Source of the DNA: Candidatus Saccharimonadota bacterium
Lineage (GTDB): Bacteria; Patescibacteriota; Saccharimonadia; Saccharimonadales; Saccharimonadaceae
Reading direction: 5' to 3'
NCBI GenBank assembly: GCA_017406905.1
Contig: JAFQXN010000006.1
Location: 186,001-250,000, forward strand
Length of the DNA stretch: 64,000 bases
Shown here: in pieces, positions 1 to 64,000 of the stretch
Layout: each line of letters opens with the position of its first letter
How positions within the stretch are numbered: the first letter of the stretch is position 1
Translations under genes and position numbers: made by a program
Notes under the pieces: generated by a model
The model's input: only the letters and a program-made list of their open reading frames with translations
Told to the model about the DNA's origin: nothing
The model's database searches: none

Positions 1-277
1 ACAGGAAATCACCTTCTTTCAGCTCCGGCCGCGTATAACTCTCAGTTGCACTGATTTTTACATCCTTATCCAAATCTACTTCTTCTGTAAAAATCTCTTT
101 CAAGACCGCCATCTCGGCATCACTCAAGCTTTCATCATAATATACTACCCCGGGTATCCGAAAAATACCCGTCTTCGTAAACCATTGTATCCCAAAAAAC
201 ACCCCAGCCCCGATCGCGGCAAACACCACTACACTTACTATAAATAACTTTGCACGGCCTTTTCGTCTTCTTGTCAT
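1..277 (-). CDS. Membrane-anchored protein of unknown function, N-terminal part only
   Basis: The gene runs off the left edge; only about the first 92 codons are visible. The product starts with a basic stretch (MTRRRKGRAK), then a hydrophobic segment at about residues 11-30 that looks like an uncleaved signal anchor, then a soluble part with an acidic run. I do not recognise the family. The start is supported by a TATAAT box (284-289) ending 6 nt before the ATG, so the mRNA is probably leaderless. It is divergent from the GH97 gene, which has the same arrangement. Confidence 0.7.
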   Translation of the reverse strand, partial: MTRRRKGRAKLFIVSVVVFAAIGAGVFFGIQWFTKTGIFRIPGVVYYDESLSDAEMAVLKEIFTEEVDLDKDVKISATESYTRPELKEGDFL

Positions 278-283
278 ATTTTT

Positions 284-328
284 ATTATATCATATCCGCA
301 GCCACCGCATCATAAACTATGTTATAAT
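284..328. promoter_or_regulatory. Divergent pair of leaderless-type promoters
   Basis: On the minus strand TATAAT lies at 284-289, 6 nt before the ATG at 277. On the plus strand TATAAT lies at 323-328, 6 nt before the ATG at 335. With normal spacing from -10 box to transcription start, both mRNAs would begin at or next to the start codon, leaving no room for a Shine-Dalgarno sequence. Confidence 0.65.
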
Positions 329-334
329 GATACT

Positions 335-2296
335 ATGTTTAAGTGGGCAAACTGGTTCGGTCGCAATGAAGTCGAAAAAGACATTCTCTCTCCCAACGGT
401 CAGATTAAATGTCATTTCATGTTAAAATCCGGCCAAATCTCATATTCCGTTTATAAAAACGACAAGCTCATCATCAAGCCATCTTTTTTGGGTTTCTTAA
501 TTTGCGGCGAAGCCCCTCTCGGCAATAATCTCAAACTTATCCGCGAACAAAAAAAGAAATCTGACGAAATTATCGAAATGCCATGGGGTGAAGACCGTTT
601 TATCAAAAATAATTACACCGAAACCGCTTTCTACCTCACCGAAAACAAAGAACCTCATCGTATCATTACGCTTAGATTCCGCGTTTTTGATAATGGCGTA
701 GCTTTCCGTTACGAAATCCCACCTCAGCCTAAATTCCAACAAATCACCATTCAGGACGAGCTCACTGAATTTAACCTCGATCTTAACACCATCGCCTGGA
801 AAATCCCCGCCTATCAGCCAGATCGTTATGAATATAATTACGAGAAATCCATCGTTTATGATTTAAAAAATTCCGTCCATACTCCGCTCACCCTCAAGAC
901 TCCTAATGGCTTCTATCTGGCCATTCATGAGGCTGCACTTTATGATTATGGCTCTATGACTATCAAACTTAACGACCGTTATGCCCTCAAATCCGACATC
1001 ACTCCACTTTCGGATGGCACCAAAGCTCACGTTGGGCTTCCATTTCAAACCCCATGGCGCTTAATTATGATTGCTGATTCTGCCATCGAACTTACCACAA
1101 ATCGCATCATGTATGCGCTCAATGATGCCCCCACTAGTGATTTCAGTTGGGTTAAAACTCTCAAATTTATCGGTATCTGGTGGGCGATGTATGTTGGCGA
1201 ATGGACTTGGGCTCCCGGTGAGCGCCACGGCGCCACCACCGAGCACGCCAAAGAATATATCAACGCCGCTGTTCGCCTCGGCATTTCCGGCCTTCTTATC
1301 GAAGGTTGGAATGAAGGTTGGGAAGGCGATTGGCTCGAAAACGGCATCAATAACAAATTCACCGTTGCTACACCAGATTTCAATTTAGAAGAAGTTGCTC
1401 GTTATGCCGATGCTCATCAAATTGAGCTTGTCGGCCACCATGAAACCGTCGGTTTTATCGATAATTACGAAAATCAACTTGAGGCCGCCTATAATTATTA
1501 CGCTGCCAATCACATTCATTACATCAAAACCGGCTACGCCGGTAGTACCATGCTTATCAACGGCCGCCGCGAGTTTCATCATTCCCAGCTCGGCGTCAAA
1601 CATTACCAAAAAACCGTCGAACTTGCCGCTAAGAAACATATCTGCCTAGATATTCACGAGCCTATCAAGGGCACCGGCATCGAACGCACCTGGCCTAATC
1701 TCCTTTCTCGCGAAGGCGCTCGCGGCCAAGAATATGAAGGTGGCGCTCTCAGCCCATCGCACGCTTGCTATTTGCCATACACTAGATTACTCGCCGGCGG
1801 CATGGATTATACCAGTGGCATTCTTGATCTCGCCAACAGCGTCAAACGCATGGCCACCACTCTATCTCGTCAGCTCGCCTATTTCGTCACTATTTATTCT
1901 GGTATGCAAATGGCCGCCGACCGCCCGTTCATCTACGAAGATCGTTTTCCTAAAGAATTTGATTTTATTCGTCAAGTTCCCACCAACTTCGCGCGTACTA
2001 TACCACTTGCCGGCGAAATCGGCGAATATTATGTCGTCGCCCGCAAGGATCGCGACAGCGAAGATTGGTTTATTGGTGGCGTCACCGACGAAACCAGCCG
2101 TCGTATTCATATCGGCCTAGATTTTCTAGACTCTGGCGCCTACGAAGCCACCATTTACGCCGATTCTGATAACGCTCACTATCGCGACGAACCTTTTGGT
2201 ATTATTCACCAAAACAAACACGTCGGTCGTAACGAATCTCTTGACCTCTACATGGCGCCCGGCGGCGGTTTTGCTATTAGACTTAAAAAACCTTGA
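335..2296 (+). CDS. Glycoside hydrolase family 97 (alpha-glucosidase-like)
   Basis: The 653-residue protein has the GH97 layout: an N-terminal beta-sandwich (about 1-270), a TIM barrel with the LIEGWNEGWEGDW stretch at about 322, and a DIHEPIKGTGIERTWPN segment near 440 followed by the REGARGQEYEGG region, then a C-terminal beta domain. Known members (SusB type) release glucose or galactose from alpha-glucosides or galactosides. No clear signal peptide is visible, so it may act on imported or internal alpha-glucans. This fits the GT4 and GH57 genes 2-3 kb downstream. It ends with TGA, showing that UGA is a stop codon here. The start is fixed by the leaderless-type promoter. Confidence 0.88.
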   Translation: MFKWANWFGRNEVEKDILSPNGQIKCHFMLKSGQISYSVYKNDKLIIKPSFLGFLICGEAPLGNNLKLIREQKKKSDEIIEMPWGEDRFIKNNYTETAFYLTENKEPHRIITLRFRVFDNGVAFRYEIPPQPKFQQITIQDELTEFNLDLNTIAWKIPAYQPDRYEYNYEKSIVYDLKNSVHTPLTLKTPNGFYLAIHEAALYDYGSMTIKLNDRYALKSDITPLSDGTKAHVGLPFQTPWRLIMIADSAIELTTNRIMYALNDAPTSDFSWVKTLKFIGIWWAMYVGEWTWAPGERHGATTEHAKEYINAAVRLGISGLLIEGWNEGWEGDWLENGINNKFTVATPDFNLEEVARYADAHQIELVGHHETVGFIDNYENQLEAAYNYYAANHIHYIKTGYAGSTMLINGRREFHHSQLGVKHYQKTVELAAKKHICLDIHEPIKGTGIERTWPNLLSREGARGQEYEGGALSPSHACYLPYTRLLAGGMDYTSGILDLANSVKRMATTLSRQLAYFVTIYSGMQMAADRPFIYEDRFPKEFDFIRQVPTNFARTIPLAGEIGEYYVVARKDRDSEDWFIGGVTDETSRRIHIGLDFLDSGAYEATIYADSDNAHYRDEPFGIIHQNKHVGRNESLDLYMAPGGGFAIRLKKP

Positions 2297-2297
2297 T

Positions 2298-2792
2298 TTA
2301 TCGTGTCGCCGTCACAATCAATCTGTGCGTCGCATCGCCCCCACCCAAAAGCTCCCCAGCGCAAGTCATTACTATCAAAGTATCCTTTTCTTCTGCCTGT
2401 AAAATCTTATTCATATTTATATCTGCCTTAATCAATACTTCCGCCGATTGCACCGTATAATGATTTTCATTATAAATAATTTCATCACCCACATTTATTT
2501 TGTTCAAATCGTGAAATACCGTACTAGAATGCCCAATCAATAAAGTCTTGTTCTCAGCATTAGAAAAACTCCCCGCTATAGTGTTTGGCGTATTTAATAC
2601 CCTACCCTCAAGCTGCAATGTCACTACATCTGATTCCAATCCAATACTCGGAATCCTCAAATCTGCCTTTGCGTCAGACACATATTGCGTCGCGTCTACT
2701 GGCTGCAACCCAATCACTACATACACCGTCAAAAAGACCAAATAGATTCCGGTCAAAATAACACGTAAATCTAAATGCTTCCTTAGCTCCAC
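2298..2792 (-). CDS. Sortase (class D/E-like transpeptidase)
   Basis: The 164-residue protein has one N-terminal membrane segment (about residues 10-30) and a compact sortase barrel. The catalytic triad is visible: His in LIGHSS, Cys in MTCAGE and Arg in THRLIV. Sortases join surface proteins to peptidoglycan or pilin lysines. The start is GTG at 2792, preceded by a strong AGGAGG ribosome site. It is convergent with the GH97 gene, whose stop is 1 nt away. The TCAGE-LGGGDATHR pattern is nearly the same as in the sortase at 33186-33785, so the two are close paralogues. Confidence 0.88.
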   Translation of the reverse strand: MELRKHLDLRVILTGIYLVFLTVYVVIGLQPVDATQYVSDAKADLRIPSIGLESDVVTLQLEGRVLNTPNTIAGSFSNAENKTLLIGHSSTVFHDLNKINVGDEIIYNENHYTVQSAEVLIKADINMNKILQAEEKDTLIVMTCAGELLGGGDATHRLIVTATR

Positions 2793-2872
2793 ACTCCTCC
2801 TTTTAGTCCATTATACCACAAACATTAAAAAAATAACCAAAAACATGATTATTTAAACCAAAATCATAATCA

Positions 2873-3418
2873 CTATACGCCAGGATTAAACATTTTTAAT
2901 TTCTTTTCGTGTGTTTTATAATTTCGGTCATGCTCGCCTACCTCTGCCCAAAACGCTTTGGAATGATCCATGTGATTAAGATGCGCCAATTCATGTAAAA
3001 TCACATAATCTCTTAGTGCTTCTGGTACTTTCATTAAGCCGATGTTTAAAGAAATCGTCCGATTCGACGAGCAACTTCCCCAGCGCGTATTCGCGTGTGT
3101 TAATCTACATTTTTCATAATTATAACCATACAATTTTGCAAGATATTCCAACCTATATGGTAAATATTCTTTTGCTTTTTTAGTCAACAATTTCTTCTGA
3201 TAATCTCTCGCTCGCTGCTCATCTGGATTTTTCACTGGCAACTTCTCACGAATCATTTTACGATTCACATTCAAAAATCTTTTCGCCAAAAAATCTGAAG
3301 TGTATTTTGGCACACTCATCGCTAATCTCCCGGAAGTCGAAATCGAAAACTTCACATTCCGAGCTAGTGCATTTTTGCGCACAATCACCTCGCCAAATTC
3401 CGCATCATCAATAATCAT
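2873..3418 (-). CDS. YgjP-like (M48/DUF45) zinc metallopeptidase
   Basis: The 181-residue soluble protein carries the HELAH zinc motif (about residues 142-146) followed by NHMDHSKAFW, with a preceding TRWGSC segment. All three are characteristic of the YgjP/WLM family. The start codon follows a GGTGAG stretch. The family's physiological substrate is not well established. It lies 28 nt downstream of the kinase-like gene on the same strand and may be co-transcribed with it. Confidence 0.85.
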   Translation of the reverse strand: MIIDDAEFGEVIVRKNALARNVKFSISTSGRLAMSVPKYTSDFLAKRFLNVNRKMIREKLPVKNPDEQRARDYQKKLLTKKAKEYLPYRLEYLAKLYGYNYEKCRLTHANTRWGSCSSNRTISLNIGLMKVPEALRDYVILHELAHLNHMDHSKAFWAEVGEHDRNYKTHEKKLKMFNPGV

Positions 3419-3446
3419 CTTGACTCACCGAATCTACGCGCTAAGA

Positions 3447-3953
3447 TTATTTCGTTTCTATTAAATCCGCCAAGCCCGTAATCGCGTGCTTGGTTTGAGT
3501 CTCGAAAGTATGTTTGCCCGAAAGGATAATCGGCCGCTCAGCCTCAGAAGGCGCCTCAATCTCCGCTACCGCATTATCGTAAATCTCTTTTGCCTTCGCT
3601 ACGGATTTATGACGGGATTTTAGCCTCATTCGGATTGTTGCGACATCCGTCTGAATCCACACCAGAGCCGGATCATATCCACCCGCTCGCAACGTATTAC
3701 GCATCTCTGCTCTATCTTTCTCGGTGTCAATTTCACCTTCAATCACGATGGTTTGCTTAGTTTTCATGATTTGCTCTAAAATCACCAAAATCTGTTTACG
3801 TGTAAAATTATTTTGTTTCTTCAATTCTTCAAAATTATAATAAGCCAAACCAAACTTTGCAGAAAACTTTTCTGCAAAAGTCGTCTTACCGCTGCATGGC
3901 GCACCAAACACCAACAACGCCCGCGCCCTATTTTTTATTTTCTTACCTTCCAT
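3447..3953 (-). CDS. P-loop AAA/adenylate-kinase-like nucleotide kinase
   Basis: The 168-residue protein has a Walker A motif GAPCSGKTT near residue 16 and an arginine-rich lid-like segment (RMRLKSRHK). It resembles the AAA_33 or shikimate/adenylate-kinase type proteins that phosphorylate small molecules. The substrate cannot be read from sequence. A longer upstream reading would run through tRNA-Trp, so I use the ATG at 3953. A TATAAT box (3963-3968) ends 9 nt before that ATG. Confidence 0.7.
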   Translation of the reverse strand: MEGKKIKNRARALLVFGAPCSGKTTFAEKFSAKFGLAYYNFEELKKQNNFTRKQILVILEQIMKTKQTIVIEGEIDTEKDRAEMRNTLRAGGYDPALVWIQTDVATIRMRLKSRHKSVAKAKEIYDNAVAEIEAPSEAERPIILSGKHTFETQTKHAITGLADLIETK

Positions 3954-3987
3954 AATAACTACATTATAGCATACTTTTTTAAAAATG

Positions 3988-4063
3988 TGGCAGGGGTGGC
4001 AAGACTTGAACTCACGACACGCGGTTTTGGAGACCGCTGCTCTACCAACTGAGCTACACCCCT
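3988..4063 (-). tRNA. tRNA-Trp (CCA anticodon)
   Basis: The minus strand folds as a full cloverleaf of 76 nt. The acceptor is AGGGGTG/CACCCCT, the D-arm is GCTC..GAGC, and the anticodon loop CTCCAAA carries CCA. The T-arm contains GTTCAAGTC, and a CCA end is encoded at 3988-3990. Confidence 0.95.
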
Positions 4064-4131
4064 TCAATGTTCTACTAACATTTTACCACAAAATCCGCAT
4101 TTTTCATTAAAATTGTGCTAAAATGGTATAG

Positions 4132-5355
4132 ATGAAGATACTTATGCTAGGTTGGGAACTTCCACCGCATAATAGCGGAGGTCTTGGCGTCGCCTGTTTA
4201 AATATGGCTCGTGCGTTATCCAAGCAAGGTGCTGATATTGATTTTGTCGTACCGTATCAAGCTGCCCACCCAGAGATTGATTTCATGCACGTCATTTCCG
4301 CTACACATTTAGATCCTATCTACCGTTACGGTGGCGGCGCTTACGAGTCTAATAAAATCCTCGACAAAATCATCCCTGCTGCCGACCAAGCCCAGCTTCT
4401 ATCTATCCGTGACGTTCAACATTCCTATTGCGAATTTATCGAAAATTATCTCATGGAGTTTAAACCAGATATTGTCCACGCTCACGACTGGCTTACTTTT
4501 GAAGCTGGCGTCCTTGCCAAAAAGAATTACGGTCTACCGCTCGTGGCTCATGTCCACGCCACCGAGTTCGACCGCGCCGGTATGCACACCGGGAATCCTC
4601 TCATCCACGAAGTCGAATATGAAGGCTTAATGCTCGCCGATAAAATCATCGCCGTTTCCGAAGCTACCAAACGCATCATCCACGATAAATACCACATTCC
4701 CCTTTCCAAAATCGACGTCGTTTATAATTCCCTCGACGAAAACTATGACACCAATGACTATTTCTTCAATAAAAACGCCTACGGCTATCTCCAAAGCCTC
4801 AAGTCTCAAGGCTATACCATCATTTCTACCGTTGGCCGCTTCACCATCCAAAAGGGCCTCCATAATCTCATGCACGCTGCCGCTCTCGCCATTTCGCAAA
4901 ATCCTAAATTAATTTTTGTTTTCGCCGGCGATGGCGAAGAAAGAAACGAACTCATTAATCTTGCTGCCGATCTCGGCATCTCACAAAATGTCATCTTTAC
5001 CGGCTTCATTCGCGGCCAAAAATTACGCGATATTTATTCTATTTCTGATATTTTCGTGATGAGTTCGATTTCTGAGCCCTTTGGCCTCACCGCCCTAGAA
5101 GCTGCCCACCACGGCGACGCTCTTATCCTCACCAAACAATCCGGCGTTTCAGAGATTATCTGGTCTGCCATGAAATACGATTTCTGGGACGAACAAAAGC
5201 TCGCCGACGAAATTCTCGCCATCGCTAACAATCCCGCCCTGCGCCACACTTTACAACAAAACGTCCATCACGAATATCGTAAAATTTCCTGGAATCAAGT
5301 TGCGAAAAAATGCCTGAAGATATATAATAATACCATAAAACATAAGAGGAATTAA
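4132..5355 (+). CDS. GT4/GT5-type glycosyltransferase (glycogen-synthase-like)
   Basis: The 407-residue protein begins MKILMLGWELPPHNSGGLG, the sugar-nucleotide-binding opening typical of GT4/GT5 enzymes that act on alpha-glucans. The second Rossmann domain contains STVGRFTIQKG and the nucleotide-binding EPFGLTALEA motif at about residues 317-326. It probably adds glucose to an alpha-glucan. It sits 1 nt upstream of the GH57 gene, which suggests coupled translation and one pathway. A TAAAAT box at 4119-4124 ends 7 nt before the ATG, so the transcript is likely leaderless. Substrate specificity is inferred. Confidence 0.85.
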   Translation: MKILMLGWELPPHNSGGLGVACLNMARALSKQGADIDFVVPYQAAHPEIDFMHVISATHLDPIYRYGGGAYESNKILDKIIPAADQAQLLSIRDVQHSYCEFIENYLMEFKPDIVHAHDWLTFEAGVLAKKNYGLPLVAHVHATEFDRAGMHTGNPLIHEVEYEGLMLADKIIAVSEATKRIIHDKYHIPLSKIDVVYNSLDENYDTNDYFFNKNAYGYLQSLKSQGYTIISTVGRFTIQKGLHNLMHAAALAISQNPKLIFVFAGDGEERNELINLAADLGISQNVIFTGFIRGQKLRDIYSISDIFVMSSISEPFGLTALEAAHHGDALILTKQSGVSEIIWSAMKYDFWDEQKLADEILAIANNPALRHTLQQNVHHEYRKISWNQVAKKCLKIYNNTIKHKRN

Positions 5356-5356
5356 A

Positions 5357-6559
5357 GTGCGCGCGATTTGTCTGTATTTACACATTCATCAGCCGGTTCG
5401 TTATCGTGAGTATTCTATTTTTGATGTCAGCAATAATTCCAATTATTTCCAAGATAATTACAACGGTCGCCAGTCTAATGAACGCATTTTTAGAAAAGTC
5501 GCCGCTAAAAGCTACAAGCCCATGCTCGACCTTCTAGAGCACAATATGAATCTATATCCAGATTTCAAAGTTTCTTTTTCCATTACTGGCACCTGGCTCG
5601 ACCAAGCCGAAAAGTGGGGCCCAGAATTCATCGCACAAATTAAGCGCATGGTTAAACGCGGCCAAGCCGAAATCGTCGGCGAGACATACTATCACTCACT
5701 CGCTTTCTTCTATGACCTCGACGAATTCAACGACCAAGTCGCACAACATTCCGCCAAAATCCAAAAATTATTCGGAGTTAAGCCACAAGTATTCCGCAAT
5801 ACCGAACTTTCCTATAATGATAGCCTCGCCCGTTGGGCTGATGCTCACGGCTATAAAGGCATCCTCGCCGAAGGTTGGGATAAAATCTTAGGTTGGCGCA
5901 GCCCCAATCACGTCTATCGTCCGCTCGGCTGTTCAAATCTCAAGCTTCTCCTCAAAAATTATCGCCTTTCTGACGATATCGCCTTCCGTTTTTCCAATCG
6001 CGGCTGGAGCGAATGGCCACTCACCGTGCCCAAATACCAAAATTGGCTAGACCACGATTGCCTCCGCGGTAATCTCATCAATCTTTTCATGGATTTCGAA
6101 ACTTTCGGTGAGCACCAGTGGGAAGATACCGGCATTTTTGATTTCATGAATACTCTTATTCCAGATTGGCTTGGCCAATACGATAACAAATTCCTCACCG
6201 TCTCCGAAGCTTGCGATTTTAGCGAGCCTGCCGATGAAATCTCCATGCCAGAGACAGTCACCTGGGCCGATACCGAGCGAGATTTGTCCGCTTGGCTCTC
6301 TAATTCCATGCAGACTTCTGCCATGCAAGAAATCTACTCCATGCGCAAACAAGTCCTCGCCACTAAAGACGTTTCGCTCATCAACGATTGGCGCTATATG
6401 ACCACTTCCGACCACCCTTACGCTATGTGTACCAAATACTGGAACGATGGTGATGTTCACGCCTACTTCTCCGCCTATTCTTCACCATACGAAGCTTACA
6501 TGTACTTCGAAAACGTCCTCCGCGACCTAAAATACAGGATAAACCATAAAACTAATTAA
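5357..6559 (+). CDS. Glycoside hydrolase family 57 (alpha-amylase or branching-type)
   Basis: The 400-residue protein opens with the GH57 signature LYLHIHQPVR. It has the conserved FRNTELSYND segment (catalytic Glu) and MDFETFGEHQW (catalytic Asp). GH57 enzymes cleave or rearrange alpha-1,4/1,6-glucans. The start is GTG at 5357, with AGAGGA upstream, directly after the glycosyltransferase stop codon. The two genes form an operon that ends at the hairpin at 6553-6584. Together with GH97 they suggest storage or use of a glycogen-like polymer. Confidence 0.88.
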   Translation: MRAICLYLHIHQPVRYREYSIFDVSNNSNYFQDNYNGRQSNERIFRKVAAKSYKPMLDLLEHNMNLYPDFKVSFSITGTWLDQAEKWGPEFIAQIKRMVKRGQAEIVGETYYHSLAFFYDLDEFNDQVAQHSAKIQKLFGVKPQVFRNTELSYNDSLARWADAHGYKGILAEGWDKILGWRSPNHVYRPLGCSNLKLLLKNYRLSDDIAFRFSNRGWSEWPLTVPKYQNWLDHDCLRGNLINLFMDFETFGEHQWEDTGIFDFMNTLIPDWLGQYDNKFLTVSEACDFSEPADEISMPETVTWADTERDLSAWLSNSMQTSAMQEIYSMRKQVLATKDVSLINDWRYMTTSDHPYAMCTKYWNDGDVHAYFSAYSSPYEAYMYFENVLRDLKYRINHKTN

Positions 6560-6584
6560 CCCACCGTTTAGGGGTGGGTTAATT
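6553..6584. terminator. Bidirectional terminator between the GH57 gene and rpmG
   Basis: AATTAACCCACC and GGTGGGTTAATT form a 12-bp stem with a 7-nt loop. A/T-rich flanks on both sides allow it to serve both converging genes. The stem abuts both stop codons. Confidence 0.8.
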
Positions 6585-6794
6585 TTAGCGCTTCTTCTCT
6601 TTTACTTCGTTTCTACCGAGATTTTTCTTGGTCTCTACAAACAAGACGTGTTTCCTTAATACCGGGTCATATTTACGAAGACTCAATTTATCTGGAGTAT
6701 TCATAGTATTTTTCTTGGTATAGTAAGCCCGCACGCCAGATTCTTCTGAAACGAGCCCAACAAGCTTTCTCTTAGTATTATTCTTCTTTGCCAT
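6585..6794 (-). CDS. rpmG: 50S ribosomal protein L33
   Basis: The 69-residue basic protein begins MAKKNNTKRKLVGLVSEESG and contains the L33 core YYTKKNTMNTPDKLSLRKYDP. It has no zinc-binding cysteines, so it is the zinc-free L33 type. A longer in-frame reading upstream runs through the terminator at 6822-6850 and overlaps the zinc-ribbon gene in another frame. I therefore use the ATG at 6794, which has TATAAT (6806-6811) shortly upstream. It is convergent with the GH57 gene. Confidence 0.92.
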   Translation of the reverse strand: MAKKNNTKRKLVGLVSEESGVRAYYTKKNTMNTPDKLSLRKYDPVLRKHVLFVETKKNLGRNEVKEKKR

Positions 6795-6821
6795 AATTAT
6801 TGCCATTATATCACAGAGTAT

Positions 6822-6850
6822 AAAAAAAGGCAAGACCGAAGCCTTGCCTT
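6822..6850 (-). terminator. Terminator of the zinc-ribbon gene
   Basis: AAAGGCAAG and CTTGCCTTT form a perfect 9-bp stem. On the minus strand it is followed by a T run. It lies 10 nt downstream of the small gene's stop codon. Confidence 0.8.
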
Positions 6851-6859
6851 TGGCAGATC

Positions 6860-6991
6860 TTACGAGCCGCACATCAGGATATGCACGGCATACTGGCCTT
6901 GCGTCACGAAAACTGCGCCGCAATTCTGACAAGTCCACGTAATGCCGCAATCCCAGCGGGGAACCCGCTTACGCGCATACCGATCTACCAC
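6860..6991 (-). CDS. Small zinc-ribbon-like protein (43 aa), GTG start
   Basis: A short gene supported mainly by its signals. GTG at 6991 follows an AAGGAGG site at good spacing, a TTGTGA-17-TATAAT promoter lies at 7022-7050, and a terminator follows. The product has Cys at positions 15, 21, 24 and 41 (C-x5-C-x2-C and a distal Cys), a plausible single zinc site. I do not recognise the family. Base composition is richer in G+C than the neighbours. It might be a regulator or a small RNA- or DNA-binding protein, but nothing in the sequence decides this. Confidence 0.7.
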   Translation of the reverse strand: MVDRYARKRVPRWDCGITWTCQNCGAVFVTQGQYAVHILMCGS

Positions 6992-7021
6992 CGTAATCAC
7001 CTCCTTCTAAAGTTCTGAGTG

Positions 7022-7050
7022 ATTATATCAGTCTATCGCCCCCTTCACAA
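7022..7050 (-). promoter_or_regulatory. Promoter of the zinc-ribbon gene
   Basis: The minus strand has TTGTGA (7045-7050), a 17-nt spacer and TATAAT (7022-7027). The spacing is canonical, and an untranslated leader holds the AAGGAGG site. Confidence 0.7.
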
Positions 7051-7084
7051 ATTATCGACTGGTTTCCACACCACCACAATAGTA

Positions 7085-10000
7085 CTACTTTTTCGCATTT
7101 TTCGCAAGCAATAGCTCAATAAACTCCTTAATATCTTTCAGCCCTTTCGTCTTATCGGCACGCACCATCAACTCTTCATCATCTAAAAAGTAGAGATTCA
7201 CCACTTGCGCATATACCGCTCGCATCAGCGCCACTAGCGCCTTTTCGTCCTCCGCGCTAAAATCATACACCTTATCATACACCGCACCATCCTTTTTATC
7301 TGGCGTCACAAATAATATATGTGCTCGCGCTACCCGATATTTTGCGTATCGCGGCGACGCATTTAACAGTAATTTATAAAACAAAAGCTGCAACATATAT
7401 TTATATAATGTCGCGTGCGACTGCCACTTCTCTTTATGATACTCGCTCGTCTTGAAATCATAAATCTCAATCGTTTTTGTATCTTCATCTATTATAATAT
7501 GGTCAATTTTACCCGTCACCGGCACGCCATCTATCACTAATTTTTCCGTCGCAAAATCCACCTCTGCTCGCCCTTGTCGCAAAATCTCTCCAAAGCTCTC
7601 AAGTGCCACCGCCAAATCTGCCGGCCCCTTCTCGCGAATTTCTTGCATCACTTCCACCGGCAAATCCCTTCGCGTAAGCTCCGCCAAAAACAGCTTTTCC
7701 GCTTCTTCATCCGAAATACCCTTATTCGTTACCGCCTCAAACACCGTATGTATTAAATTACCCAGCGCTAGGGCTTTCGTCTCTGGCTCGCGCGGCGCCT
7801 GCAAAACATACGATTTAAAAAACGCTTCTGGCCCCGCATACACCACATCTACAAAAGAAGTTAATGCCGATGCTGACATCCGCCATTTTTCCACCCGCTC
7901 TTTATAAATCGCTCGCATATCCGGCGTATCTGCCATAAAAGGCCTCAGCCAATTCTTCAAATTCTCCTCTTTCACCTCTGGCGCCCCCACCCCATACATT
8001 AATTCCACTTTCCGATTCGGCAAAAACGGCGAAATCACCTCATCACCCTCTGCATACTCCTCAAAATATTCCAATCTCTCTGGAGATTTATCATTAAAAT
8101 CATGTAGCGAATTAGTAATATATATAAAAGATTTTGCCCGCGTCAACGCCACATACAAAATCCGCAATTTCTCACCGTCTGTCGTGCCGGTGTGTCGTAT
8201 CTGCATTAAATTCTTCGGTAGCGCTAAAAGATTATTATTTCCCTTACCCTTACCCCAAGCCGTATGATCGGCCGAAATAATAAACACATACTCAAATTCC
8301 AACCCTTTAGCTTTATGTGCCGTCAATATCTGCACCGCCTCATCTGCGTCTCTATACGGAGAATTTACATTTAACGCCATACCTGCCGCCGTGTAATCAT
8401 CCACCATTTCTATCAAATCCTGAAGTTTCAGGCTCTTCTCCCCAAAATGCTTTGCCAATTTCCCCTTTAACGCCGCCAAATTCTCATAAAACCTAAATCT
8501 CTCGTACTCTTCCATTTCGCCCGCATCCATCTTATCTATCAAATACCCCATAAACACATCTAGTGGCTCATTGAAAGATTTCGCCACCAATTCCCCTATC
8601 CACTCCGCCACCCCTGTAATTGCGGAGTTTTCACAGGCGCTCATTACATCAAATACCGCCCTTTTCTCTCTTTTCGCCTTCTCTACCAGCCTCACCACCT
8701 CTATTACCGGCAATTTCAAACAGGGGTAGGTCAAAACCTCCAAAATCGGCACACTTATCTGTTTACTATTCGCCATCTCCCATATAAATCTCGCCATCCC
8801 CAGCATTTCATGTATTTTTTCATCCTCAAACAGATTATCACGCTTCTCATAAGCGATTTTTATCTCCTCATGTGCCTTCAAATACGGCAAAAGTGGCTCA
8901 AAATACTTCGTTTTATAAGAAATCACCGCTATTTCACTCTGTTTTATCCCTGCACGCACCAATTCTGCAATTTTCTCTGCGATAAATCCATATTCCGCAT
9001 CCGCTGATTGAAATTCATATCTGTAAATCTGTGATTTCTCCGGCGCAGCTTTATGCGCTATCAGCTCCTTATCCGCAAATCTATCTGGTGCCTGCCGAAT
9101 CACCTCTCGTGAAAAATCCAAAATCTCCTGCGTACTCCGATAATTCTCCACCAAAGGTATCACCTCCGCCCCGTAATGCTCCTGAAAATCCGTCAAATTT
9201 GACGCCAAAGCCCCCTGAAATTCATAAATCGCCTGATCATCATCTCCCACCGCCATAATATTCGGGCGTTCGTAATCTGTTAATAATTTCACAATCGCAA
9301 ATTGCGACGGATTCGTATCCTGAAACTCATCTAGCATAATGAACTGGTACTTCTCCGCCAAAGTCATCCGAAAACCTTCGTCCTCTCTCAAAACTCGCCC
9401 CGCTTCCTCTATCATATCATTAAAATCATACAGCCCATTTTCCCGCAAATACTCCTCATATTTTTTCATCACCCCAGCAATAGACAGTAATTTCTTATTT
9501 GCCACTCGGTCTTTTAGCCGATACTCGCCCCTGTTATCTTTCTCAAAATACTTATCTTTCCACTCCGACAGCGGCTTCACCTTTTGCGCACTCTCCGCCT
9601 CTATCATCGCCGCTTTTAAATCTCGTGCTAAAATCGCAATATTGCGCTCTATCACCCCAGTATCACCTCTGAGTTTAATCGTCGCCGCCCCATCCGCATA
9701 CTTCGCTAAAATCTCATATATCGGTGCGTATGCATTATCGTACGATTCCTGGTATTTCCGCGGCACAATTTTCTGCAAAAACGGCGACACCGCCTCTGAT
9801 AATATCTTCGAATCCTCTATATTTTGCTCCGCCACCGCTTGCAAATCATCCTCACTTAGCCCCGCCGCCTTCGCCTCACCAATCACGCTAATAATATCTT
9901 TTACCGAATCCCCTTTAAGAATATCCGTACCGGGAAGCCCCCTCTGTATGTCCCTCACTATCTTATACTGCGTCACCTCATCTATTGCCGCGTCCAACTT

Positions 10001-10309
10001 TCGCTCGTAATCCACCGCGTAATTCTTATATTGCGCTAAAATCTCCGAGCCAAAAGCGTGATATGTCCCAATATTTACCTTCAGAGCATCCTTACCAATC
10101 ATCGTTTTGAGCCGTTCGCGCATATTCTTCGCCCCTGTTTCGGTAAAAGTCAAACACAAGATATTCCCCGGGTTCGTATCTGTTTGTTGCAAAATATACG
10201 CCACCTTACTAGACAAAAGTTGCGTCTTACCTGTCCCTGGACCGGCTAGCACTAATAGCGGCCCCTCTAAATACTCCACCGCCCTCTTCTGATTAGCGTT
10301 TAACCCCAT
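7085..10309 (-). CDS. UvrD/PcrA-family helicase fused to a RecB-like nuclease
   Basis: The 1074-residue protein starts MGLNANQKRAVEYLEG (Q-motif) and has Walker A GPGTGKTQ at about residue 24 and MLDEFQDTNPSQF (motif II). Motif III-like GDDDQAIYEFQGA and motif VI-like ILYVALTRAK follow. The C-terminal part has a PD-(D/E)XK nuclease signature, GKIDHII followed by IEIYDFKTS, near residues 930-950. This is the AddA-like domain order: ATP-driven unwinding with a nuclease for end processing. No AddB or RecC partner is visible nearby. An AAGGAGG site precedes the ATG. The next gene upstream, gpsA, ends 24 nt away on the same strand. Confidence 0.87.
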   Translation of the reverse strand: MGLNANQKRAVEYLEGPLLVLAGPGTGKTQLLSSKVAYILQQTDTNPGNILCLTFTETGAKNMRERLKTMIGKDALKVNIGTYHAFGSEILAQYKNYAVDYERKLDAAIDEVTQYKIVRDIQRGLPGTDILKGDSVKDIISVIGEAKAAGLSEDDLQAVAEQNIEDSKILSEAVSPFLQKIVPRKYQESYDNAYAPIYEILAKYADGAATIKLRGDTGVIERNIAILARDLKAAMIEAESAQKVKPLSEWKDKYFEKDNRGEYRLKDRVANKKLLSIAGVMKKYEEYLRENGLYDFNDMIEEAGRVLREDEGFRMTLAEKYQFIMLDEFQDTNPSQFAIVKLLTDYERPNIMAVGDDDQAIYEFQGALASNLTDFQEHYGAEVIPLVENYRSTQEILDFSREVIRQAPDRFADKELIAHKAAPEKSQIYRYEFQSADAEYGFIAEKIAELVRAGIKQSEIAVISYKTKYFEPLLPYLKAHEEIKIAYEKRDNLFEDEKIHEMLGMARFIWEMANSKQISVPILEVLTYPCLKLPVIEVVRLVEKAKREKRAVFDVMSACENSAITGVAEWIGELVAKSFNEPLDVFMGYLIDKMDAGEMEEYERFRFYENLAALKGKLAKHFGEKSLKLQDLIEMVDDYTAAGMALNVNSPYRDADEAVQILTAHKAKGLEFEYVFIISADHTAWGKGKGNNNLLALPKNLMQIRHTGTTDGEKLRILYVALTRAKSFIYITNSLHDFNDKSPERLEYFEEYAEGDEVISPFLPNRKVELMYGVGAPEVKEENLKNWLRPFMADTPDMRAIYKERVEKWRMSASALTSFVDVVYAGPEAFFKSYVLQAPREPETKALALGNLIHTVFEAVTNKGISDEEAEKLFLAELTRRDLPVEVMQEIREKGPADLAVALESFGEILRQGRAEVDFATEKLVIDGVPVTGKIDHIIIDEDTKTIEIYDFKTSEYHKEKWQSHATLYKYMLQLLFYKLLLNASPRYAKYRVARAHILFVTPDKKDGAVYDKVYDFSAEDEKALVALMRAVYAQVVNLYFLDDEELMVRADKTKGLKDIKEFIELLLAKNAKK

Positions 10310-10333
10310 ACTACCTCCTTCCGATACTTAATA

Positions 10334-11119
10334 TCAATCCTTAAATAAGCGCCTATGAAAACTCCACATCACCTCTGTTAAATACTTCGCCCCCTCTGGC
10401 ACAACAATTTCCCCCTGGTATATCTTCTCTAATGCCGCCAGGCCTTCTACTGTCTTCTCTGGCTGATAATCTGGATTTTCCCGCACTAATTGCCCAAATT
10501 CATAATTTCGCGACGGCTCCGCACAGGTAAGTCTCAAATCTCCCTCTCCGCACGCCAAATCCACCGTCGCCGGCACCGCCCCATTTGCCGCTAAAATCCC
10601 CCGCATCTCCTCTACCACCTCTCTGATATATCGCTCGTGCGCCTCTGTACCGGGTCGTAAATCCTTTATTCCCGCCAGTATCGCATATACATTCTTGAGC
10701 GCCCCACACATCAATACCCCCAGTTTATCCTCTGTAAAATCAAATTCCATATAATCCGCCCCAAACATCTCCATCAAAGCCATATCCGTCACTGTCAATT
10801 TCGTCTCATGGTGCGCCTTTATTTCATCTGCAAATCCTGGCCCCGAAATCACCGCATATTCACGCCCCTTAAATACCTCACCAGTCAGCAATCCTTTAGT
10901 TGCCACTATTAGGGGTAGCTCTTTCGACACCTCTACCAGTAATCCTCCCACAGCCGTCGAAGGTGCCACCAGTAGCACCATCTGGGCCCCCTCCAGCACC
11001 CTCGTAAGCGTGGCATTAAAAATCGCCGGATCGTAGTAATCTACTACATACCCATTATCAGACAGCACACCTCCTAGTGCCGTCCCAAAAGCCCCCGCAC
11101 CTAAAATAGCGATTTTCAT
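10334..11119 (-). CDS. gpsA: Glycerol-3-phosphate dehydrogenase [NAD(P)+], short form
   Basis: The 261-residue protein has the Rossmann start GAGAFGTALG, SGPGFADEI, the catalytic-Lys segment CGALKNVYAI, and GEGDLRLTCAEPSRNYEFG. These are the four hallmark blocks of GpsA, which makes sn-glycerol-3-phosphate for lipid synthesis. Typical GpsA is about 330 residues. Here the region between the nucleotide-binding loop and SGPGF is much shortened. Minus-strand TATAAT (11126-11131) ends 6 nt before the ATG, so it is probably leaderless. Confidence 0.9.
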   Translation of the reverse strand: MKIAILGAGAFGTALGGVLSDNGYVVDYYDPAIFNATLTRVLEGAQMVLLVAPSTAVGGLLVEVSKELPLIVATKGLLTGEVFKGREYAVISGPGFADEIKAHHETKLTVTDMALMEMFGADYMEFDFTEDKLGVLMCGALKNVYAILAGIKDLRPGTEAHERYIREVVEEMRGILAANGAVPATVDLACGEGDLRLTCAEPSRNYEFGQLVRENPDYQPEKTVEGLAALEKIYQGEIVVPEGAKYLTEVMWSFHRRLFKD

Positions 11120-11125
11120 ACTTCT

Positions 11126-11185
11126 ATTATATCACTTACAAAATCAATAAAAATACTTGTAGATTTCCTCAAGATGCGCTATAAT
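11126..11185. promoter_or_regulatory. Divergent leaderless-type promoters of gpsA and sufU
   Basis: Minus-strand TATAAT at 11126-11131 is 6 nt from the gpsA ATG. Plus-strand TATAAT at 11180-11185 is 6 nt from the GTG at 11192. The second box decides the sufU start, because the upstream in-frame ATG at 11174 lies before the -10 box and would not be transcribed. Confidence 0.65.
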
Positions 11186-11191
11186 ACACAA

Positions 11192-11614
11192 GTGAAAAGA
11201 GAGGACTTCAACTGGGTGTATTCAGACACCGTCAAAGAACATTTTCTTAATCCGCGTAATTTCCTTATGGGAGATGAATCGCAATTCGACTACGACGCCG
11301 TAGGCCTAGTGGGTAATCCCGTCTGTGGCGATCAAATGAAAATGTTCATCAAAGTCAAAGACAATCATATCGCCGACATCCGTTGGAAAACTTACGGATG
11401 CGCTTCGGCTATTGCTTCGACCTCAGCGCTTTCCGAGCTTGCCAAAGGCAAGTCACTCGATGATGCCCTACAAATCACCGCTCAAGACATTGACGATTAC
11501 CTCGGCACTCTACCAAAGCATAAATTCCACTGCTCTATCCTCGGCCACGACGCCCTCAGAGATGCCATCGATAATTACCGCGCCGCCAACTCAGCCGCTA
11601 AGTCCAGCCACTAG
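11192..11614 (+). CDS. sufU: Iron-sulfur cluster scaffold (SufU/NifU-like)
   Basis: The 140-residue protein has the three scaffold cysteines in order: GNPVCGDQM, YGCASAIASTS and KFHCSILG. It builds Fe-S clusters with sulfur from the cysteine desulfurase encoded next to it. NrdG in this window needs such a cluster. The start is chosen as GTG at 11192 because TATAAT ends 6 nt before it. The gene overlaps iscS tail to tail by 4 nt (11611-11614). Confidence 0.88.
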   Translation: MKREDFNWVYSDTVKEHFLNPRNFLMGDESQFDYDAVGLVGNPVCGDQMKMFIKVKDNHIADIRWKTYGCASAIASTSALSELAKGKSLDDALQITAQDIDDYLGTLPKHKFHCSILGHDALRDAIDNYRAANSAAKSSH

Positions 11615-12678
11615 GCAATCGTACTAATCTTTTGCAATTTATCTATAATCTTTGGCAGTACTTCCATTGCTCTATCTACATCTGCTTCAGTATTTTCCAG
11701 TCCAAACGAAAACCTAATCGACGAATGTGCCACTTCTGCATCGCCTGTCTTTGCCATCAACACATGACTAGGCTTAATGTCACCCGCCGCACAAGCCGAG
11801 CCAGTCGACACCACAATTCCTTCCGCATCTAGATACAATTGTATCGACTCCCCCTCCGCCGCCCGAAACGACACATTCAAAATATTCGGCAAAGATTTCC
11901 CCTCGCCTATATCAGTATTTAAACTACTGCCTGGCACTTCTGCTAGTATCCTCTGCGCCAACAAATTTCGCAATTTTGACACAAGTGTCGCATAACTTAC
12001 AGGGGTATTACACGATTTTAGCTTTTTCAGCGCCGCACCAAATCCTACGATTCCTACTACATTATATGTACCACCGCGCCGACCTTTTTCTTGCCTGCCG
12101 CCCACAATTAAAGGCTTAAATGGCACCCCCTCTCGTACATACAACGCCCCTACGCCCACCGGCCCGCCAATCTTATGTGCCGAAAAAGTCGCATAGTCCA
12201 ACCCCAGCTCATCTACATTTATTGGCATTTTGCCTAATACTTGCGTCAAATCCGAATGTAAATATTCCCCCTCACCCTTCGCCGGCAATTTCAGAATCTC
12301 GCCTGTCTCATTATTCGCCAACATATACGAGTATAATTTCGGCCGCCCCTCGCTCCGGCCACTCTCGCTACGATACATCCGCGCTGTCTCTAGTACCGAA
12401 TGATGCTCCAAATCCGAAGTCTCAATCTCGCACCCTTCAAAAGTCCTTATCACGGTATTATTGCTCTCGCTCGAACCCGAAGTAAATATTATCTCCTCTG
12501 GCTTCGCACCAATTATTTCCGCCATTAGCGCGCGCACCTTCTCTACTTCATTCATTGCCAAATGCCCCGGCGTATGTAAAGCCGACGCATTCGCCAAAAA
12601 TTCCCCCTCCGCTTTATGCATCGCCTCTCGCACTTCCGGAAGTAGCGGCATTGTCGCCGCATAGTCTAAATACACCAT
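11611..12678 (-). CDS. iscS: Cysteine desulfurase (IscS/NifS/SufS class V aminotransferase)
   Basis: The 355-residue PLP enzyme has EHHSV near the active site, the PLP-lysine segment TFSAHKIGGPVGVGALY and the catalytic-Cys loop GSACAAGD. It supplies sulfur for Fe-S assembly on the convergent SufU. It is shorter than usual because the stretch between EHHSVLETARMYRS and LYSYMLANNETG is reduced and partly replaced by a Gly/Arg/Ser-rich segment. Minus-strand TATAAT (12685-12690) lies 6 nt from the ATG, so the mRNA is probably leaderless. Confidence 0.92.
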   Translation of the reverse strand: MVYLDYAATMPLLPEVREAMHKAEGEFLANASALHTPGHLAMNEVEKVRALMAEIIGAKPEEIIFTSGSSESNNTVIRTFEGCEIETSDLEHHSVLETARMYRSESGRSEGRPKLYSYMLANNETGEILKLPAKGEGEYLHSDLTQVLGKMPINVDELGLDYATFSAHKIGGPVGVGALYVREGVPFKPLIVGGRQEKGRRGGTYNVVGIVGFGAALKKLKSCNTPVSYATLVSKLRNLLAQRILAEVPGSSLNTDIGEGKSLPNILNVSFRAAEGESIQLYLDAEGIVVSTGSACAAGDIKPSHVLMAKTGDAEVAHSSIRFSFGLENTEADVDRAMEVLPKIIDKLQKISTIA

Positions 12679-12779
12679 ACCCCTATTATAGCACCCAAAT
12701 TTTCACATTTTTATAAAAAAGTTGACTTTTTATTGCACTCATGCTTGCTATTTTTTCAAATATGAATAAAATATGAGGT

Positions 12780-13778
12780 ATGAATACATTTCCGAATGAT
12801 TCTGGTGATGGATTCAAATCAATATCCATCAAAGAGTATAGAAACAACAAACGTAGGCTAAAGAAAAAAGAGGCCGTCAATTTCGACTCTATTATTCTCA
12901 CCCCTTGCAGTGGCAACCAAAATTGGCACGAAATCGCAGAGCACTCTGCGCTTTTTTATTATTACGAAATTTGCCCCAAACTCAGGCTCACGCCTAAGTT
13001 CTTTGCGGACATCACCAGTTTCTATGACCCATATGATATTGGCTACATCCGTACCGTAGGCGTAGATACTATTCGCAATAATCTCAAAAAGGCCAATTTA
13101 TTCGCCTCGGAAAGAAAGGAAGGCGATTTCATAATATTTAAACTAAACACCACTTACACCGAGGAGAGAGTAGCAGAGTTGATTCAAGCAGAAGAAAAGA
13201 GAAGATACGGCAATCTAGTAGCCAGTCCTACTGGGCCGCTCGATCCAATTCTGCATCAAAGTATCGTTAATACATCTACGCGCTTACATCGCGTCTGTAA
13301 TTCGCGTCTAGACAAGCTGTCCAGCTCTGTCAACGGCGCCGAAATCATCCAGTTATCAGACCAATTACTCATCGGTTATCATCAGATAACCATGTTCCCG
13401 AAAATCAAACCAGATAAGATAGTTGATGTACTAACCAAAATGCGAGGCGATATTTACTCACTCATTATTCGCGTACAGGTTCTTGGCGAGACCAAGCTCT
13501 GGGACCTGGAGACCTGCGTCAGTATTAGTGAACCTCTCTATCAAATACGCGATTTGATAGAGAAAGATTTGAAGAAGGCTATGCGCAAAGTTAATTCCGC
13601 AAAAAAATCGCGGCCAAACGGGCCACCAGCCAAAGGGGTAGTCGATCAGCCCCATCAGCCCGAACAGGCGCATAGCACTGATATACCAATAAAGCCGGCG
13701 GCGAAGCCAAACAATTCGACCAAAAAGCTACCCCGCCGGCCCAAGCAGCCACCGATTCAACCAGATTTATTCCTATGA
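12780..13778 (+). CDS. DGR accessory protein, Avd-like helical domain with extra N- and C-terminal regions
   Basis: The 332-residue protein sits directly upstream of the DGR reverse transcriptase and overlaps it by 4 nt (ATGA, 13775-13778). Residues about 155-265 form a helical, Lys/Arg-rich region (ITMFPKIKPDKIVDVL, then MRGDIYSLIIRVQVLGETK, then IRDLIEKDLKKAMRKV). Its position and character match Avd-type four-helix proteins that form pentamers and bind the reverse transcriptase and template RNA. The first 150 residues are not a known Avd part. The last 60 are a Pro/Lys-rich tail. A GAGG site lies close to the ATG. Avd identity is inferred from context and helix pattern. Confidence 0.65.
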   Translation: MNTFPNDSGDGFKSISIKEYRNNKRRLKKKEAVNFDSIILTPCSGNQNWHEIAEHSALFYYYEICPKLRLTPKFFADITSFYDPYDIGYIRTVGVDTIRNNLKKANLFASERKEGDFIIFKLNTTYTEERVAELIQAEEKRRYGNLVASPTGPLDPILHQSIVNTSTRLHRVCNSRLDKLSSSVNGAEIIQLSDQLLIGYHQITMFPKIKPDKIVDVLTKMRGDIYSLIIRVQVLGETKLWDLETCVSISEPLYQIRDLIEKDLKKAMRKVNSAKKSRPNGPPAKGVVDQPHQPEQAHSTDIPIKPAAKPNNSTKKLPRRPKQPPIQPDLFL

Positions 13779-15010
13779 AACCAGCCGACATTGAACAAAT
13801 AATTGCAGAAATTGACCTTCACGGTATGCGGTCTTGGCTCATCCAAGCCTTCACCGCATCTTTCCGCGAAGCCCGTAAGAACAAACTCAGCACCTTTAAT
13901 GAACATATCTACGATGAACACTGGACAGAAAATATCATCCATCTTACCGATGCCGTATTAGAGCGTTATTATATGCCCAGCTCATCCATTTCGTTTATTA
14001 TTTATGAGCCGATGATTCGGGAGATTTTTGCTGCGCCTTTTGTCGATCGCGTAGTGCACCATTTCCTCTATCGTATGCAAAGCGGCTGGTGGGATCGCCG
14101 CTTTATTGCTGATTCATACAGTTGCCGCGAGAACAAAGGCACCCTTTATGGCATTTTACGCACTCACAAGATGATGCAGCAAGCCACTAATAATTTCACC
14201 ACCGAAGCCTACGTTATCAAGCTAGACATCAGAGGTTATTTTATGTCTTTACCCCGTACCAAGCTTCTCGAACGCGTCAACTGGGGCCTAGAACGCCAAT
14301 TTCAACCCTATTTTAAATCTAGCTCCGCCTATCAACTTTTTCAAACTTGCGGCTTTCTTTGGCGCCAGATTCTTCTCGACGACCCTGTCCAAAAATCTCG
14401 CCGTCGCGGCCCCATCAGCGATTGGGATGTCCTTCCTCCTGAAAAATCCCTCTACACTCAGCCGCCCGGCCGCGGCATCGTGATTGGCAATCTCACCTCT
14501 CAACTCGTATCTAATATTTACCTAGACCAGCTAGATCGCTTCATTAAATACGATTTAGGCTATAAATATTACGGCCGCTATGTAGATGATTTCTTCATCA
14601 TCGTACCCAAATCCGACTACGAGCGCGCCAAACGCGATGTGCCAGTTATTGAAGAGTTTTTAAAAGAAGAACTCGGTCTCACCCTCCACCCTAAGAAACG
14701 CTACTACCAATCCGTCTATAAAGGCATCTCTTTCCTCGGCGTACGGATTTATCCGCATTGTCTTTACCCAAGCAATCGCATCCAGAAGAAATTCAAATAC
14801 ACTCTCCACAAGCTCGGTACCGACGAAATCAAAAAAGAGACAGTTGTCTCATATTTCGGTTATCTCAAACATCTAGACGTCGCCAAGTACGTCAAACAAA
14901 TGTTTGATAAATACGGCCATGATTATAATCTCTATTTAGAATCTCTTTCTCCTAACCGCCGTTCTTGGGATGAAATTATGAATGATTTCAAAAATCACAA
15001 AAATCCCTAA
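13775..15010 (+). CDS. DGR-type reverse transcriptase
   Basis: The 411-residue protein has the RT catalytic blocks: KLDIRGYFMS (first Asp, about residue 150), GIVIGNLTSQLVSN (about 233-246) and YGRYVDDFFIIV (YVDD, about 269). HPKKRYYQ and ISFLGVRI follow. The IGNLTSQ motif is typical of DGR and retron RTs, as opposed to the QGxxxSP of group II introns. The TR/VR pair next door makes it a DGR. The enzyme copies TR RNA with adenine-specific errors and the cDNA replaces VR. Translation is coupled to the accessory gene. Confidence 0.93.
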   Translation: MKPADIEQIIAEIDLHGMRSWLIQAFTASFREARKNKLSTFNEHIYDEHWTENIIHLTDAVLERYYMPSSSISFIIYEPMIREIFAAPFVDRVVHHFLYRMQSGWWDRRFIADSYSCRENKGTLYGILRTHKMMQQATNNFTTEAYVIKLDIRGYFMSLPRTKLLERVNWGLERQFQPYFKSSSAYQLFQTCGFLWRQILLDDPVQKSRRRGPISDWDVLPPEKSLYTQPPGRGIVIGNLTSQLVSNIYLDQLDRFIKYDLGYKYYGRYVDDFFIIVPKSDYERAKRDVPVIEEFLKEELGLTLHPKKRYYQSVYKGISFLGVRIYPHCLYPSNRIQKKFKYTLHKLGTDEIKKETVVSYFGYLKHLDVAKYVKQMFDKYGHDYNLYLESLSPNRRSWDEIMNDFKNHKNP

Positions 15011-15021
15011 CCTAACAGACT

Positions 15022-15048
15022 AAAAGCCCCTCACCGAGAGGGACTTTT
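15022..15048. terminator. Terminator between the RT gene and TR, usable in both directions
   Basis: AAAAGCCCCTC and GAGGGACTTTT form an 11-bp stem with one mismatch, and T/A runs lie on both sides. It ends the RT operon on the plus strand and the TR RNA on the minus strand. Confidence 0.7.
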
Positions 15049-15061
15049 CATGTAGGGCGAC

Positions 15062-15302
15062 GGAGTCACGAGAAAGAACGCGAAGACTACAAGACCGAGG
15101 AGAACCTAGAGAGCGACCTAGCGAGCCACGCAGCGCACTGACCTTCCGTTGTTGCGATTGTTCCTGTTCGCCGGGTTGAGATTGGACGAATTGAAGTTCA
15201 GGTTGTAAGCGTTGCTAGATGACTGGGCCGAGCTAGACCAGTAGTTCCCGTTCGTACTGAAATTGTTCAGAGTAGTAGAGTTCACGTTGCCCGAGCGGAC
15301 AA
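15062..15302 (-). repeat. DGR template repeat (TR)
   Basis: This 241-bp segment matches 15653-15893 at a constant offset of 591. In the variable part (15144-15288), 22 positions differ and all are T on the plus strand in TR, i.e. A in the template sense. VR shows G at 14, T at 7 and C at 1 of these in the sense orientation. The 79 bp from 15062 to 15140 differ only at 15068 and hold the IMH-like initiation segment. The frame remains open and is full of AAC codons, but I regard it as a non-coding template. Confidence 0.96.
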
Positions 15303-15521
15303 CCGCTAACCTGCGGTTTTTGAGGACTTCTCCTTTTTCTATGCCCCCTTGAGAGCAAAGATTTTTGATTGAACTCCCGTACTTATCCCGAGAGTGAGTC
15401 CACCCGACTCCCGTGCATACCATCTGCCGGAGGTGTCACTTCGGAGCCTTACCCCCTACTACAACTTGAGCTCGGCGGTGAGCCCAAGCCTAGTGATGCT
15501 CCCGATGGCCCCCACACTTTC
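15303..15521 (-). ncRNA. 5' part of the predicted TR RNA (no gene)
   Basis: This stretch between the TR promoter and TR has no supported gene. It is predicted to be the leader of the template RNA, which needs flanking structure for priming in studied DGRs. A small hairpin, AACCGC/GCGGTT with a 6-nt loop (15301-15318), sits exactly at the TR 5' boundary. A short open frame runs from here into TR, but it lacks a convincing start and family. Confidence 0.5.
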
Positions 15522-15549
15522 ATTATATCACCTTTCTCTTAAAAACCAA
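15522..15549 (-). promoter_or_regulatory. Probable promoter of the TR RNA
   Basis: Minus-strand TTGGTT (15544-15549), a 16-nt spacer and TATAAT (15522-15527) would start transcription near 15515, read through TR and stop at the hairpin at 15022-15048, giving an RNA of about 490 nt. The -35 box overlaps the T-tract of the target gene's terminator. Confidence 0.6.
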
Positions 15550-15568
15550 ACCCCCGCTTACGCGGGGG
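15541..15568 (-). terminator. Terminator of the DGR target gene
   Basis: CCCCCGC and GCGGGGG form a 7-bp GC stem with a 4-nt loop (15551-15568). On the minus strand it is followed by TTTGGTTTTT. It separates the target mRNA from the TR RNA. Confidence 0.75.
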
Positions 15569-15652
15569 GAGTGAAGTGTATTTTGGGATGAATGTTTGTT
15601 TGTTCCAGGTTCCCTTGTTACTTTCGTGGATTGCAGGTTCTTTTTCAGCACG

Positions 15653-15893
15653 GGAGTCGCGAGAAAGAACGCGAAGACTACAAGACCGAGGAGAACCTAG
15701 AGAGCGACCTAGCGAGCCACGCAGCGCACTGACCCCCCGACGCTGCGATCGTACCTGTTCGCCGGGTAGAGATTGGACGAACCGAAGTACAGGCTGTAAG
15801 CGAGGCTAGATGACTGGGCCGAGCTAGACCAGTAGTACCCGCTCGTACTGAAACTGTACAGAGTAGTAGAGCCCACGCCGCCCGAGCGGACAA
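15653..15893 (-). repeat. DGR variable repeat (VR) in the target gene
   Basis: This is the 3' end of the target gene plus 56 bp beyond its stop codon. Relative to TR, 15 Asn codons and one Arg codon have changed (to Tyr, Ser, Gly, Leu, Asp, Val or Gly). The framework residues YWSSSAQSSS and SVRCVAR are unchanged. The shared segment after the stop codon is the likely IMH and downstream recognition region. Confidence 0.96.
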
Positions 15894-17313
15894 AGTAGAA
15901 GGGCTTATTCACCATCTTACTAAAGCCACCACTTGCATAGCCTACGTTAGTACCGCTAGTACCTAGTGTAGTATCACTACCGTTGGTAATGCCATTGGCT
16001 CTGAATAAGGTGTTAAATTCTGATTCTACCACTGTGCTGCCGTCCATCGTTAAGCCTTTTGGCAATCTCCAGCCTGCCGGACAGATAGAATCTGGTGCGG
16101 TGGTTGGATCCGCTGTGTAGCTAGAAGTATTATTTGTCGCCACCGCTGCAGACCAGTTATAGTAATTACCTACGTGGTAGTGTAGACATTCGGACTCTGA
16201 GTGGTAAAGCTCACATTGTGCTAACGAAGTGTAGATAGTATTACTTGAGCCGTTTGTCCAAGCGTAGGTATCGCCGCCTTCTACTTGGTATGGGTTGTTA
16301 TTATTACTACTGGTAAAGCCTGATACTACACCCTCTGTCGTACCAGAATTAAATGCACTAATCGTACCCGGTGTCGCCAAAGTAGCATTTGGCTGCCAGG
16401 TAGCAGTTGTATCGCCTGTCGTATAGCCTAGGTCTGTATCCGCGTGGCTGTAAGTACGGGTGGTATCTATCACGTGGTCTAAGTTCTGTGTCATCCAGAG
16501 CTGAGAGTGCTCAAAGTCATCATTAGCACAAGCCGTACCGTCTGTCCTGGTACAGAGCCTGGCTACCGTGTAAGTCTTATTATCACGTGTATCTACCGCC
16601 GTGGTTTCGTCACCCACTAAGAGCTCTGTCGCCCAGTCGCCTACTGTCTGCATGGTGTGAGCATTTGGTGCTGCACCCATAGATGGGTGTACTAATACGT
16701 ACTTCACCTGGCCTACATAAGTACCGGCTGGTTGATCTGGCTTTACTGATGCTGCGTAGGTAGTCTCTACCCACGAACCAGTACCAGTGGTAGAATCATC
16801 CGTTGCATTATTGTACTTTGCGACCTTTACATATGTATTTGGTACCTGGTGATAACTATCAAAATTATTCTGCACGGTTGGCACGTAACTGCTACCAGCC
16901 GCCGTGAGCTTCATCGCCCAGTTGGAGATAGAACCGTCTAGTACGGGAGAAGTACCGCCGGTGGATGTAATGTCGTACGTGCTGCCAAGTGTACTATCGC
17001 GTAGCATCGTCTGACCGTCTGTATTGCCAGTATAGCCAATCGCATAGATAGCGTAGCCGCTTTCGTCATTACAGAAAGATTTCAGCGTAGTCTTACCAAT
17101 GTCTAGCTCGTAGCCGCCGTTTACGATGGTGGCAGTGTGTTCGTCGCCAGACTGAATTGTACCGGTCATGGAACAAGTGGACGACACTGTGACCGAAGCA
17201 CTAGACGACACCACCCGGCCCTCCGCGTGCGACTGCGGCATCGTAAGTACCGCACCTGAAAGGACTGTGGTACCAACCAACCCTCCCAGAATGATATTAG
17301 TTCTTTTGTGCAT
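15709..17313 (-). CDS. DGR-diversified exported surface protein with C-type-lectin-like C-terminus
   Basis: The 534-residue protein starts MHKRTNIILGG with a signal peptide ending near SHA-EG. A beta-rich domain follows (about 30-220; SVKPDQPAGTYVGQVKYVL is pilin/WxL-like). The C-terminal part (about 240-534) contains ICPAGWRLP, YYWSSS and SVRCVAR, the hallmarks of the Fibrobacter succinogenes major paralogous / FGE-like C-lectin fold used as a DGR target. The last 60 residues are VR. The ATG at 17313 has a GGGAG site; a longer reading would begin upstream of the -10 box. It likely binds ligands at the cell surface, for instance on a host cell. Confidence 0.92.
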   Translation of the reverse strand: MHKRTNIILGGLVGTTVLSGAVLTMPQSHAEGRVVSSSASVTVSSTCSMTGTIQSGDEHTATIVNGGYELDIGKTTLKSFCNDESGYAIYAIGYTGNTDGQTMLRDSTLGSTYDITSTGGTSPVLDGSISNWAMKLTAAGSSYVPTVQNNFDSYHQVPNTYVKVAKYNNATDDSTTGTGSWVETTYAASVKPDQPAGTYVGQVKYVLVHPSMGAAPNAHTMQTVGDWATELLVGDETTAVDTRDNKTYTVARLCTRTDGTACANDDFEHSQLWMTQNLDHVIDTTRTYSHADTDLGYTTGDTTATWQPNATLATPGTISAFNSGTTEGVVSGFTSSNNNNPYQVEGGDTYAWTNGSSNTIYTSLAQCELYHSESECLHYHVGNYYNWSAAVATNNTSSYTADPTTAPDSICPAGWRLPKGLTMDGSTVVESEFNTLFRANGITNGSDTTLGTSGTNVGYASGGFSKMVNKPFYFVRSGGVGSTTLYSFSTSGYYWSSSAQSSSLAYSLYFGSSNLYPANRYDRSVGGSVRCVAR

Positions 17314-17341
17314 GATATCTCCCATTTTGGTTACGTATATA

Positions 17342-17347
17342 ATTATA
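17342..17347 (-). promoter_or_regulatory. -10 box of the DGR target gene
   Basis: TATAAT on the minus strand implies a leader of about 22 nt carrying the GGGAG ribosome site before the ATG at 17313. A -35 box is weak (TTGTTT at 17368-17373, spacer 20). Confidence 0.5.
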
Positions 17348-17413
17348 TTAACATTAACGCTTTTAAAAAACAAGAACTTTTTATGAAAATGCTTATATTA
17401 TATACAATATATA

Positions 17414-18268
17414 CTATACCAACACTTTCTTACGCCTATGTCGCCGTATCGCATAAGTAATCGCGGCGCCAATCGCACCCACTGTCACTGCCACCAACAT
17501 CATAAACCATATCGGACATACTATTACTGTGTGCGATTCCGTAAACGTCTCGCCCATATATTGCACTATTTGTGATACTTCATACACGCCCAGCGAAGAT
17601 AAATCATCTACCTCGCGAATAATCTCACGCGTAGTATATGGCATCACGACTTCTTCTATCGTGCCAGTTTCGTTATTTTCCGGATAAATCATGTTCGACG
17701 AGAAGAAATCCTTTACTCGCACCGTCACTCTGGCTTTCTCGTGTACGTTACCATCGTTTTTAACGGTCGCTCTTGTCGTAATTGGCAAAGACGTCACAAA
17801 CCCCGGGAAACTATTACTAGTTATCTCGCCCTCACGCACCGTCTCACCGTCTACATTGGCATAAATAATACTCGCCATTTCATATATATTATTTACTGTC
17901 ACACTGCCGTTAGAAGCCCCGCTACCCGCCGAACCTACCATTAATGCTGCATATTGCCCGCCCGCTGGCGCGTTTTCTGGTACTTTTATCGTAAACTCTA
18001 CCTCACGCGTCTCGTTTGGCTTTAACGTGCCAGTAGGCTCTTTAATTTCAATCCATTTTACTATTTGCGATTGCTCGCTCTCCGTCAAAAAATCCGCCTC
18101 ATATTCCTCACCTCTCACATTATATACTGATGCCGTTACGCGATAAGTAAAATCGCTCTTCGCGCTCGCCGGATTTGCCACCACGATTCTGCCAGTGTAC
18201 TCCTCCCCCGCCACCAATTCTATCGTCTGGCTCATCGGCGTCACGGTAAACATATCGCTAATATCCAT
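17414..18268 (-). CDS. DUF916/WxL-interacting-type surface protein with C-terminal membrane anchor
   Basis: The 284-residue protein has an Ig-like beta domain (FTVTPMSQTIELVAGEEYTG, then KVPENAPAGGQYAALMVG), a second beta domain, and a C-terminal membrane helix (ICPIWFMMLVAVTVG) followed by a basic tail RRHRRKK. This order resembles DUF916-DUF3324 proteins of WxL systems, which anchor WxL-type proteins to the envelope. No signal peptide is visible after the ATG at 18268, although a GGAGGG site fixes that start; this is odd for an outside-facing domain. It lies 100 bp upstream of the DGR target on the same strand and may hold it at the surface (inference). Confidence 0.68.
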   Translation of the reverse strand: MDISDMFTVTPMSQTIELVAGEEYTGRIVVANPASAKSDFTYRVTASVYNVRGEEYEADFLTESEQSQIVKWIEIKEPTGTLKPNETREVEFTIKVPENAPAGGQYAALMVGSAGSGASNGSVTVNNIYEMASIIYANVDGETVREGEITSNSFPGFVTSLPITTRATVKNDGNVHEKARVTVRVKDFFSSNMIYPENNETGTIEEVVMPYTTREIIREVDDLSSLGVYEVSQIVQYMGETFTESHTVIVCPIWFMMLVAVTVGAIGAAITYAIRRHRRKKVLV

Positions 18269-18359
18269 CAATTCCCTCCACTACTTATTTCACCATTATA
18301 TCATACCACATTCGCCAACGCGAGAATTATCGCATCTTAGTTATGCGACAATTGTCTCA

Positions 18360-18908
18360 TTATTCTATTGCTAGTATTTCACCAGTACCTTGCTTGAGCC
18401 TTAAGAGTCTTTGATTTTTAGAACCACGAAACTTTAAACTCAAATCTCTCTGCGCTAAGATAAACGGCCCGTCAATTAAAGCATTTAGTGATTTGAGAAA
18501 CTCCCAGGGCTCGCCTCCTGCTTCTTTGATTATCTCGTATGTAAATCCAGAAAAACTCCATACATTCCAGCCAAATTCCTTTCTCACTCTATTCGCAATC
18601 TCTTTGCAAGCCTTCGCCTGCACAAAAGGCTCCCCGCCGCAAAACGTCAAACCCGCCTGACCTTTAAAATGCGACAACTGTTCCATTATTTCATCTATCG
18701 TCACTACTATTCCAGCCGCATAATCCCATGTTTCGGGGTTTTGGCAACCCTTACAGTGATTTGGGCAGCCCTGCGTCCACAGCACGGCTCTCAACCCATC
18801 ACCGTTAACAATATTATCATGCTCTAGTGGTCCGGAGAGGCGGATATACCCCTCCGGCACCTCGGCCTGTTTAGCAATTTTCTCAAGCGCTATTTTATGA
18901 TAATCCAT
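18360..18908 (-). CDS. nrdG: Anaerobic ribonucleotide reductase activating protein
   Basis: The 182-residue radical-SAM protein has CPNHCKGC (the CxxxCxxC cluster site), LWTQGC before it and TFCGGEPF after it. It installs the glycyl radical in NrdD. It follows nrdD on the same strand with an 8-nt gap. AGGT lies upstream of the chosen ATG at 18908; an earlier ATG at 18926 would overlap nrdD by 10 nt. Confidence 0.93.
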   Translation of the reverse strand: MDYHKIALEKIAKQAEVPEGYIRLSGPLEHDNIVNGDGLRAVLWTQGCPNHCKGCQNPETWDYAAGIVVTIDEIMEQLSHFKGQAGLTFCGGEPFVQAKACKEIANRVRKEFGWNVWSFSGFTYEIIKEAGGEPWEFLKSLNALIDGPFILAQRDLSLKFRGSKNQRLLRLKQGTGEILAIE

Positions 18909-18916
18909 AATATTAC

Positions 18917-21100
18917 CTAGCAACAAGCCAATTTTTCAAACGCCACTTCGCCTTCAAGTCGGCCACAATGCGGGCATCGATCACCAGTAATCACTCCCGA
19001 AAATCCACAAATCGGATCTCTATCCACCGGATGGTTGACTGAGCCATAGCCAATCCCTTCATCATGCATCTTACGAATCACTGCCTCAAATGCTTCAATA
19101 TTTTGCGACGGATCACCGTCTAGCTCAATGTAAGTAATATGCCCAGCATTACAAAGATTATGATATGGTGCCTCTATTTCGATTTTTTCAAACGCCGAAA
19201 TCGGATAATATACCGGCACGTGGAAAGAGTTAGTGTAAAACTCTCTATCCGTCACACCCGGAATTATGCCAAATTCTTTCTTGTCAATCTTCGTAAACCT
19301 ACCTGCGATACCTTCCGCTGGTGTCGCTAGCAATGAAAAATTCAACTTGTATTTTTTACAATATTGGTCGCACCTCTCCCTCATGTGCGTAATAATATCT
19401 AAGCCCAATTCTCTTGCGTCCTCATCTTCGCCGTGATGCTTACCGGTCATCGCCACCAAAGTCTCTGCCAGCCCGATAAACCCAATCGATAAAGTACCAT
19501 GCTTTATCACATCGCGCAAGGTATCATTGGCGTTTAATTTTTCGCTGCCAAACCAGTTACCCTGCCCCATCAAGAACGGGAAATTCCTCACGTGTTGATT
19601 CGCCTGAAACTCAAATCTCTCCAAAAGCTCATCTTTCACTAAATCCAACTTCTCGTCCAATTCTTTATAGAATCCGTCCCAATCCGCTTCTTTACGCTCA
19701 CCCAGACAAATTCCGTGCTTTATACCAATCCGTACAAGGTTAATCGTCGTAAATGATAGATTCCCTCGCCCCGTCACAATGCCATCCGACTCTGGGAAAA
19801 TCGAAGCAAACACCCTTGTCCGGCAACCCATTGTCGCAATTTCTGTTCTATAATCACCTTTTTTGTAATATTTCAAATTATACGGCGCGTCTATAAAACA
19901 GAAATTCGGGAATAAGCGCTTCGATGATACTTCCATCGACCGTTTGAATAAATCATAGTTTGGATCACCAGGATTATAATTTACTCCCTCTTTTACCTTA
20001 AAAATCGAAATCGGGAAAATCGGCGTCTCACCCTTGCCCAAGCCATTTTCCGTGGCCTCTAGTAGATATTTCGACACCAACCGCCCCGCCGGTGAAGTAT
20101 CCGTACCGAAGTTAATCGACGTGAACGGCACTTGTGCGCCTGCGCGTGAGTGCATCGTGTTAAGATTATGGATAAATCCTTCCATTGCCTGTAAAGTCTC
20201 GCGCTCTACATCTTCAGTAGAAGCCTTAATTACCTCTGCTGGCCATTTTCCTTTCTTTAATTTTTCATCGTCACCGAATCTTACGTCGTCTTTTACTTCT
20301 AAGTCTAATTTCTTCCCGGTAAATTTATTGTACTTTTCCAGATTACGCTTTAAAGCCTTGCGGAAAGATTTATCTACCCCTGGCGCCATTGCGTAATCAA
20401 AGTTCGGTATAGACTGCCCACCATGCTGTTCATTTTGGTTGGCCTGCAGCAAAATCGCCGCCAAAGCCCCATAAGAACCAATCGAATTTGGCGTCCTCAG
20501 GTGCCCATGCCCCGTATTAAAGCCACCATTCTCAAACAGTACGAAAGGATCGCTCTGACAGCAAGTTAGGGTGCCTGTCGCATAAAAATCCAAATCGTGA
20601 ATGTGAATATCGCCGCTGTCGTGTGCCGCCGCAATATCTGGGCGCAGTAGCAAAGATTTCGCAAATACCTTTGAGCCTTCCGCCCCGAATTGTAGCATCT
20701 TGCCCATCGCTGAGTTACCATCCACATTCGCATTCGAACGCTTTACATCTGAATCTTCGCTTGCGTCTGCGTGCGAAATCGTCCGATAAATCATCATAAG
20801 GTCAGATTTCGCCTCGCGCCTTCGTGAACGCTCTTGCCGATACTGAATATACTCTCTCGCCGTCCGCTTAAAAGACGATTCCATCAATACTTCTTCTACA
20901 ATATCTTGAATCTGCTCTACGTTTGGCGTACGCACAGTGATTTTCTCTTCTGCCCGTTTCAAAACTTTCTCAGCCAAAGCTTTCGCTCTGTCGTATTTAA
21001 ATTCCTCGGTCGCTAACCCAGCTTTTGCGATTGCTTCGGTGATTTTCTCCGGGTCAAATTTCACAATTTTCCCGTCACGCTTTACTATTCGCTTGAACAT
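18917..21100 (-). CDS. nrdD: Anaerobic (class III) ribonucleoside-triphosphate reductase
   Basis: The 727-residue protein has an N-terminal ATP-cone (KRDGKIVKFDPEKITEAI), the core with HIHDLDFYATGTLTCCQSD, and a C-terminal DPICGFSG glycyl-radical motif followed by the zinc site CPHCG. It makes dNTPs without oxygen, so the cell depends on or tolerates anoxia. The start is ATG at 21100, preceded by AAGGAGG at a 9-nt gap. Two NrdR-like boxes lie upstream. Confidence 0.95.
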   Translation of the reverse strand: MFKRIVKRDGKIVKFDPEKITEAIAKAGLATEEFKYDRAKALAEKVLKRAEEKITVRTPNVEQIQDIVEEVLMESSFKRTAREYIQYRQERSRRREAKSDLMMIYRTISHADASEDSDVKRSNANVDGNSAMGKMLQFGAEGSKVFAKSLLLRPDIAAAHDSGDIHIHDLDFYATGTLTCCQSDPFVLFENGGFNTGHGHLRTPNSIGSYGALAAILLQANQNEQHGGQSIPNFDYAMAPGVDKSFRKALKRNLEKYNKFTGKKLDLEVKDDVRFGDDEKLKKGKWPAEVIKASTEDVERETLQAMEGFIHNLNTMHSRAGAQVPFTSINFGTDTSPAGRLVSKYLLEATENGLGKGETPIFPISIFKVKEGVNYNPGDPNYDLFKRSMEVSSKRLFPNFCFIDAPYNLKYYKKGDYRTEIATMGCRTRVFASIFPESDGIVTGRGNLSFTTINLVRIGIKHGICLGERKEADWDGFYKELDEKLDLVKDELLERFEFQANQHVRNFPFLMGQGNWFGSEKLNANDTLRDVIKHGTLSIGFIGLAETLVAMTGKHHGEDEDARELGLDIITHMRERCDQYCKKYKLNFSLLATPAEGIAGRFTKIDKKEFGIIPGVTDREFYTNSFHVPVYYPISAFEKIEIEAPYHNLCNAGHITYIELDGDPSQNIEAFEAVIRKMHDEGIGYGSVNHPVDRDPICGFSGVITGDRCPHCGRLEGEVAFEKLACC

Positions 21101-21185
21101 AAAATATACCTCCTTCATTGTATTTCTGTTCAATTATTTTATCTATGACCTGTTTGCGGACGACTATAATGGTAATGCTTTTGTC

Positions 21186-21234
21186 ACCCTACATTTAGTG
21201 TCTTACTACTATAATACACCACTAAATATAGTAT
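21186..21234 (-). promoter_or_regulatory. Two NrdR-like boxes around the nrdDG promoter
   Basis: On the minus strand ATACTATATTTAGTGG (21219-21234) and ACACTAAATGTAGGGT (21186-21201) match the palindromic NrdR box. They start 33 bp apart, about three helical turns, as is usual for tandem NrdR sites. A TATTAT -10 box (21211-21216) sits between them. Repression when dNTP or ATP levels are high is inferred from the family; no nrdR gene is in this window. Confidence 0.65.
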
Positions 21235-21333
21235 TGCAAGACCTTTTATGCTTAAAAATATAATAAAAAAAGGGAACCCTTCGCGGCAGGTGAATGCTCA
21301 CCGTGCAATGGGCTCACTTATAATCACATTATA

Positions 21334-21729
21334 TCAAATAGAAGCTTCAATGTCAATGATTATGCCCCGTTTGTTTATAAATAATAATTTTTTTATTCCT
21401 TTGCCTACCTGTCGCCTTTTTATCAATTCTCGCATTATTTGGTCGTCTCTTACTTTCATACGGGAACTATCAAATATAATATTTGGGCACTTTGTCAATG
21501 CTCTCGCAATATTGCGTTCCACCGCATCCATTTTATTACTAACGGGAGATTTGATCTCGTACATGGTATAATCCAGATAAATATCTGGCGTCTTAATTTT
21601 AGTTTCCGGAATAAATTCCACACGATGCCCAGCTAGTGCGAGAATTTTTGCCACTCGCCTTTCGTGTGGCCACGGATTTACATCGGCCGGAATTATAATC
21701 CTGCCCAACTTACTATCTCTCTTGTTCAT
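21334..21729 (-). CDS. Stand-alone CdiA-CT-type tRNase/PD-(D/E)XK-like nuclease
   Basis: The 131-residue protein contains HERRVAKILALAGHRVEFIPE, then KTPDIYLDYTMYEIKSPVSN, then ARALTKCPNIIFDSSRM. The D...ExK arrangement and this order resemble the CdiA C-terminal tRNA-nuclease fold, which also occurs as small free proteins. It lies just downstream of tRNA-Val on the same strand. No immunity gene is apparent next to it, so it could be a domesticated nuclease, part of a mobile remnant, or a secreted toxin lacking its carrier. Confidence 0.55.
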   Translation of the reverse strand: MNKRDSKLGRIIIPADVNPWPHERRVAKILALAGHRVEFIPETKIKTPDIYLDYTMYEIKSPVSNKMDAVERNIARALTKCPNIIFDSSRMKVRDDQIMRELIKRRQVGKGIKKLLFINKRGIIIDIEASI

Positions 21730-21803
21730 CTCCCATATCCTAACATAGAGTTCAGTTTTTTACCACCTCCCCCAAAAAAGCGCCCCCAACGGCACTAAAA
21801 AAC

Positions 21804-21880
21804 TGGTGGATCCTACAGGGCTCGAACCTGTGACCTTACGAATGTGAATCGTACGCTCTAGCCAACTGAGCTAAGGATCC
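21804..21880 (-). tRNA. tRNA-Val (CAC anticodon)
   Basis: The minus strand gives a 77-nt cloverleaf with acceptor GGATCCT/AGGATCC and anticodon loop TTCACAT. The T-arm contains GGTTCGAGCC, and a CCA end is encoded at 21804-21806. Confidence 0.95.
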
Positions 21881-21905
21881 ATGCAAAATGTGATATAATT
21901 ATACC

Positions 21906-22943
21906 ATGGATCTCACTAATTTAAAAGACGAATTACAAAACATAGAAGATTTCTTAGCTAAACCAGGTGCCTACAGCCACCCAGATTTCGCCACTCGCTC
22001 TAGACGCGCCGCGCTTTTGCGCGAAATTTTTGACGTTGCCTACAAAATCGACGTCATGCAATCCGACCTCGCTGAAGCCGAATCGCTCTCCAATGATCCC
22101 GAACTCGGCCCTATTGCCAAAGAAGAAGCCGCCCATCTCAAGCGCCGCATCACCGAAGCCCAAGCTGAGCTCGATGAGCTCCTCACCCCACGCAACCCAG
22201 AAGACGACAGGCCCGCCATTATCGAAATTCGTGCCGGTGCTGGCGGCGACGAAGCCAGCCTTTTTGCCGGCGAGCTTTATCGTATGTACCTCAAATATGC
22301 CGAAAATCACGGTCTCAAGTCTGAACTCATCTCTAAAAACGAAAACGACACCGGCGGCATGAAAGAAGTCATCTTTAAAATTTCTGGCGACAATGCTTAC
22401 GGTCAGCTCAAATTCGAAGGCGGCGTCCATCGCGTCCAGCGCGTGCCCGTCACCGAGTCACAAGGCCGCATTCACACCAGTACTGCCACCGTCGCCGTCC
22501 TACCCGAAGCCTCCGAAGAAGACCTCATCATCAGTCCAGAAGATTTGCGCATTGATATTTACCGCTCCGGTGGTCACGGCGGCCAAGGCGTCAATACTAC
22601 TGATTCTGCCGTGCGCATTACACATATACCTACTGGCCTCGTAGTTGCCATGCAAGATGAGCGCTCCCAGCAGCAAAATCGCGTCAAAGCCATGAGCATC
22701 TTGCGCTCTCGTCTCTTAGAGCGTAAAAAAGAAGAAGACATGAAAAATGCCAGCGAAGCCCGCAAATCCCTCATCGGCACTGGCGACCGCAGCGAAAAAA
22801 TCCGCACTTATAATTTCCCTCAAGACCGCATCACCGACCACCGCATCCACTACTCACGCAGTAATATCCCCGCTGCAATAGACGGCGACATCGACGATTT
22901 AATCTCCGAACTCACCAAACATGAACGCGAGCTCTCGAAATAA
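21906..22943 (+). CDS. prfA: Peptide chain release factor 1
   Basis: The 345-residue protein has the stop-codon-recognition segment [14 protein letters not shown] and the catalytic [17 protein letters not shown] (GGQ) loop. RF1 reads UAA and UAG. TATAAT (21894-21899) ends 6 nt before the ATG, so it is probably leaderless. The prmC reading frame, for the enzyme that methylates the GGQ glutamine, begins within its last codons. Confidence 0.95.
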
Positions 22944-23700
22944 CCCATCCGGGCGGGTGGCGGGCTCGGAGGGGGGCCCCCGCCCGCAGCCCTGCGAGGA
23001 CGGGGGAGGAGAGCCCGACAGGCCCCGCCGCGTTGTCAATTTCTACGGTCGTGATTTTGTCGTCTCAAAAGACGTCCTCATCCCCCGCCCCGAAACCGAA
23101 CAGCTCATCGACTCCGCCCTTATCCTCGCCGGCAAACCTTATCTCCCCGGCGTCCGGCCTACCCCTCGCGTCCTTCCAGAGCACCCAATTATCCTCGACG
23201 TCGGCACCGGCTCCGGCTGCATCGCTATTACCATCCAAAAAGAACTCCCCAATTCCACCGTCTACGCTACCGATATTTCCGAGAAAGCCCTTCAAATCGC
23301 CACAAAAAACGCCGCAAAACACGGCACCCCTATACCCTTTATTATATCACACTTACTCGAAAAAGTCAATAGCAACCACCTCCCCACCCCTGATTTAATC
23401 ATTGCTAATCTTCCCTATGTCGACGAAAATTGGGAGTGGCTAGACAAAGCAGCCCTTAGTCATGAGCCCGCTATTGCTCTCTATGCCGCAAATCACGGGC
23501 TCGCGCTCATCTATGAACTTCTTCACCAAGCTTCCACTCTCCAAATCCCTTATCTCATTCTCGAAGCCGACCCCTGTCAACACTCCGCCATCACCAAACG
23601 TGCAATATCTCAAAACTACCAACTTATCGATACGAGAGGCTTCTCGCTAACTTTTCGCATCATTTCTGCTTCGAAGAATACCCCTCAAGCGTCACATTGA
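22921..23700 (+). CDS. prmC: Peptide chain release factor glutamine methyltransferase, N-terminal domain replaced
   Basis: The C-terminal Rossmann methyltransferase is complete: [26 protein letters not shown] and the catalytic NPPY-like motif, here [10 protein letters not shown] (NLPY). The usual helical N-terminal domain of about 80 residues is missing. The first 38 residues are a Gly/Pro/Arg-rich stretch encoded by the GC-rich palindromic element. The only good in-frame ATG overlaps prfA by 23 nt and has no clear ribosome site. The gene overlaps htrA tail to tail by 41 nt. The enzyme modifies Gln of the GGQ motif in release factors. Confidence 0.85.
22952..23029 (+). repeat. Family-2 GC-rich palindromic element, copy 1
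   Basis: Three nested stems can be drawn: GGCGGG/CCCGCC (22952-22957 with 23024-23029), CGGGCTC/GAGCCCG (22961-22967 with 23011-23017) and CCCCCG/CGGGGG (22977-22982 with 23001-23006). The unpaired segments GGAGGGGG and GGGGGAGGAG are shared with the copy at 35390-35462, while the stems differ in a compensating way. It lies right after prfA and is translated as the PrmC N-terminus. Confidence 0.6.
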
Positions 23701-24877
23701 CAGCCATTTCATTTCCGTCACGGATTACCGTTAGCTGCACCGTATCACCAGGCTTATATTCCCCTAGCAAATCCGCCAAAGTACCAGCCGCGCCAACTTC
23801 TACACCATTTACCTTCGTAATGATGTCTTTATCCTTGAGGCCCGCCTTGCTCGCTGGACTATCCTTTACAATCGCCGAATAGGCCGCCGAATTATACAAA
23901 TACGCCCCAGATTTCACCGGCAAATTATAAGCCTTTGCTATCTGCGGTGTCACTTCCACTATGTATACCCCAAGATATGCTCTCGCCGCCTCGCCGGTAT
24001 CAATCAACTGCTGCAACATCCCCTTCACCGAAGAAATCGGAATCGCAAAGCCCATATTCTCAGCCGAAGCAGATGTAGCAGTATTAATACCAATCACCTC
24101 GCCAGCCGCATTCACCAGTGGTCCACCAGAATTGCCCGAGTTAATCGCCGCGTCCGTCTGAATCATGTCCGATAAAGTCTCCACATTTGAACCAGAGCTA
24201 TCAGATGCCGTCACCGAACGCCCTGCGCCAGAAATAATACCAGAAGTCACAGTATTCTGATAAAGCCCTAGAGCATTACCAATCGCAATTACCTGCTGCC
24301 CCACGGTAATTGTCTTTGAATCGCCTAGCGTCGCAGCCTTCAAATCATTCACATCTTTAATCTTCAAGAAAGCTACATCATTAAGTGGATCCGTCGCCAC
24401 TACTTCTACATCTTCGTACGTCGTACCATCATCTAGCACCACCGTCACTTTGTTTGCACCATTTATTACGTGCTTATTTGTCAAAATATATCCATCACTC
24501 GTCACAATAATACCAGTACCGGCCGCCGCCGTATCATAACTCTGCCCAAAATAATTCGTCGCCTTACTTGATGTCACAATCGACACCACGCTCTCAGATA
24601 CTTTATTAGCAATATCTGCAATTGAACCCTCTACGAAATTCGCCGAATTACCATCTGCCCCACTACTTAATAGCGTCAAAGGCGTAGACGATCTCTGATA
24701 CGACATCCACCCCAGGCCAAGCCCGCCTGCCCCCATTATGAGAGCTACCACCGAAATCGCAATCGCCGCGCCATTACCCCTGTTATGCGGAGTTTTCGTA
24801 GGCGCTTCAATCTTCGCCTCTGTAGCCTTTGTCTCCGCAACTTCTGCATCAACAACTTCACCCTTTTTTTCTTCCAT
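23660..24877 (-). CDS. htrA: HtrA/DegP-type serine protease with PDZ domain
   Basis: The 405-residue protein has a cytoplasmic N-terminus, one membrane helix (about 36-60), a trypsin-like domain with the triad His in LTNKHVI, Asp in DPLNDVAFLKI and Ser in GNSGGPL, and one C-terminal PDZ domain (KDSPASKAGLKDKDIITKV). It handles misfolded proteins outside the membrane. An AAGGAGG site precedes the ATG. Confidence 0.94.
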   Translation of the reverse strand: MEEKKGEVVDAEVAETKATEAKIEAPTKTPHNRGNGAAIAISVVALIMGAGGLGLGWMSYQRSSTPLTLLSSGADGNSANFVEGSIADIANKVSESVVSIVTSSKATNYFGQSYDTAAAGTGIIVTSDGYILTNKHVINGANKVTVVLDDGTTYEDVEVVATDPLNDVAFLKIKDVNDLKAATLGDSKTITVGQQVIAIGNALGLYQNTVTSGIISGAGRSVTASDSSGSNVETLSDMIQTDAAINSGNSGGPLVNAAGEVIGINTATSASAENMGFAIPISSVKGMLQQLIDTGEAARAYLGVYIVEVTPQIAKAYNLPVKSGAYLYNSAAYSAIVKDSPASKAGLKDKDIITKVNGVEVGAAGTLADLLGEYKPGDTVQLTVIRDGNEMAVNVTLEGYSSKQK

Positions 24878-24886
24878 TTTACCTCC

Positions 24887-25669
24887 TTATATATTAAATA
24901 TTGGGTTACTAAAGAATAGGACAATAATCCCCACCAATACCGCGCCGAATATCACCGGCCCCATAATATGCTTGAATCTGAAATCTTCACGATATTTTAT
25001 CATCGCTTGGCGCGCATAATTATAAACAAAAGCAAAAATTGTTAAGATTATCGCAATCTGCGGAATCCGAATCCCCGACGCCCCAAAAGTATATATAATA
25101 GACCAAGAATGACAAAGCCACGCCACCTCTGCAAATACTAGACCACAGACTAAAGTAGTCAGCGTGAAATCTTTATCGCTACTCTGCACCAAAATATGCC
25201 GACTTGCCGCATACCCCACCAAAAACGCCAAAAGCACAATCATAGTCGCATCTGAATTAGATGTCATAATGGCTGCCGCCGATATGCCCATAAACACCGC
25301 GATTAACGATTGCACTAAATTTGCCATCTCCGAAGATTGTGGCTTGATAAATAATAGCCACACGCAATAAAACGCCATCAATACAAAATCCACCGGCATA
25401 AACATCACCCCCGCGTAGTAAGTCAAAAGCACCACGCTCACCCCCACAATTAAATCCACCAAATTAGACTTCAAATTCAAAAAGAAATACCTTGCTCGCA
25501 CCGCAAAAATCCGCCACTTAGACACCAATACCAGTAAAAGCCCAAGCAACGGACTACCAGACAACACCGTAATCAATACTGCTCCCACCCCTAACAAAAT
25601 ATTCAAGAAAATATGCACTAAATTACTTGCAATATTACGTGACTTTCTTACTAAAACATAATCTGCCAT
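24887..25669 (-). CDS. Polytopic membrane protein, unknown function
   Basis: The 260-residue protein has about seven to eight hydrophobic helices and ends with a short hydrophobic tail. I recognise no catalytic motif. It lies 9 nt upstream of htrA on the same strand, so they are probably one transcript, and it may take part in envelope maintenance. Minus-strand TATAAT boxes lie in the A/T-rich stretch just before the ATG. Confidence 0.7.
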   Translation of the reverse strand: MADYVLVRKSRNIASNLVHIFLNILLGVGAVLITVLSGSPLLGLLLVLVSKWRIFAVRARYFFLNLKSNLVDLIVGVSVVLLTYYAGVMFMPVDFVLMAFYCVWLLFIKPQSSEMANLVQSLIAVFMGISAAAIMTSNSDATMIVLLAFLVGYAASRHILVQSSDKDFTLTTLVCGLVFAEVAWLCHSWSIIYTFGASGIRIPQIAIILTIFAFVYNYARQAMIKYREDFRFKHIMGPVIFGAVLVGIIVLFFSNPIFNI

Positions 25670-25729
25670 ATATTATATATTATAACAAATATTTTAAATT
25701 AAGCTGAAAATAATGGTATAATTACTTTT

Positions 25730-26398
25730 ATGGAACCAACATTTTTCCAAAAACACCCAGTAGTTAAAGATATTCTTAATCTTGGGATTTTTATCATCGC
25801 TATCGTGCTTGGCACTATCTTTCTTAATTCTTATATTTATCGCTCATATAATGTCGTCGGCGGTAGTATGGAGAATACTTTACACCAAGACGATCGTGTC
25901 ATTGTAAATCGCGCCGCGGTTTCTTGGGCGCACTTTATCGGGCAAGAGTATGTCCCTGAACGCGGGCAAATCATCGTCTTTCTCAACGAAGATGAGGAAA
26001 AAGTCGCCGAATATAAAGAGCAAGGCGTCGCCCACCCTATGACCTGCTCCGTACCATCTAATGTCAGCGATCAATACATCATCAAGCGTGTAATTGCCTT
26101 CCCGGGCGAACGCGTCACCGTCAAAGACGGCATTATGACCATCTATAATGAAGAACACCCAGACGGCTTTGTTTATGATACTGAGTGGCGCGTCTCGGAT
26201 ATTGACGGCCCTAAAGAATACACCAGCGGCGAGGTCGACCTCGTCGTCCCAGAAGGCGAACTTTTCGTTTCCGGCGATAATCGCGAAGGTTCTCACTCCT
26301 GGGATTCTCGCAACGGCCTCGGCACTATCCCTTATTGCCGCATCATCGGCCCAGTCATTTTCCGCCTCTTCCCATTCGACAAGATTCGTACGTTCTAG
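25730..26398 (+). CDS. lepB: Signal peptidase I
   Basis: The 222-residue protein has an N-terminal membrane helix (about 15-35), the catalytic Ser in GGSMENTL (about residue 46), the catalytic Lys in IIKRVIAFPGE and a late box SGDNREGSHSWDSR. It removes signal peptides from exported proteins such as the DGR target. TATAAT (25717-25722) ends 7 nt before the ATG, so it is probably leaderless. Confidence 0.95.
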   Translation: MEPTFFQKHPVVKDILNLGIFIIAIVLGTIFLNSYIYRSYNVVGGSMENTLHQDDRVIVNRAAVSWAHFIGQEYVPERGQIIVFLNEDEEKVAEYKEQGVAHPMTCSVPSNVSDQYIIKRVIAFPGERVTVKDGIMTIYNEEHPDGFVYDTEWRVSDIDGPKEYTSGEVDLVVPEGELFVSGDNREGSHSWDSRNGLGTIPYCRIIGPVIFRLFPFDKIRTF

Positions 26399-26443
26399 TT
26401 ACGACTATATTCGGCCTGGAGCGTATCTGAAGAGCAGCCGGTG

Positions 26444-26536
26444 GCAACTAGATTTTCAGCGTACCCTGCGGGACATGAAGACTTGGCCAGAGCGGCCTGG
26501 AGCGTGCCCGAAGGGCACGCCTGGAAATCTAGTTGC
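26444..26536 (-). repeat. Family-1 palindromic element, copy 1 (rmuC 3' end)
   Basis: Arms GCAACTAGATTT (26444-26455) and its complement (26525-26536) enclose a core at 26464-26518. The core matches 60068-60122 at 49 of 55 positions. The core folds into three small hairpins: CCC-TGC-GGG, GGCC-AGAGC-GGCC and GTGCCC-GAA-GGGCAC. The right arm covers the last codons of rmuC. A degenerate partial second copy of the core lies at 26412-26435. Confidence 0.65.
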
Positions 26537-27719
26537 TATCTATCTGACCAATCATCTTCACTGATTCCGACTCCGGTAATTCTTCTACATCACGAAGCTT
26601 ACGCTCAATCGTACGCGAAGTCGTACGTACTGACTCAATCTTATTTGCCGACTCTTGAAGCTTCTTCTGTACACCCTCAAGCAAATCGCCGAACTTACCA
26701 AACTGCGTCTTTACTGCGCCAAGCGTCTGCCACACATCCGCCGAACGCTTTTCAATCGCCAGCGTGCGAAAGCCCATCACCAAACCATTCAGCATTACCG
26801 GCAGGGTAGAAGGCGATGCAATCGTAATCCTTTGCTTCTTACGGATTTCATCAGACAACCCAGGAATCCTGATAATCTCCGCATATAAAGATTCTGTTGG
26901 CACGAACATAATTCCAAAGTCCGTCGTCATCGGTGGCTCAAGATATTTAGAAGAAATCTTCTTAGCTTGCTCTTTTACATCATTCGCCAGGGCCTTTTGG
27001 TAAGTCGCTATATCTGCCCTATTGCCCTCATCGTACGCCGCAATTAGTCGTGAATAATTCTCTACCGGAAATTTCGAATCTATCGGCAAATATACATTGT
27101 CCTCTTTACCTGGCATCTTAATCGCAAATTCCACTCTATCCGCCGAACCAGGTTTAGTAGCAATATTTTCTTCGTATTGAGATTTATTAAGCATATCAGA
27201 AATAATCGCCCCTAGTTGCACCTCGCCATAAATCCCTCGCGTCTTTACACCTTCCATCACCTTTTTCAAATCTCCCACGCCAGTCGCCAAAGTCTTCATC
27301 TCGCCCAACCCTTGATACACCTGCGTTAGTTGCGTAGAAATTGACTTAAAGCTCTCATTAAAACGCTTCTCCACCGATGCCTTCAATTTCTCATCCACCG
27401 TCTCGCGCATTTGCTCTAAGCTCTTTTCATTGCTGCTTCGCATTTGCTCCAGCTTCTTCTCATTCCCGTCTCTAAGCTGTGCTAAACTTTTTTCGTTGCT
27501 AGTTTGCATCCGTTCGAGATTCTCCGCAATCTCTTTCCGATTCTCGCGAAAATTCCTATCTATCTCTGGACTAATCTTCCCAACTTCCCCCTCCACGCGA
27601 ATCAATCTCTCTTCAATCGCTTTAAAATCTGTCTTATTCTCTACTGCTGGCTTCTTCAAAATCACCACCACAAGCAGCACAATTATTATTACCCCCATTA
27701 CCATTAACACTATATCCAT
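26529..27719 (-). CDS. rmuC: RmuC-family DNA recombination protein
   Basis: The 396-residue protein has an N-terminal membrane helix (MDIVLMVMGVIIIVLL), a long coiled coil with repeated RxSNEKSLxQMR units (about 40-120) and the RmuC nuclease-like domain (KTRGIYGEVQLGAII, LPIDSKFPVENY, FGIMFVPTESLYAEII). The family limits DNA inversions. The chosen start, 27719, has TATAAT (27726-27731) ending 6 nt before it, so it is probably leaderless. An earlier ATG lies upstream of that box. Its 3' end forms an arm of the palindromic element. Confidence 0.9.
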   Translation of the reverse strand: MDIVLMVMGVIIIVLLVVVILKKPAVENKTDFKAIEERLIRVEGEVGKISPEIDRNFRENRKEIAENLERMQTSNEKSLAQLRDGNEKKLEQMRSSNEKSLEQMRETVDEKLKASVEKRFNESFKSISTQLTQVYQGLGEMKTLATGVGDLKKVMEGVKTRGIYGEVQLGAIISDMLNKSQYEENIATKPGSADRVEFAIKMPGKEDNVYLPIDSKFPVENYSRLIAAYDEGNRADIATYQKALANDVKEQAKKISSKYLEPPMTTDFGIMFVPTESLYAEIIRIPGLSDEIRKKQRITIASPSTLPVMLNGLVMGFRTLAIEKRSADVWQTLGAVKTQFGKFGDLLEGVQKKLQESANKIESVRTTSRTIERKLRDVEELPESESVKMIGQIDSN

Positions 27720-27789
27720 ACCCAAATTATACCACACTCCCCACATAACCAGTTGATTTTTTAAGATTGTTTGATATAATAAATACAGC

Positions 27790-27874
27790 GCTGGAATCGT
27801 CTAGTGGCAATGACAAGAGACTGTAAATCTCTCGCCTTCGGGCTTCGTAGGTTCGAGTCCTACTTCCAGCACCA
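27790..27874 (+). tRNA. tRNA-Tyr (GTA anticodon)
   Basis: An 85-nt class II tRNA with a long variable arm (CTCGCCTTCGGGCTTCG). Anticodon loop CTGTAAA, acceptor GCTGGAA/TTCCAGC, and encoded CCA at 27872-27874. Confidence 0.95.
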
Positions 27875-27913
27875 TAGAAAATATTCTTGACATTGTGTCA
27901 AGAATATTTTCTA
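27875..27913 (+). terminator. Perfect 18-bp hairpin directly after tRNA-Tyr
   Basis: TAGAAAATATTCTTGACA (27875-27892) and its exact complement (27896-27913) with a 3-nt loop begin at the base after CCA. It probably ends or protects the tRNA transcript. The inner part, CTTGAC-N5-GTCAAG, recurs after tRNA-Ala(CGC). Confidence 0.6.
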
Positions 27914-27945
27914 TAGAAGCCCATTGATACCTTATAAACTCGCGG

Positions 27946-28707
27946 TTAAATCCTTTTCCTCCCTACGTGCGCTTTCCCTACACTTGCAGACCGCGCCGCC
28001 GCCCCCGTCTTCGAACCATTCACTCTCCTCACGGTGCCACTCCTCGTGCTTTTCACCGCCCGCCCCGCCGAACGCTTTCGCCTCGCCTCATTATCTTTCG
28101 TAATCTGCTCCTCAATCCTGGCCGCCGTCACTGTCGCAGCCTCACTATCACCCATACTCTCATGTATCGCCAAAATCTGCCTCAAAGTCGTCACTTTCGG
28201 ATCAAGCTCGTATGCATTTTCCAAAGCCTCTACTGCCCTCTTTGGCCTGCCCATCTTCTCCTCTGCCTTAGCCAGTGCAATATATCGCGCCGGCACATCC
28301 CCCTCTAAATCTATCGCCTGACGAAAAGCCATCACCGCCTTCTCGTATGCACCAGTTTCAAGATAAATCAACCCTACATTGTGAATTGAAGCCGGATTAT
28401 TATCTAACGACTGCGCAATTTCAAAACATTCCACCGCTTCATCGTATTTCTGCCCCTTAGCATATAAGATACCCAATCTATTATAGGCCGCTGCATTTTT
28501 TTCATCAAACTTTAAAATCGTAAGCAACGCCTTTTCCGCTCGAAACGGCTTCCTCTCTTTCATAGAAGTCTGCGCAATCTGCCACAATTTCTTCATTTGC
28601 GCAGTATACTTTGGCGATTTCTCTTCAACTTTCTCTACTTTCGGCTCCACTGGAAAGAAAAACGCCAAATAAATCGCAAAAATCATTATCGCAAAAATCG
28701 CAATCAT
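27946..28707 (-). CDS. Membrane-anchored TPR protein
   Basis: The 253-residue protein has an N-terminal membrane helix (MIAIFAIMIFAIYLAFFF), then about four tetratricopeptide repeats (AAYNRLGILYAKGQKYDEAV and similar, residues about 60-200) and a basic tail rich in Arg, Lys and Ser. It is likely a scaffold for a membrane-associated complex. TAAAAT (28714-28719) ends 6 nt before the ATG. Partners are unknown. Confidence 0.8.
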   Translation of the reverse strand: MIAIFAIMIFAIYLAFFFPVEPKVEKVEEKSPKYTAQMKKLWQIAQTSMKERKPFRAEKALLTILKFDEKNAAAYNRLGILYAKGQKYDEAVECFEIAQSLDNNPASIHNVGLIYLETGAYEKAVMAFRQAIDLEGDVPARYIALAKAEEKMGRPKRAVEALENAYELDPKVTTLRQILAIHESMGDSEAATVTAARIEEQITKDNEARRKRSAGRAVKSTRSGTVRRVNGSKTGAAARSASVGKAHVGRKRI

Positions 28708-28716
28708 AACCTTATT

Positions 28717-29373
28717 TTAACACAAATCCGCCACCAAGTGTAGCTTTACGTGTCCATTTCTTGAAATATTTTCATATACCGTCAAAAACTTCGGTATTTT
28801 CTCCACAAATACCTCTTTACCAGTAATAAAATACGTCTTATACAACATCTCAATTGTCACCCCCACCACTTCTAAAGCCCTCGCTCGTACACCGTCTTTT
28901 TTCTTCGTAATCTCCTCTGCCACTGCTACCAAATCTGCCCCCTTCGCCACCATCAATCGCTTCGCTAAAGCCTTTGTTTTCTCATCTGCCACAATCCCAC
29001 CATCATCGCGCACTCTCAAGAAATACACCGCCGCTCGCGACAATATCGTCGGCAAAAGTTCCGAAGGCTTCTCCGTCACCAAAACAAAATGCACCTTCTC
29101 TCTCGGCTCTTCCAAATTTTTCAGCAAGGCATTCGCCGCCTCATCATTCAATAAATCCGCCGGTCGCACCACCACATACTGTTCTCTCGTTTGTTTCATA
29201 CTCAACCGCCCCATTACTCTTCTTACCTGTTCAATCGTAATCACACTTTTGTCTTCCGGCTTCAATACTATTGCATTTTCTATTTCAACTTCCATTCCTT
29301 TCGGCACCACAAATACTGCCGTACCACATTTTGCCGCAATTCTTTCAATCTCTGAAATTTTATCAAAGAACAT
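28717..29373 (-). CDS. holB: DNA polymerase III delta'-like clamp-loader subunit
   Basis: The 218-residue protein has the clamp-loader pattern VITIEQVRRVMGRLS, DLLNDEAANALLKNLEEP, FVLVTEKPSELLPTILSRA. It is shorter than usual delta' and lacks a Walker A loop, so it is probably a structural subunit in which the arginine-finger region (TILSRA, equivalent to SRC) is kept. It overlaps the preceding rluA-type gene by 11 nt on the same strand. Confidence 0.78.
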   Translation of the reverse strand: MFFDKISEIERIAAKCGTAVFVVPKGMEVEIENAIVLKPEDKSVITIEQVRRVMGRLSMKQTREQYVVVRPADLLNDEAANALLKNLEEPREKVHFVLVTEKPSELLPTILSRAAVYFLRVRDDGGIVADEKTKALAKRLMVAKGADLVAVAEEITKKKDGVRARALEVVGVTIEMLYKTYFITGKEVFVEKIPKFLTVYENISRNGHVKLHLVADLC

Positions 29374-30244
29374 ACTCTGTAAATTCCTTCGGCATCGGCA
29401 CCTTAAATACCTTCCTCACACCACCCGGCAAAGTAATCTCCAACTCCCCCGCGTGCAGATACAACCTCTCCGCCGCCTCATCTCCATACACCGGATCCCC
29501 CAATATCGGATGCCCCAAATATTTCATATGCACCCTAAGCTGATGCGTGCGCCCCGTAGTCGGCTTTAGCTCTACTAATGAATACTTATCATTCGTCTTT
29601 AAAACCCTATAAAACGTCTCCGCCTCTTTACCATTTGCATCCACCCGAAAGGTCGTCGGCCGCTTTAAATCTCGCTGCATCGGTAGGTCAATCCTGGCCT
29701 CATCTAACTTTGGACGACCAGGAATCACCGCATAATAAGTCTTATGTACTGTACGATTTTGAAATTGTTTCTTCAAAAACTTCTGCACTTCCTCATTTTT
29801 TGCCAAAATCATCACCCCAGAAGTGTCTCTATCTAGCCGATGTGCAATCAAACCAAAATCCGCCAATGTCCGCTCCGGACAATACTCACCCTTAGCCTCA
29901 CTCAACATCCCCGCCGGCTTATTTACTGCTATCACATTATCGTCCTCGTAAATTATTTCCGGCACGAGGTCGGCATTTTTCATCGTCTCCGGCACTTTCA
30001 AATCCATTTTCACCCCCCGCTCAAATTTCGCATTTGGCTTCAATACCAGCTCACCGTCCACCGTCACAAACCCACTCTCAATAAATTTCTGCAATGTCGA
30101 ACGATTATAGCTCTTATACACTTCTTTCATCAAAATATCCAGTCGCACTTTTTCTGGCGCTTCCGGCGCCGTATTGAGCTCCGTATCGCCATTTATTACT
30201 CGCGACATCTCAGGTTTACTAAATTTCTTCCCAGTCCGTATCAT
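29363..30244 (-). CDS. RluA/RluD-family pseudouridine synthase
   Basis: The 293-residue protein has an N-terminal S4 RNA-binding domain (STLQKFIESGFVTVDGELV, about 53-75) and the catalytic HRLDRDTSGVMILAKN with its essential Asp. TGRTHQLRVHMKYLGHPI follows. It converts uridine to pseudouridine in rRNA or tRNA. A GGGGAG site lies before the ATG, behind TATAAT. The position modified cannot be inferred. Confidence 0.9.
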   Translation of the reverse strand: MIRTGKKFSKPEMSRVINGDTELNTAPEAPEKVRLDILMKEVYKSYNRSTLQKFIESGFVTVDGELVLKPNAKFERGVKMDLKVPETMKNADLVPEIIYEDDNVIAVNKPAGMLSEAKGEYCPERTLADFGLIAHRLDRDTSGVMILAKNEEVQKFLKKQFQNRTVHKTYYAVIPGRPKLDEARIDLPMQRDLKRPTTFRVDANGKEAETFYRVLKTNDKYSLVELKPTTGRTHQLRVHMKYLGHPILGDPVYGDEAAERLYLHAGELEITLPGGVRKVFKVPMPKEFTEYVL

Positions 30245-30311
30245 ATATATCTCCCCATTATATCACACTTAAGCTAAAAAGTCAAGTAATCCCCAGCTCC
30301 TACCCCTATAC

Positions 30312-31325
30312 CTACCTCAATCCAAATGCCTTCTGCACCTCTAAAAGCTTTGCATTTGCCACGTGGTTAGCATATTTCTCCCCCACCTCTAACAGCGCAT
30401 ACACTTGCTCGTCCGAAATCTCACTAAGCCTTGCCTGAAATTCTGTCAATTCGCGCGATACGCTCTCTGCTACTTTTCGCTTCAACTCGCCATAACGCGT
30501 CTCCCCCGCCCACCGCGTAATTATTTCCTCTAGCGGCACGTCATTTACCAGTGCCTCAATCTGCAATAGATTCGAAATCCCCGGCTGATTAAACATATCA
30601 AATTTTACTTTACCCAGCGAATCCGTCGTCGCCGACATAATCTTCTTTGCTGCTTTTTCTGGCTCATCATCCAGCATAATCTTAGAATTTTCTGCCGCAG
30701 TAGACTTGCTCATCTTTTTCTCTGGATTCAACAAATCCCGAATCCGAATCCCGTCCGACACCCCCATAAATTTTACCTGCTCCGCCGTCTTCGCCGGCAC
30801 CACAAACACTTCGCTGTCAAACTTATGATTAAATCTTATCGCCAAATTCCGCGCCAGCTCAATATGCTGAAATTGGTCTTCGCCTAATGGTACATACTCC
30901 GCCGAATACAGCAAAATATCCGCCGCCATCAACACCGGATAGTCAAAAATCCCCACATTACAGCTTGCCTTACCCTCTGATTTCTCTTTATATTGCGTCA
31001 TTCGCCCCATCTCACCCATCGTCGCTATACAATTCAGTATCCAACATAACTCCGAATGTGCCGACACATAACTCTGCCGATAAATATGCACATTGTCATT
31101 TACTTCTAGCCCCGCCGCTAGCCAATATTTCAGAGTCCTCAGGGTATTTTCCTGCAAATCACCGTCCACCTCAGAAATAATCGAATGTAAATCTGGCACA
31201 AAAATATTCACATGCGCCTCTCCAGAATGTTTATTCGCCAGTCGCACCATCGGCAACAGCGCCCCCAGATAATTCCCTAGCGTTAACACCGAATTTGACC
31301 TAATACCTGTTAAAATCGTTTTCAT
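30312..31325 (-). CDS. trpS: Tryptophanyl-tRNA synthetase
   Basis: The 337-residue class I synthetase has the HIGH-like segment TLGNYLGAL, MAADILLYSAEYVPLGEDQFQH for tryptophan recognition, and KMSKST. It charges the tRNA-Trp encoded at 3988-4063. Its start lies 2 nt after a tiny leaderless-type frame (31328-31339) whose GAAAGG could also serve as ribosome site. Confidence 0.95.
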   Translation of the reverse strand: MKTILTGIRSNSVLTLGNYLGALLPMVRLANKHSGEAHVNIFVPDLHSIISEVDGDLQENTLRTLKYWLAAGLEVNDNVHIYRQSYVSAHSELCWILNCIATMGEMGRMTQYKEKSEGKASCNVGIFDYPVLMAADILLYSAEYVPLGEDQFQHIELARNLAIRFNHKFDSEVFVVPAKTAEQVKFMGVSDGIRIRDLLNPEKKMSKSTAAENSKIMLDDEPEKAAKKIMSATTDSLGKVKFDMFNQPGISNLLQIEALVNDVPLEEIITRWAGETRYGELKRKVAESVSRELTEFQARLSEISDEQVYALLEVGEKYANHVANAKLLEVQKAFGLR

Positions 31326-31327
31326 AT

Positions 31328-31351
31328 TTAGCCTTTCATACTTCCATTATA
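31328..31351 (-). promoter_or_regulatory. trpS promoter with a minimal upstream frame
   Basis: TATAAT (31346-31351) ends 6 nt before an ATG that opens ATG AAA GGC TAA (31328-31339). The trpS ATG follows 2 nt after that stop. The geometry is that of the leaderless genes in this window, so ribosomes may start on the three-codon frame and restart on trpS. Confidence 0.4.
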
Positions 31352-31403
31352 ACAAAAATATGCTAAAATAAGAATATGCAAGGATAATATATTCGACATT
31401 TAT

Positions 31404-31479
31404 GGGGTGTTAGCTCATCCGGTAGAGCGCAGCTATGGCATAGCTGAGGTGGCGAGTTCGAGCCTCGCACACTCCACCA
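31404..31479 (+). tRNA. tRNA-Ala (GGC anticodon)
   Basis: A 76-nt cloverleaf with acceptor GGGGTGT/ACACTCC that includes the G3-U70 pair expected for alanine. Anticodon loop ATGGCAT, and encoded CCA at 31477-31479. Confidence 0.94.
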
Positions 31480-31539
31480 CTGAATATCCGCAACACATTA
31501 CGGCTCGGACCTCTGGTGCGAGCCTCGCACACTCCACCA
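31459..31539 (+). repeat. Duplicated 3' end of tRNA-Ala (possible attachment-site scar)
   Basis: The last 21 nt of the tRNA (31459-31479, ending CACTCCACCA) recur exactly at 31519-31539, 60 bp further on, just before the terminator at 31547. Such 3'-end repeats arise when elements integrate at tRNA genes. Here only 39 bp separate the copies. Confidence 0.65.
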
Positions 31540-31546
31540 GAAACGG

Positions 31547-31568
31547 AAAGCCATTCGTGGCTTTTTTT
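31547..31568 (+). terminator. Terminator after tRNA-Ala
   Basis: AAAGCCA-TTCG-TGGCTTT with a UUCG tetraloop and a T run. It follows the duplicated tRNA end. Confidence 0.8.
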
Positions 31569-31595
31569 GACATCACTCTTATACTATGGTACAAT
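31567..31595 (+). promoter_or_regulatory. Promoter of the 31640 gene
   Basis: TTGACA (31567-31572), a 17-nt spacer and TACAAT (31590-31595). The -35 box overlaps the end of the preceding terminator. Confidence 0.7.
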
Positions 31596-31639
31596 ATAGA
31601 TACGAGCATTTTTGCTTAGTAACTTAATGAGGTGAGGAA

Positions 31640-32152
31640 ATGAAACTCAAACTTCAATCTGGTTACTACGTGCAGAAATACGACATCGCATTCGTTCTGC
31701 GCGAAGCTCCCCAGATTCCCGAAGGTATGAAAAAGGTCATTTTTCAAGAGGAAGACAAGTTCATCATCAAGCGGACACGCGACAATTTCCAATTTGTCGG
31801 CCCCTTCTCCGATGCGGAAACCATAGCCTGGCTCGACGAACGCAAGTGGATCGTCGATTATGACCAATACGTTGGCATCTCCGTCAAGGTGCTTCAGAGA
31901 GAAATCAAAAAAGCCTCAAAGGGTATCCAGTCGTTCGTTTGCGCTTTTGACCGCATGCCCGACAGAGAATATCTCCGCCCCCACTTTGAGGCCGAGCTCG
32001 CATGCGAAGAGCATTACCTCCAGTCACTCAAAATCCTCCGCGATCATCGCGACTGGAAGCTCGAATTTCCCTTCCCGGAAGATTACAAACCTACACCCCA
32101 CTCCGCCAAAGAAAAAGGCTTTTTCGCCCGCTTCTTTGACCGCGCCCCCTAA
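31640..32152 (+). CDS. Hypothetical soluble protein (170 aa)
   Basis: I do not recognise this family. The protein is charged and soluble with no signal peptide or membrane helix. It starts MKLKLQSGYYVQKYDIAFVL and ends with a basic aromatic stretch. A GAGG-type ribosome site, a near-consensus promoter and a GC-rich terminator make it a clear single-gene unit. Codon use is richer in G and C at third positions than that of the neighbours. It lies directly after a tRNA with a duplicated 3' end, so acquisition by transfer is possible. Confidence 0.7.
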   Translation: MKLKLQSGYYVQKYDIAFVLREAPQIPEGMKKVIFQEEDKFIIKRTRDNFQFVGPFSDAETIAWLDERKWIVDYDQYVGISVKVLQREIKKASKGIQSFVCAFDRMPDREYLRPHFEAELACEEHYLQSLKILRDHRDWKLEFPFPEDYKPTPHSAKEKGFFARFFDRAP

Positions 32153-32167
32153 AGGGGCGCTTTTTTA
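32142..32167 (+). terminator. Terminator overlapping the stop codon of the 31640 gene
   Basis: GCGCCCC-CTAAA-GGGGCGC followed by T6. The stop codon TAA lies in the loop. Confidence 0.85.
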
Positions 32168-32173
32168 TATTAT

Positions 32174-33121
32174 CTATTTCTCTATCAAATCCGCCCCATC
32201 TAAATCAAAATCACTAAGTGATACACTTTGAATCGCCGGATTCTCGTATGTATTGTAGTAATATGTCTTGGTCTTTGCTGAATATCCCCCAGTATAAATC
32301 GTCTTTTCAAAAGCTCCGTCCGCCATCGCCGCCGCACCGTCAATCATCGCCACGCCAGTCAGAGTATGGAACAGCCGTGAAACATTGTCCGCCTCTGTAT
32401 CTTTCACAGGATAATGCGTATTAAGATACGCTACCCTCACAAATCGTGATGGCGCATAATAATCACCTGGTATCCCCCGCATCATCGAACCAGAGCCAAA
32501 CGCCGTCATTTTTGCCTTCCCCCAATCTACTTCAGTAGGCATCTTACTATCCAAATTCATATAATTCCGCAGATTCTCCTTATGCCACCCATACCCTGGC
32601 TGGTTTGTCAAAACATCCACATCGTTTTGGAAAATCTCCATTCCTTTCTCTGTGTATTCCACCACAATCGAACGCTTCGCATCGCCGATCATCCAATGCA
32701 GCTGCGATACCGGGTATTGCTCATTTATCGGCTTCGCCACAATCGCCACATTGCTTAATGCTTTCTCCACTTCATCCACTGTCTTAAAATTCAACGCCAC
32801 CCAAAGCGGAAATTCGTATGCCGCTACATTCGTTTTACCTTCTACCGCCGCCTCAGCGTACTTAGCATATCCAGGGAAATTTAACCCCGCCACCGCCAAA
32901 CCATGCTCATTTGCACAATCAAAATATAGTGGTGTATTTTCCGCAATAATTCCCATACCAATCAAAGCCGGCGCATTCGGATTCTCACCCAAAAATGCCG
33001 TCTTATATCTATATCCACGTGGCGTAATCACCACTTTCTGACCATACGGTACTGACCAATCCAAATTTCGCCCAAAATACATCTCACCATCCGCGCCACT
33101 AAATCTCACACCTGTACACAT
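32174..33121 (-). CDS. bsh: Bile salt hydrolase / penicillin V acylase family (C59) amidase
   Basis: The 315-residue protein begins MCTGVRFS, so Cys2 becomes the N-terminal nucleophile. The known catalytic set is present: Cys2, Arg18 and Asp21 (FGRNLDW), Asn81 (LNFPGY), Asn173 (VLTNQP) and Arg226 (PSRFVR). From memory the sequence resembles Bifidobacterium bile salt hydrolases along its whole length more than it resembles penicillin acylases. It would release glycine or taurine from conjugated bile acids. No signal peptide is seen. An AAGGAGG site precedes the ATG. This suggests life in an animal gut and possible transfer from an actinobacterial host. Confidence 0.88.
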   Translation of the reverse strand: MCTGVRFSGADGEMYFGRNLDWSVPYGQKVVITPRGYRYKTAFLGENPNAPALIGMGIIAENTPLYFDCANEHGLAVAGLNFPGYAKYAEAAVEGKTNVAAYEFPLWVALNFKTVDEVEKALSNVAIVAKPINEQYPVSQLHWMIGDAKRSIVVEYTEKGMEIFQNDVDVLTNQPGYGWHKENLRNYMNLDSKMPTEVDWGKAKMTAFGSGSMMRGIPGDYYAPSRFVRVAYLNTHYPVKDTEADNVSRLFHTLTGVAMIDGAAAMADGAFEKTIYTGGYSAKTKTYYYNTYENPAIQSVSLSDFDLDGADLIEK

Positions 33122-33185
33122 TTTACCTCCTTTTAATTATATCTACATTATATCACGCTCGCCCAAAATCTTGCCAGCCCTACTT

Positions 33186-33785
33186 TTATATCGCATCAGC
33201 AAACAATATCAACCTATGTGTAGCATCACCGCCACCAAGATTTTCCCCCGCACAAGTCATCAACGCCAAGCTATGACCTTTTGCATTCTGCGCAATCGCA
33301 TTCATCGTGTATTTTTGCTCGCTCGCATCCATTAACTGCGTTCGCGAAATCTTTTTAAATTCCACTACTTCATTTACTACATAATTCGTCACCACTCCAC
33401 CATAAGTTACAGTAAAAGTCGTGCCTTGTCCAAGCGAGGCCAAAGCCCCAAACACTGCTGCTGAATTATGTCCATACAAAAACTTCTCACCGTATTTATT
33501 GACGTGTCCACCGGCATCCACATCGGTACCATCCACGCCCACCACTTCGAGCGTCCGTCCTGCTATCTTAATGTTATTCGCCGGCGCAATATAAGTATTT
33601 GCTTGCGCATGGTATGCTCGTACCGGCACCGGTTCCGGCTCTGGCTCTGGTAGCGGTACCGTCTCTACGATTCCTGCATTATCTAACCCCACCACTTCTA
33701 CCGAATCCGAAGCCGCCAAAAACATTGGGTTACATACCACCCCTATTAGTCCTGAAATTATCAACAAAAAAAGGCGATTCGCCAT
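33186..33785 (-). CDS. Sortase (class D/E-like)
   Basis: The 199-residue protein has an N-terminal hydrophobic segment, a Pro/Glu-rich linker (PLPEPEPEPVPV) and a sortase domain with His in YGHNSA, Cys in MTCAGENLGGGDATHR and Arg in THRLIL. It is closely related to the sortase at 2298-2792 but has a longer linker. A GGGAG site and a consensus promoter precede it. No LPXTG-type substrate is evident nearby. Confidence 0.88.
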   Translation of the reverse strand: MANRLFLLIISGLIGVVCNPMFLAASDSVEVVGLDNAGIVETVPLPEPEPEPVPVRAYHAQANTYIAPANNIKIAGRTLEVVGVDGTDVDAGGHVNKYGEKFLYGHNSAAVFGALASLGQGTTFTVTYGGVVTNYVVNEVVEFKKISRTQLMDASEQKYTMNAIAQNAKGHSLALMTCAGENLGGGDATHRLILFADAI

Positions 33786-33819
33786 GTTAATCTCCCATTT
33801 ATGACCAATTTATACTTAC

Positions 33820-33848
33820 ATTATAGCACACTTTAGCCAAAATGTCAA
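33820..33848 (-). promoter_or_regulatory. Consensus promoter of the second sortase
   Basis: TTGACA (33843-33848), a 17-nt spacer ending TGTGC, and TATAAT (33820-33825). This is the best housekeeping-type promoter in the window. Confidence 0.8.
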
Positions 33849-33950
33849 TATTATGCTTAATCATTTTGGATTTTTCCCTTAAAATAACCAAAACCACAAT
33901 AACGCTAATTAATGTGCTATAATAAAAATAAATAAGGGAGTTAAGAGGTT

Positions 33951-34916
33951 ATGAGCAGATTTGATGATCAATATATTGATCTTTGTAAGCGCATTCTTGC
34001 GCACGGGGAAACCATCACCAACTATAAAAAAGTCGACTCTCGCGGTACCGCTGCCACCTCCGCCATTCCCGACCATTACAGCCAGGGGCGTGATTCTATC
34101 CAGACTATACGTCTACCCCATCAAGTTCTCCAGTTCGACCTCTCGGAGGAGTTTCCCATTCTCACCTCTAAAAAAGTTGCCTTCAAGACTTCCACCCTAG
34201 AGATGCTCTGGATCTATCAGCAAGCCAGCAACGACGTCCGCTGGCTCAAAGAGCGCGACATCAAAATCTGGAACGAATGGGAAATCGCCGCCGACGGTAC
34301 CTATATGGGGCGCAATATTAACCAAATCTTCGCCGACACCCACCCCACCGAGCCCAAGGAAGATTTTGCCCACACTATCGGCACCGCTTACGGCTGGATT
34401 GTCAAACGCTACGATCTTATCAATAATCTCATTGAGACTCTTAAAGCCAATCCCGGTAATCGCCGTATGATTATGTCTCTCTGGCAAAACGAGTGGCTTC
34501 CTACCGCCGCCCTACCTTCGTGTGTCTGGAATTCCCAATGGAATCTTATCGACGGCCGCCTCAATCTACTCGTCACTTCCCGCTCTACCGACACTCCACT
34601 CGGGCTTCCATTTAATATCTCCCAATACGCCGTACTCTGCCATATGATTGCCCAGTGCATCGGCGCCCAACCGGGCCAATTCACCTTTATCACCAATGAT
34701 GCCCACATTTACACTAATCAAGTCGAAGGCATCCGCGAACACATCGCCCGCTACGACCAAGCCATGAAAGATGGCACTCTACCGCCCACACCTAAGCTCT
34801 GGCTCAATCCTGACATCACTGATTTTGCCGCTTTTGACAGCTCAAAAGACCTTAAAGATATTAAATTAGAAAATTATCAAAATCTCGGCACAATCAAAAT
34901 GCCAATTACGGAGTAA
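33951..34916 (+). CDS. thyA: Thymidylate synthase
   Basis: The 321-residue protein has the catalytic Cys in ALPSCVWNSQW, followed by LLVTSRSTDTPLGLPFNISQYA and the late FTFITNDAHIYTNQV. It makes dTMP from dUMP using methylene-tetrahydrofolate. It heads a thyA-folA-glyA folate operon. A strong ribosome site (AAGAGG) and TATAAT (33918-33923, extended TGTGC) lie upstream. Confidence 0.95.
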   Translation: MSRFDDQYIDLCKRILAHGETITNYKKVDSRGTAATSAIPDHYSQGRDSIQTIRLPHQVLQFDLSEEFPILTSKKVAFKTSTLEMLWIYQQASNDVRWLKERDIKIWNEWEIAADGTYMGRNINQIFADTHPTEPKEDFAHTIGTAYGWIVKRYDLINNLIETLKANPGNRRMIMSLWQNEWLPTAALPSCVWNSQWNLIDGRLNLLVTSRSTDTPLGLPFNISQYAVLCHMIAQCIGAQPGQFTFITNDAHIYTNQVEGIREHIARYDQAMKDGTLPPTPKLWLNPDITDFAAFDSSKDLKDIKLENYQNLGTIKMPITE

Positions 34917-34919
34917 ATT

Positions 34920-35399
34920 ATGATTAGTATCATCGCCGCAATCGGCAAAAACCGTGAGCTCGGCAAAGACAACCAATTAATTTTTCACATCAAAGAAGAC
35001 ATGAAATTCTTCCGCGAAACCACCACTGGGCACAAAATTCTCATGGGGCGTAAAACCTGGGAATCTCTCCCCCATAAGCTCCCCAATCGCGAAAATATCG
35101 TCATTTCCCGCCACGAAATCCCCGGCGCCGACCTCTCCACCTCAAATATCGACGATTTCATCGCTAAATATCAAGATTCCGAAGAAGAAATCTTCGTCAT
35201 TGGTGGCGGCATGCTTCATTCTGCATTTCTACCTTATGCCAGTCAGCTCTACCTCACCGAAGTCGACGCCTCCGAACCCACCGCAGACGCTTTTTTCCCC
35301 GATTTTGATAAATCCAAATATTCCAAAGAAATAATCAAGAAAGGTTCCGAAAATGGTCTAAATTATTCCATTGTCAAATATATTAAACACAACGGGTGA
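34920..35399 (+). CDS. folA: Dihydrofolate reductase
   Basis: The 159-residue protein starts MISIIAAIGKNRELGKDNQL and has FFRETTTGHKILMGRKTWESL and EEIFVIGGG. It regenerates tetrahydrofolate used up by ThyA. It follows thyA by 3 nt. Its last codons (AAC GGG TGA) form the left arm of a palindromic element. Confidence 0.95.
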   Translation: MISIIAAIGKNRELGKDNQLIFHIKEDMKFFRETTTGHKILMGRKTWESLPHKLPNRENIVISRHEIPGADLSTSNIDDFIAKYQDSEEEIFVIGGGMLHSAFLPYASQLYLTEVDASEPTADAFFPDFDKSKYSKEIIKKGSENGLNYSIVKYIKHNG

Positions 35400-35462
35400 C
35401 GCCGCCGGAGGGGGACCCCCGCGAGAGCCGAGCGGGGGAGGAGGCGGTGGCAGGACCCGTTG
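35390..35462 (+). repeat. Family-2 GC-rich palindromic element, copy 2
   Basis: The outer arms CAACGGGT (35390-35397) and ACCCGTTG (35455-35462) are perfect. A middle stem GCCGCC/GGCGGT and an inner stem CCCCCGC/GCGGGGG follow. The unpaired GGAGGGGG, GGGGGAGGAG and CAGG stretches are shared with the copy at 22952-23029. The left arm is folA coding sequence including the stop codon. Confidence 0.65.
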
Positions 35463-35479
35463 AGAATTAAGGAGATTTT

Positions 35480-36853
35480 ATGAAAGATTTAGTATTTGAT
35501 TTAATAAAACAAGAAAAGGTTCGTCAAAGCGAAGGCCTAGAATTAATCCCAAGCGAAAACTACGTCAGCCAAGCCGTCTTAGAAGCCATGGGCTCAATTT
35601 TAACCAACAAATACTCCGAAGGCTACCCCAGCTTCGAAGGTATCCCCGGCTGGGAAGAATCTCAAATCGCCGAGGAAATTCTACCAAATTACCGCTATTA
35701 TGGTGGCCAAGTTAATATCGATCGTATCGAACGCCTCGCCATCGCTCGCGCTTGTCAGCTCTTCCATGCCGATCATGCCAACGTTCAGCCTCACTCTGGC
35801 GCCAACGCTAACGAAGCGGTTTACTTCGCCTGGTGCAATCCCGGCGACAAAATCCTCGCCATGAGTCTCCCCGCCGGCGGTCACCTCACCCACGGTTCCC
35901 CAGTCACCCGCTCCGCAAAGATTTATAATTTCATCAGCTACGGCGTCGCCGCCGACGGCGACATTGACTACGCCGAGCTCGAGTCTAAAGCCCTCAAAGA
36001 ACAGCCCAAAATCATCCTCATTGGCTACTCTGCCTTTATGAAAATCCCTGATTTTGACCGTATCGCCAAAATCGCCGAGAAAATCCCAGATTGTATCCTC
36101 ATGGCAGATATGGCGCACGTTGCTGGCCTAATTGCCGGCGGTGTCCACCCCAATCCTCTCGACCACGGCTTCCACGTCATGACCACCACCACCCACAAAA
36201 CTCTCCGTGGCCCTCGCGGCGGTCTCATTCTCTCCAAAGGCCACGTCGCCTCACCTCTCAAGAAACCTGAAAAAACTATCGCCAATCTCCCTATCTTGAT
36301 TGACCGCGCCGTCTTTCCTGGCACCCAAGGCGGCCCACTCGAACACATTGTTGCCGCCAAAGCTGTAGCTTTCGGTGAAGCTCTTCAGCCAGATTTTAAA
36401 GATTACGCCACCAAAATTGTCGCAAACGCCAAAACTCTCGCTACCGAACTCCAAAAACACGACTTCATCCTTCAAGGCGGTGGCACCGAAAACCACCTTA
36501 TCCTTATCAACGTCAAAGACAGCTTCGGCTTCGATGGCAAACTCTACGAGATTGCCCTCGATAAAGTCGGCCTCACCCTCAACGCTAATTCTCTCCCCAC
36601 CGATAAAGGCGGTGCTTTCCGCCCCAGCGGAGTTCGTCTTGGCACCCCGGCTATCACCACCCGCGGCTTTAACCAAAACGACATGAAAACTCTTGCCCTT
36701 TGGATGAAAAAAGTTGCCAACCTCTGTAAAAAGGCCTACGCCAAATCTCCAGATTCTCCAGAATCCGCTTTGGATAACTTCTCTGATGAATTTGAGGCCA
36801 TCCACGAAGAAGTTCGCACTCTTGCCCTCAAATATCCAGTTCCAGGCATTTAA
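35480..36853 (+). CDS. glyA: Serine hydroxymethyltransferase
   Basis: The 457-residue PLP enzyme has the lysine site TTTTHKTLRGPRGG (PLP Lys), an early YSEGYPSFEGIPGW and a C-terminal GTPAITTRGF. It transfers a one-carbon unit from serine to tetrahydrofolate, feeding ThyA. An AGGAG ribosome site lies just after the palindromic element. Confidence 0.95.
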   Translation: MKDLVFDLIKQEKVRQSEGLELIPSENYVSQAVLEAMGSILTNKYSEGYPSFEGIPGWEESQIAEEILPNYRYYGGQVNIDRIERLAIARACQLFHADHANVQPHSGANANEAVYFAWCNPGDKILAMSLPAGGHLTHGSPVTRSAKIYNFISYGVAADGDIDYAELESKALKEQPKIILIGYSAFMKIPDFDRIAKIAEKIPDCILMADMAHVAGLIAGGVHPNPLDHGFHVMTTTTHKTLRGPRGGLILSKGHVASPLKKPEKTIANLPILIDRAVFPGTQGGPLEHIVAAKAVAFGEALQPDFKDYATKIVANAKTLATELQKHDFILQGGGTENHLILINVKDSFGFDGKLYEIALDKVGLTLNANSLPTDKGGAFRPSGVRLGTPAITTRGFNQNDMKTLALWMKKVANLCKKAYAKSPDSPESALDNFSDEFEAIHEEVRTLALKYPVPGI

Positions 36854-36901
36854 TTTTCATTTTCCTACCCCTGTTAAATACCTCCTCAAACTCCAAAGCA
36901 C

Positions 36902-36930
36902 TTGCTTTTTTCGTAAAAGTGTGCTATAAT
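36902..36930 (+). promoter_or_regulatory. Promoter of the SLH-domain gene
   Basis: TTGCTT (36902-36907), a 17-nt spacer ending TGTGC, and TATAAT (36925-36930). Confidence 0.7.
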
Positions 36931-36974
36931 AAAGGCAGTGTCCTACACATCCCATATTGAGGAGGTACCTTAAA

Positions 36975-38270
36975 ATGAAAAAGCTATTTTGTCTCATCAT
37001 CGCGGTTTTTACCGCACTGGCACTCGTTCCTACCGCATCCGCATCCACGTATAACGCCATCTACTTTCGTGATGTTCAGCCTACCCATTGGGCTTACGGC
37101 TACGTCACATACGCCGCCGCACAAGGCCTGATCGTTGGCTTCAACGACGGCACCTTTGCGCCCGACGGCGCCCTGACCGAGGCGCAGTGTGCACAAATCG
37201 TGTACAACTGCCTTGGTCGCAGCAACAACTATTACGGAAGCAGCTACGGCAACTACCAGTACAACAACTACAGCAACTACGGCAACCAGTACAACTACGG
37301 CAACTATTGGTACAGTGACGCTGTTGCGTTCGTCGAACGCAACAGTAACATCAGAATCTCGCCAAATCAAACTGCCACGCGCAGTTTCGTTTGCGTCCTG
37401 ATTTTCGAGTTCACAAACGCCGGCCGTGGCTCCACCTACTACGGGGATCAAGGGAGCTACTACGGCTACAACACTGGCAACGGATATGGCTACGGCTACA
37501 ACAGCTACAGCTACTACACCCGTTTTTCGGATTGCTACCAACTCCCTGCCGCCACACAACAAGCCATAAGCTGGTGCCAAGCAAATGGCATAGTAAATGG
37601 CTTCAGCGACAATACCTTCCGCCCCTACGACACCCTCACCCGGGCTCAAGGGGCTAAGGTGTTTAGTATCACCCATCAAATCTTCTGGCAATACGGAGGC
37701 AGTGGCAGCTACTACTACGGCGACTCCGCCGCCAGTATGCTCACCTACGCCGAAAGTTTATACCTCACTGCTGACCTGGAGGATACGTCCACTAGGAACG
37801 AGTACCGTGAAACACTTACGGTGTACGGCCGCAATTCACAGAAGTATGTATACATCTTCCGCGGTCAATGGTACGAAGGCAGCCGCACCGTCACTAGCGA
37901 CTACGTACGGGGCCAAATCAGCAATATCGCTAACGGTGTGACACAAAAAGAGCTCTGTCAGGTCGCCTGCCAGGTCACCGGCAACTATGCCAAAGACCTC
38001 GGCTGGCGCATCACCGACATCGGTGAATGGCCATCTTATGATAAAAGCAGAGGTGTCTATTGGCACAGATTAAAAATAACCAATAATCGCACCACCCTGG
38101 AGTTTCTCTGCGGCGGCGAGAGCTATTACAAAGAGGCCAATTGGTTCATTATTGTAGAGAGTGGCAATAATTCTTACAACTCCTACAATTACAGCTACAA
38201 CTCCAACGGCTTCCGATCGCTAAGCTCCAGAGAAGAGGTCAAAGATCTCATCAGAAACTGGAGCTACTAA
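36975..38270 (+). CDS. Exported S-layer-homology (SLH) domain protein with Tyr/Asn/Gly-rich linkers
   Basis: The 431-residue protein has a signal peptide (MKKLFCLIIAVFTALALVP, cleaved near ASA). An SLH repeat follows (FRDVQPTHWAYGYVTYAAAQ, about 32-80), then a degenerate second and a third (FSDCYQLPAATQQAI...GIVNGFSDNTFRPYDTLTRAQ). Between them are low-complexity YGNYQYNNYSNYG-like linkers. The C-terminal 170 residues are unknown. SLH repeats usually bind pyruvylated cell-wall polymer. GGAGG at 36961-36965 supports the ATG at 36975. Codon use is richer in G and C than the neighbours, suggesting acquisition from a Firmicute-like donor. Confidence 0.82.
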   Translation: MKKLFCLIIAVFTALALVPTASASTYNAIYFRDVQPTHWAYGYVTYAAAQGLIVGFNDGTFAPDGALTEAQCAQIVYNCLGRSNNYYGSSYGNYQYNNYSNYGNQYNYGNYWYSDAVAFVERNSNIRISPNQTATRSFVCVLIFEFTNAGRGSTYYGDQGSYYGYNTGNGYGYGYNSYSYYTRFSDCYQLPAATQQAISWCQANGIVNGFSDNTFRPYDTLTRAQGAKVFSITHQIFWQYGGSGSYYYGDSAASMLTYAESLYLTADLEDTSTRNEYRETLTVYGRNSQKYVYIFRGQWYEGSRTVTSDYVRGQISNIANGVTQKELCQVACQVTGNYAKDLGWRITDIGEWPSYDKSRGVYWHRLKITNNRTTLEFLCGGESYYKEANWFIIVESGNNSYNSYNYSYNSNGFRSLSSREEVKDLIRNWSY

Positions 38271-38286
38271 TCAAGGACACTACCCA

Positions 38287-38311
38287 CCCCCGCTCACCGA
38301 GCGGGGGTTTT
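38287..38311 (+). terminator. Terminator of the SLH gene
   Basis: CCCCCGCTC-ACC-GAGCGGGGG followed by TTTT; a perfect 9-bp stem. Confidence 0.88.
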
Positions 38312-38340
38312 CCTTTCCCAAAATTACATCAAAAAATAAT

Positions 38341-38357
38341 CTTGACACACAGTCAAG
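38341..38357 (-). terminator. Hairpin after tRNA-Ala(CGC)
   Basis: On the minus strand CTTGAC-TGTGT-GTCAAG is followed by ATTATTTTTT, 11 nt after the tRNA CCA end. The stem is the same as the inner stem after tRNA-Tyr. Confidence 0.6.
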
Positions 38358-38368
38358 TTTATTTCACA

Positions 38369-38444
38369 TGGTGGAGCGTAGGAGAATCAAACTCCTGACC
38401 TCGGCAATGCGAATGCCGCGCTCTATCAGCTGAGCTAACGCCCC
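38369..38444 (-). tRNA. tRNA-Ala (CGC anticodon)
   Basis: A 76-nt cloverleaf on the minus strand with acceptor GGGGCGT/ACGCTCC (G3-U70) and anticodon loop TTCGCAT. CCA is encoded at 38369-38371. Confidence 0.94.
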
Positions 38445-38458
38445 ATATTCCATATTAT

Positions 38459-38500
38459 ATCACAAAAAATAGCCTTTTTAAAGGCCATTTTTTGTGATAT
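38459..38500 (-). terminator. Terminator of the ribosomal protein operon
   Basis: ATCACAAAAAATAGCC and GGCCATTTTTTGTGAT form a long stem with one mismatch, right after the rpsI stop codon. A/T-rich stem ends give a T run on either strand. Confidence 0.75.
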
Positions 38501-38501
38501 T

Positions 38502-38903
38502 CTACCGCTTCGAGAACTGCTCGCGTCGTCGCGCAGAACGCAAACCATATTTTTTGCGTTCCTTTTCGCGTGGATCGCGCTTCATCATCCCAGCCTTCTT
38601 TAATACTGGGCGCAAATCAGGCGCCTCAGTCACAAGAGCTTTCGAAATCGCTAGCTTGATTGCATCAACTTGCCCCGCCAAGCCACCACCTTTTACCAAA
38701 ATCGTAATATCGTACTCTTTTTGCTTCTCAGCGAGAGCTAGCGGATCTGTAATCTCTGCAAGGTATGTCTTATTACCAGACAAATACTCCAACGCCGGCT
38801 TATCATTGATAATGATACCACCTTTGCCCTTATAGAGTCGTGCCGTAGCCGTAGCAGCCTTGCGCCGACCAAATCCATATGTATATTTCTTCGTGGTTGC
38901 CAT
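38502..38903 (-). CDS. rpsI: 30S ribosomal protein S9
   Basis: The 133-residue protein has GFGRRKAATATARLYKG at the start, GGGLAGQVDAIKLAISKAL in the middle and the basic ARRREQFSKR end that reaches the P-site. It overlaps rplM by one base and is the last gene of the operon. Confidence 0.95.
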   Translation of the reverse strand: MATTKKYTYGFGRRKAATATARLYKGKGGIIINDKPALEYLSGNKTYLAEITDPLALAEKQKEYDITILVKGGGLAGQVDAIKLAISKALVTEAPDLRPVLKKAGMMKRDPREKERKKYGLRSARRREQFSKR

Positions 38904-39328
38904 TATTTAATCTCCTTTGGGTTTTGCGCCGCGTGAGCATGCTCTGCACCATCAAAGATGCGCAAACGCTTCATCCGCTCTGCAGCTAATTTATTCTTCG
39001 GCAACATTCCCTTCACCGCTTCACGAATCGCTCGCGATGGATCCTTTTCAATTACCTCTTCAAGTTTTAGCTCAGTCAACCCACCAGGAAAACCACTGTG
39101 CCTATAATACATCTTTTTAGTCATCTTATTGCCAGTGACTACGATATTCTTCGCATTCGTCACTACCACATAATCACCATTGTCGATGTGTGGCGTATAA
39201 GTCACTTTCGACTTACCCATCAGCTTATCAGCAATTACTACTGCCAATTTACCTAAAGGCATCGAAGAAGCATCAATCACCCACCATTCGCGCTTAATTT
39301 CTGTTCCTTTTTGAGAATAAGTTTTCAT
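38903..39328 (-). CDS. rplM: 50S ribosomal protein L13
   Basis: The 141-residue protein contains WWVIDASSMPLGKLAVVIAD, YYRHSGFPGG and AVKGMLPKNKL, all L13 hallmarks. It overlaps both rplQ and rpsI by single bases, showing tight coupling. Confidence 0.95.
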   Translation of the reverse strand: MKTYSQKGTEIKREWWVIDASSMPLGKLAVVIADKLMGKSKVTYTPHIDNGDYVVVTNAKNIVVTGNKMTKKMYYRHSGFPGGLTELKLEEVIEKDPSRAIREAVKGMLPKNKLAAERMKRLRIFDGAEHAHAAQNPKEIK

Positions 39329-39795
39329 TATTTATCCTCCTTTTTCGCTGCCTTCGCAGCTGGCTTCTTCTCTGCTTTAGCAGGTTTCTCAGCCTTTTTC
39401 GACTCTTCAGCCGGCTTCTTTGACATCGCTTCTAAATCAATGTCATCAACAAAGCTAATCGTACCCATTTCCGCGTTATCACCCCTGCGGAACCCAGCTC
39501 GCTCAATCCTGAGATAGCCAGAATCACGCTTAATCTGCGGAGCAATCACGTCCACCAAAAGCGTTGCCGCTTCCAAATCGTTCAAACGCGCAATAATTAA
39601 ACGGCGATTAGCCAATCCGCCCTTCCGAGCCATCGTAATCAATTTCTCGGTCGAACGACGAATTTCCTTCGCTCGCGCTAAAGTCGTAGTTATAGATTGA
39701 TATTTTACCAGAGAGCACATCAGCCCACGCGTCAGCGCCAACCTCTGGTCAGTTTCACGGCCAAATTTTCGGCCTTTATATCCGTGGCGATGCAT
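39328..39795 (-). CDS. rplQ: 50S ribosomal protein L17 with Lys/Ala-rich tail
   Basis: The 155-residue protein begins MHRHGYKGRKFGRETDQRLAL and has the L17 core. The last 30 residues are a low-complexity Lys/Ala/Glu tail (AKAEKKPAAKAAKKEDK), an extension compared with short L17s. It ends one base into rplM and starts 1 nt after rpoA. Confidence 0.95.
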   Translation of the reverse strand: MHRHGYKGRKFGRETDQRLALTRGLMCSLVKYQSITTTLARAKEIRRSTEKLITMARKGGLANRRLIIARLNDLEAATLLVDVIAPQIKRDSGYLRIERAGFRRGDNAEMGTISFVDDIDLEAMSKKPAEESKKAEKPAKAEKKPAAKAAKKEDK

Positions 39796-39796
39796 A

Positions 39797-40747
39797 TTAA
39801 AGATTTAACTCCGTTAACTTTTCTTTCACTTCGTCCAACGCCTTTGTCCCAAATCCCTTCAAGTCTTTCAAATCAGTCTCTGAAAGAACCACAAGATCCC
39901 GAACGGTCTTAATATCATTATTAAGCAATGCGTTAGCCGTACGAGCCGACAAATCCAACTCTTCAATCGGCAATAACAAGCCACCGTCATCCTCATCTTC
40001 ATTAAGACCAGGAGCCGGAGCCGACTCAACTCTTGTCTTGCCCGCAAGCGCAGTATATTGATTAATTAAAATCGCTGCCGCTTCCTCAAAAGCTTCCTTT
40101 GGCGTCATTGTACCATCGGTATCTATCGTCAAAGTCAACTGTTGCAAATTGGTATCTTGCCCTACACGAGTATTCTCCACCTTATAGCGCACTCTAAGCA
40201 CCGGTGTAAATACCGCGTCTACCGCAATCATATCACTATGCAGTCTATCTGAGCTCGACTGGTCAATCGGTAAATAACCTCGCCCAGTTTCCACCACAAA
40301 GTGCATCTTAAGCACGGTATTCGGATCGTCGATATGACAAATCGTCTGGTTCGGATTGGCAATTTCTACATCCGACGTGAGCTTTATATCTCCCGCCACA
40401 ACTCTCTTATCGCCATCCTTTTCAGACTGCTGATTGCCCTGGATTTCCAGGCTCAATTCCACAGGCGCGTCAGTATGACATTTAAACCTAATATTCTTAA
40501 GATTCAACATGATGTCTACTACATCTTCTCTTACGCCTGGTACAGAAGTAAATTCGTGCGTAACGCCTTCAATCGAGAACGATGTAATCGCCGCACCTTT
40601 TACACTAGAAAGCAACACTCTACGCAAAGAATTACCGAGGGTATTCCCATAGCCGTAATAAAGCGGCTTAATGACAAACTCAGCACTATTTTCACCAAGG
40701 TCATTTACCTCAGCCAAAGTTGCTTCGTGAATGTTTTTTGTAGTCAT
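39797..40747 (-). CDS. rpoA: DNA-directed RNA polymerase alpha subunit
   Basis: The 316-residue protein has the N-terminal dimerisation domain (YGNTLGNSLRRVLLSS) and the C-terminal DNA-binding domain (LNNDIKTVRDLVVLSETDLK). I use ATG at 40747, with AAGGAG upstream. An in-frame ATG at 40780 would overlap rpsD by 20 nt. Confidence 0.95.
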   Translation of the reverse strand: MTTKNIHEATLAEVNDLGENSAEFVIKPLYYGYGNTLGNSLRRVLLSSVKGAAITSFSIEGVTHEFTSVPGVREDVVDIMLNLKNIRFKCHTDAPVELSLEIQGNQQSEKDGDKRVVAGDIKLTSDVEIANPNQTICHIDDPNTVLKMHFVVETGRGYLPIDQSSSDRLHSDMIAVDAVFTPVLRVRYKVENTRVGQDTNLQQLTLTIDTDGTMTPKEAFEEAAAILINQYTALAGKTRVESAPAPGLNEDEDDGGLLLPIEELDLSARTANALLNNDIKTVRDLVVLSETDLKDLKGFGTKALDEVKEKLTELNL

Positions 40748-40760
40748 ATCCTTGTTCTCC

Positions 40761-41378
40761 TTAACGTGAGTAATACTCAACGATTAGTTGTTCGTTAACG
40801 CCAGCTTCCGCCTCTTCACGCTTCGGAAGACCAGCAACTTCAATTTTCATTTTCTTCGCGTCGACCTTTAACCATGAAAGCGGCGTTGCATTCGATGCAC
40901 CCACAATGTTCGGAAGATTTTTGAAGTATTCAGTTTTAGCAGATTTCGGACGAACTTCAAGAACATCACCCGGGTTCAAACGAATTGAAGGAATGTCAAT
41001 TCGACGACCGTTCAATAGAAAATGTCCATGCGACACTAGCTGACGAGCCTGCCTACGCGTCAAAGCAAATCCTGCACGATAAATCGCATTATCTGCCCTG
41101 CGTTCCAAAAACTCTAAGAGCTTCTCACCAGTCAAACCTTCAGCTGCCACAGCTTCTTTCATCAACTTAGCAAATTGCTTTTCAAGCAAGCCGTACATTC
41201 TACGTACTTTTTGCTTCTCGCGGAGCTGCGTTAAGTACAAACTACCACTACGCACCCGCATATCACCGTGTTCACCTGGAATCCCAGACTTCTTCGCCAT
41301 TACTTTATGCGCTTTTGGCGCTAAAGCATAGCCCTCACGACGACTCTGTTTTACAATTGGAGAATGATCCCTAGCCAT
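40761..41378 (-). CDS. rpsD: 30S ribosomal protein S4
   Basis: The 205-residue protein has the S4 RNA-binding domain (FALTRRQARQLVSHGHFLLNG) and the N-terminal REKQKVRRMYGLLEKQF. The zinc cysteines found in some S4 proteins are absent. It overlaps rpsK by one base. Confidence 0.95.
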   Translation of the reverse strand: MARDHSPIVKQSRREGYALAPKAHKVMAKKSGIPGEHGDMRVRSGSLYLTQLREKQKVRRMYGLLEKQFAKLMKEAVAAEGLTGEKLLEFLERRADNAIYRAGFALTRRQARQLVSHGHFLLNGRRIDIPSIRLNPGDVLEVRPKSAKTEYFKNLPNIVGASNATPLSWLKVDAKKMKIEVAGLPKREEAEAGVNEQLIVEYYSR

Positions 41379-41818
41379 TACGGTTTCCTTTCTCCCTTCG
41401 GTCGCACGCCACCATGTGCAATCGGGGTAACATCAGTAATACTATCAATTTTAATCCCTACTGTCGAAATCGCTCTAATTGCCGCATCACGCCCCAAGCC
41501 AATTCCAGATACATAAACATCTACTGAATTGAGCGCGTGATTTTTCTTCGCCAATTCTAAAGCTTTCTCCGCCGCTACGCCAGCCGCAAAAGCCGTACCT
41601 TTTTTCGAACCACGAAAACCATTTGCGCCTGCAGACGAAGCTGTCAAAACCCCGCCAGTTTTATCGGTCACACTAATAATCGTGTTGTTAAAAGTCGCCT
41701 GGATGTGCACAGCACCGCTATTTACAATCCGCTTGCCTTTCTTAGCTGCTTTAGTCTTTGGAGCCTGAACGTCCTTAGCTTCAGCGACAGCAGTAGTCTT
41801 AATTTCTTCTTCTGCCAT
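41378..41818 (-). CDS. rpsK: 30S ribosomal protein S11
   Basis: The 146-residue protein contains HIQATFNNTIISVTDKTGGV and the C-terminal ITDVTPIAHGGVRPKGERKP. The N-terminal 28 residues are an Ala/Glu/Lys extension. It overlaps rpsD by one base. Confidence 0.96.
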   Translation of the reverse strand: MAEEEIKTTAVAEAKDVQAPKTKAAKKGKRIVNSGAVHIQATFNNTIISVTDKTGGVLTASSAGANGFRGSKKGTAFAAGVAAEKALELAKKNHALNSVDVYVSGIGLGRDAAIRAISTVGIKIDSITDVTPIAHGGVRPKGERKP

Positions 41819-41827
41819 ATTCGCTCC

Positions 41828-42214
41828 TTAAGTTTTACTCGCTGCTTTAGGTTGTGCACCACCGACCGCGATCGCCTTACCCTTACGAGTACGTGCATTC
41901 GTACGAGTACGTTGGCCGTTGACTGGTAATTTAGCCTTGTGGCGGATACCCTTGTAGGAATTTATATCCTTTAAGCGTTTAATATTATTGCTCACGAGGC
42001 GCCTCAAATCACCTTCAACATGATATTTCGCGGAAATAATGTCGTTGATTTTTTGTTCGTCAGCCTCGGTGAGATCCTTTACCCGAGTGGTAGGCTCGAT
42101 TTTAGCCTCCGCAAGGATTTTTCTACTGGTCGTGCGTCCAATTCCGTAAACATAAGTAAGCGCAATCCACACTTGCTTATCGGAAGGAATCACAACGCTA
42201 GCTATTCTAGCCAT
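41828..42214 (-). CDS. rpsM: 30S ribosomal protein S13
   Basis: The 128-residue protein has [39 protein letters not shown] and [14 protein letters not shown]. It follows rpmJ by 2 nt and precedes rpsK by 9 nt. Confidence 0.96.
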
Positions 42215-42216
42215 AT

Positions 42217-42333
42217 TTAACCCTGCCTTTGCTTATTCTTAGGTTTTTTCTTGTTGATGACACGTAGCACACCTTTACGACGTACAATAATATCATCAGG
42301 CGAGATTTTCTTAACACTTGCACGTACTTTCAT
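42217..42333 (-). CDS. rpmJ: 50S ribosomal protein L36, zinc-free form
   Basis: The 38-residue protein [20 protein letters not shown] continues [18 protein letters not shown]. The layout is that of L36, but all zinc-ligand cysteines and the histidine are replaced (SPDD for CxxC). AAAGGA lies upstream, behind TATAAT at 42355-42360. It heads the rpmJ-rpsM-rpsK-rpsD-rpoA operon. Confidence 0.92.
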
Positions 42334-42361
42334 GTGTTAAAATTATCCTTTCCTATTATAA

Positions 42362-42438
42362 GGTTATGTTTTGAAATCATAACTTTATGATTTTGCCATT
42401 TCTACCCCTGTATTTCACAAGGCCGAAAAAACATAACC
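42362..42438 (-). repeat. Inverted repeat between infA and rpmJ
   Basis: GGTTATGTTTT (42362-42372) and AAAACATAACC (42428-42438) are perfect 11-bp arms. An inner hairpin AAATCATA/TATGATTT lies at 42374-42393. The pair flanks the region upstream of the rpmJ -10 box, so it could be a regulatory structure for the ribosomal operon. Confidence 0.55.
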
Positions 42439-42446
42439 CGTTGATA

Positions 42447-42671
42447 TTAATCTTTAAGTCGAAAGCTGATTCTGCCCTTTGTAAGATCGTAAGGGGTTAA
42501 CTCAACCTCGACTCTGTCACCCGGAACCAAACGAATATAATTCTTCCGCATTCGTCCGCTCATATGGGCAACAATAATATGACCATTCTCGAGTTCAACC
42601 CGAAACTGGGTATTAGGCAACGCCTCAACAACGGTACCTATGAGTTTAATCACTTCCTTTTGACTAGCCAT
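42447..42671 (-). CDS. infA: Translation initiation factor IF-1
   Basis: The 74-residue OB-fold protein has [39 protein letters not shown] and a typical end [22 protein letters not shown] and a TATAAT box precede the ATG. Confidence 0.96.
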
Positions 42672-42716
42672 AAATTACTCTCCCATTATATCACAGAAAC
42701 CAGCTCTCGTAAAGAC

Positions 42717-42864
42717 TAAAATAGGAATTTGTTTGCATTGAGCAAGCCCAGGAATAAAAAATATTTTCACAAGGCGAGTACGGTACTGAAATACCGGCGC
42801 AGCCTTGCCTGAAAATATTTTTTATTCCTGGCGCGAAGCGAACCGCAAACAAATTCCTATTTTA
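42717..42864. repeat. 148-bp palindromic element between infA and the sortase gene
   Basis: Four nested stems: 20 bp perfect (42717-42736 with 42845-42864), 21 bp perfect (42749-42769 with 42810-42830), CAAGGC/GCCTTG (42770-42775 with 42802-42807) and CGGTA/TACCG around the apex (42781-42796). The right outer arm contains the sortase stop codon. Unpaired GC-rich stretches separate the first two stems. Confidence 0.75.
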
Positions 42865-43560
42865 ATCTTCTACAAGTACTGCTCTGGTAAACTGCCTGGA
42901 AAGATATGTCCCTTTACTTTGCGACCACTCTCCCGTACAAGAAATCAACGTCACCGACTCTTTCCCCGCCACCGGCGTCCTCGCCGCAGTTTTCATATAT
43001 TCATTTGAATCATCCAAAGACACCGATGTATTTTCTACTACCTCATAATTAAATATCTCGCCATCCCCCCGCTGCACCGTGATAATATCTCCTTTTGCCA
43101 AATCCGGCAAATTCTTAAACACCCCGTGCACATGCGGCCCGCCGTTGTGTCCATCTATAATCATCGTACCACCCTGGCCAGGCTTACCCGAACCATCATA
43201 CCACCCCACATCAAATATATTATTTGGCGTGTCTAATTCGCCACTTGAATTAACCCCCATCGGCAAAACCCTTGCCTTCACTACACCAAGCTTCTCCACC
43301 GAAAGATATCTTGGTCGGTCCGCCGCCACTACATATTCCTTCACTTCATCGTCAGTCGGCTTAACTTCAATCAATTCATCATTGTCATTATTTACCTCTG
43401 CTACCGCCCGCTCGCTACCTTCTTTTTCACTATAATAACTGCCCTCAAAAGTCGCCACCCTTATAAAGAACACCAAAAACAACACACCAAGTATGGCCCA
43501 CACAGACCACTTTACAATACTGCGCCACCCTTTAATCTTTAAGCTCATCCTTAAAATCAT
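42862..43560 (-). CDS. Sortase (third, divergent type)
   Basis: The protein of up to 232 residues has an N-terminal membrane helix (about 15-40), an acidic linker and a sortase barrel with His in IDGHNGGPHVHG, Cys in LISCTGEWS and Arg in SRQFTRAVLV. Its motifs differ from the other two sortases (SCTGE instead of TCAGE), so it probably has another substrate. It overlaps secY by 29 nt; ATG at 43560 or 43548 are both possible. Its stop codon lies in a palindromic element. Confidence 0.85.
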   Translation of the reverse strand: MILRMSLKIKGWRSIVKWSVWAILGVLFLVFFIRVATFEGSYYSEKEGSERAVAEVNNDNDELIEVKPTDDEVKEYVVAADRPRYLSVEKLGVVKARVLPMGVNSSGELDTPNNIFDVGWYDGSGKPGQGGTMIIDGHNGGPHVHGVFKNLPDLAKGDIITVQRGDGEIFNYEVVENTSVSLDDSNEYMKTAARTPVAGKESVTLISCTGEWSQSKGTYLSRQFTRAVLVED

Positions 43561-44965
43561 CGTAAGTTATCATTAACGCACGAGAATCGATCGACCTCAA
43601 ATTCTCCAACGCCACCGTCACCACAATCAAGAGCCCAGTGCCCGAAATGGAAAGCCCAATCGGTGCACCAGTCATAACAATAAATATATAATCCGTGATA
43701 AACGGCAACATCGCCACTAAGCCAAGCGCCAACGCGCCAAACAAATCCAAACGAGTCACCACTTTACCAAGATAATTCGCCGTCGCAATCCCCGGCCTTA
43801 CCCCCTCAATAAACCCGCCTTGTTTCTGTAAATTATCCGCAATCTCTTTTGTATTAAAAATAATCGAAGTGTAAAAATACGTAAACAAGAACACCAGGAT
43901 AAAGTAAAGTGCAGGATACACAAACCACTGTCCAGTAATACCATCTGGATAAATTGTCGAGAAATTACTCGCCGACGGCGCCGAGAACACAGTCACCAAT
44001 GATTCACCAAATTCATTTCCAGGATTCACCGTCATAATCACCTGCCCCACCAAAGCCGGCAACGATAGAAATGCCGTAGCGAAAATCACCGGAATCACGC
44101 CCGCTGCAATCATCTTAATTGGCAAAATCGACTTAATGCCACCATAAGACGAATTGCCATGTACACGCTTAGCATAATTTATCGTAATAATCCTCTGCGC
44201 CTCATTCAACTTCACCAAGAAGTAAATCACTATCAACATTGCCACTGTAAACCCAAGTACAATCCAAAATGTCGTAGGATCTACCGGAATCTCCAACCAC
44301 CCAAACAAGTTCAAGGCACCGTTGCTTGTATCAAACAACCTCGCGCCTAAAGCCGTCATTGTTGTCGGCAACTGCGAAATAATCGAAGCAAAAATCAATG
44401 TCGAAATACCATTACCAATGCCCTGCTCCGTAATCAACTCACCCATCCACATCAAAATCATCGAGCCTGCTGTCATAGCGGTCACCGAAAGCACCCAATC
44501 TCCTGCCGTCGGCACAAACTCTGTCGCCAAATTCGCCGCCACAGTTGATTGATATAATATATAGATATATGCTATGGACTGCACAATCGCCAAAGGCACG
44601 GTCAAAATCCTTGTCCATTGGTTAATCTTACGCCGCCCAGTCTCGCCATCATTAGATAGCTCCTCTAGCCGCGGAATCGCCTTAGTCAAAAGCTGCACTA
44701 CAATCGAACCAGTAATATATGGTGAAAGCCCCACCAATATAATACTAAACGACGCCAACCCACCACCGGAAATCAAATTCAAAAAGCTCGAAAAATCCGA
44801 CTTATCCATTAAATTCGACACCGCTTCTTTGAAAGTCGAAGCATCACCCATCGGCACAGGAATCTGTGCGAGTATCCGATAGGCCACAATGATACCAAGA
44901 ATAGTAAATACGCGCTTAAACATATCTTTATTCTTTAGGGATTTAAAAATCGTCTTGAAATGCAT
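43532..44965 (-). CDS. secY: Preprotein translocase subunit SecY
   Basis: The 477-residue protein has ten membrane segments. It contains SLGLGPYITGS-type LVGLSPYITGSIVVQLL near the start and YAKRVHGNSSYGG in the cytosolic loop. It is the channel that exports the surface proteins of this window. AGAGG lies before the ATG. Unusually, adk and map do not lie between secY and infA; a sortase does. Confidence 0.95.
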   Translation of the reverse strand: MHFKTIFKSLKNKDMFKRVFTILGIIVAYRILAQIPVPMGDASTFKEAVSNLMDKSDFSSFLNLISGGGLASFSIILVGLSPYITGSIVVQLLTKAIPRLEELSNDGETGRRKINQWTRILTVPLAIVQSIAYIYILYQSTVAANLATEFVPTAGDWVLSVTAMTAGSMILMWMGELITEQGIGNGISTLIFASIISQLPTTMTALGARLFDTSNGALNLFGWLEIPVDPTTFWIVLGFTVAMLIVIYFLVKLNEAQRIITINYAKRVHGNSSYGGIKSILPIKMIAAGVIPVIFATAFLSLPALVGQVIMTVNPGNEFGESLVTVFSAPSASNFSTIYPDGITGQWFVYPALYFILVFLFTYFYTSIIFNTKEIADNLQKQGGFIEGVRPGIATANYLGKVVTRLDLFGALALGLVAMLPFITDYIFIVMTGAPIGLSISGTGLLIVVTVALENLRSIDSRALMITYDDFKDELKD

Positions 44966-45009
44966 AATAACCTCTGTCTTCTATCCATCATATCACATCC
45001 CCCATAAAA

Positions 45010-45034
45010 AATAAAGGGCTTAGCGCCCTTTATT
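45010..45034 (-). terminator. Terminator of rpoBC
   Basis: AATAAAGGGC and GCCCTTTATT form a 10-bp stem 3 nt after the rpoC stop codon. On the minus strand it is followed by TTTT. Confidence 0.85.
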
Positions 45035-45037
45035 TTC

Positions 45038-48000
45038 CTATAGGTTTTCTAAATCTTCCTCGGTCGGTACTTTTGAATCCGGCTGTTCAAAATCCGACAA
45101 AGGCGCTACGCCAGTTCCTACTGGAATCTTGCGACCAATAATCACATTTTCCTTCAAACCTTTCAGCCTATCGACGCGACCATTAATTGCCGCATTGATA
45201 AGTACCCGCGTAGTATCCTGGAAGGATGCTGCAGACAAGAACGAATCCGAGAAAATCGACACCTTAGTAATACCAAGAAGCAAATTCGTATAAGTCGCTG
45301 GCTTTTTGCCCTCAGCTTCAAGCTCGCGATTCTCCATCACGACTGCCGCCTTAGAAGTAATATCACCAGAAACAAACTCAGAATCGCCTGGATCATTAAT
45401 TTGCACCCTAGAGAACATCTGTCGCACCAAAATCTCAAGATGTTTCGGCGAAATCTCGTGTCCTTGTGCTGCGTACACATTCAGAACGTCATTCATAATA
45501 TAACGCTCAGTCGCTTCTACACCCTTATACTTCAAGAGATCTTGCAAGTTAAGCGAACCTGTGGTCAATCTATCACCGGCTTTCACGGAATCGTTAGATT
45601 TTACTACCATCTCCGCATCACCAGGAATCTCAATCCTCACCGATGCGCCTGCCGAAGCTACCAAGATAACCGCGCCTTTCACTAGCTCTACTATACCATC
45701 ACGAGGAGCCTTAATAGCAGCATTATCGCCACTCTTCTTCACCAAAGTTGCTCCAGCTTTTACGCTTTCACCATCTTTTACTACAGGCTTACGGCTCCCA
45801 ATCTCAAACCGCTCCACCGAACCAGCCTGCGGAGTAATCTGTGCTACATAATGATTACCGTCTTCCCAAACTTCTACCACACCATCAATCGGTGTAATAT
45901 AAGCCTGGCCTTTCGGGTTACGTGCCTCTAACAACTCTTCCACACGAGGAAGACCACGCGCGATTGCACCAGAACCCGCCACACCAGAGCCGTGCTTCGT
46001 ATCAAGCGTCAGCTGCGTACCAGGCTCACCGAGAGACTGTGCCGCAATCACACCCACCGGCTCGTATGCCGCCACCAACTCACGAGTAGACATGTCCACA
46101 CCGTAAGCTTTACGCGGAATGCCATCTACCGCCGTAGTGGACAAGATAGATTGAATCTTTACCGCCTCAACTTTCTCATCGGCTTCAATCTGCTCAGCTG
46201 TTTCTTTGGTAATCAGTTCGTCTGCCTCAAGATAACCAGGCACCGGCTCAGCCGTATAACGCCCGTTCAATCTCGCAGCAAAACCAATACCAGACAATTC
46301 TGTTTCATTACGGTAAACCGTAAAGCCAGGATCTTCTGCTTCTTCGTCAGTAGTAAATACATCTTGCGATACATCTACCAAACGTCTTGTCAAATAACCA
46401 GAGTCTGCCGTACGAAGCGCCGTAGACACCTGCCCTTGACGTGCACCCCGTGTCGCAATAAACGATTCAAGCGTATTCAAGCCTTTCTTGTAGCTAGATT
46501 TGACCGGAAGCTCGATTTCATTATTGTTAATATCCACCATGATACCAATTTCCGCCGAAGCCAATTTGATATTAGAGATATTACCACGCGCACCGGAGTT
46601 CACCATCACCGCAATATCAGTATCCATTTCCGCCAACTTGCTCTGCAAGAATTCAGAAATCTTCTTATCAATATCGCGCCAGTTTGCAATCGTCAACTTA
46701 TATCGCTCTTCCTCAGTCACCAACCCGTCATTGAATTGCTGCTGAATCAAAGCTGTCTTTGCATCACCTTCCGCGATGAAGTCATCAATTTCATCATAAG
46801 TCGGGTAATCATCTTTCGCCGTAGAAATCGAAGCAATCGTTTCATACTCAAAAGCCAAATCTTTCAAATCATCAGCGGTTTTCACCATTACCTCCGAACC
46901 ATAAAGGTCGAAAATATCCGCCATTACTTTAGAAAGATGTTTCTTAGTTTGCACCGAATTATCATACGGATAATCTTTCGGCAAAATCTCGTTGAAAATC
47001 ACACGCCCCAAAGTAGTATTGCGAATTTCCTTCTTGGCAAATACCCGAATCGGCGTCTGCAAAGCAATGATGCCCTGCTCGTATGCCATTTCCGCCTCAT
47101 AAACCGACGAAAATGCCTTCGGATCACCTTGATCAGTACCAGGCTTATCATACGTCAAGTAATACGCCCCCAGTACCACGTCCTGATAAATCGCAAGTAC
47201 TGGCGAACCATCAGCTGGCTTCAACAAATTCTTCGAAGCCGACATCAATTCTCTCGCCTCAGCTTGCGCCGCATCAGATAAAGGCAAATGCACCGCCATT
47301 TGGTCACCATCATAGTCCGCATTAAACCCAGAAGCCACCAATGGATGTAATTTAATTGCCTTACCATCAATCAATCTCGGCTGGAATGCCTGCACCGACA
47401 AACGGTGTAGCGACGGAGCACGGTTCAAAAGCACATATTTACCTTTGATTACTTCGTCCAAAGCATCCCACACTACAGTCTCTTTCGCCTCAATCAATCT
47501 TGAAGCTGCACGAATATTATTGGCATATTCATTGCCAATCAACCAAGAAATCACAAATGGCTTAAACAACTCTAACGCCATCTGCTTTGGCAAACCGCAT
47601 TCATGTAATTTCAATTCCGGACCTACCACAATCACCGAACGCCCAGAATAATCTACACGCTTACCCAAAAGATTCTGGCGGAATCTACCTTGTTTACCCT
47701 TTAACAAATCCGAAAGTGATTTCAATTTCCTTCTACCATTTGTCGAACTTGCTCCTCTCGAACCATGCGACGCCGAATTGTCAATCAAGGCATCCACCGC
47801 CTCTTGCAACATTCGCATTTCGTTGCGACAAATCACCTCTGGCGCGTTCAAGTCAATCAACTTCTTCAAACGATTATTACGATTAATCACTCTACGATAC
47901 AAATCGTTCAAATCGGAAGTCGCGAACCGCCCACCAGGCAACGCAATCATCGGCCTCAGGTCTGGCGGGATTACCGGAATCACCGTCAATACCAAATCCG

Positions 48001-48871
48001 TCGGTTGAATACCTGCAGATTGCATACCCTCAAGCGTCTTCAAACGTTTTTGAATCTTTTTCTCTCTCTGACCTTTTGCCCCTTCTTCCTCTTTATGCAA
48101 ATCTTCAATCAACTTATCAAGGTCAATCTCTTCAAGCATTTTCTTAATCGCAGTAGCACCCATTTCTACCGTAATCAAATCTTCATACTCTTCCGGCAAA
48201 TTGCGATAATCCGTCTCAGAAATCACACCACCTTTTTTAAACGATTCCAGCATCGCCTTACGCGCAAGATAATCACTCTCTAAATCTTGCAACTCTTTTG
48301 TCTGGGCCTCAGCTAGCGCCTTAACATCTGCACCGTCTTCTTTCGACTCCTTCTCATAGCGAATCCGAATCGCATCGCGCGCAGCATGAGTTTGGCCTTC
48401 AAGCGACTCCAACATCGCCTTTATTTCATCTGTCTTAGCATCCGTAATCAAATACGTCGCAAAGTACACCACTCGCTCAATATTCTTCACGGTCACGTCT
48501 AAGAGCAAACTCAAAGCCGATGGGATGCCACGCATAAACCAAATATGCGCTACCGGTGCTGCCAAGGCAATATGCCCCATACGTTCACGTCTAGTGATTG
48601 ACTTCGTTACTATATTACCTTCTTTATCTACCGGCACTTCACGAATCCGCGCGTTCTTCAGTTTCGCATCATGCGGATTTATGTCCTTCGTTGGTCCAAA
48701 AATCTTTTCACAAAACAACCCATCTCTTTCAGGTTTTTGTGTACGATAGTTGATGGTCTCTGGCTTAGTCACCTCACCATAGCTCCAGTTCAAAATATCG
48801 TCTCGGCTCGCCACCGTTAGTCTAATCGAATCAAAATCCGAAGCGCTGATAAAATTATCCATCCACGCCAT
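45038..48871 (-). CDS. rpoC: DNA-directed RNA polymerase beta' subunit
   Basis: The 1277-residue protein has FNADYDGDQMAVHLPLS (catalytic Mg site), GKQGRFRQNLLGKRVDYSGRS and the LTLDTKHGSG region. The ATG at 48871 lies 1 nt after the rpoB stop codon with GAGGAG upstream. A reading that starts 15 codons earlier would overlap rpoB. The N-terminal zinc-finger cysteines typical of beta' are not seen (residues about 55-75 read GLFCEKIFGPTKDINPHDAK). Confidence 0.96.
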   Translation of the reverse strand: MAWMDNFISASDFDSIRLTVASRDDILNWSYGEVTKPETINYRTQKPERDGLFCEKIFGPTKDINPHDAKLKNARIREVPVDKEGNIVTKSITRRERMGHIALAAPVAHIWFMRGIPSALSLLLDVTVKNIERVVYFATYLITDAKTDEIKAMLESLEGQTHAARDAIRIRYEKESKEDGADVKALAEAQTKELQDLESDYLARKAMLESFKKGGVISETDYRNLPEEYEDLITVEMGATAIKKMLEEIDLDKLIEDLHKEEEGAKGQREKKIQKRLKTLEGMQSAGIQPTDLVLTVIPVIPPDLRPMIALPGGRFATSDLNDLYRRVINRNNRLKKLIDLNAPEVICRNEMRMLQEAVDALIDNSASHGSRGASSTNGRRKLKSLSDLLKGKQGRFRQNLLGKRVDYSGRSVIVVGPELKLHECGLPKQMALELFKPFVISWLIGNEYANNIRAASRLIEAKETVVWDALDEVIKGKYVLLNRAPSLHRLSVQAFQPRLIDGKAIKLHPLVASGFNADYDGDQMAVHLPLSDAAQAEARELMSASKNLLKPADGSPVLAIYQDVVLGAYYLTYDKPGTDQGDPKAFSSVYEAEMAYEQGIIALQTPIRVFAKKEIRNTTLGRVIFNEILPKDYPYDNSVQTKKHLSKVMADIFDLYGSEVMVKTADDLKDLAFEYETIASISTAKDDYPTYDEIDDFIAEGDAKTALIQQQFNDGLVTEEERYKLTIANWRDIDKKISEFLQSKLAEMDTDIAVMVNSGARGNISNIKLASAEIGIMVDINNNEIELPVKSSYKKGLNTLESFIATRGARQGQVSTALRTADSGYLTRRLVDVSQDVFTTDEEAEDPGFTVYRNETELSGIGFAARLNGRYTAEPVPGYLEADELITKETAEQIEADEKVEAVKIQSILSTTAVDGIPRKAYGVDMSTRELVAAYEPVGVIAAQSLGEPGTQLTLDTKHGSGVAGSGAIARGLPRVEELLEARNPKGQAYITPIDGVVEVWEDGNHYVAQITPQAGSVERFEIGSRKPVVKDGESVKAGATLVKKSGDNAAIKAPRDGIVELVKGAVILVASAGASVRIEIPGDAEMVVKSNDSVKAGDRLTTGSLNLQDLLKYKGVEATERYIMNDVLNVYAAQGHEISPKHLEILVRQMFSRVQINDPGDSEFVSGDITSKAAVVMENRELEAEGKKPATYTNLLLGITKVSIFSDSFLSAASFQDTTRVLINAAINGRVDRLKGLKENVIIGRKIPVGTGVAPLSDFEQPDSKVPTEEDLENL

Positions 48872-48872
48872 A

Positions 48873-51800
48873 TTAGAACTCCTCTCCGAGGTCAACTGTA
48901 CCATCGCCTTCATCAACCTCTGTTATTTCTACACCCTCTTCCGCCATCATCGCCTCCATCTCTGATTCATCAAGGTCGACAATCTGCGGATTGGTTTCTT
49001 TTTTATGCTGATCATAAATAGATTGGTCATCCTTTGATTTTTCAATCTCTTTCGAAGTCCTCTCTATCACGTCTCCAGCGTCCGCCGCTTCACCGTGATC
49101 AAGCAAATCTACCTTTAAGCCCAAACCCTGTAGCTCTTTCACCAAAACGTTAAACCCTTCTGGCAACTTCGGGCCTTCAATCGGCTCATGTTTGATGATA
49201 GCTTCGTACGCTTTAGCACGCCCATACACATCATCTGACTTTATCGTCAACATTTCCTGCAAAGTAGTAGCTGCACCATACGCTTCCAGCGCCCAGACTT
49301 CCATTTCCCCAAATCTCTGACCACCATTCTGCGCCTTACCACCAAGTGGCTGCTGTGTCACCATCGTATATGGCCCTGTCGAACGTGCATGAATCTTATC
49401 TTCCACCATATGGTGAAGTTTCAATATGTGCATCACGCCCACAGAAGTCCGCTCATTAAATGGCTCACCAGTCAAGCCATCATAAAGTTGCACTCTTCCG
49501 TCTTCAGCAAAACCAGCCTTTTTCAATTCTTCTGAAATCTTTTCATCTGGTACACCATTAAATGATGGGGTTGCCACCTTATAGCCAAGCGCCCGCGCTG
49601 CCATACCAAGATGCGTTTCAAATAGCTGCCCCAAATTCATACGAGAAGGCACGCCCATTGGTGAAAGTACTACATCAATTGGCGTACCGTCTGCCATAAA
49701 TGGCATATCTTCAGCCGGCAACACACGAGAAACCACGCCCTTATTGCCGTGTCGCCCCGCTAATTTATCACCTACTCCAATCTTACGCATCTCAGCCACA
49801 AAAATCTTAATCTGCATAATCACACCAGCCTTAAGATCATGCCCTTGCTCGCGCGTGTAAATCCGTACATCCACTACCTTACCGGTCGTAGAACCATTCA
49901 TACGCACTGAAGTATCACGCACATCTTTTGCTTTTTCGCCAAAGATAGCTCTCAACAACCTTTCCTCAGAGGATAGCTCTTGTTCACCCTTCGGCGTAAT
50001 CTTACCCACCAATATATCACCATTTTTCACCTCAGAACCAACTGTCACAATACCATCTTCGCCAAGATGCCTGAGCGAATGTTCTGAAACATTCGGAATG
50101 TCTCGTGTCACCTGCTCTGGCCCTAACTTCGTCTCACGCACTTCCACATCAAAATCCTTAATATTGATTGATGTCAAAGTATCGTCTTCAATCAAGCGAT
50201 TAGAAATTACAATCGCATCATCCATGTTGTACCCACGCCACGGCATAAATGCCACCAAAAGGTCGCGGCCCAAAGCCAATTCTCCATCATTAATTGAAGC
50301 GCCCTCAATCAACGTATCGCCTTTCTTCACTTTTTGGCCTCTTGCCACCACACAGCGCTGATTGTAACAACGATCATCGTTCGTCTTCTCAAAATGTTGC
50401 AATTTATACTCTCTGTCACCGTCCTTATAAGTCACAATCACACTATCACCATCTGCCTTCTTCACCACGCCACTACCAGATGCCATTATTAACTGTGAAG
50501 TGTTCTTAGCGACTTCACGCTCAATACCAGTACCCACAATCGGGTTATCTTGCCTAAGTAGCGGCACCGCCTGCTTCTGCATCGCGCAAGCCATCAATGA
50601 ACGGTCAACACGGTTCTTCTCCACAAACGGAATCAAACCTGCTGACACGCCCAAAATCTCTTTGTGCGCCGCGTCAATGTGCGTCACACGCTCAGCTTCC
50701 ACCTGGGAAGGCGTACCATGCACCCGAGCCGATACCCAATCTTCCACGAACTTACCGTCTTTGTCTAGTTTCACCGACGCATCCGCGATAATCATATCGT
50801 TCTCAGTGTCAGCGTCCATATAGACCACCTCATCTGTCACCTTACCATTTTTCACTACACGATAAGGCGCCTCAATGAACCCATATTCGTTAATCCTAGC
50901 ATAAGTCGCAAAGTTCAACACCAAACCTACGTTTCCACCTTCTGGCGTCTCTACCGTACAAATACGGCCATAATGCGTCGGGTGCGCGTCCCGCACATCA
51001 AAACCAGCCCGCTCTCTAGTTAAACCACCAGGACCCATTGAGCTCAAGCGCCTCTTATGCGCCAATTCTGAAAACGGATTTACTTCGTCCATCAACTGCG
51101 AAAGCTGTGATGTGGCAAAAAATTCTTTCACCGCCGCCACTACCGGGCGAGAATTCAAAAGCTGCGAAGGAGTTACCTCATCGAGGTTCGCCATTGACAT
51201 CCGGTCAAGGATATTACGCTGCAAACGCAACATACCCAAACGGAATTGCCTCTGTACCAATTCGCCCACCAATTTCACACGACGATTCGACAACGAATCA
51301 ATATCGTCTACCGGATCTTGCGTGTTATTTAGTCTAATAATTTCAGCGATAATCGCCACCACATCGTCCATCTGAAGCGTACGATGAGCCGGATCGTTCG
51401 GCGTGTCAAATCCCAGCCTGCGATTCATCTTAAAGCGCCCCACATTGGAGTAATCATAACGCTTCGGATCAAAGAAAGTCCGCTCAATCATCGACCTTGC
51501 ATTTTCCACCGTCGCAAGATCACCAGGTCGTAACCTTCTATAAACTTCTAACAAAGCTTCACCCTGACTTGACGTCGTATCTTTCTCCAAAGTCGCCGCG
51601 ATGTAATTCTTCTCACCGGTGTCAATGTCTTTGAACCTATCAATTATCTCCGGCTTAGTAAGGCCCAAAGCCCGCAAAAACGTCGTCACCGGAATCTTCC
51701 TGCGCCTATCAATTTTTACATAAATTGCGCCATTTGCTGCCGTCTCAAATTCCAACCAAGCTCCGCGCCCAGGAATCACCTTTGCGCCATAATAACGCTT

Positions 51801-52250
51801 CAACCCTATCGTCTCTGCATTAAAAAACACGCCAGCCGAGCGAATCAACTGCGACACGATGACTCTTTCCGTACCATTGATGATGAAGGTCGCCCTATCG
51901 GTCATCCACGGATAGTCACCAAAGTAAATATCCTGTTCCTTTTTCTCACCCGTTGATTTATTCTCAAGCTCCACCAACACGTGCAGCGGCGCCTCGTAAG
52001 TCGCAAGATTATACTTCGCTTGCTCCTCACTCTCCTTTGGATTTTTAAAATAATAATCTTTGAACCTTAGCGAAAGCTTCTGCCCAGTGTAGTCGTCGAT
52101 TGGATTCAACTCAGCAAAAACTTCCCTAAGTCCATTTTTGACAAAATCTTCCCACGAATCTTTCTGATGAGCAGTAAGATCCGGAATCGGAAGAGCTTGG
52201 TCACCTTCGGTGAAAAATACCCTTTCACCTGACTTCGGTTTTGTAGCCAT
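48873..52250 (-). CDS. rpoB: DNA-directed RNA polymerase beta subunit
   Basis: The 1125-residue protein has the rifampicin-region segment TSQLSQLMDEVNPFSELAHK followed by KRRLSSMGPGGLTRERAGF, and late motifs GDKLAGRHGNKGVVS and QPLGGKAQNGGQRFGEME. In the rifampicin cluster, Asn replaces the Asp of the usual MDQxN (MDEVN here), a point relevant to rifampicin response. The start is ATG at 52250 with AGAGGT upstream, and the leader is about 170 nt. Confidence 0.96.
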   Translation of the reverse strand: MATKPKSGERVFFTEGDQALPIPDLTAHQKDSWEDFVKNGLREVFAELNPIDDYTGQKLSLRFKDYYFKNPKESEEQAKYNLATYEAPLHVLVELENKSTGEKKEQDIYFGDYPWMTDRATFIINGTERVIVSQLIRSAGVFFNAETIGLKRYYGAKVIPGRGAWLEFETAANGAIYVKIDRRRKIPVTTFLRALGLTKPEIIDRFKDIDTGEKNYIAATLEKDTTSSQGEALLEVYRRLRPGDLATVENARSMIERTFFDPKRYDYSNVGRFKMNRRLGFDTPNDPAHRTLQMDDVVAIIAEIIRLNNTQDPVDDIDSLSNRRVKLVGELVQRQFRLGMLRLQRNILDRMSMANLDEVTPSQLLNSRPVVAAVKEFFATSQLSQLMDEVNPFSELAHKRRLSSMGPGGLTRERAGFDVRDAHPTHYGRICTVETPEGGNVGLVLNFATYARINEYGFIEAPYRVVKNGKVTDEVVYMDADTENDMIIADASVKLDKDGKFVEDWVSARVHGTPSQVEAERVTHIDAAHKEILGVSAGLIPFVEKNRVDRSLMACAMQKQAVPLLRQDNPIVGTGIEREVAKNTSQLIMASGSGVVKKADGDSVIVTYKDGDREYKLQHFEKTNDDRCYNQRCVVARGQKVKKGDTLIEGASINDGELALGRDLLVAFMPWRGYNMDDAIVISNRLIEDDTLTSINIKDFDVEVRETKLGPEQVTRDIPNVSEHSLRHLGEDGIVTVGSEVKNGDILVGKITPKGEQELSSEERLLRAIFGEKAKDVRDTSVRMNGSTTGKVVDVRIYTREQGHDLKAGVIMQIKIFVAEMRKIGVGDKLAGRHGNKGVVSRVLPAEDMPFMADGTPIDVVLSPMGVPSRMNLGQLFETHLGMAARALGYKVATPSFNGVPDEKISEELKKAGFAEDGRVQLYDGLTGEPFNERTSVGVMHILKLHHMVEDKIHARSTGPYTMVTQQPLGGKAQNGGQRFGEMEVWALEAYGAATTLQEMLTIKSDDVYGRAKAYEAIIKHEPIEGPKLPEGFNVLVKELQGLGLKVDLLDHGEAADAGDVIERTSKEIEKSKDDQSIYDQHKKETNPQIVDLDESEMEAMMAEEGVEITEVDEGDGTVDLGEEF

Positions 52251-52425
52251 TCTACCTCTTTTTATTAGTGTTATTAGTATCTTTTTTGATAATTCCCTAA
52301 AGCAGGGTAACTCCATCCCTACTTCAAAGAATCATCTCAGCGCCGAAGACTACTGCCCGCCTTCCCTCATCTAGCTGCCAACTATCAGAGGTATAAGAAA
52401 AACAAGGCACACTACTTCTCATCTC

Positions 52426-52454
52426 ATTATAGCACACTTTATCAAATTTTTCAA
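52426..52454 (-). promoter_or_regulatory. rpoBC promoter
   Basis: TTGAAA (52449-52454), a 17-nt spacer ending TGTGC, and TATAAT (52426-52431) on the minus strand. The leader to the rpoB ATG is about 170 nt, and I see no gene in it. Confidence 0.8.
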
Positions 52455-52523
52455 GAGTTTTCTTTGTTTTCCACACCCCGCCTTATTATTCCGCCCCAGT
52501 TAATCTCTTAAATATTTTTCACC

Positions 52524-52617
52524 AAAAAATGCCTCAACGGAAGGCATTTTCTAGACATAGATAAGCTCTCAACACTCTCTTATATTGTTACAAGCCGACT
52601 CGCAGTTAGTTAGCTTA
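52524..52617 (-). ncRNA. Candidate structured small RNA upstream of rpoB
   Basis: A TTGACA-16-TATAAT promoter (52624-52651) directs transcription into a 94-nt stretch with no gene. The ends of its body pair (TAAGCT at 52612-52617 with AGCTTA at 52562-52567). A terminator hairpin AAAATGCCT-N7-AGGCATTTT with a short T run follows (52524-52550). Inner complementary pieces (AAGC..GCTT, ACT-GCG-AGT) allow further folding. I do not recognise it as 6S, 4.5S, tmRNA or RNase P RNA. Confidence 0.55.
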
Positions 52618-52623
52618 CATACC

Positions 52624-52651
52624 ATTATAACCATAAAAATATTATTGTCAA
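52624..52651 (-). promoter_or_regulatory. Promoter of the candidate small RNA
   Basis: TTGACA (52646-52651), a 16-nt spacer and TATAAT (52624-52629) on the minus strand. No reading frame of useful length follows before the terminator. Confidence 0.7.
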
Positions 52652-52705
52652 TACCATTTTTCAAAAAAGCTAAAACGAAAACTGCAAAACTCCTCACGAT
52701 AGAAA

Positions 52706-52726
52706 CGAGCCACCTTACGTGGCTCG
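52706..52726 (-). terminator. Terminator of khpA
   Basis: CGAGCCAC-N5-GTGGCTCG followed on the minus strand by TTTCT, 50 nt after the khpA stop codon. Confidence 0.75.
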
Positions 52727-52776
52727 CTTCCACCATACTGACCTCGCGGAGACAACACGAACTCCAATAACCCGCG

Positions 52777-53214
52777 TCAGATATCTAAATCATCTAAATC
52801 TGCCAACTCGGCGCGAGTTTTCTCCGCCAACTCGGAAGATTCATCGTCGTCTAGCACGTCGTCCAAATCGTCTTCACTACCTTCATCCTTTGCGTCCTCG
52901 GCAACGTGATGCCCACGATCATCACCATTGCTCCCTTCTTCTTCGCGACCAACTTCCACGTCGCCTTCACCCGTGCTAACTATTTTCAAATTGTACCTTG
53001 CATCTTGCTTGGTACCGAGTGCCCTTAGTAGCACTCTAATCGCCTGTGCCGTCACGCCACGCTTGCCGATAATCCGCCCCACATCTTCTGGGTCTACGGT
53101 CAAGGTTAACAGTACGCCTTTTTCGTCAATTTTACGCTCAACAACTACCTTATCAGGATTATTTACGAGGGTTTTTACGATATATTCTACGAATTGCTGG
53201 TCGATAGTAGCCAT
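52777..53214 (-). CDS. khpA: KH-domain RNA-binding protein with acidic tail
   Basis: The 145-residue protein has a single KH domain (VDPEDVGRIIGKRGVTAQAI, with the GKRG loop, about residues 42-58) as in KhpA. A long Asp/Glu-rich tail (GSEDDLDDVLDDDESSELAE) fills the last 55 residues and is an unusual addition. GGAG precedes the ATG at 53214. It follows rpsP, the common neighbour of khpA. Confidence 0.88.
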   Translation of the reverse strand: MATIDQQFVEYIVKTLVNNPDKVVVERKIDEKGVLLTLTVDPEDVGRIIGKRGVTAQAIRVLLRALGTKQDARYNLKIVSTGEGDVEVGREEEGSNGDDRGHHVAEDAKDEGSEDDLDDVLDDDESSELAEKTRAELADLDDLDI

Positions 53215-53290
53215 GTATTTCTCCATTTAGTTGTTAATACTACCATTATAGCACACAAATCAAAAGCCGGACAACATTTTTTAACAAAAA

Positions 53291-53323
53291 TCGCGCTATC
53301 CGAAAATTCCAAACATAGCGCGA
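53291..53323 (-). terminator. Terminator of rpsP
   Basis: TCGCGCTAT and ATAGCGCGA form a 9-bp stem with a 15-nt loop. On the minus strand it is followed by TTTTTG. It separates rpsP from khpA. Confidence 0.75.
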
Positions 53324-53331
53324 CCTGTAAA

Positions 53332-53721
53332 TTACTCAGCTTTTTCTGTAGCTTCTGTGGCTTCCGCTGGAGCCTCTGGAGCCTCCACGGCTTCAGCCGG
53401 CTCTTCTTTCGGCTGGTTCTTCCTCAACTTATCAGCGTGCTTTGCCACCGCCTTCTTTGCGGCAGGCTCTTTGTACCACTTTGGTAACTTCACCCCATTT
53501 TTCTTCAGAATGAAAGCTACACGAGAGCTTGGTTGTGCACCATTGCTTAAGTATTTCTCCACCATTTCCTTATCGAGGGTTAAAGCCTTCGTTTGAGGGT
53601 TATAATTGCCGACCTCAGCCACTACACGCCCCGACAAAGGGTGGCGCTGCGCTTCTTGGACGACTATCCGGTACGTAGGGTAATGCGCCCGGCCATTACG
53701 TTGCATACGAATCGCTAGCAT
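53332..53721 (-). CDS. rpsP: 30S ribosomal protein S16 with Ala/Glu-rich extension
   Basis: The 129-residue protein starts MLAIRMQRNGRAHYPTYRIV, with an S16 core to about residue 85. It then has a tail of Ala/Glu/Pro repeats (EAPEAPAEATEATEKAE) not found in short S16s. Confidence 0.94.
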   Translation of the reverse strand: MLAIRMQRNGRAHYPTYRIVVQEAQRHPLSGRVVAEVGNYNPQTKALTLDKEMVEKYLSNGAQPSSRVAFILKKNGVKLPKWYKEPAAKKAVAKHADKLRKNQPKEEPAEAVEAPEAPAEATEATEKAE

Positions 53722-53767
53722 TTTTTCTCCTTTAATCTAATATTTCCGCCATTATAGCACATTTTAA

Positions 53768-54472
53768 TTAAGATTTCAACTTCCTATTGTACATCCTTAC
53801 CCCCTCTTCCGCTGCCTTAGTCTGCGCTTCTTGTTTAGAATGTCCCGTACCCACTCCCTTTAATTTGTCCCCCACATACATTCCCACCGTAAAGACCTTA
53901 TCATGGTCTGGGCCCTCTTCTTTCAGAGTACGGTACACCGGCGTCACCCCATCTACCTTCTGCGCCAATTCCTGCACATATGACTTCGGATCACGCCACA
54001 GCCCCTCCTCAATAATCGCATCCGTCTTCACCAAAATATGTTTATAAATAAAATCTCTCGCCACATCATAACCTTGATCCAGATAAATCGCACCAATCAC
54101 GGCTTCAAAACAATCCGCCAAAATCACATCATGCGCCCGCTCCGAGCCATGTTTCTCACCCTTAGACAGTCTCACCAGAGGCTCATATCCCAATTCTTTC
54201 CCAGCATCACCGATAGATTCCGTCCTCACTAACGCCGCCCGAATCGCCGTCATCACGCCCTCCGGCTGATCATAATTTCTAAACAAGAAATCCGATGACA
54301 CCAATTCCAGCACCGCATCCCCCAAGAACTCTAATCTTTCATTATGCTCATGCACTTGTTTATGCTCGTTCACATAACTCCGATGCGTCAAAGCCGTCAC
54401 TAATAAATCAATATTATTAAAATCAAAACCTAACTTCTCTTTCGCAAATTCCCGATATGGTGTAATATCCAT
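53768..54472 (-). CDS. rnc: Ribonuclease III
   Basis: The 234-residue protein has the catalytic NERLEFLGDAVLEL signature (about 44-57), DCFEAVIGAIYLDQG and a C-terminal double-stranded RNA-binding domain (KSYVQELAQKVDG ... GTGHSKQEAQTKAAEEG). It processes rRNA precursors. AAGGA precedes the ATG. Confidence 0.95.
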   Translation of the reverse strand: MDITPYREFAKEKLGFDFNNIDLLVTALTHRSYVNEHKQVHEHNERLEFLGDAVLELVSSDFLFRNYDQPEGVMTAIRAALVRTESIGDAGKELGYEPLVRLSKGEKHGSERAHDVILADCFEAVIGAIYLDQGYDVARDFIYKHILVKTDAIIEEGLWRDPKSYVQELAQKVDGVTPVYRTLKEEGPDHDKVFTVGMYVGDKLKGVGTGHSKQEAQTKAAEEGVRMYNRKLKS

Positions 54473-54483
54473 TTTTTTCCTTT

Positions 54484-55221
54484 CTAATAATCTCCTGCTC
54501 TTATTTTTTTCTTTGCGACCAACATTAATTTCCCAATATCTTCGTACTCAATCATATCCAACGCCTCAGCAAACGAAAACCACTTTATCCCTTTCATCCA
54601 TTTCTCCGGCGTAGGCATCTCGTGACTATCTAAAGCCTGCACAAGATAAATCTGTGTCGTCATCAGCACCAATTTATCCAACCTACGATATTTAAAATGA
54701 ATCTTCCCTAGCCAAGTCAATACTGACACGTTTTTGAGTCCCGTCTCCTCTTCAATCTCCCTTCGCGCCGTCATCTTCGCAGTCTCCCCTGGCTCAATAT
54801 GCCCCTTCGGTATCGTCCACCTTCCCTTAGAATCCTGAATCAATAAAATCTCAATGTCTTTTTTATCTTTTGTAAATCTAAAAACAATCCCGCCCGAAGT
54901 TGGCTCTCGCACAATCGCCTGTATCGTAGTTTTTTTACGAAAAACCGCCGACTTAATCTTGTCGAGAGTCGATTCCTTAACCTTATCAGTCGGCAACGCC
55001 TCCGGCACCTTTAACGCTCTCCGCGCTAACGGTTCGCTTGCGTTTGCCAAACTCCTAGACGCTCCACCGCTACTGACCGTCCTATGAGCTGGCCCCTTCA
55101 GCGGCTTCGGTGGTTTCGGTGATCTTACTCTTTGATTCATTTTCTTTTTCAACAATTCCGAGCTTCTTATACGCCGTCCCGAGCACGCCGTTAATAAATT
55201 TCGACGAGTTCTCCGAACCAA
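54484..55221 (-). CDS. Nudix hydrolase with basic N-terminal extension
   Basis: The Nudix box [23 protein letters not shown] (Gx5Ex7REUxEExGU) lies at about residue 145, followed by a beta-rich half ending MLVAKKKI. The protein could hydrolyse a nucleoside diphosphate derivative; the exact substrate is open. The first 90 residues are Arg/Lys/Pro-rich and probably disordered. Two starts are possible, 55221 (overlapping nusB by 140 nt) and 55140 (overlapping by 59 nt); neither has a strong ribosome site. Confidence 0.8.
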
Positions 55222-55582
55222 ACGCTTTCGCCAGCTCTACAGCTTCATTTATCGCTACCTTCGGTGGTATGGTGTCACCACACTCCGAAAGCTCATATAG
55301 CCCCATCCGCAAGACGTTTCGATCTATTGCTGCAATAGAACTTATCGGCCACTCTGGCGCCATTGGCTGAAGTGCCTCATCCAAAGTTTCAAAATTATCC
55401 AAAACTTTGTGCGCCAAAGCATAGACGAACTCAGTATCACCGAGCGTCTTCTCGTATGGCTCTATATTCTTCGCAACAATCACGTCCAAATCGACTTCTG
55501 GGTCTTTTGCAAGAGTCCGCAATTCATATTCGTACAGACTTTGTAAAACAATTACTCTACCTAAATGTCGATTGCTAGCCAT
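55082..55582 (-). CDS. nusB: Transcription antitermination factor NusB
   Basis: The 166-residue helical protein starts [21 protein letters not shown] and has [13 protein letters not shown] and [28 protein letters not shown]. It acts in rRNA antitermination. A disordered Glu/Ser tail is added at the end. The Nudix gene begins inside it. Confidence 0.92.
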
Positions 55583-55587
55583 ATATT

Positions 55588-55770
55588 TTAATCTTCTTTT
55601 CTTTTTAATGCTTTTTTATTAGTTTTAACTTTAAGATTCGGGGTTTTCTTCTTAGTCTCAAACGCTTTTACCGGAGAAGTCTTGTTTACTCTCCGCGCCA
55701 ACGCGAGCCTAAGATGACTACGCCGAAGCCCAGTCTTGCGTGGGCTACTCTGTTTCTTAGGTTCAGGCAT
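55588..55770 (-). CDS. rpmF: 50S ribosomal protein L32 (probable)
   Basis: The 60-residue basic protein has the L32-like start [20 protein letters not shown]; the PKKxxS..R.G.RRSH pattern is the conserved part. The cysteine zinc knuckle of some L32s is absent. It lies 5 nt upstream of nusB. The second half is Lys-rich and less diagnostic. Confidence 0.75.
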
Positions 55771-55855
55771 TTTACTCCTTTAATAATAGATAATTTTCAC
55801 CATTCTATCACGTTTTTCTATTTTCCGCAATACCTGCCCTCTATTTTGCTGCCAC

Positions 55856-56065
55856 TTAAGCCTTTTCCAGTTTTTTCAGCGCCCGCTTAATCGCCGGCCT
55901 ATCAAACCCCACTATTCGCTCGCCGTTAATTTCCGTCACCGGCACCGCCGCAATGTCTGGATATTTCGTGGCATCTACCTCTTCAAATTCCACCCCCATA
56001 GATTCCAGCCAATCCATCAGCGCATGACAATACGCGCACGTTGTTGTTGTATACACTTTTATCAT
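55856..56065 (-). CDS. Glutaredoxin-like protein (NrdH/Grx type)
   Basis: The 69-residue thioredoxin-fold protein has the redox motif CAYC near the start (TTTCAYCHALMDWLE) and VPVTEINGERIVGFD (cis-Pro region). It probably reduces disulphides. Its ATG overlaps the stop codon of the upstream methylase gene (ATGA, 56062-56065), so the two are translationally coupled. Confidence 0.88.
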   Translation of the reverse strand: MIKVYTTTTCAYCHALMDWLESMGVEFEEVDATKYPDIAAVPVTEINGERIVGFDRPAIKRALKKLEKA

Positions 56066-56568
56066 AAGTTCATTATACCATACATTGCAATACCCGCCGC
56101 CACTGATACATTAAACGATTCTTTCCTCCCTTTCATCGGTATCTCTACAAACAGGTCAATTATATCATACAACGAATAATCTATTCCGTTCACCTCTTCC
56201 CCCAGCACTAACACCACTTTATCTGTCAACTTATCCTTCAAACTAGGGTTATTTAGCGCCAAAATCGGCACATTTTCTATATTATTCTCCAAGCCTACAA
56301 TTTTCCACCCCTGTTCATGCCTCTTTCTAAGCTCAGAAATTATATCACCACACGAATAAATATCTAGCATTTCTTCTGCACCTAAGGCAGTTTTATGTAT
56401 TTCGCGATCCAACTTATCCCTTAAATGCGGCAATAGTTCCGCATCGTGCACCCTTGGCGTATATCCAGATAATATTACCTTTTCCACACCCATCCCCTCT
56501 GCCGTCCGGAGAATCGCCCCCACATTATATGCCGACCGAATATTATGCAACACCACTATCATTTCCAT
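56062..56568 (-). CDS. TrmH/SpoU-family RNA 2'-O-methyltransferase
   Basis: The 168-residue protein has NIRSAYNVGAILRTAEGMG, VVLVLGEEVNGID and IPMKGRKESFNVSVAAGIAMY, the three SpoU motifs that make the knotted SAM site. The RNA position is unknown. A TATCAT box (56575-56580) ends 6 nt before the ATG, so it may be leaderless. It overlaps the divergent tsaC promoter. Confidence 0.9.
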   Translation of the reverse strand: MEMIVVLHNIRSAYNVGAILRTAEGMGVEKVILSGYTPRVHDAELLPHLRDKLDREIHKTALGAEEMLDIYSCGDIISELRKRHEQGWKIVGLENNIENVPILALNNPSLKDKLTDKVVLVLGEEVNGIDYSLYDIIDLFVEIPMKGRKESFNVSVAAGIAMYGIMNL

Positions 56569-56574
56569 AAAAAT

Positions 56575-56584
56575 ATGATATAAT
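56575..56584. promoter_or_regulatory. Overlapping divergent leaderless-type promoters
   Basis: Minus-strand TATCAT (56575-56580) lies 6 nt from the methylase ATG. Plus-strand TATAAT (56579-56584) lies 7 nt from the tsaC ATG. The two -10 boxes share bases, so only one direction can be used at a time. Confidence 0.55.
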
Positions 56585-56591
56585 AAAAATC

Positions 56592-57194
56592 ATGAAAAGT
56601 CAAAAGAATATCAACGAATCCTTTGAAAACCATAAGCCCAGCCAAACGGCCTTAAGCACATCCGAAAAGGATTTGATTGATGCCTTATTGTCTGGCCAAA
56701 TCGTTACCATCCCCACCGAAACTGTCGAGGGCTACGCCGTCCGCCTCTGTAACGAATCAGCTATCTACGACCTAATGCGCCTCAAAGACCGCGATTTCAC
56801 CTCTGGCAAAATTTTCACCCTCGTACCAGAGAGCAAATCCACTATCTCTCAATACACTCTTATTCCGCCCGCCGCCCAACCTCTTATCGACCAATACGTC
56901 CCCGGCGAGCTTACCATCATTCTTCCTAAGAATCCCAATTTTATTCACCCCTATTACGACCATTTCACCACTATCGGCATCCGCATCCCCGCTCACTCCC
57001 TTTTTAAAACAATCCTACCCCTCACCGGCCCCCTACTCTTAACCTCTGCCAACCCTCGCGGCGGCACCCCTAAATCCACCACCGGCCATCTCCCCTCCAC
57101 CATCGTAGATTTTACCACTAGTACCCCTAAAATCCTCCGTCAGGGGAATCTCCACCTCAATCTCTCAAAATTACCCCCTATTTCTGCAAAATAA
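56592..57194 (+). CDS. tsaC: Threonylcarbamoyl-AMP synthase (TsaC/YrdC domain)
   Basis: The 200-residue protein has PTETVEGYAVRLCNESAI with RLKDRDFTSGKIFTLVP (KRxxxxP-like) and LLLTSANPRGGTPKST. It makes the t6A precursor for tRNAs reading ANN codons. The 30-residue N-terminal lead is poorly conserved. TATAAT ends 7 nt before the ATG. Confidence 0.88.
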   Translation: MKSQKNINESFENHKPSQTALSTSEKDLIDALLSGQIVTIPTETVEGYAVRLCNESAIYDLMRLKDRDFTSGKIFTLVPESKSTISQYTLIPPAAQPLIDQYVPGELTIILPKNPNFIHPYYDHFTTIGIRIPAHSLFKTILPLTGPLLLTSANPRGGTPKSTTGHLPSTIVDFTTSTPKILRQGNLHLNLSKLPPISAK

Positions 57195-57196
57195 GC

Positions 57197-57225
57197 TTGA
57201 CTTTTTTAGCATTTTGTGATACAAT
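57197..57225 (+). promoter_or_regulatory. Promoter of the 57291 gene
   Basis: TTGACT (57197-57202), a 17-nt spacer and TACAAT (57220-57225). The leader contains a short hairpin AGTACC-N5-GGTACT (57236-57252) and a GGAGGAG site. Confidence 0.7.
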
Positions 57226-57290
57226 TAAGTCATAGAGTACCTTACTGGTACTACTAATACTGTACTTTAATATTTTGAGGAGGAGACATC

Positions 57291-58085
57291 ATGACTACCC
57301 ATACTACCCATACTACCCCTATCGACCTGAACACCGGCGACATCTATCTGCAAATCGCCGACCGCTGCCTAGAGGCCGCATACGACATGTACCCCAGCAT
57401 CCGCAAGGATTTGCTGGACGAAAACGGCTTCAACACCGTCGAAGCCTTTATCCGCGCCGAGGGCTCCATTGCCGCCGGCATCGCATCTATCATCCACTCC
57501 ATGAACGAGTTGGGGGGCAACACCAAGGCCGAGCTGTACGAGAAGATCGTCGAAGAAGTGCTCCACAAGCACCAACACGAAGCGCTCGACGAGCTCAAGG
57601 CCGCAGCCGACAAACTCGGCCTCTCGAAAGACGAGAGGGTTGGCCTCGCCACCCTCGCCCTGGAAGCCGTCCACGACCACCGCGTCAGCGAATTCGCTAG
57701 CGAGTGGTTCTTCCGCCGCGACTGGTTCAGCAAACAGTGGAGATTCCTGCCGGCGCCGCTCATCGGCCTGGAGGAGTTCAAGAAGAACCTCGTCTTCGTC
57801 GAGCCCGTTCTCGAAACCCTAGGGCTAACCGCAAACGATGCCGACCTTGCAGAGGGCTATCGGAAACTCCAGGCACACTACCTGCTAACCAACGGCATCC
57901 GGAGCAAGGACACCCTCGAGCGACATCTGCGCACCATCGAGTACGCCCCGGCCCCCGAAAGCGCTTTGACGGTCATCCGTCACTACAGCGCCGCCACAAT
58001 GGAGTCGATGATGCCCCGCCTCATCCGGCTCCTCGAAGCCAAATCCGCCTTCCCCTGGCTGCTCTGCCAGAGGGCAGCCGTCTAA
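57291..58085 (+). CDS. Hypothetical helical soluble protein (264 aa)
   Basis: I do not recognise this family. The protein is mostly alpha-helical and acidic, with a Thr/His repeat at the start (MTTHTTHTTP) and no signal peptide or membrane segment. Signals for expression are very strong: a near-consensus promoter, GGAGGAG before the ATG, and a GC-rich terminator after the stop codon. Composition is clearly G+C-richer than the neighbours, which points to recent transfer or different codon selection. Confidence 0.75.
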   Translation: MTTHTTHTTPIDLNTGDIYLQIADRCLEAAYDMYPSIRKDLLDENGFNTVEAFIRAEGSIAAGIASIIHSMNELGGNTKAELYEKIVEEVLHKHQHEALDELKAAADKLGLSKDERVGLATLALEAVHDHRVSEFASEWFFRRDWFSKQWRFLPAPLIGLEEFKKNLVFVEPVLETLGLTANDADLAEGYRKLQAHYLLTNGIRSKDTLERHLRTIEYAPAPESALTVIRHYSAATMESMMPRLIRLLEAKSAFPWLLCQRAAV

Positions 58086-58090
58086 ACGCA

Positions 58091-58121
58091 AGCGCCGCTT
58101 GACTTCCAAGCGGCGCTTTTT
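58091..58121 (+). terminator. Terminator of the 57291 gene
   Basis: AGCGCCGCTTG-N5-CAAGCGGCGCT followed by TTTT; a perfect 11-bp stem. Confidence 0.9.
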
Positions 58122-58169
58122 CCACCCTTATTCTCAATCAAACCTCCCAAAATATGATATAATATAGAA

Positions 58170-60593
58170 ATGGATAGATACGAACCTCTTAAAATCGAAC
58201 AAAAATGGCAAAAAATCTGGGCAGACACTGCCGCTTTCAAGGCTACCGAGCAACCCGGCACCCCTAAAATGTTCCTCGCCGAAATGTTTCCCTACCCCTC
58301 CGGCGCCGGCCTCCACGTCGGCCACGTCCGCAATTTTACCATCGTTGACGTTCTCACCCGTTTTTATCGCCAGCAAGGACTAAATGTCCTCCGCCCTTTC
58401 GGCTACGACACTTTTGGCCTTCCCGCCGAGAATTACGCCATCAAAACCGGCACCGCTCCTCAAGAAATCACCGAGATTAACATCAACAATTTCCGCAAAC
58501 AAGCCAAACGCCTCGGCTACGCCATCGATTGGTCACGCGAGATTAACACCTCCGACCCCGAATATTACCGTTGGACTCAATGGTGCTTCCTTCAGCTCTA
58601 CAAAAAAGGCCTCGCCTACCAGAAAGAATCCTACCAATGGTGGTGCCCAGTCGACCAAACCGTCCTTGCTAACGAACAAGTCGAAAACGGCCATTGTTGG
58701 CGCTGTGGTCACGAAGTCGAAAAGAAAAAAATGAAACAATGGTTCTTCAAAATCACCGAATATGCCGACGAACTTCTTGAAGAAATCGACAATCTCGACT
58801 GGCCCGATAAAATTAAAACCATGCAAAGAAATTGGATTGGTCGCTCCGTCGGCGCAGAAATAGACTTCGCTATTGCACCTGACAAAAAGTTTGCTTCACG
58901 TCCTACGGAGGGTGGCCGTCACATTACCGTCTTCACCACTCGTCCCGACACCATTCTAGGCGCTACTTTCCTCGTAGTCGCCCCAGAATACCCTGGCCTC
59001 GAATATCTCTTGACCGACGACACCCGCGAAAAGGTTCTCGCCTACAAATTCGCCGCCCTCAAAAAATCCGAAGTCGAACGCCAAGAAAACAAAGAAAAGA
59101 CCGGTGTCTTCACCGGCTCTTACGCCATTAACCCCGCCACTAAAGAGCAAATCCCAGTCTACGTCGCCGATTACGTCCTCGCCGGCTACGGCACCGGCGC
59201 CATCATGGCCGTCCCTGCCTATGATGACCGCGACCGTGAGTTTGCCGAGAAATTCGACCTCCCCGTCGTCCAAGCCGAGCTTATCGACCGTGATCTCTAC
59301 GGCACCCCTAAAGTCACCTATCGTATGCGCGATTGGCTCATTTCCCGCCAGCGCTACTGGGGCTGCCCCATTCCTATCGCTTACGATAAAGACGGCAATC
59401 CTCACCCCATTCCAGAAGACCAACTACCAGTCCTCATTCCAGAGGTAGATGATTACAAACCCGACAATTCCGGCCGCAGCGCCCTCGCTAAAGCCACCGA
59501 TTGGCTCAAGTGTCAAATCCCCGTCACCGACGAAAAAACCGGCGAGACTCATCTCGAAGAAATGACTCGCGAAACCGACACCCTAGACGGCTACGCCTGC
59601 TCTAGCTGGTATCTCTGGCGCTACGCTTCCCCACACGACACCGCTGCCGCCTGGGATCCTGAAGCCATCAAATATTGGGAACCAATCGATTACTACGTTG
59701 GCGGCGATCACGCCGTAGCACATCTATTATATATCCGCTTTTGGTGCAAATTCTTCGCCGACGAAGGCTATCTACCTTTCCGCGAACCTATCAAAAAGCT
59801 CCTCTATAACGGCTACATCAACGCGCCCGACGGCAAAAAAATGAGCAAGTCCAAAGGCAACGTCATCGACCCGCTCGATGTCATCAATGATGGCTACGGT
59901 GCTGACACGCTTCGTACTTATGAAATGTTTATTGGCCCTTACGACCAAGACGCAGCGTGGGACCCCCGCTCTGTCGGCGGCGTCTACCGCTTCCTCAACC
60001 GCTGCTGGAATCTAGCGTTTAACCCCGCAGAACGCGAGAGCCTAGCTGAATCAGGCGCTGCCGTATGTCCTAAGGGACATAAAGACTCGGCCAGAGCGGC
60101 CCGGAGCGTGCCCGAAGGGCACACGGCAGCGCCTGATTCAGCTGCCAACTCGACTACCATCCGTCATAAAACCATCAAGAAAGTCACCGAAGACATCCAC
60201 AAATACAACTTCAACACCGCCGTCGCCGCACTTATGGAATATGTCAACGAGCTCTACAAACAAGGCGCCAGCCACGAAGACCTCGTCGTTCTCGCCAAGC
60301 TTCTTAAACCTTTCGCCCCGCACCTCGCCTGCGAAATGCTCGAACATCTCCACGCCACCGACGAGTGGCCCACTTGGGACGAAAAATACCTCACCGCCGA
60401 CACCGTCGAGCTGGTCATTCAAGTCAACGGCAAACTTCGCGCCAAACTCACCGTAGATAAAGCCGCCCTAGACGACGAAGACCAAATCATCGCCCTCGCT
60501 CTTGCCGATGACAAAATCCAAAAATACACCACAAACGGTGTCAAGAAAACCATCTTCATCAAGAGAGCTAAACTCATTAATCTTGTCGTATAA
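58170..60593 (+). CDS. leuS: Leucyl-tRNA synthetase, carrying an in-frame palindromic element
   Basis: The 807-residue class I synthetase has the HIGH-like motif GAGLHVGHVRNF, an editing domain (TTRPDTILGATF), a zinc-site-like CWRCGHEVEKK, WYLWRYASPHD and KKMSKSKGNVIDP. Between the catalytic part and the anticodon-binding domain (HKTIKKVTEDIHKYNFNTAVAA) there are about 35 residues (625-660) encoded by the family-1 palindromic element. It replaces or extends a variable linker and leaves the frame intact. TATAAT (58158-58163) ends 6 nt before the ATG. Confidence 0.95.
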   Translation: MDRYEPLKIEQKWQKIWADTAAFKATEQPGTPKMFLAEMFPYPSGAGLHVGHVRNFTIVDVLTRFYRQQGLNVLRPFGYDTFGLPAENYAIKTGTAPQEITEININNFRKQAKRLGYAIDWSREINTSDPEYYRWTQWCFLQLYKKGLAYQKESYQWWCPVDQTVLANEQVENGHCWRCGHEVEKKKMKQWFFKITEYADELLEEIDNLDWPDKIKTMQRNWIGRSVGAEIDFAIAPDKKFASRPTEGGRHITVFTTRPDTILGATFLVVAPEYPGLEYLLTDDTREKVLAYKFAALKKSEVERQENKEKTGVFTGSYAINPATKEQIPVYVADYVLAGYGTGAIMAVPAYDDRDREFAEKFDLPVVQAELIDRDLYGTPKVTYRMRDWLISRQRYWGCPIPIAYDKDGNPHPIPEDQLPVLIPEVDDYKPDNSGRSALAKATDWLKCQIPVTDEKTGETHLEEMTRETDTLDGYACSSWYLWRYASPHDTAAAWDPEAIKYWEPIDYYVGGDHAVAHLLYIRFWCKFFADEGYLPFREPIKKLLYNGYINAPDGKKMSKSKGNVIDPLDVINDGYGADTLRTYEMFIGPYDQDAAWDPRSVGGVYRFLNRCWNLAFNPAERESLAESGAAVCPKGHKDSARAARSVPEGHTAAPDSAANSTTIRHKTIKKVTEDIHKYNFNTAVAALMEYVNELYKQGASHEDLVVLAKLLKPFAPHLACEMLEHLHATDEWPTWDEKYLTADTVELVIQVNGKLRAKLTVDKAALDDEDQIIALALADDKIQKYTTNGVKKTIFIKRAKLINLVV
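60044..60143 (+). repeat. Family-1 palindromic element, copy 2 (inside leuS)
   Basis: Perfect 21-bp arms (60044-60064 and 60123-60143) enclose ATGTCC-TAAG-GGACAT, GGCC-AGAGC-GGCC and GTGCCC-GAA-GGGCAC hairpins. The core at 60068-60122 matches 26464-26518 at 49 of 55 positions. The arms of the two copies are unrelated. The whole element is open in the leuS frame. Confidence 0.75.
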
Positions 60594-61851
60594 GTATAAC
60601 TTTACGATAAATATTCATAAACTTATCTAAAGTTTTCTTAAAATCATGTTCTTCGGCGATTTTCACCGAATTAACAGAGAAACGCTCGCGTAATTTTTGG
60701 TTCTCCAAAATCATAATCACAGCTTCAGAAATCTTAATCACGATTTCAGAATTCTTAATCTTATCTTTTTCAATCAAAAATCCATTTTCATCATTGCGAC
60801 AAACCTCACTCACCGCCCCCGCATCTACCGCCACAAGTGGCAATCCGGAAGCCGCCGCCTCAATCAGCACAATACCTTGCGTTTCAATCTCGCTCGCCGT
60901 CACAAATACCTCCCCCACCCGATACATTTCATATAAATCCGGCGGCATAATCTTACCTAAAAACTTCACCGACTCACCAATTCCTAATTTTTCAGCCTCT
61001 TGCTCCAACCTTGCCTTATCTACACCATCTCCCACCACTACCAGCACTGCTTCTGGTATTTTTTCTAGCACCATTTTAAAAGCTTCCACCACCGAACCTA
61101 CACTTTTCTCGGGATCCACTCGCCCCACGTATAGTACAACCGGGCGATTCTCTGGCAAATTATATTTCCGATAAAATCCTTTGTCCACCTTGCCCGGCCG
61201 AAATTGCGATAAATCCACCCCATTGCTCACCGCCGCCACCGGCACCTTAAAATCCCGCCCCCGCGACCAAATCAAATCCCGTATCGCCTTCTCCGTCGGC
61301 ATCGTCACAAAATCACTTTTGCCCTGACGATTCACAAAATACGCCGTTAGCAGCGCATTCATCGGCTTCTTCAAAACTCCCGGCACCTTCAAAGGCTCCG
61401 TGATTACCTCTGGCTGGTTATGTTCCGTCGTCACCACTGGAATCTTACGCTTCCGTGCGTATGATACTACCGAAAGCCCAATCGGATCCGACACCTGCAC
61501 GTGTACCACATCCGGCCGAAATTCATCTAAAGCTCTCTGCACCTCTTTCGCCGGAAATACCGACACCCTAAACCCATGCCTATACCACAAATGCGGCCAC
61601 TTTACCCCCAGAAATCTCTTTCTATCCGGCACCGCATGAATCTGATCAGGATAAATCTTCGCCTCTACCGATTTCAAATAACACACTTTCACGCCATCTT
61701 TCACACGCGTATAATTTCGCCCAGTCTGCGAAGGACAAATCACCATTACTTCATTCCCTCGCTTCGCCAAACCTACTGCTAAATTATGCGAAAACACTGC
61801 CACGCCGTTAATCTGTGGATAATACACCGCCGTCGCAATTACGATTTTCAT
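60577..61851 (-). CDS. GT4-family glycosyltransferase (glycolipid or cell-wall type)
   Basis: The 424-residue protein begins MKIVIATAVYYPQINGVAVF, has VVHVQVSDPIGLS, LYVGRVDPEKSVG and the nucleotide-binding ETQGIVLIEAAASGLPLVA. This pattern resembles glucosyl-diacylglycerol synthases and mannosyltransferases. It overlaps the end of leuS by 17 nt (convergent), and its ATG overlaps the stop codon of the protease gene (61848-61851), so the two are coupled. Confidence 0.87.
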   Translation of the reverse strand: MKIVIATAVYYPQINGVAVFSHNLAVGLAKRGNEVMVICPSQTGRNYTRVKDGVKVCYLKSVEAKIYPDQIHAVPDRKRFLGVKWPHLWYRHGFRVSVFPAKEVQRALDEFRPDVVHVQVSDPIGLSVVSYARKRKIPVVTTEHNQPEVITEPLKVPGVLKKPMNALLTAYFVNRQGKSDFVTMPTEKAIRDLIWSRGRDFKVPVAAVSNGVDLSQFRPGKVDKGFYRKYNLPENRPVVLYVGRVDPEKSVGSVVEAFKMVLEKIPEAVLVVVGDGVDKARLEQEAEKLGIGESVKFLGKIMPPDLYEMYRVGEVFVTASEIETQGIVLIEAAASGLPLVAVDAGAVSEVCRNDENGFLIEKDKIKNSEIVIKISEAVIMILENQKLRERFSVNSVKIAEEHDFKKTLDKFMNIYRKVILIRQD

Positions 61852-63047
61852 AATTTCTTTGCCTTGTCCATTTGCGGATCTCGCATCGCGTTAATATCTT
61901 CATAGCTACGCTCCACTTCAATATCTGGCGTAATTCCAGTGCCATTAATTGTCCGACCCTTTGGCGTGTACCAAGATGCCACCGTCACCTTTAATAATGA
62001 GCCGCCCGATAAATTTATCAATTCTTGCACTACGCCCTTGCCAAATGTCATCTCGCCCACCACCGTAGCTTTACCGTAATCTTGCAATGCACCCGTCACA
62101 ATCTCCGAAGCTGAAGCCGTTGAACCATTCACTAGCACCACAGTTTTCATATTTTTTAGTAATGCCTTGCCCGAATATGACGAAATCTTTACGTCGTCAT
62201 GATGCTTAGACTTCTGCACCACCACCGTATCGCTATCTATCCAAAGACTCAACAAATCTTGCGCCGCCGATATATAACCACCACCGTTGTTACGTAAATC
62301 TAGAATCACTTTCTCTATGCCTCTACCCTCAAATTCTTTCGCAAAACCCTGTACCATCGTGCCTGTATCGGTATCAAATCTTGTCAAAGTCACAATCGCT
62401 GTGCTGCCACTATATTCCACATACGCCGATACATTATTTAGAGTCTCCCGCTTCAATGTAAAAGATTTCTCCTCACCATCTCGCACCATCGATAAAGTCA
62501 CCTCAGTACCAGCCTCACCGCGCAATTTACTTGCAATCTCTTCTGAAGATGAATTATATACCGCCTCACCATCTATCTTATAAAATATATCGCCCGCCAA
62601 AATCCCAGCCCGCCTCGCAGGGTTGTCTGGCAAAGTCCTCAGTACTCTCACGTAGCCATCACGCAACCCCATTTCTATACCCACGCCAGCCCCAAGATTA
62701 CCATGCAAGTCATCTTCAAAATCCTGCGCCGTTTCCGCATCCATATACGCAGTATATCTATCCCCCAAAGCACTCACTAAGCCCTTTTTAGCACCTTCTA
62801 TAATCTCGTTTTTATCAATCTCGCCATCATAATTGGCTTCCAACTCATTATAAACTTCATTAAGCGACGACCAGTCCATATCTGAAGTCTGTTGAACCTC
62901 ACCCAGCCCCAAATACGGCGCAAACTTGCCAAACCAATTATTCCAATTCGCCCCCAACACCACGCCCGCCACCGCAAAAATCGCCGAGACTACAATCGCG
63001 CTACCTAAACTAACCCTCTTTTCTTTCCACTCTTGTTTTTCACTCAT
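61848..63047 (-). CDS. ctpA: C-terminal processing protease (S41)
   Basis: The 399-residue protein has a membrane anchor (about 12-34), a PDZ domain (LPDNPARRAGILAGDIFYKI) and the S41 domain with VNGSTASASEIVTGALQDYG (catalytic Ser) and GEMTFGKGVVQ (catalytic Lys). It trims exported proteins. Minus-strand TATAAT (63055-63060) ends 7 nt before the ATG, so it is probably leaderless. Confidence 0.94.
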   Translation of the reverse strand: MSEKQEWKEKRVSLGSAIVVSAIFAVAGVVLGANWNNWFGKFAPYLGLGEVQQTSDMDWSSLNEVYNELEANYDGEIDKNEIIEGAKKGLVSALGDRYTAYMDAETAQDFEDDLHGNLGAGVGIEMGLRDGYVRVLRTLPDNPARRAGILAGDIFYKIDGEAVYNSSSEEIASKLRGEAGTEVTLSMVRDGEEKSFTLKRETLNNVSAYVEYSGSTAIVTLTRFDTDTGTMVQGFAKEFEGRGIEKVILDLRNNGGGYISAAQDLLSLWIDSDTVVVQKSKHHDDVKISSYSGKALLKNMKTVVLVNGSTASASEIVTGALQDYGKATVVGEMTFGKGVVQELINLSGGSLLKVTVASWYTPKGRTINGTGITPDIEVERSYEDINAMRDPQMDKAKKL

Positions 63048-63077
63048 GCTTTTGATTATATCACGAATCTAGAAAAC

Positions 63078-64000
63078 CTAGAAATGTATATAATTATATC
63101 TGCCGACTTCTCCCGCCGGAATCGTCCGTGAACCGAAATCTCCATAATGTGAATTACCAGAATATAAGTATGTCGCGTAGGCATTATTATACTCAGTAAC
63201 GTTAATTGAACCGTCACCATTTACGCTTTCCACCCAGAATACGTGCCCATAAGGACCGCCACCCACCTGGCCAATCGTACCAGCTGCCGGTGTGTGATTG
63301 ACCTCATACCCAGCCCGGCGTGCACCATCCGCCCAGGAATACGCATTACCCCAAGCCGCTACCACACCATAAGCCTCATACGCTTTCCAGCCGGCATAGC
63401 TCACACATTCACAAACATATCCACCGATTTTGCGCCAACCATTCGGAGTCTCCACGTAAGTCAGATAATCATCTTGCCTACTCGGGCAATCCCCCTGCCA
63501 CGGATAAGTATTAGCACCCGTATAAGCACTACCCTGATAGTATTCCTTATGTGTCTCTTGATATTCACGCTCCGCCGCTCGCTGCGCTGCCTGCGCCGCT
63601 TTAGCTTCTTCACTATAAGCTTCTGCATCATTTGCATATTTTGCCACTAAAGCCTGCTGCTCGTTACGCTTCGCCAACATCGACTCTTTCGCCGCCTGTT
63701 GTTGCGAAAGCAATTCTTCCACTTGCGCCTTATCCGCTTCAAGCTGCATCTTGGCTTCTTTTACTTTTGTAGCCGAGATGCTAATCTGCTCCTTTACCAC
63801 TTCCTCACGCGCCGCCTTTTCTGCTAAATCAGAAATCGAGCTCGCCCCTGCCAAAATCTTAATCGGCTCCGCGTCCGCCTCAAAGTGCATATTAATCAAA
63901 AGCTCCGCCAAAGCATCTTGCTCCTCGCTCAATCTCTCTTCCGTAGCGATAATCTCAGCTTTGAGAGCCTTTATCTTCGCTTCAGTTTCCGCAATCTCTG
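63078..64000 (-). CDS. Peptidoglycan hydrolase with coiled coil and CHAP domain, C-terminal part
   Basis: The reading frame enters from the right edge. The visible 306 residues begin with a coiled coil (ALKAEIIATEERLSEEQDAL through about residue 150, rich in Glu/Ala/Lys). A CHAP amidase/endopeptidase follows, with the catalytic Cys in YVCECVSYAGWKAYEAYG and His in PYGHVFWVESVNGDGSINV. The order resembles PcsB/CwlO-like division hydrolases. It lies upstream of the protease and glycosyltransferase genes on the same strand. Confidence 0.88.
   Translation of the reverse strand, partial: EIAETEAKIKALKAEIIATEERLSEEQDALAELLINMHFEADAEPIKILAGASSISDLAEKAAREEVVKEQISISATKVKEAKMQLEADKAQVEELLSQQQAAKESMLAKRNEQQALVAKYANDAEAYSEEAKAAQAAQRAAEREYQETHKEYYQGSAYTGANTYPWQGDCPSRQDDYLTYVETPNGWRKIGGYVCECVSYAGWKAYEAYGVVAAWGNAYSWADGARRAGYEVNHTPAAGTIGQVGGGPYGHVFWVESVNGDGSINVTEYNNAYATYLYSGNSHYGDFGSRTIPAGEVGRYNYIHF

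Follow-up and report, generated by a model that had tools for sequence, protein, structure and literature searches.

A diversity-generating retroelement with an inverted template repeat and a candidate leader RNA in a gut Saccharibacteria bacterium

Genes and features at the locus

The analyzed DNA (the window, a stretch of 64,000 nucleotides) comes from a tiny parasitic gut Saccharibacteria bacterium with a genome of 585 kb (~0.6 Mb), and contains a complete diversity-generating retroelement (DGR), one of three complete DGRs in this genome (the window copy and two sisters). The genes for an accessory protein and a reverse transcriptase (RT) lie on one strand, while the template repeat (TR), found downstream of the RT gene, and the variable repeat (VR) lie on the other. 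The three open reading frames were recovered at the positions given in a preliminary description of this DNA, and the following features were annotated:

12780..13778, plus strand: accessory protein gene (332 aa), with an N-terminal alpha/beta domain and a predicted C-terminal Avd four-helix bundle
12819..13229, plus strand: MutS-I-like N-terminal domain of the accessory protein, as predicted from a separate structure model (alignment A9)
13775..15010, plus strand: DGR reverse transcriptase gene (411 aa; PF00078)
15027..15042, detected on either strand: terminator-like bidirectional hairpin between the RT stop codon and the TR 3′ end
15062..15302, minus strand: TR, antisense to and convergent with the RT gene
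15062..15143, minus strand: unmutated 3′ part of the TR (IMH*-like tail), VR counterpart 15653-15734
15303..15515, minus strand: putative structured leader of the TR RNA, its start placed from the -10 box
15338..15361, minus strand: leader hairpin with UCAAGG hexaloop, UCUUUGCUC-UCAAGG-GGGCAUAGA
15370..15413, minus strand: leader motif GGRR..GRC.CAC followed by the hairpin ACUCUCG...CGGGAGU (lineage motif and stem)
15522..15527, minus strand: -10 box TATAAT preceded by TG, the presumed TR-RNA promoter (TATAAT is enriched across the lineage)
15551..15568, minus strand: intrinsic terminator of the target gene, CCCCCGCGTAAGCGGGGG TTTGGTTTTT, just upstream of the TR-RNA promoter
15653..15893, minus strand: VR, from the ungapped TR/VR alignment
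15709..17313, minus strand: target gene for an exported FISUMP/C-lectin-like protein (534 aa)

The RT motifs are intact (IGNLTSQ at ~14483-14503, YVDD at ~14579-14590), and the two sister DGR RTs of the same genome conserve IGN(L/F)TSQ and YVDD. The window RT thus carries both marks of the DGR clade, (I/V/L)GxxxSQ in domain 4 and an intact catalytic DD, and its best sequence match among solved structures was the BPP-1 DGR RT (8ub7, E 1.8e-33). Matches to defence RTs in PADLOC and NCBIfam were set aside as general RT similarity, the NCBIfam scores being far under their cut-offs.

Adenine-specific variation in an exported protein

The preliminary description had presented TR and VR as gapless 241-bp repeats with adenine-specific differences, and this was confirmed by recomputation: 23 of the 241 positions differ. 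In the coding (minus) sense, TR adenines account for 22 of these (14 A>G, 7 A>T and 1 A>C), and the sole exception, one T>C at 15068/15659, is indeed located past the stop codon. As the 241-nt TR has just 52 adenines, the hypergeometric probability of such a bias (22/23) is p = 6.4e-16. All 22 mutated adenines are part of AA dinucleotides. The changes had been assigned to 15 Asn codons and one Arg codon, which was borne out, with AGG as the Arg codon and 15 of the 17 TR Asn codons (13 AAC and 4 AAT) changed in the VR; the list had omitted a silent Gly change (GGA>GGG), so that the total is 17 codons. In the last 82 nt of the TR (beyond index 158), none of the five adenines is mutated and one T>C is found; this 3′ stretch is an IMH-like tail.

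The VR is placed at the C-terminus of the target, in a part that is C-lectin-like as judged from its sequence, the protein matching FISUMP (TIGR02145, E 3.3e-13, above the cut-off). The N-terminus resembles a signal peptide, and a full-length relative with the same layout was found in another lineage member (L012, 45% identity). The earlier proposal that the DGR diversifies an exported C-lectin-like protein thus finds support in the RT family, the Avd fold, the adenine-specific changes and the FISUMP match, while recognition of the host cell by the target would be a plausible guess. An inverted repeat (stem-loop) downstream of the VR enhances DGRs but is not strictly required. None was found after the window VR, where the best Watson-Crick stem in the following 60 nt has 3 bp, and 26% of the lineage members have an inverted repeat of at least 7 bp at this place.

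The lineage is active, since the VRs of near-identical strains differ almost only at TR adenines. In one pair (L017/L018), the TRs differ at 3 positions and the VRs at 24/61 TR adenines and 0/173 other sites; in another (L048/L051), the VRs differ at 24/67 TR adenines vs. 1/148 other sites. For the window copy, no near-identical strain was found, and a scan of a viral collection gave only relatives with 33-39% identity. The window system could alternatively be a relic, with an inherited pattern and an RT and TR that no longer work in this strain. A near relative (L026) whose copy of this site keeps RT and accessory genes but has no TR and target fits such a scenario, but all reading frames and RT motifs of the window copy are intact, the VR is without premature stop codons, the 52-adenine TR is undegraded, and lineage members diversify between near-identical strains; we therefore consider a relic very improbable. 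The reading of a complete and active or recently active DGR, already put forward in the preliminary description, is supported by the RT family, the Avd fold and the adenine-specific changes.

Inverted template repeat and its candidate leader

The window DGR departs from the canonical BPP-1-type cassette, in which the TR lies on the RT strand and upstream of the RT. A large Saccharibacteria lineage has inverted TRs as a rule: the TR was antisense to the RT in 94 of 98 related DGRs and just downstream of it in 92 (median gap 41 nt). As the target is on the RT strand in 75/98 members, only the TR is inverted in those. Pooled over the 98 DGRs, changes were found at 35.5% of TR adenines vs. 0.7-1.1% of other bases, and the last 30 nt of the TRs are pyrimidine-rich (11% A vs. 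30% elsewhere). The rumen-phage relatives (IMG/VR, L170-L249; RTs 33-39% identical) share the adenine signature but differ in having the canonical layout and TR orientation (55/55), no fused accessory domain and no leader motif.

Such an arrangement could also mean that the template is read in the RT sense, the TR being the 3′ UTR of the avd-RT mRNA and the RT mutating opposite template U instead of A. Read-through would include the TR, because it adjoins the RT stop codon (within ~40 nt) or sometimes overlaps it. Against this, the unmutated tail is at the coding-sense 3′ end, as expected of an IMH for a coding-sense template, terminator-like hairpins that would stop RT-sense transcription are found at this place in 56/92 cases, leader hairpins are found on the TR strand and not on its reverse complement (34 vs. 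1), and in the related phage DGRs, where the TR is co-oriented, the RTs mutate coding-sense A. We give an RT-sense template almost no credence.

On its own strand, the TR of the lineage is preceded by a TATAAT box and a leader of ~150-270 nt with conserved hairpins. The box was found upstream of the TR in 38/72 leaders (shuffled: 6.8 ± 2.4), and no match to a -35 element was found upstream of the window TATAAT. A search with the window-leader DNA in 174 genomes of the genus returned only short, chance-level matches, and a motif and structure approach was therefore needed, with positions or structures for several of the motif tests being picked after inspection of the sequences. Hairpins with a YYANGG hexaloop and a stem of at least 6 were present in 34/91 leaders (shuffled mean 0.5, reverse complement 1, phage 0/55), and YYANGG-loop hairpins numbered 28 in leaders vs. 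47 in 1630 kb elsewhere. The de novo leader motif scored an LLR of 124 (40-50 in shuffles) and is followed by a stem with z 7.5-13; without the stem, it is weak (45/91 leaders vs. 21-25 in controls at score 11). Matches of the leader covariance model at E ≤ 1 were nearly all in TR leaders and on the TR strand, those in phage DGRs were at chance level, and the alignment of six members has compensatory changes. The window leader folds with -75.6 kcal/mol (z -2.1 vs. shuffles), its motif hairpin (ACUCUCG...CGGGAGU) is present in the centroid fold, and covariance model R2 aligns to the window motif weakly (4.3 bits). No Rfam family matched the locus. Overall, the 5′ flanks do not have a higher folding energy than the 3′ flanks, and folding energy was left out of the leader evidence; for this reason, the DGR RNA may also have a 3′ element built from RT antisense sequence.

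The window copy has the conserved hairpins, which move together with the TR and are missing from phage DGRs. The hairpins could instead regulate expression (as an attenuator or by antisense control of RT or target) without belonging to the RNA that the RT complex uses, and their location between convergent genes, where terminators abound, is in line with this. However, promoter and motif remain 5′ of the TR in L053, L046 and L166, where the TR is found elsewhere or reversed, and the motifs are upstream of the TR with the target either upstream or downstream. Motifs that track the TR speak against regulation because an element regulating RT or target would be expected to stay with the gene it controls, and a purely regulatory leader appears improbable to us. 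As part of the TR RNA, the leader may dock the RT complex.

Accessory protein, proposed mechanism and known systems

The accessory protein (AlphaFold model, pLDDT 87) is predicted to have an Avd fold in its C-terminal half, where residues 156-272 superimpose on BPP-1 Avd (4dwl) with Z 13.8 and rmsd 1.7; this agrees with DGR accessory proteins being of the Avd, HRDC or MSL type. For the N-terminal domain, modelled separately (pLDDT 94), the six best VIA matches were all MutS domain I (Z 5.0-5.6), while Foldseek returned no confident match, so that the MutS pointer came only from VIA; a Pfam sequence search of the whole protein gave no match, MutS_I (PF01624) included. The models thus point to a weakly MutS-I-like (MSL-type) domain fused to Avd. 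Of the 156 genera of the order, only this one gave matches to the domain at E ≤ 1e-6, and diverged copies were present in four genomes of other genera. As MutS_I was sought and not found in 12 relatives, the likeness is not to a MutS encoded in these genomes.

We consider it very probable that the window system is a complete DGR of the Saccharibacteria lineage, with a TR RNA transcribed separately, in antisense to the RT operon. Accessory protein and RT would be expressed from one strand, and the TR RNA would start at the TATAAT box on the other and end at the hairpin beside the RT stop codon, comprising ~480-490 nt (a ~213-nt structured leader, the 241-nt TR and a short 3′ end). The RT-Avd complex would copy this RNA with errors at adenines, and the cDNA would replace the VR of the exported FISUMP protein, with the identical, unmutated stretch beyond the stop codon as the anchor. 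Most likely, the RT-accessory complex would recognise this RNA in trans by its leader hairpins, perhaps via the extra N-terminal domain of the accessory protein. The parts of the model that we infer are where the transcript begins and ends, that the leader docks the complex, and that homing takes place in this strain.

The N-terminal domain could alternatively act as in MutS, binding mismatched cDNA/VR heteroduplexes during homing rather than RNA. Its fold is similar to MutS domain I, DGRs with MSL (MutS_I) accessory proteins are known (PMC10053308), and these genomes show no MutS of their own, but the similarity is weak (Z ~5; hhalign profile comparison with MutS E 0.024, probability 2%), and we regard this role as rather unlikely, if worth considering. 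Returning to a domain that reads RNA, the recruiting and priming RNA may have moved from 3′ of the TR to a 5′ leader that is transcribed on its own and that an Avd with an added nucleic-acid-binding domain reads in trans, a proposal that we make tentatively and hold at somewhat less than even. If true, the inversion, the leader RNA and the accessory fusion would have evolved together as a single design, and the leader could by itself direct any TR to the complex.

The BPP-1 DGR shares with the window DGR the RT, the Avd fold, the adenine-specific TR to VR change, the C-lectin-type target end and the unmutated 3′ tail. In BPP-1, target, avd, TR and RT follow one another on one strand, and a structured spacer 3′ of the TR recruits and primes (PMC12875486), whereas the window TR is antisense and downstream of the RT with a short 3′ side, the conserved hairpins sit 5′ of the TR, the Avd is fused to a second domain, and there is no inverted repeat after the VR. 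DGRs of CPR bacteria were reportedly treated by Paul et al. in 2017. 'Inverted' DGRs appear in the available text of PMC3521204 (DiGReF group 4, three gammaproteobacteria) and PMC6642488 (pattern G5), which, like the window DGR, have the RT on one strand and TR, VR and target on the other; as presented there, they are rare cases, unlike the Saccharibacteria lineage (94/98), and that text describes no leader RNA for them. The CPR DGRs of clade 2 in PMC8144416 are, according to its main text, cell-encoded in Patescibacteria like the window DGR, with targets mostly lacking recognisable domains, unlike the FISUMP domain found here, and TR orientation is not discussed in that main text.

New here are the three DGRs in this genome, the lineage-wide TR inversion, the leader hairpins, the predicted MSL-type-Avd fusion and the activity of the lineage. 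The preliminary description had not noted the sister DGRs, the inverted arrangement, the leader or the accessory fusion. To our knowledge, no natural system for targeted protein hypermutation is better known than DGRs. Their only mechanism that we know to be worked out in detail, that of BPP-1, depends on a structured RNA located 3′ of the template and next to the RT gene. A lineage with an uncoupled, inverted template RNA and its own conserved leader suggests that the BPP-1 layout is not required, and offers a comparison provided by nature from which the features recognised by the RT complex could be worked out. That a reduced genome of this size has kept three independent systems for diversifying exported proteins is relevant to the way in which Saccharibacteria deal with hosts, phages or neighbours.

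Parts and adenine specificity of the retroelement

The preliminary description had identified a complete diversity-generating retroelement (DGR), and correctly so: the window element is a real, complete DGR in which the reverse transcriptase (RT), the accessory gene, the template repeat (TR) and the variable repeat (VR) are all present. The RT carries the motifs IGNLTSQ and YVDD, and the solved structure closest to it is the BPP-1 DGR RT (8ub7, E 1.8e-33). The genome (584,732 bp, 13 contigs, completeness 90%) contains three RT genes of this family, and each of them is accompanied by an accessory gene, a TR and a VR of its own. The two sister loci, L009 and L010, are complete DGRs as well: each has a separate RT together with a fused accessory gene, a TR, which is inverted, and a FISUMP-like target.

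Repeat pairs of the three DGRs in the genome
Window copy, minus strand: TR 15062-15302 (241 bp), VR 15653-15893 (241 bp); 22 of 23 differences at A
L009: TR 2598-2829, VR 77-308; 16 of 18 differences at A
L010: TR 9203-9441, VR 11645-11883; 17 of 18 differences at A

Recomputing the alignment of the window copy reproduced the gapless pair with adenine-specific changes, with 0 gaps and 23 differences over 241 bp, 22 of them at TR adenines in the coding sense (A content of TR 52/241; p = 6.4e-16), and the altered codons were again 15 Asn and one Arg, with one silent Gly besides. The 3′-terminal 82 nt of TR, which run past the stop codon, contain five adenines, and all are unchanged in VR. The 22 changes all fall in AA pairs; across 98 Saccharibacteria TRs, the frequency of change was roughly fivefold higher for adenines in AA pairs than for isolated ones (50% vs. 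9%), and the values across 55 phage TRs were 49% vs. 11%; the effect is confounded with codon choice in TR. The target protein has a FISUMP domain and a signal-peptide-like start, in line with the exported C-lectin-like protein described before.

The target gene adjoins a WxL-interacting-protein-like gene (17414-18271), which matches PF06030 below cut-off and encodes a membrane-like segment at the C-terminus. Its product is a possible anchor of the diversified protein; such a neighbour also occurs at the related loci L012 and L026. The nearest named relatives are Saccharibacteria MAGs, from ruminant gut for most. L012 has the same layout as the window copy (identity 69% for RT, 45% for the target). 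L026 (4211-7153) shares the genomic site of the window (helicase, gpsA, then nrdG, nrdD) and has intact accessory and RT genes, but TR and target are absent from the interval that separates RT from its WxL-interacting-like gene, and the latter gene is oriented opposite to that of the window; the locus can be read as a DGR core whose target was lost or is located elsewhere.

Inverted layout in the lineage

Layout was counted in a non-redundant set of 98 relatives for which a TR/VR pair could be detected; pooled over this set, the changed fraction by TR base was 35.5% for A, 1.0% for C, 0.7% for G and 1.1% for T. TR is antisense to RT in 94 of the 98 and just downstream of RT in 92 of those 94, with a median gap of 41 nt between TR and the RT stop. 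In 75 relatives the target lies upstream of RT on the same strand, and in 17, the window copy among them, it is downstream on the opposite strand; this downstream state requires about 13 changes on the RT tree, at least nine of them on well-supported branches. The same method, applied as a control to rumen-phage contigs (RTs 33-39% identical), returned canonical order and orientation in 55/55. At Saccharibacteria loci outside the lineage, with unfused DGRs, TR was co-oriented in 10 and not co-oriented in 4. At L169, L259, L262 and L264, where a short Avd alone precedes RT, the position of TR is canonical. Inverted DGRs are already known, as rare cases (PMC3521204; PMC6642488). At two relatives, L067 (1790-2009) and L167 (2104-2363), TR and VR have swapped places around the accessory-RT genes, with TR upstream in RT sense and VR downstream and antisense, as if the gene pair had been inverted between them.

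The leader and the template RNA

The leaders, taken as the TR-sense sequence 5′ of each TR, are conserved across the lineage, as is their strand. They share G-rich starts, a TATAAT box (38/72 leaders; shuffled 6.8 ± 2.4; antisense 18) and the motif GGRRA..CAGRAGC.CMCUU (LLR 124 vs. 40-50 in shuffled sets). With the motif placed without regard to pairing, stems 3′ of it were longer than in shuffles (mean 5.0 vs. 3.65, z 12.8). In an eight-sequence covariance model, four of six pairs had changes on both sides; further loci were recovered almost only at leader position and strand, as they were by an enlarged model, which matched 578 kb of phage DGR loci at chance level. The second leader element, a hairpin, ends in a hexaloop of sequence YYANGG, and UCAAGG, CUACGG and CCAAGG ranked highest in an unprompted hexaloop census. 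With stems of at least six pairs it was found in 34 of 91 leaders (shuffles 0.5; reverse complements 1; phages 0/55), and long-stem cases numbered 28 in 18 kb of leaders vs. 47 in 1630 kb elsewhere. A subgroup of six leaders (L071, L083, L087, L088, L144, L060) has four helices with 15 pairs changed on both sides, in excess of slid and shuffled controls. Where TR lies elsewhere or is reoriented (L053, L046, L166), box and motif keep their place 5′ of it. A leader-motif match also lies upstream of RT at L043 (280-335, plus strand), an incomplete contig within which no TR/VR pair was found. The window copy carries the second element:

15361-15338, minus strand: hexaloop hairpin of the YYANGG family

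The window leader is preceded by the target-gene terminator, and a two-way terminator lies 3′ of TR. The fold of the window leader has a z of -2.1, its motif scores only 4.3 bits under covariance model R2, and no -35 element was matched upstream; bulk fold energy did not distinguish the 5′ and 3′ flanks of TR.

These sequences strongly suggest that the TR RNA is transcribed independently. TR could instead be transcribed within the RT mRNA, with mutation directed by U, but three features disfavour this explanation: where the unmutated tail lies, terminators in RT sense (56/92; shuffles 11) and the strand of the leader hairpins. We infer that the conserved 5′ leader would dock the RT-accessory complex in trans and so take the place of the spacer that BPP-1 has 3′ of TR (PMC12875486).

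The fused accessory protein and activity in relatives

An ORF of 150-368 aa lies directly 5′ of RT in 95/98 loci, and its N-domain is present in 78 of 80 named loci. In the predicted model of the window protein (pLDDT 87), residues 156-272 resemble BPP-1 Avd (Z 13.8 and rmsd 1.7 to 4dwl) and also match the DGR complex 8ub8. For the N-domain model (pLDDT 94), Foldseek gave no confident match; the best six rows in VIA were all MutS domain I (Z 5.0-5.6), and profile comparison with MutS_I was suggestive only. DGR accessory proteins of MSL type, assigned to MutS_I, have been described before (PMC10053308). A search at E ≤ 1e-6 detected the N-domain in 48 genomes, all from a single genus, and in none of the 155 further genera that were sampled from the order; four genomes from other genera of the same family have diverged copies, and phage relatives have none. 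MutS_I itself (PF01624) had 0 matches in 12 relative genomes, G000 included (controls positive in 11 of 14 genomes), and a lack of mismatch repair could aid the fixing of DGR changes.

The comparison of VRs among related strains, proposed in the preliminary description, was decisive in two near-identical pairs of relatives and demonstrates activity there; no such pair for the window copy turned up in the collections. Between L017 and L018 (three TR differences), VR changes occupy 24 of the 61 TR adenines that are shared vs. 0 of 173 other sites; between L048 and L051 (one TR difference) the figures are 24 of 67 vs. 1 of 148. The DGR itself is of a known kind; what is new is the combination found in its lineage, where TR is inverted, a 5′ leader is conserved and the accessory protein is fused, which makes the window DGR a novel variation on DGRs.
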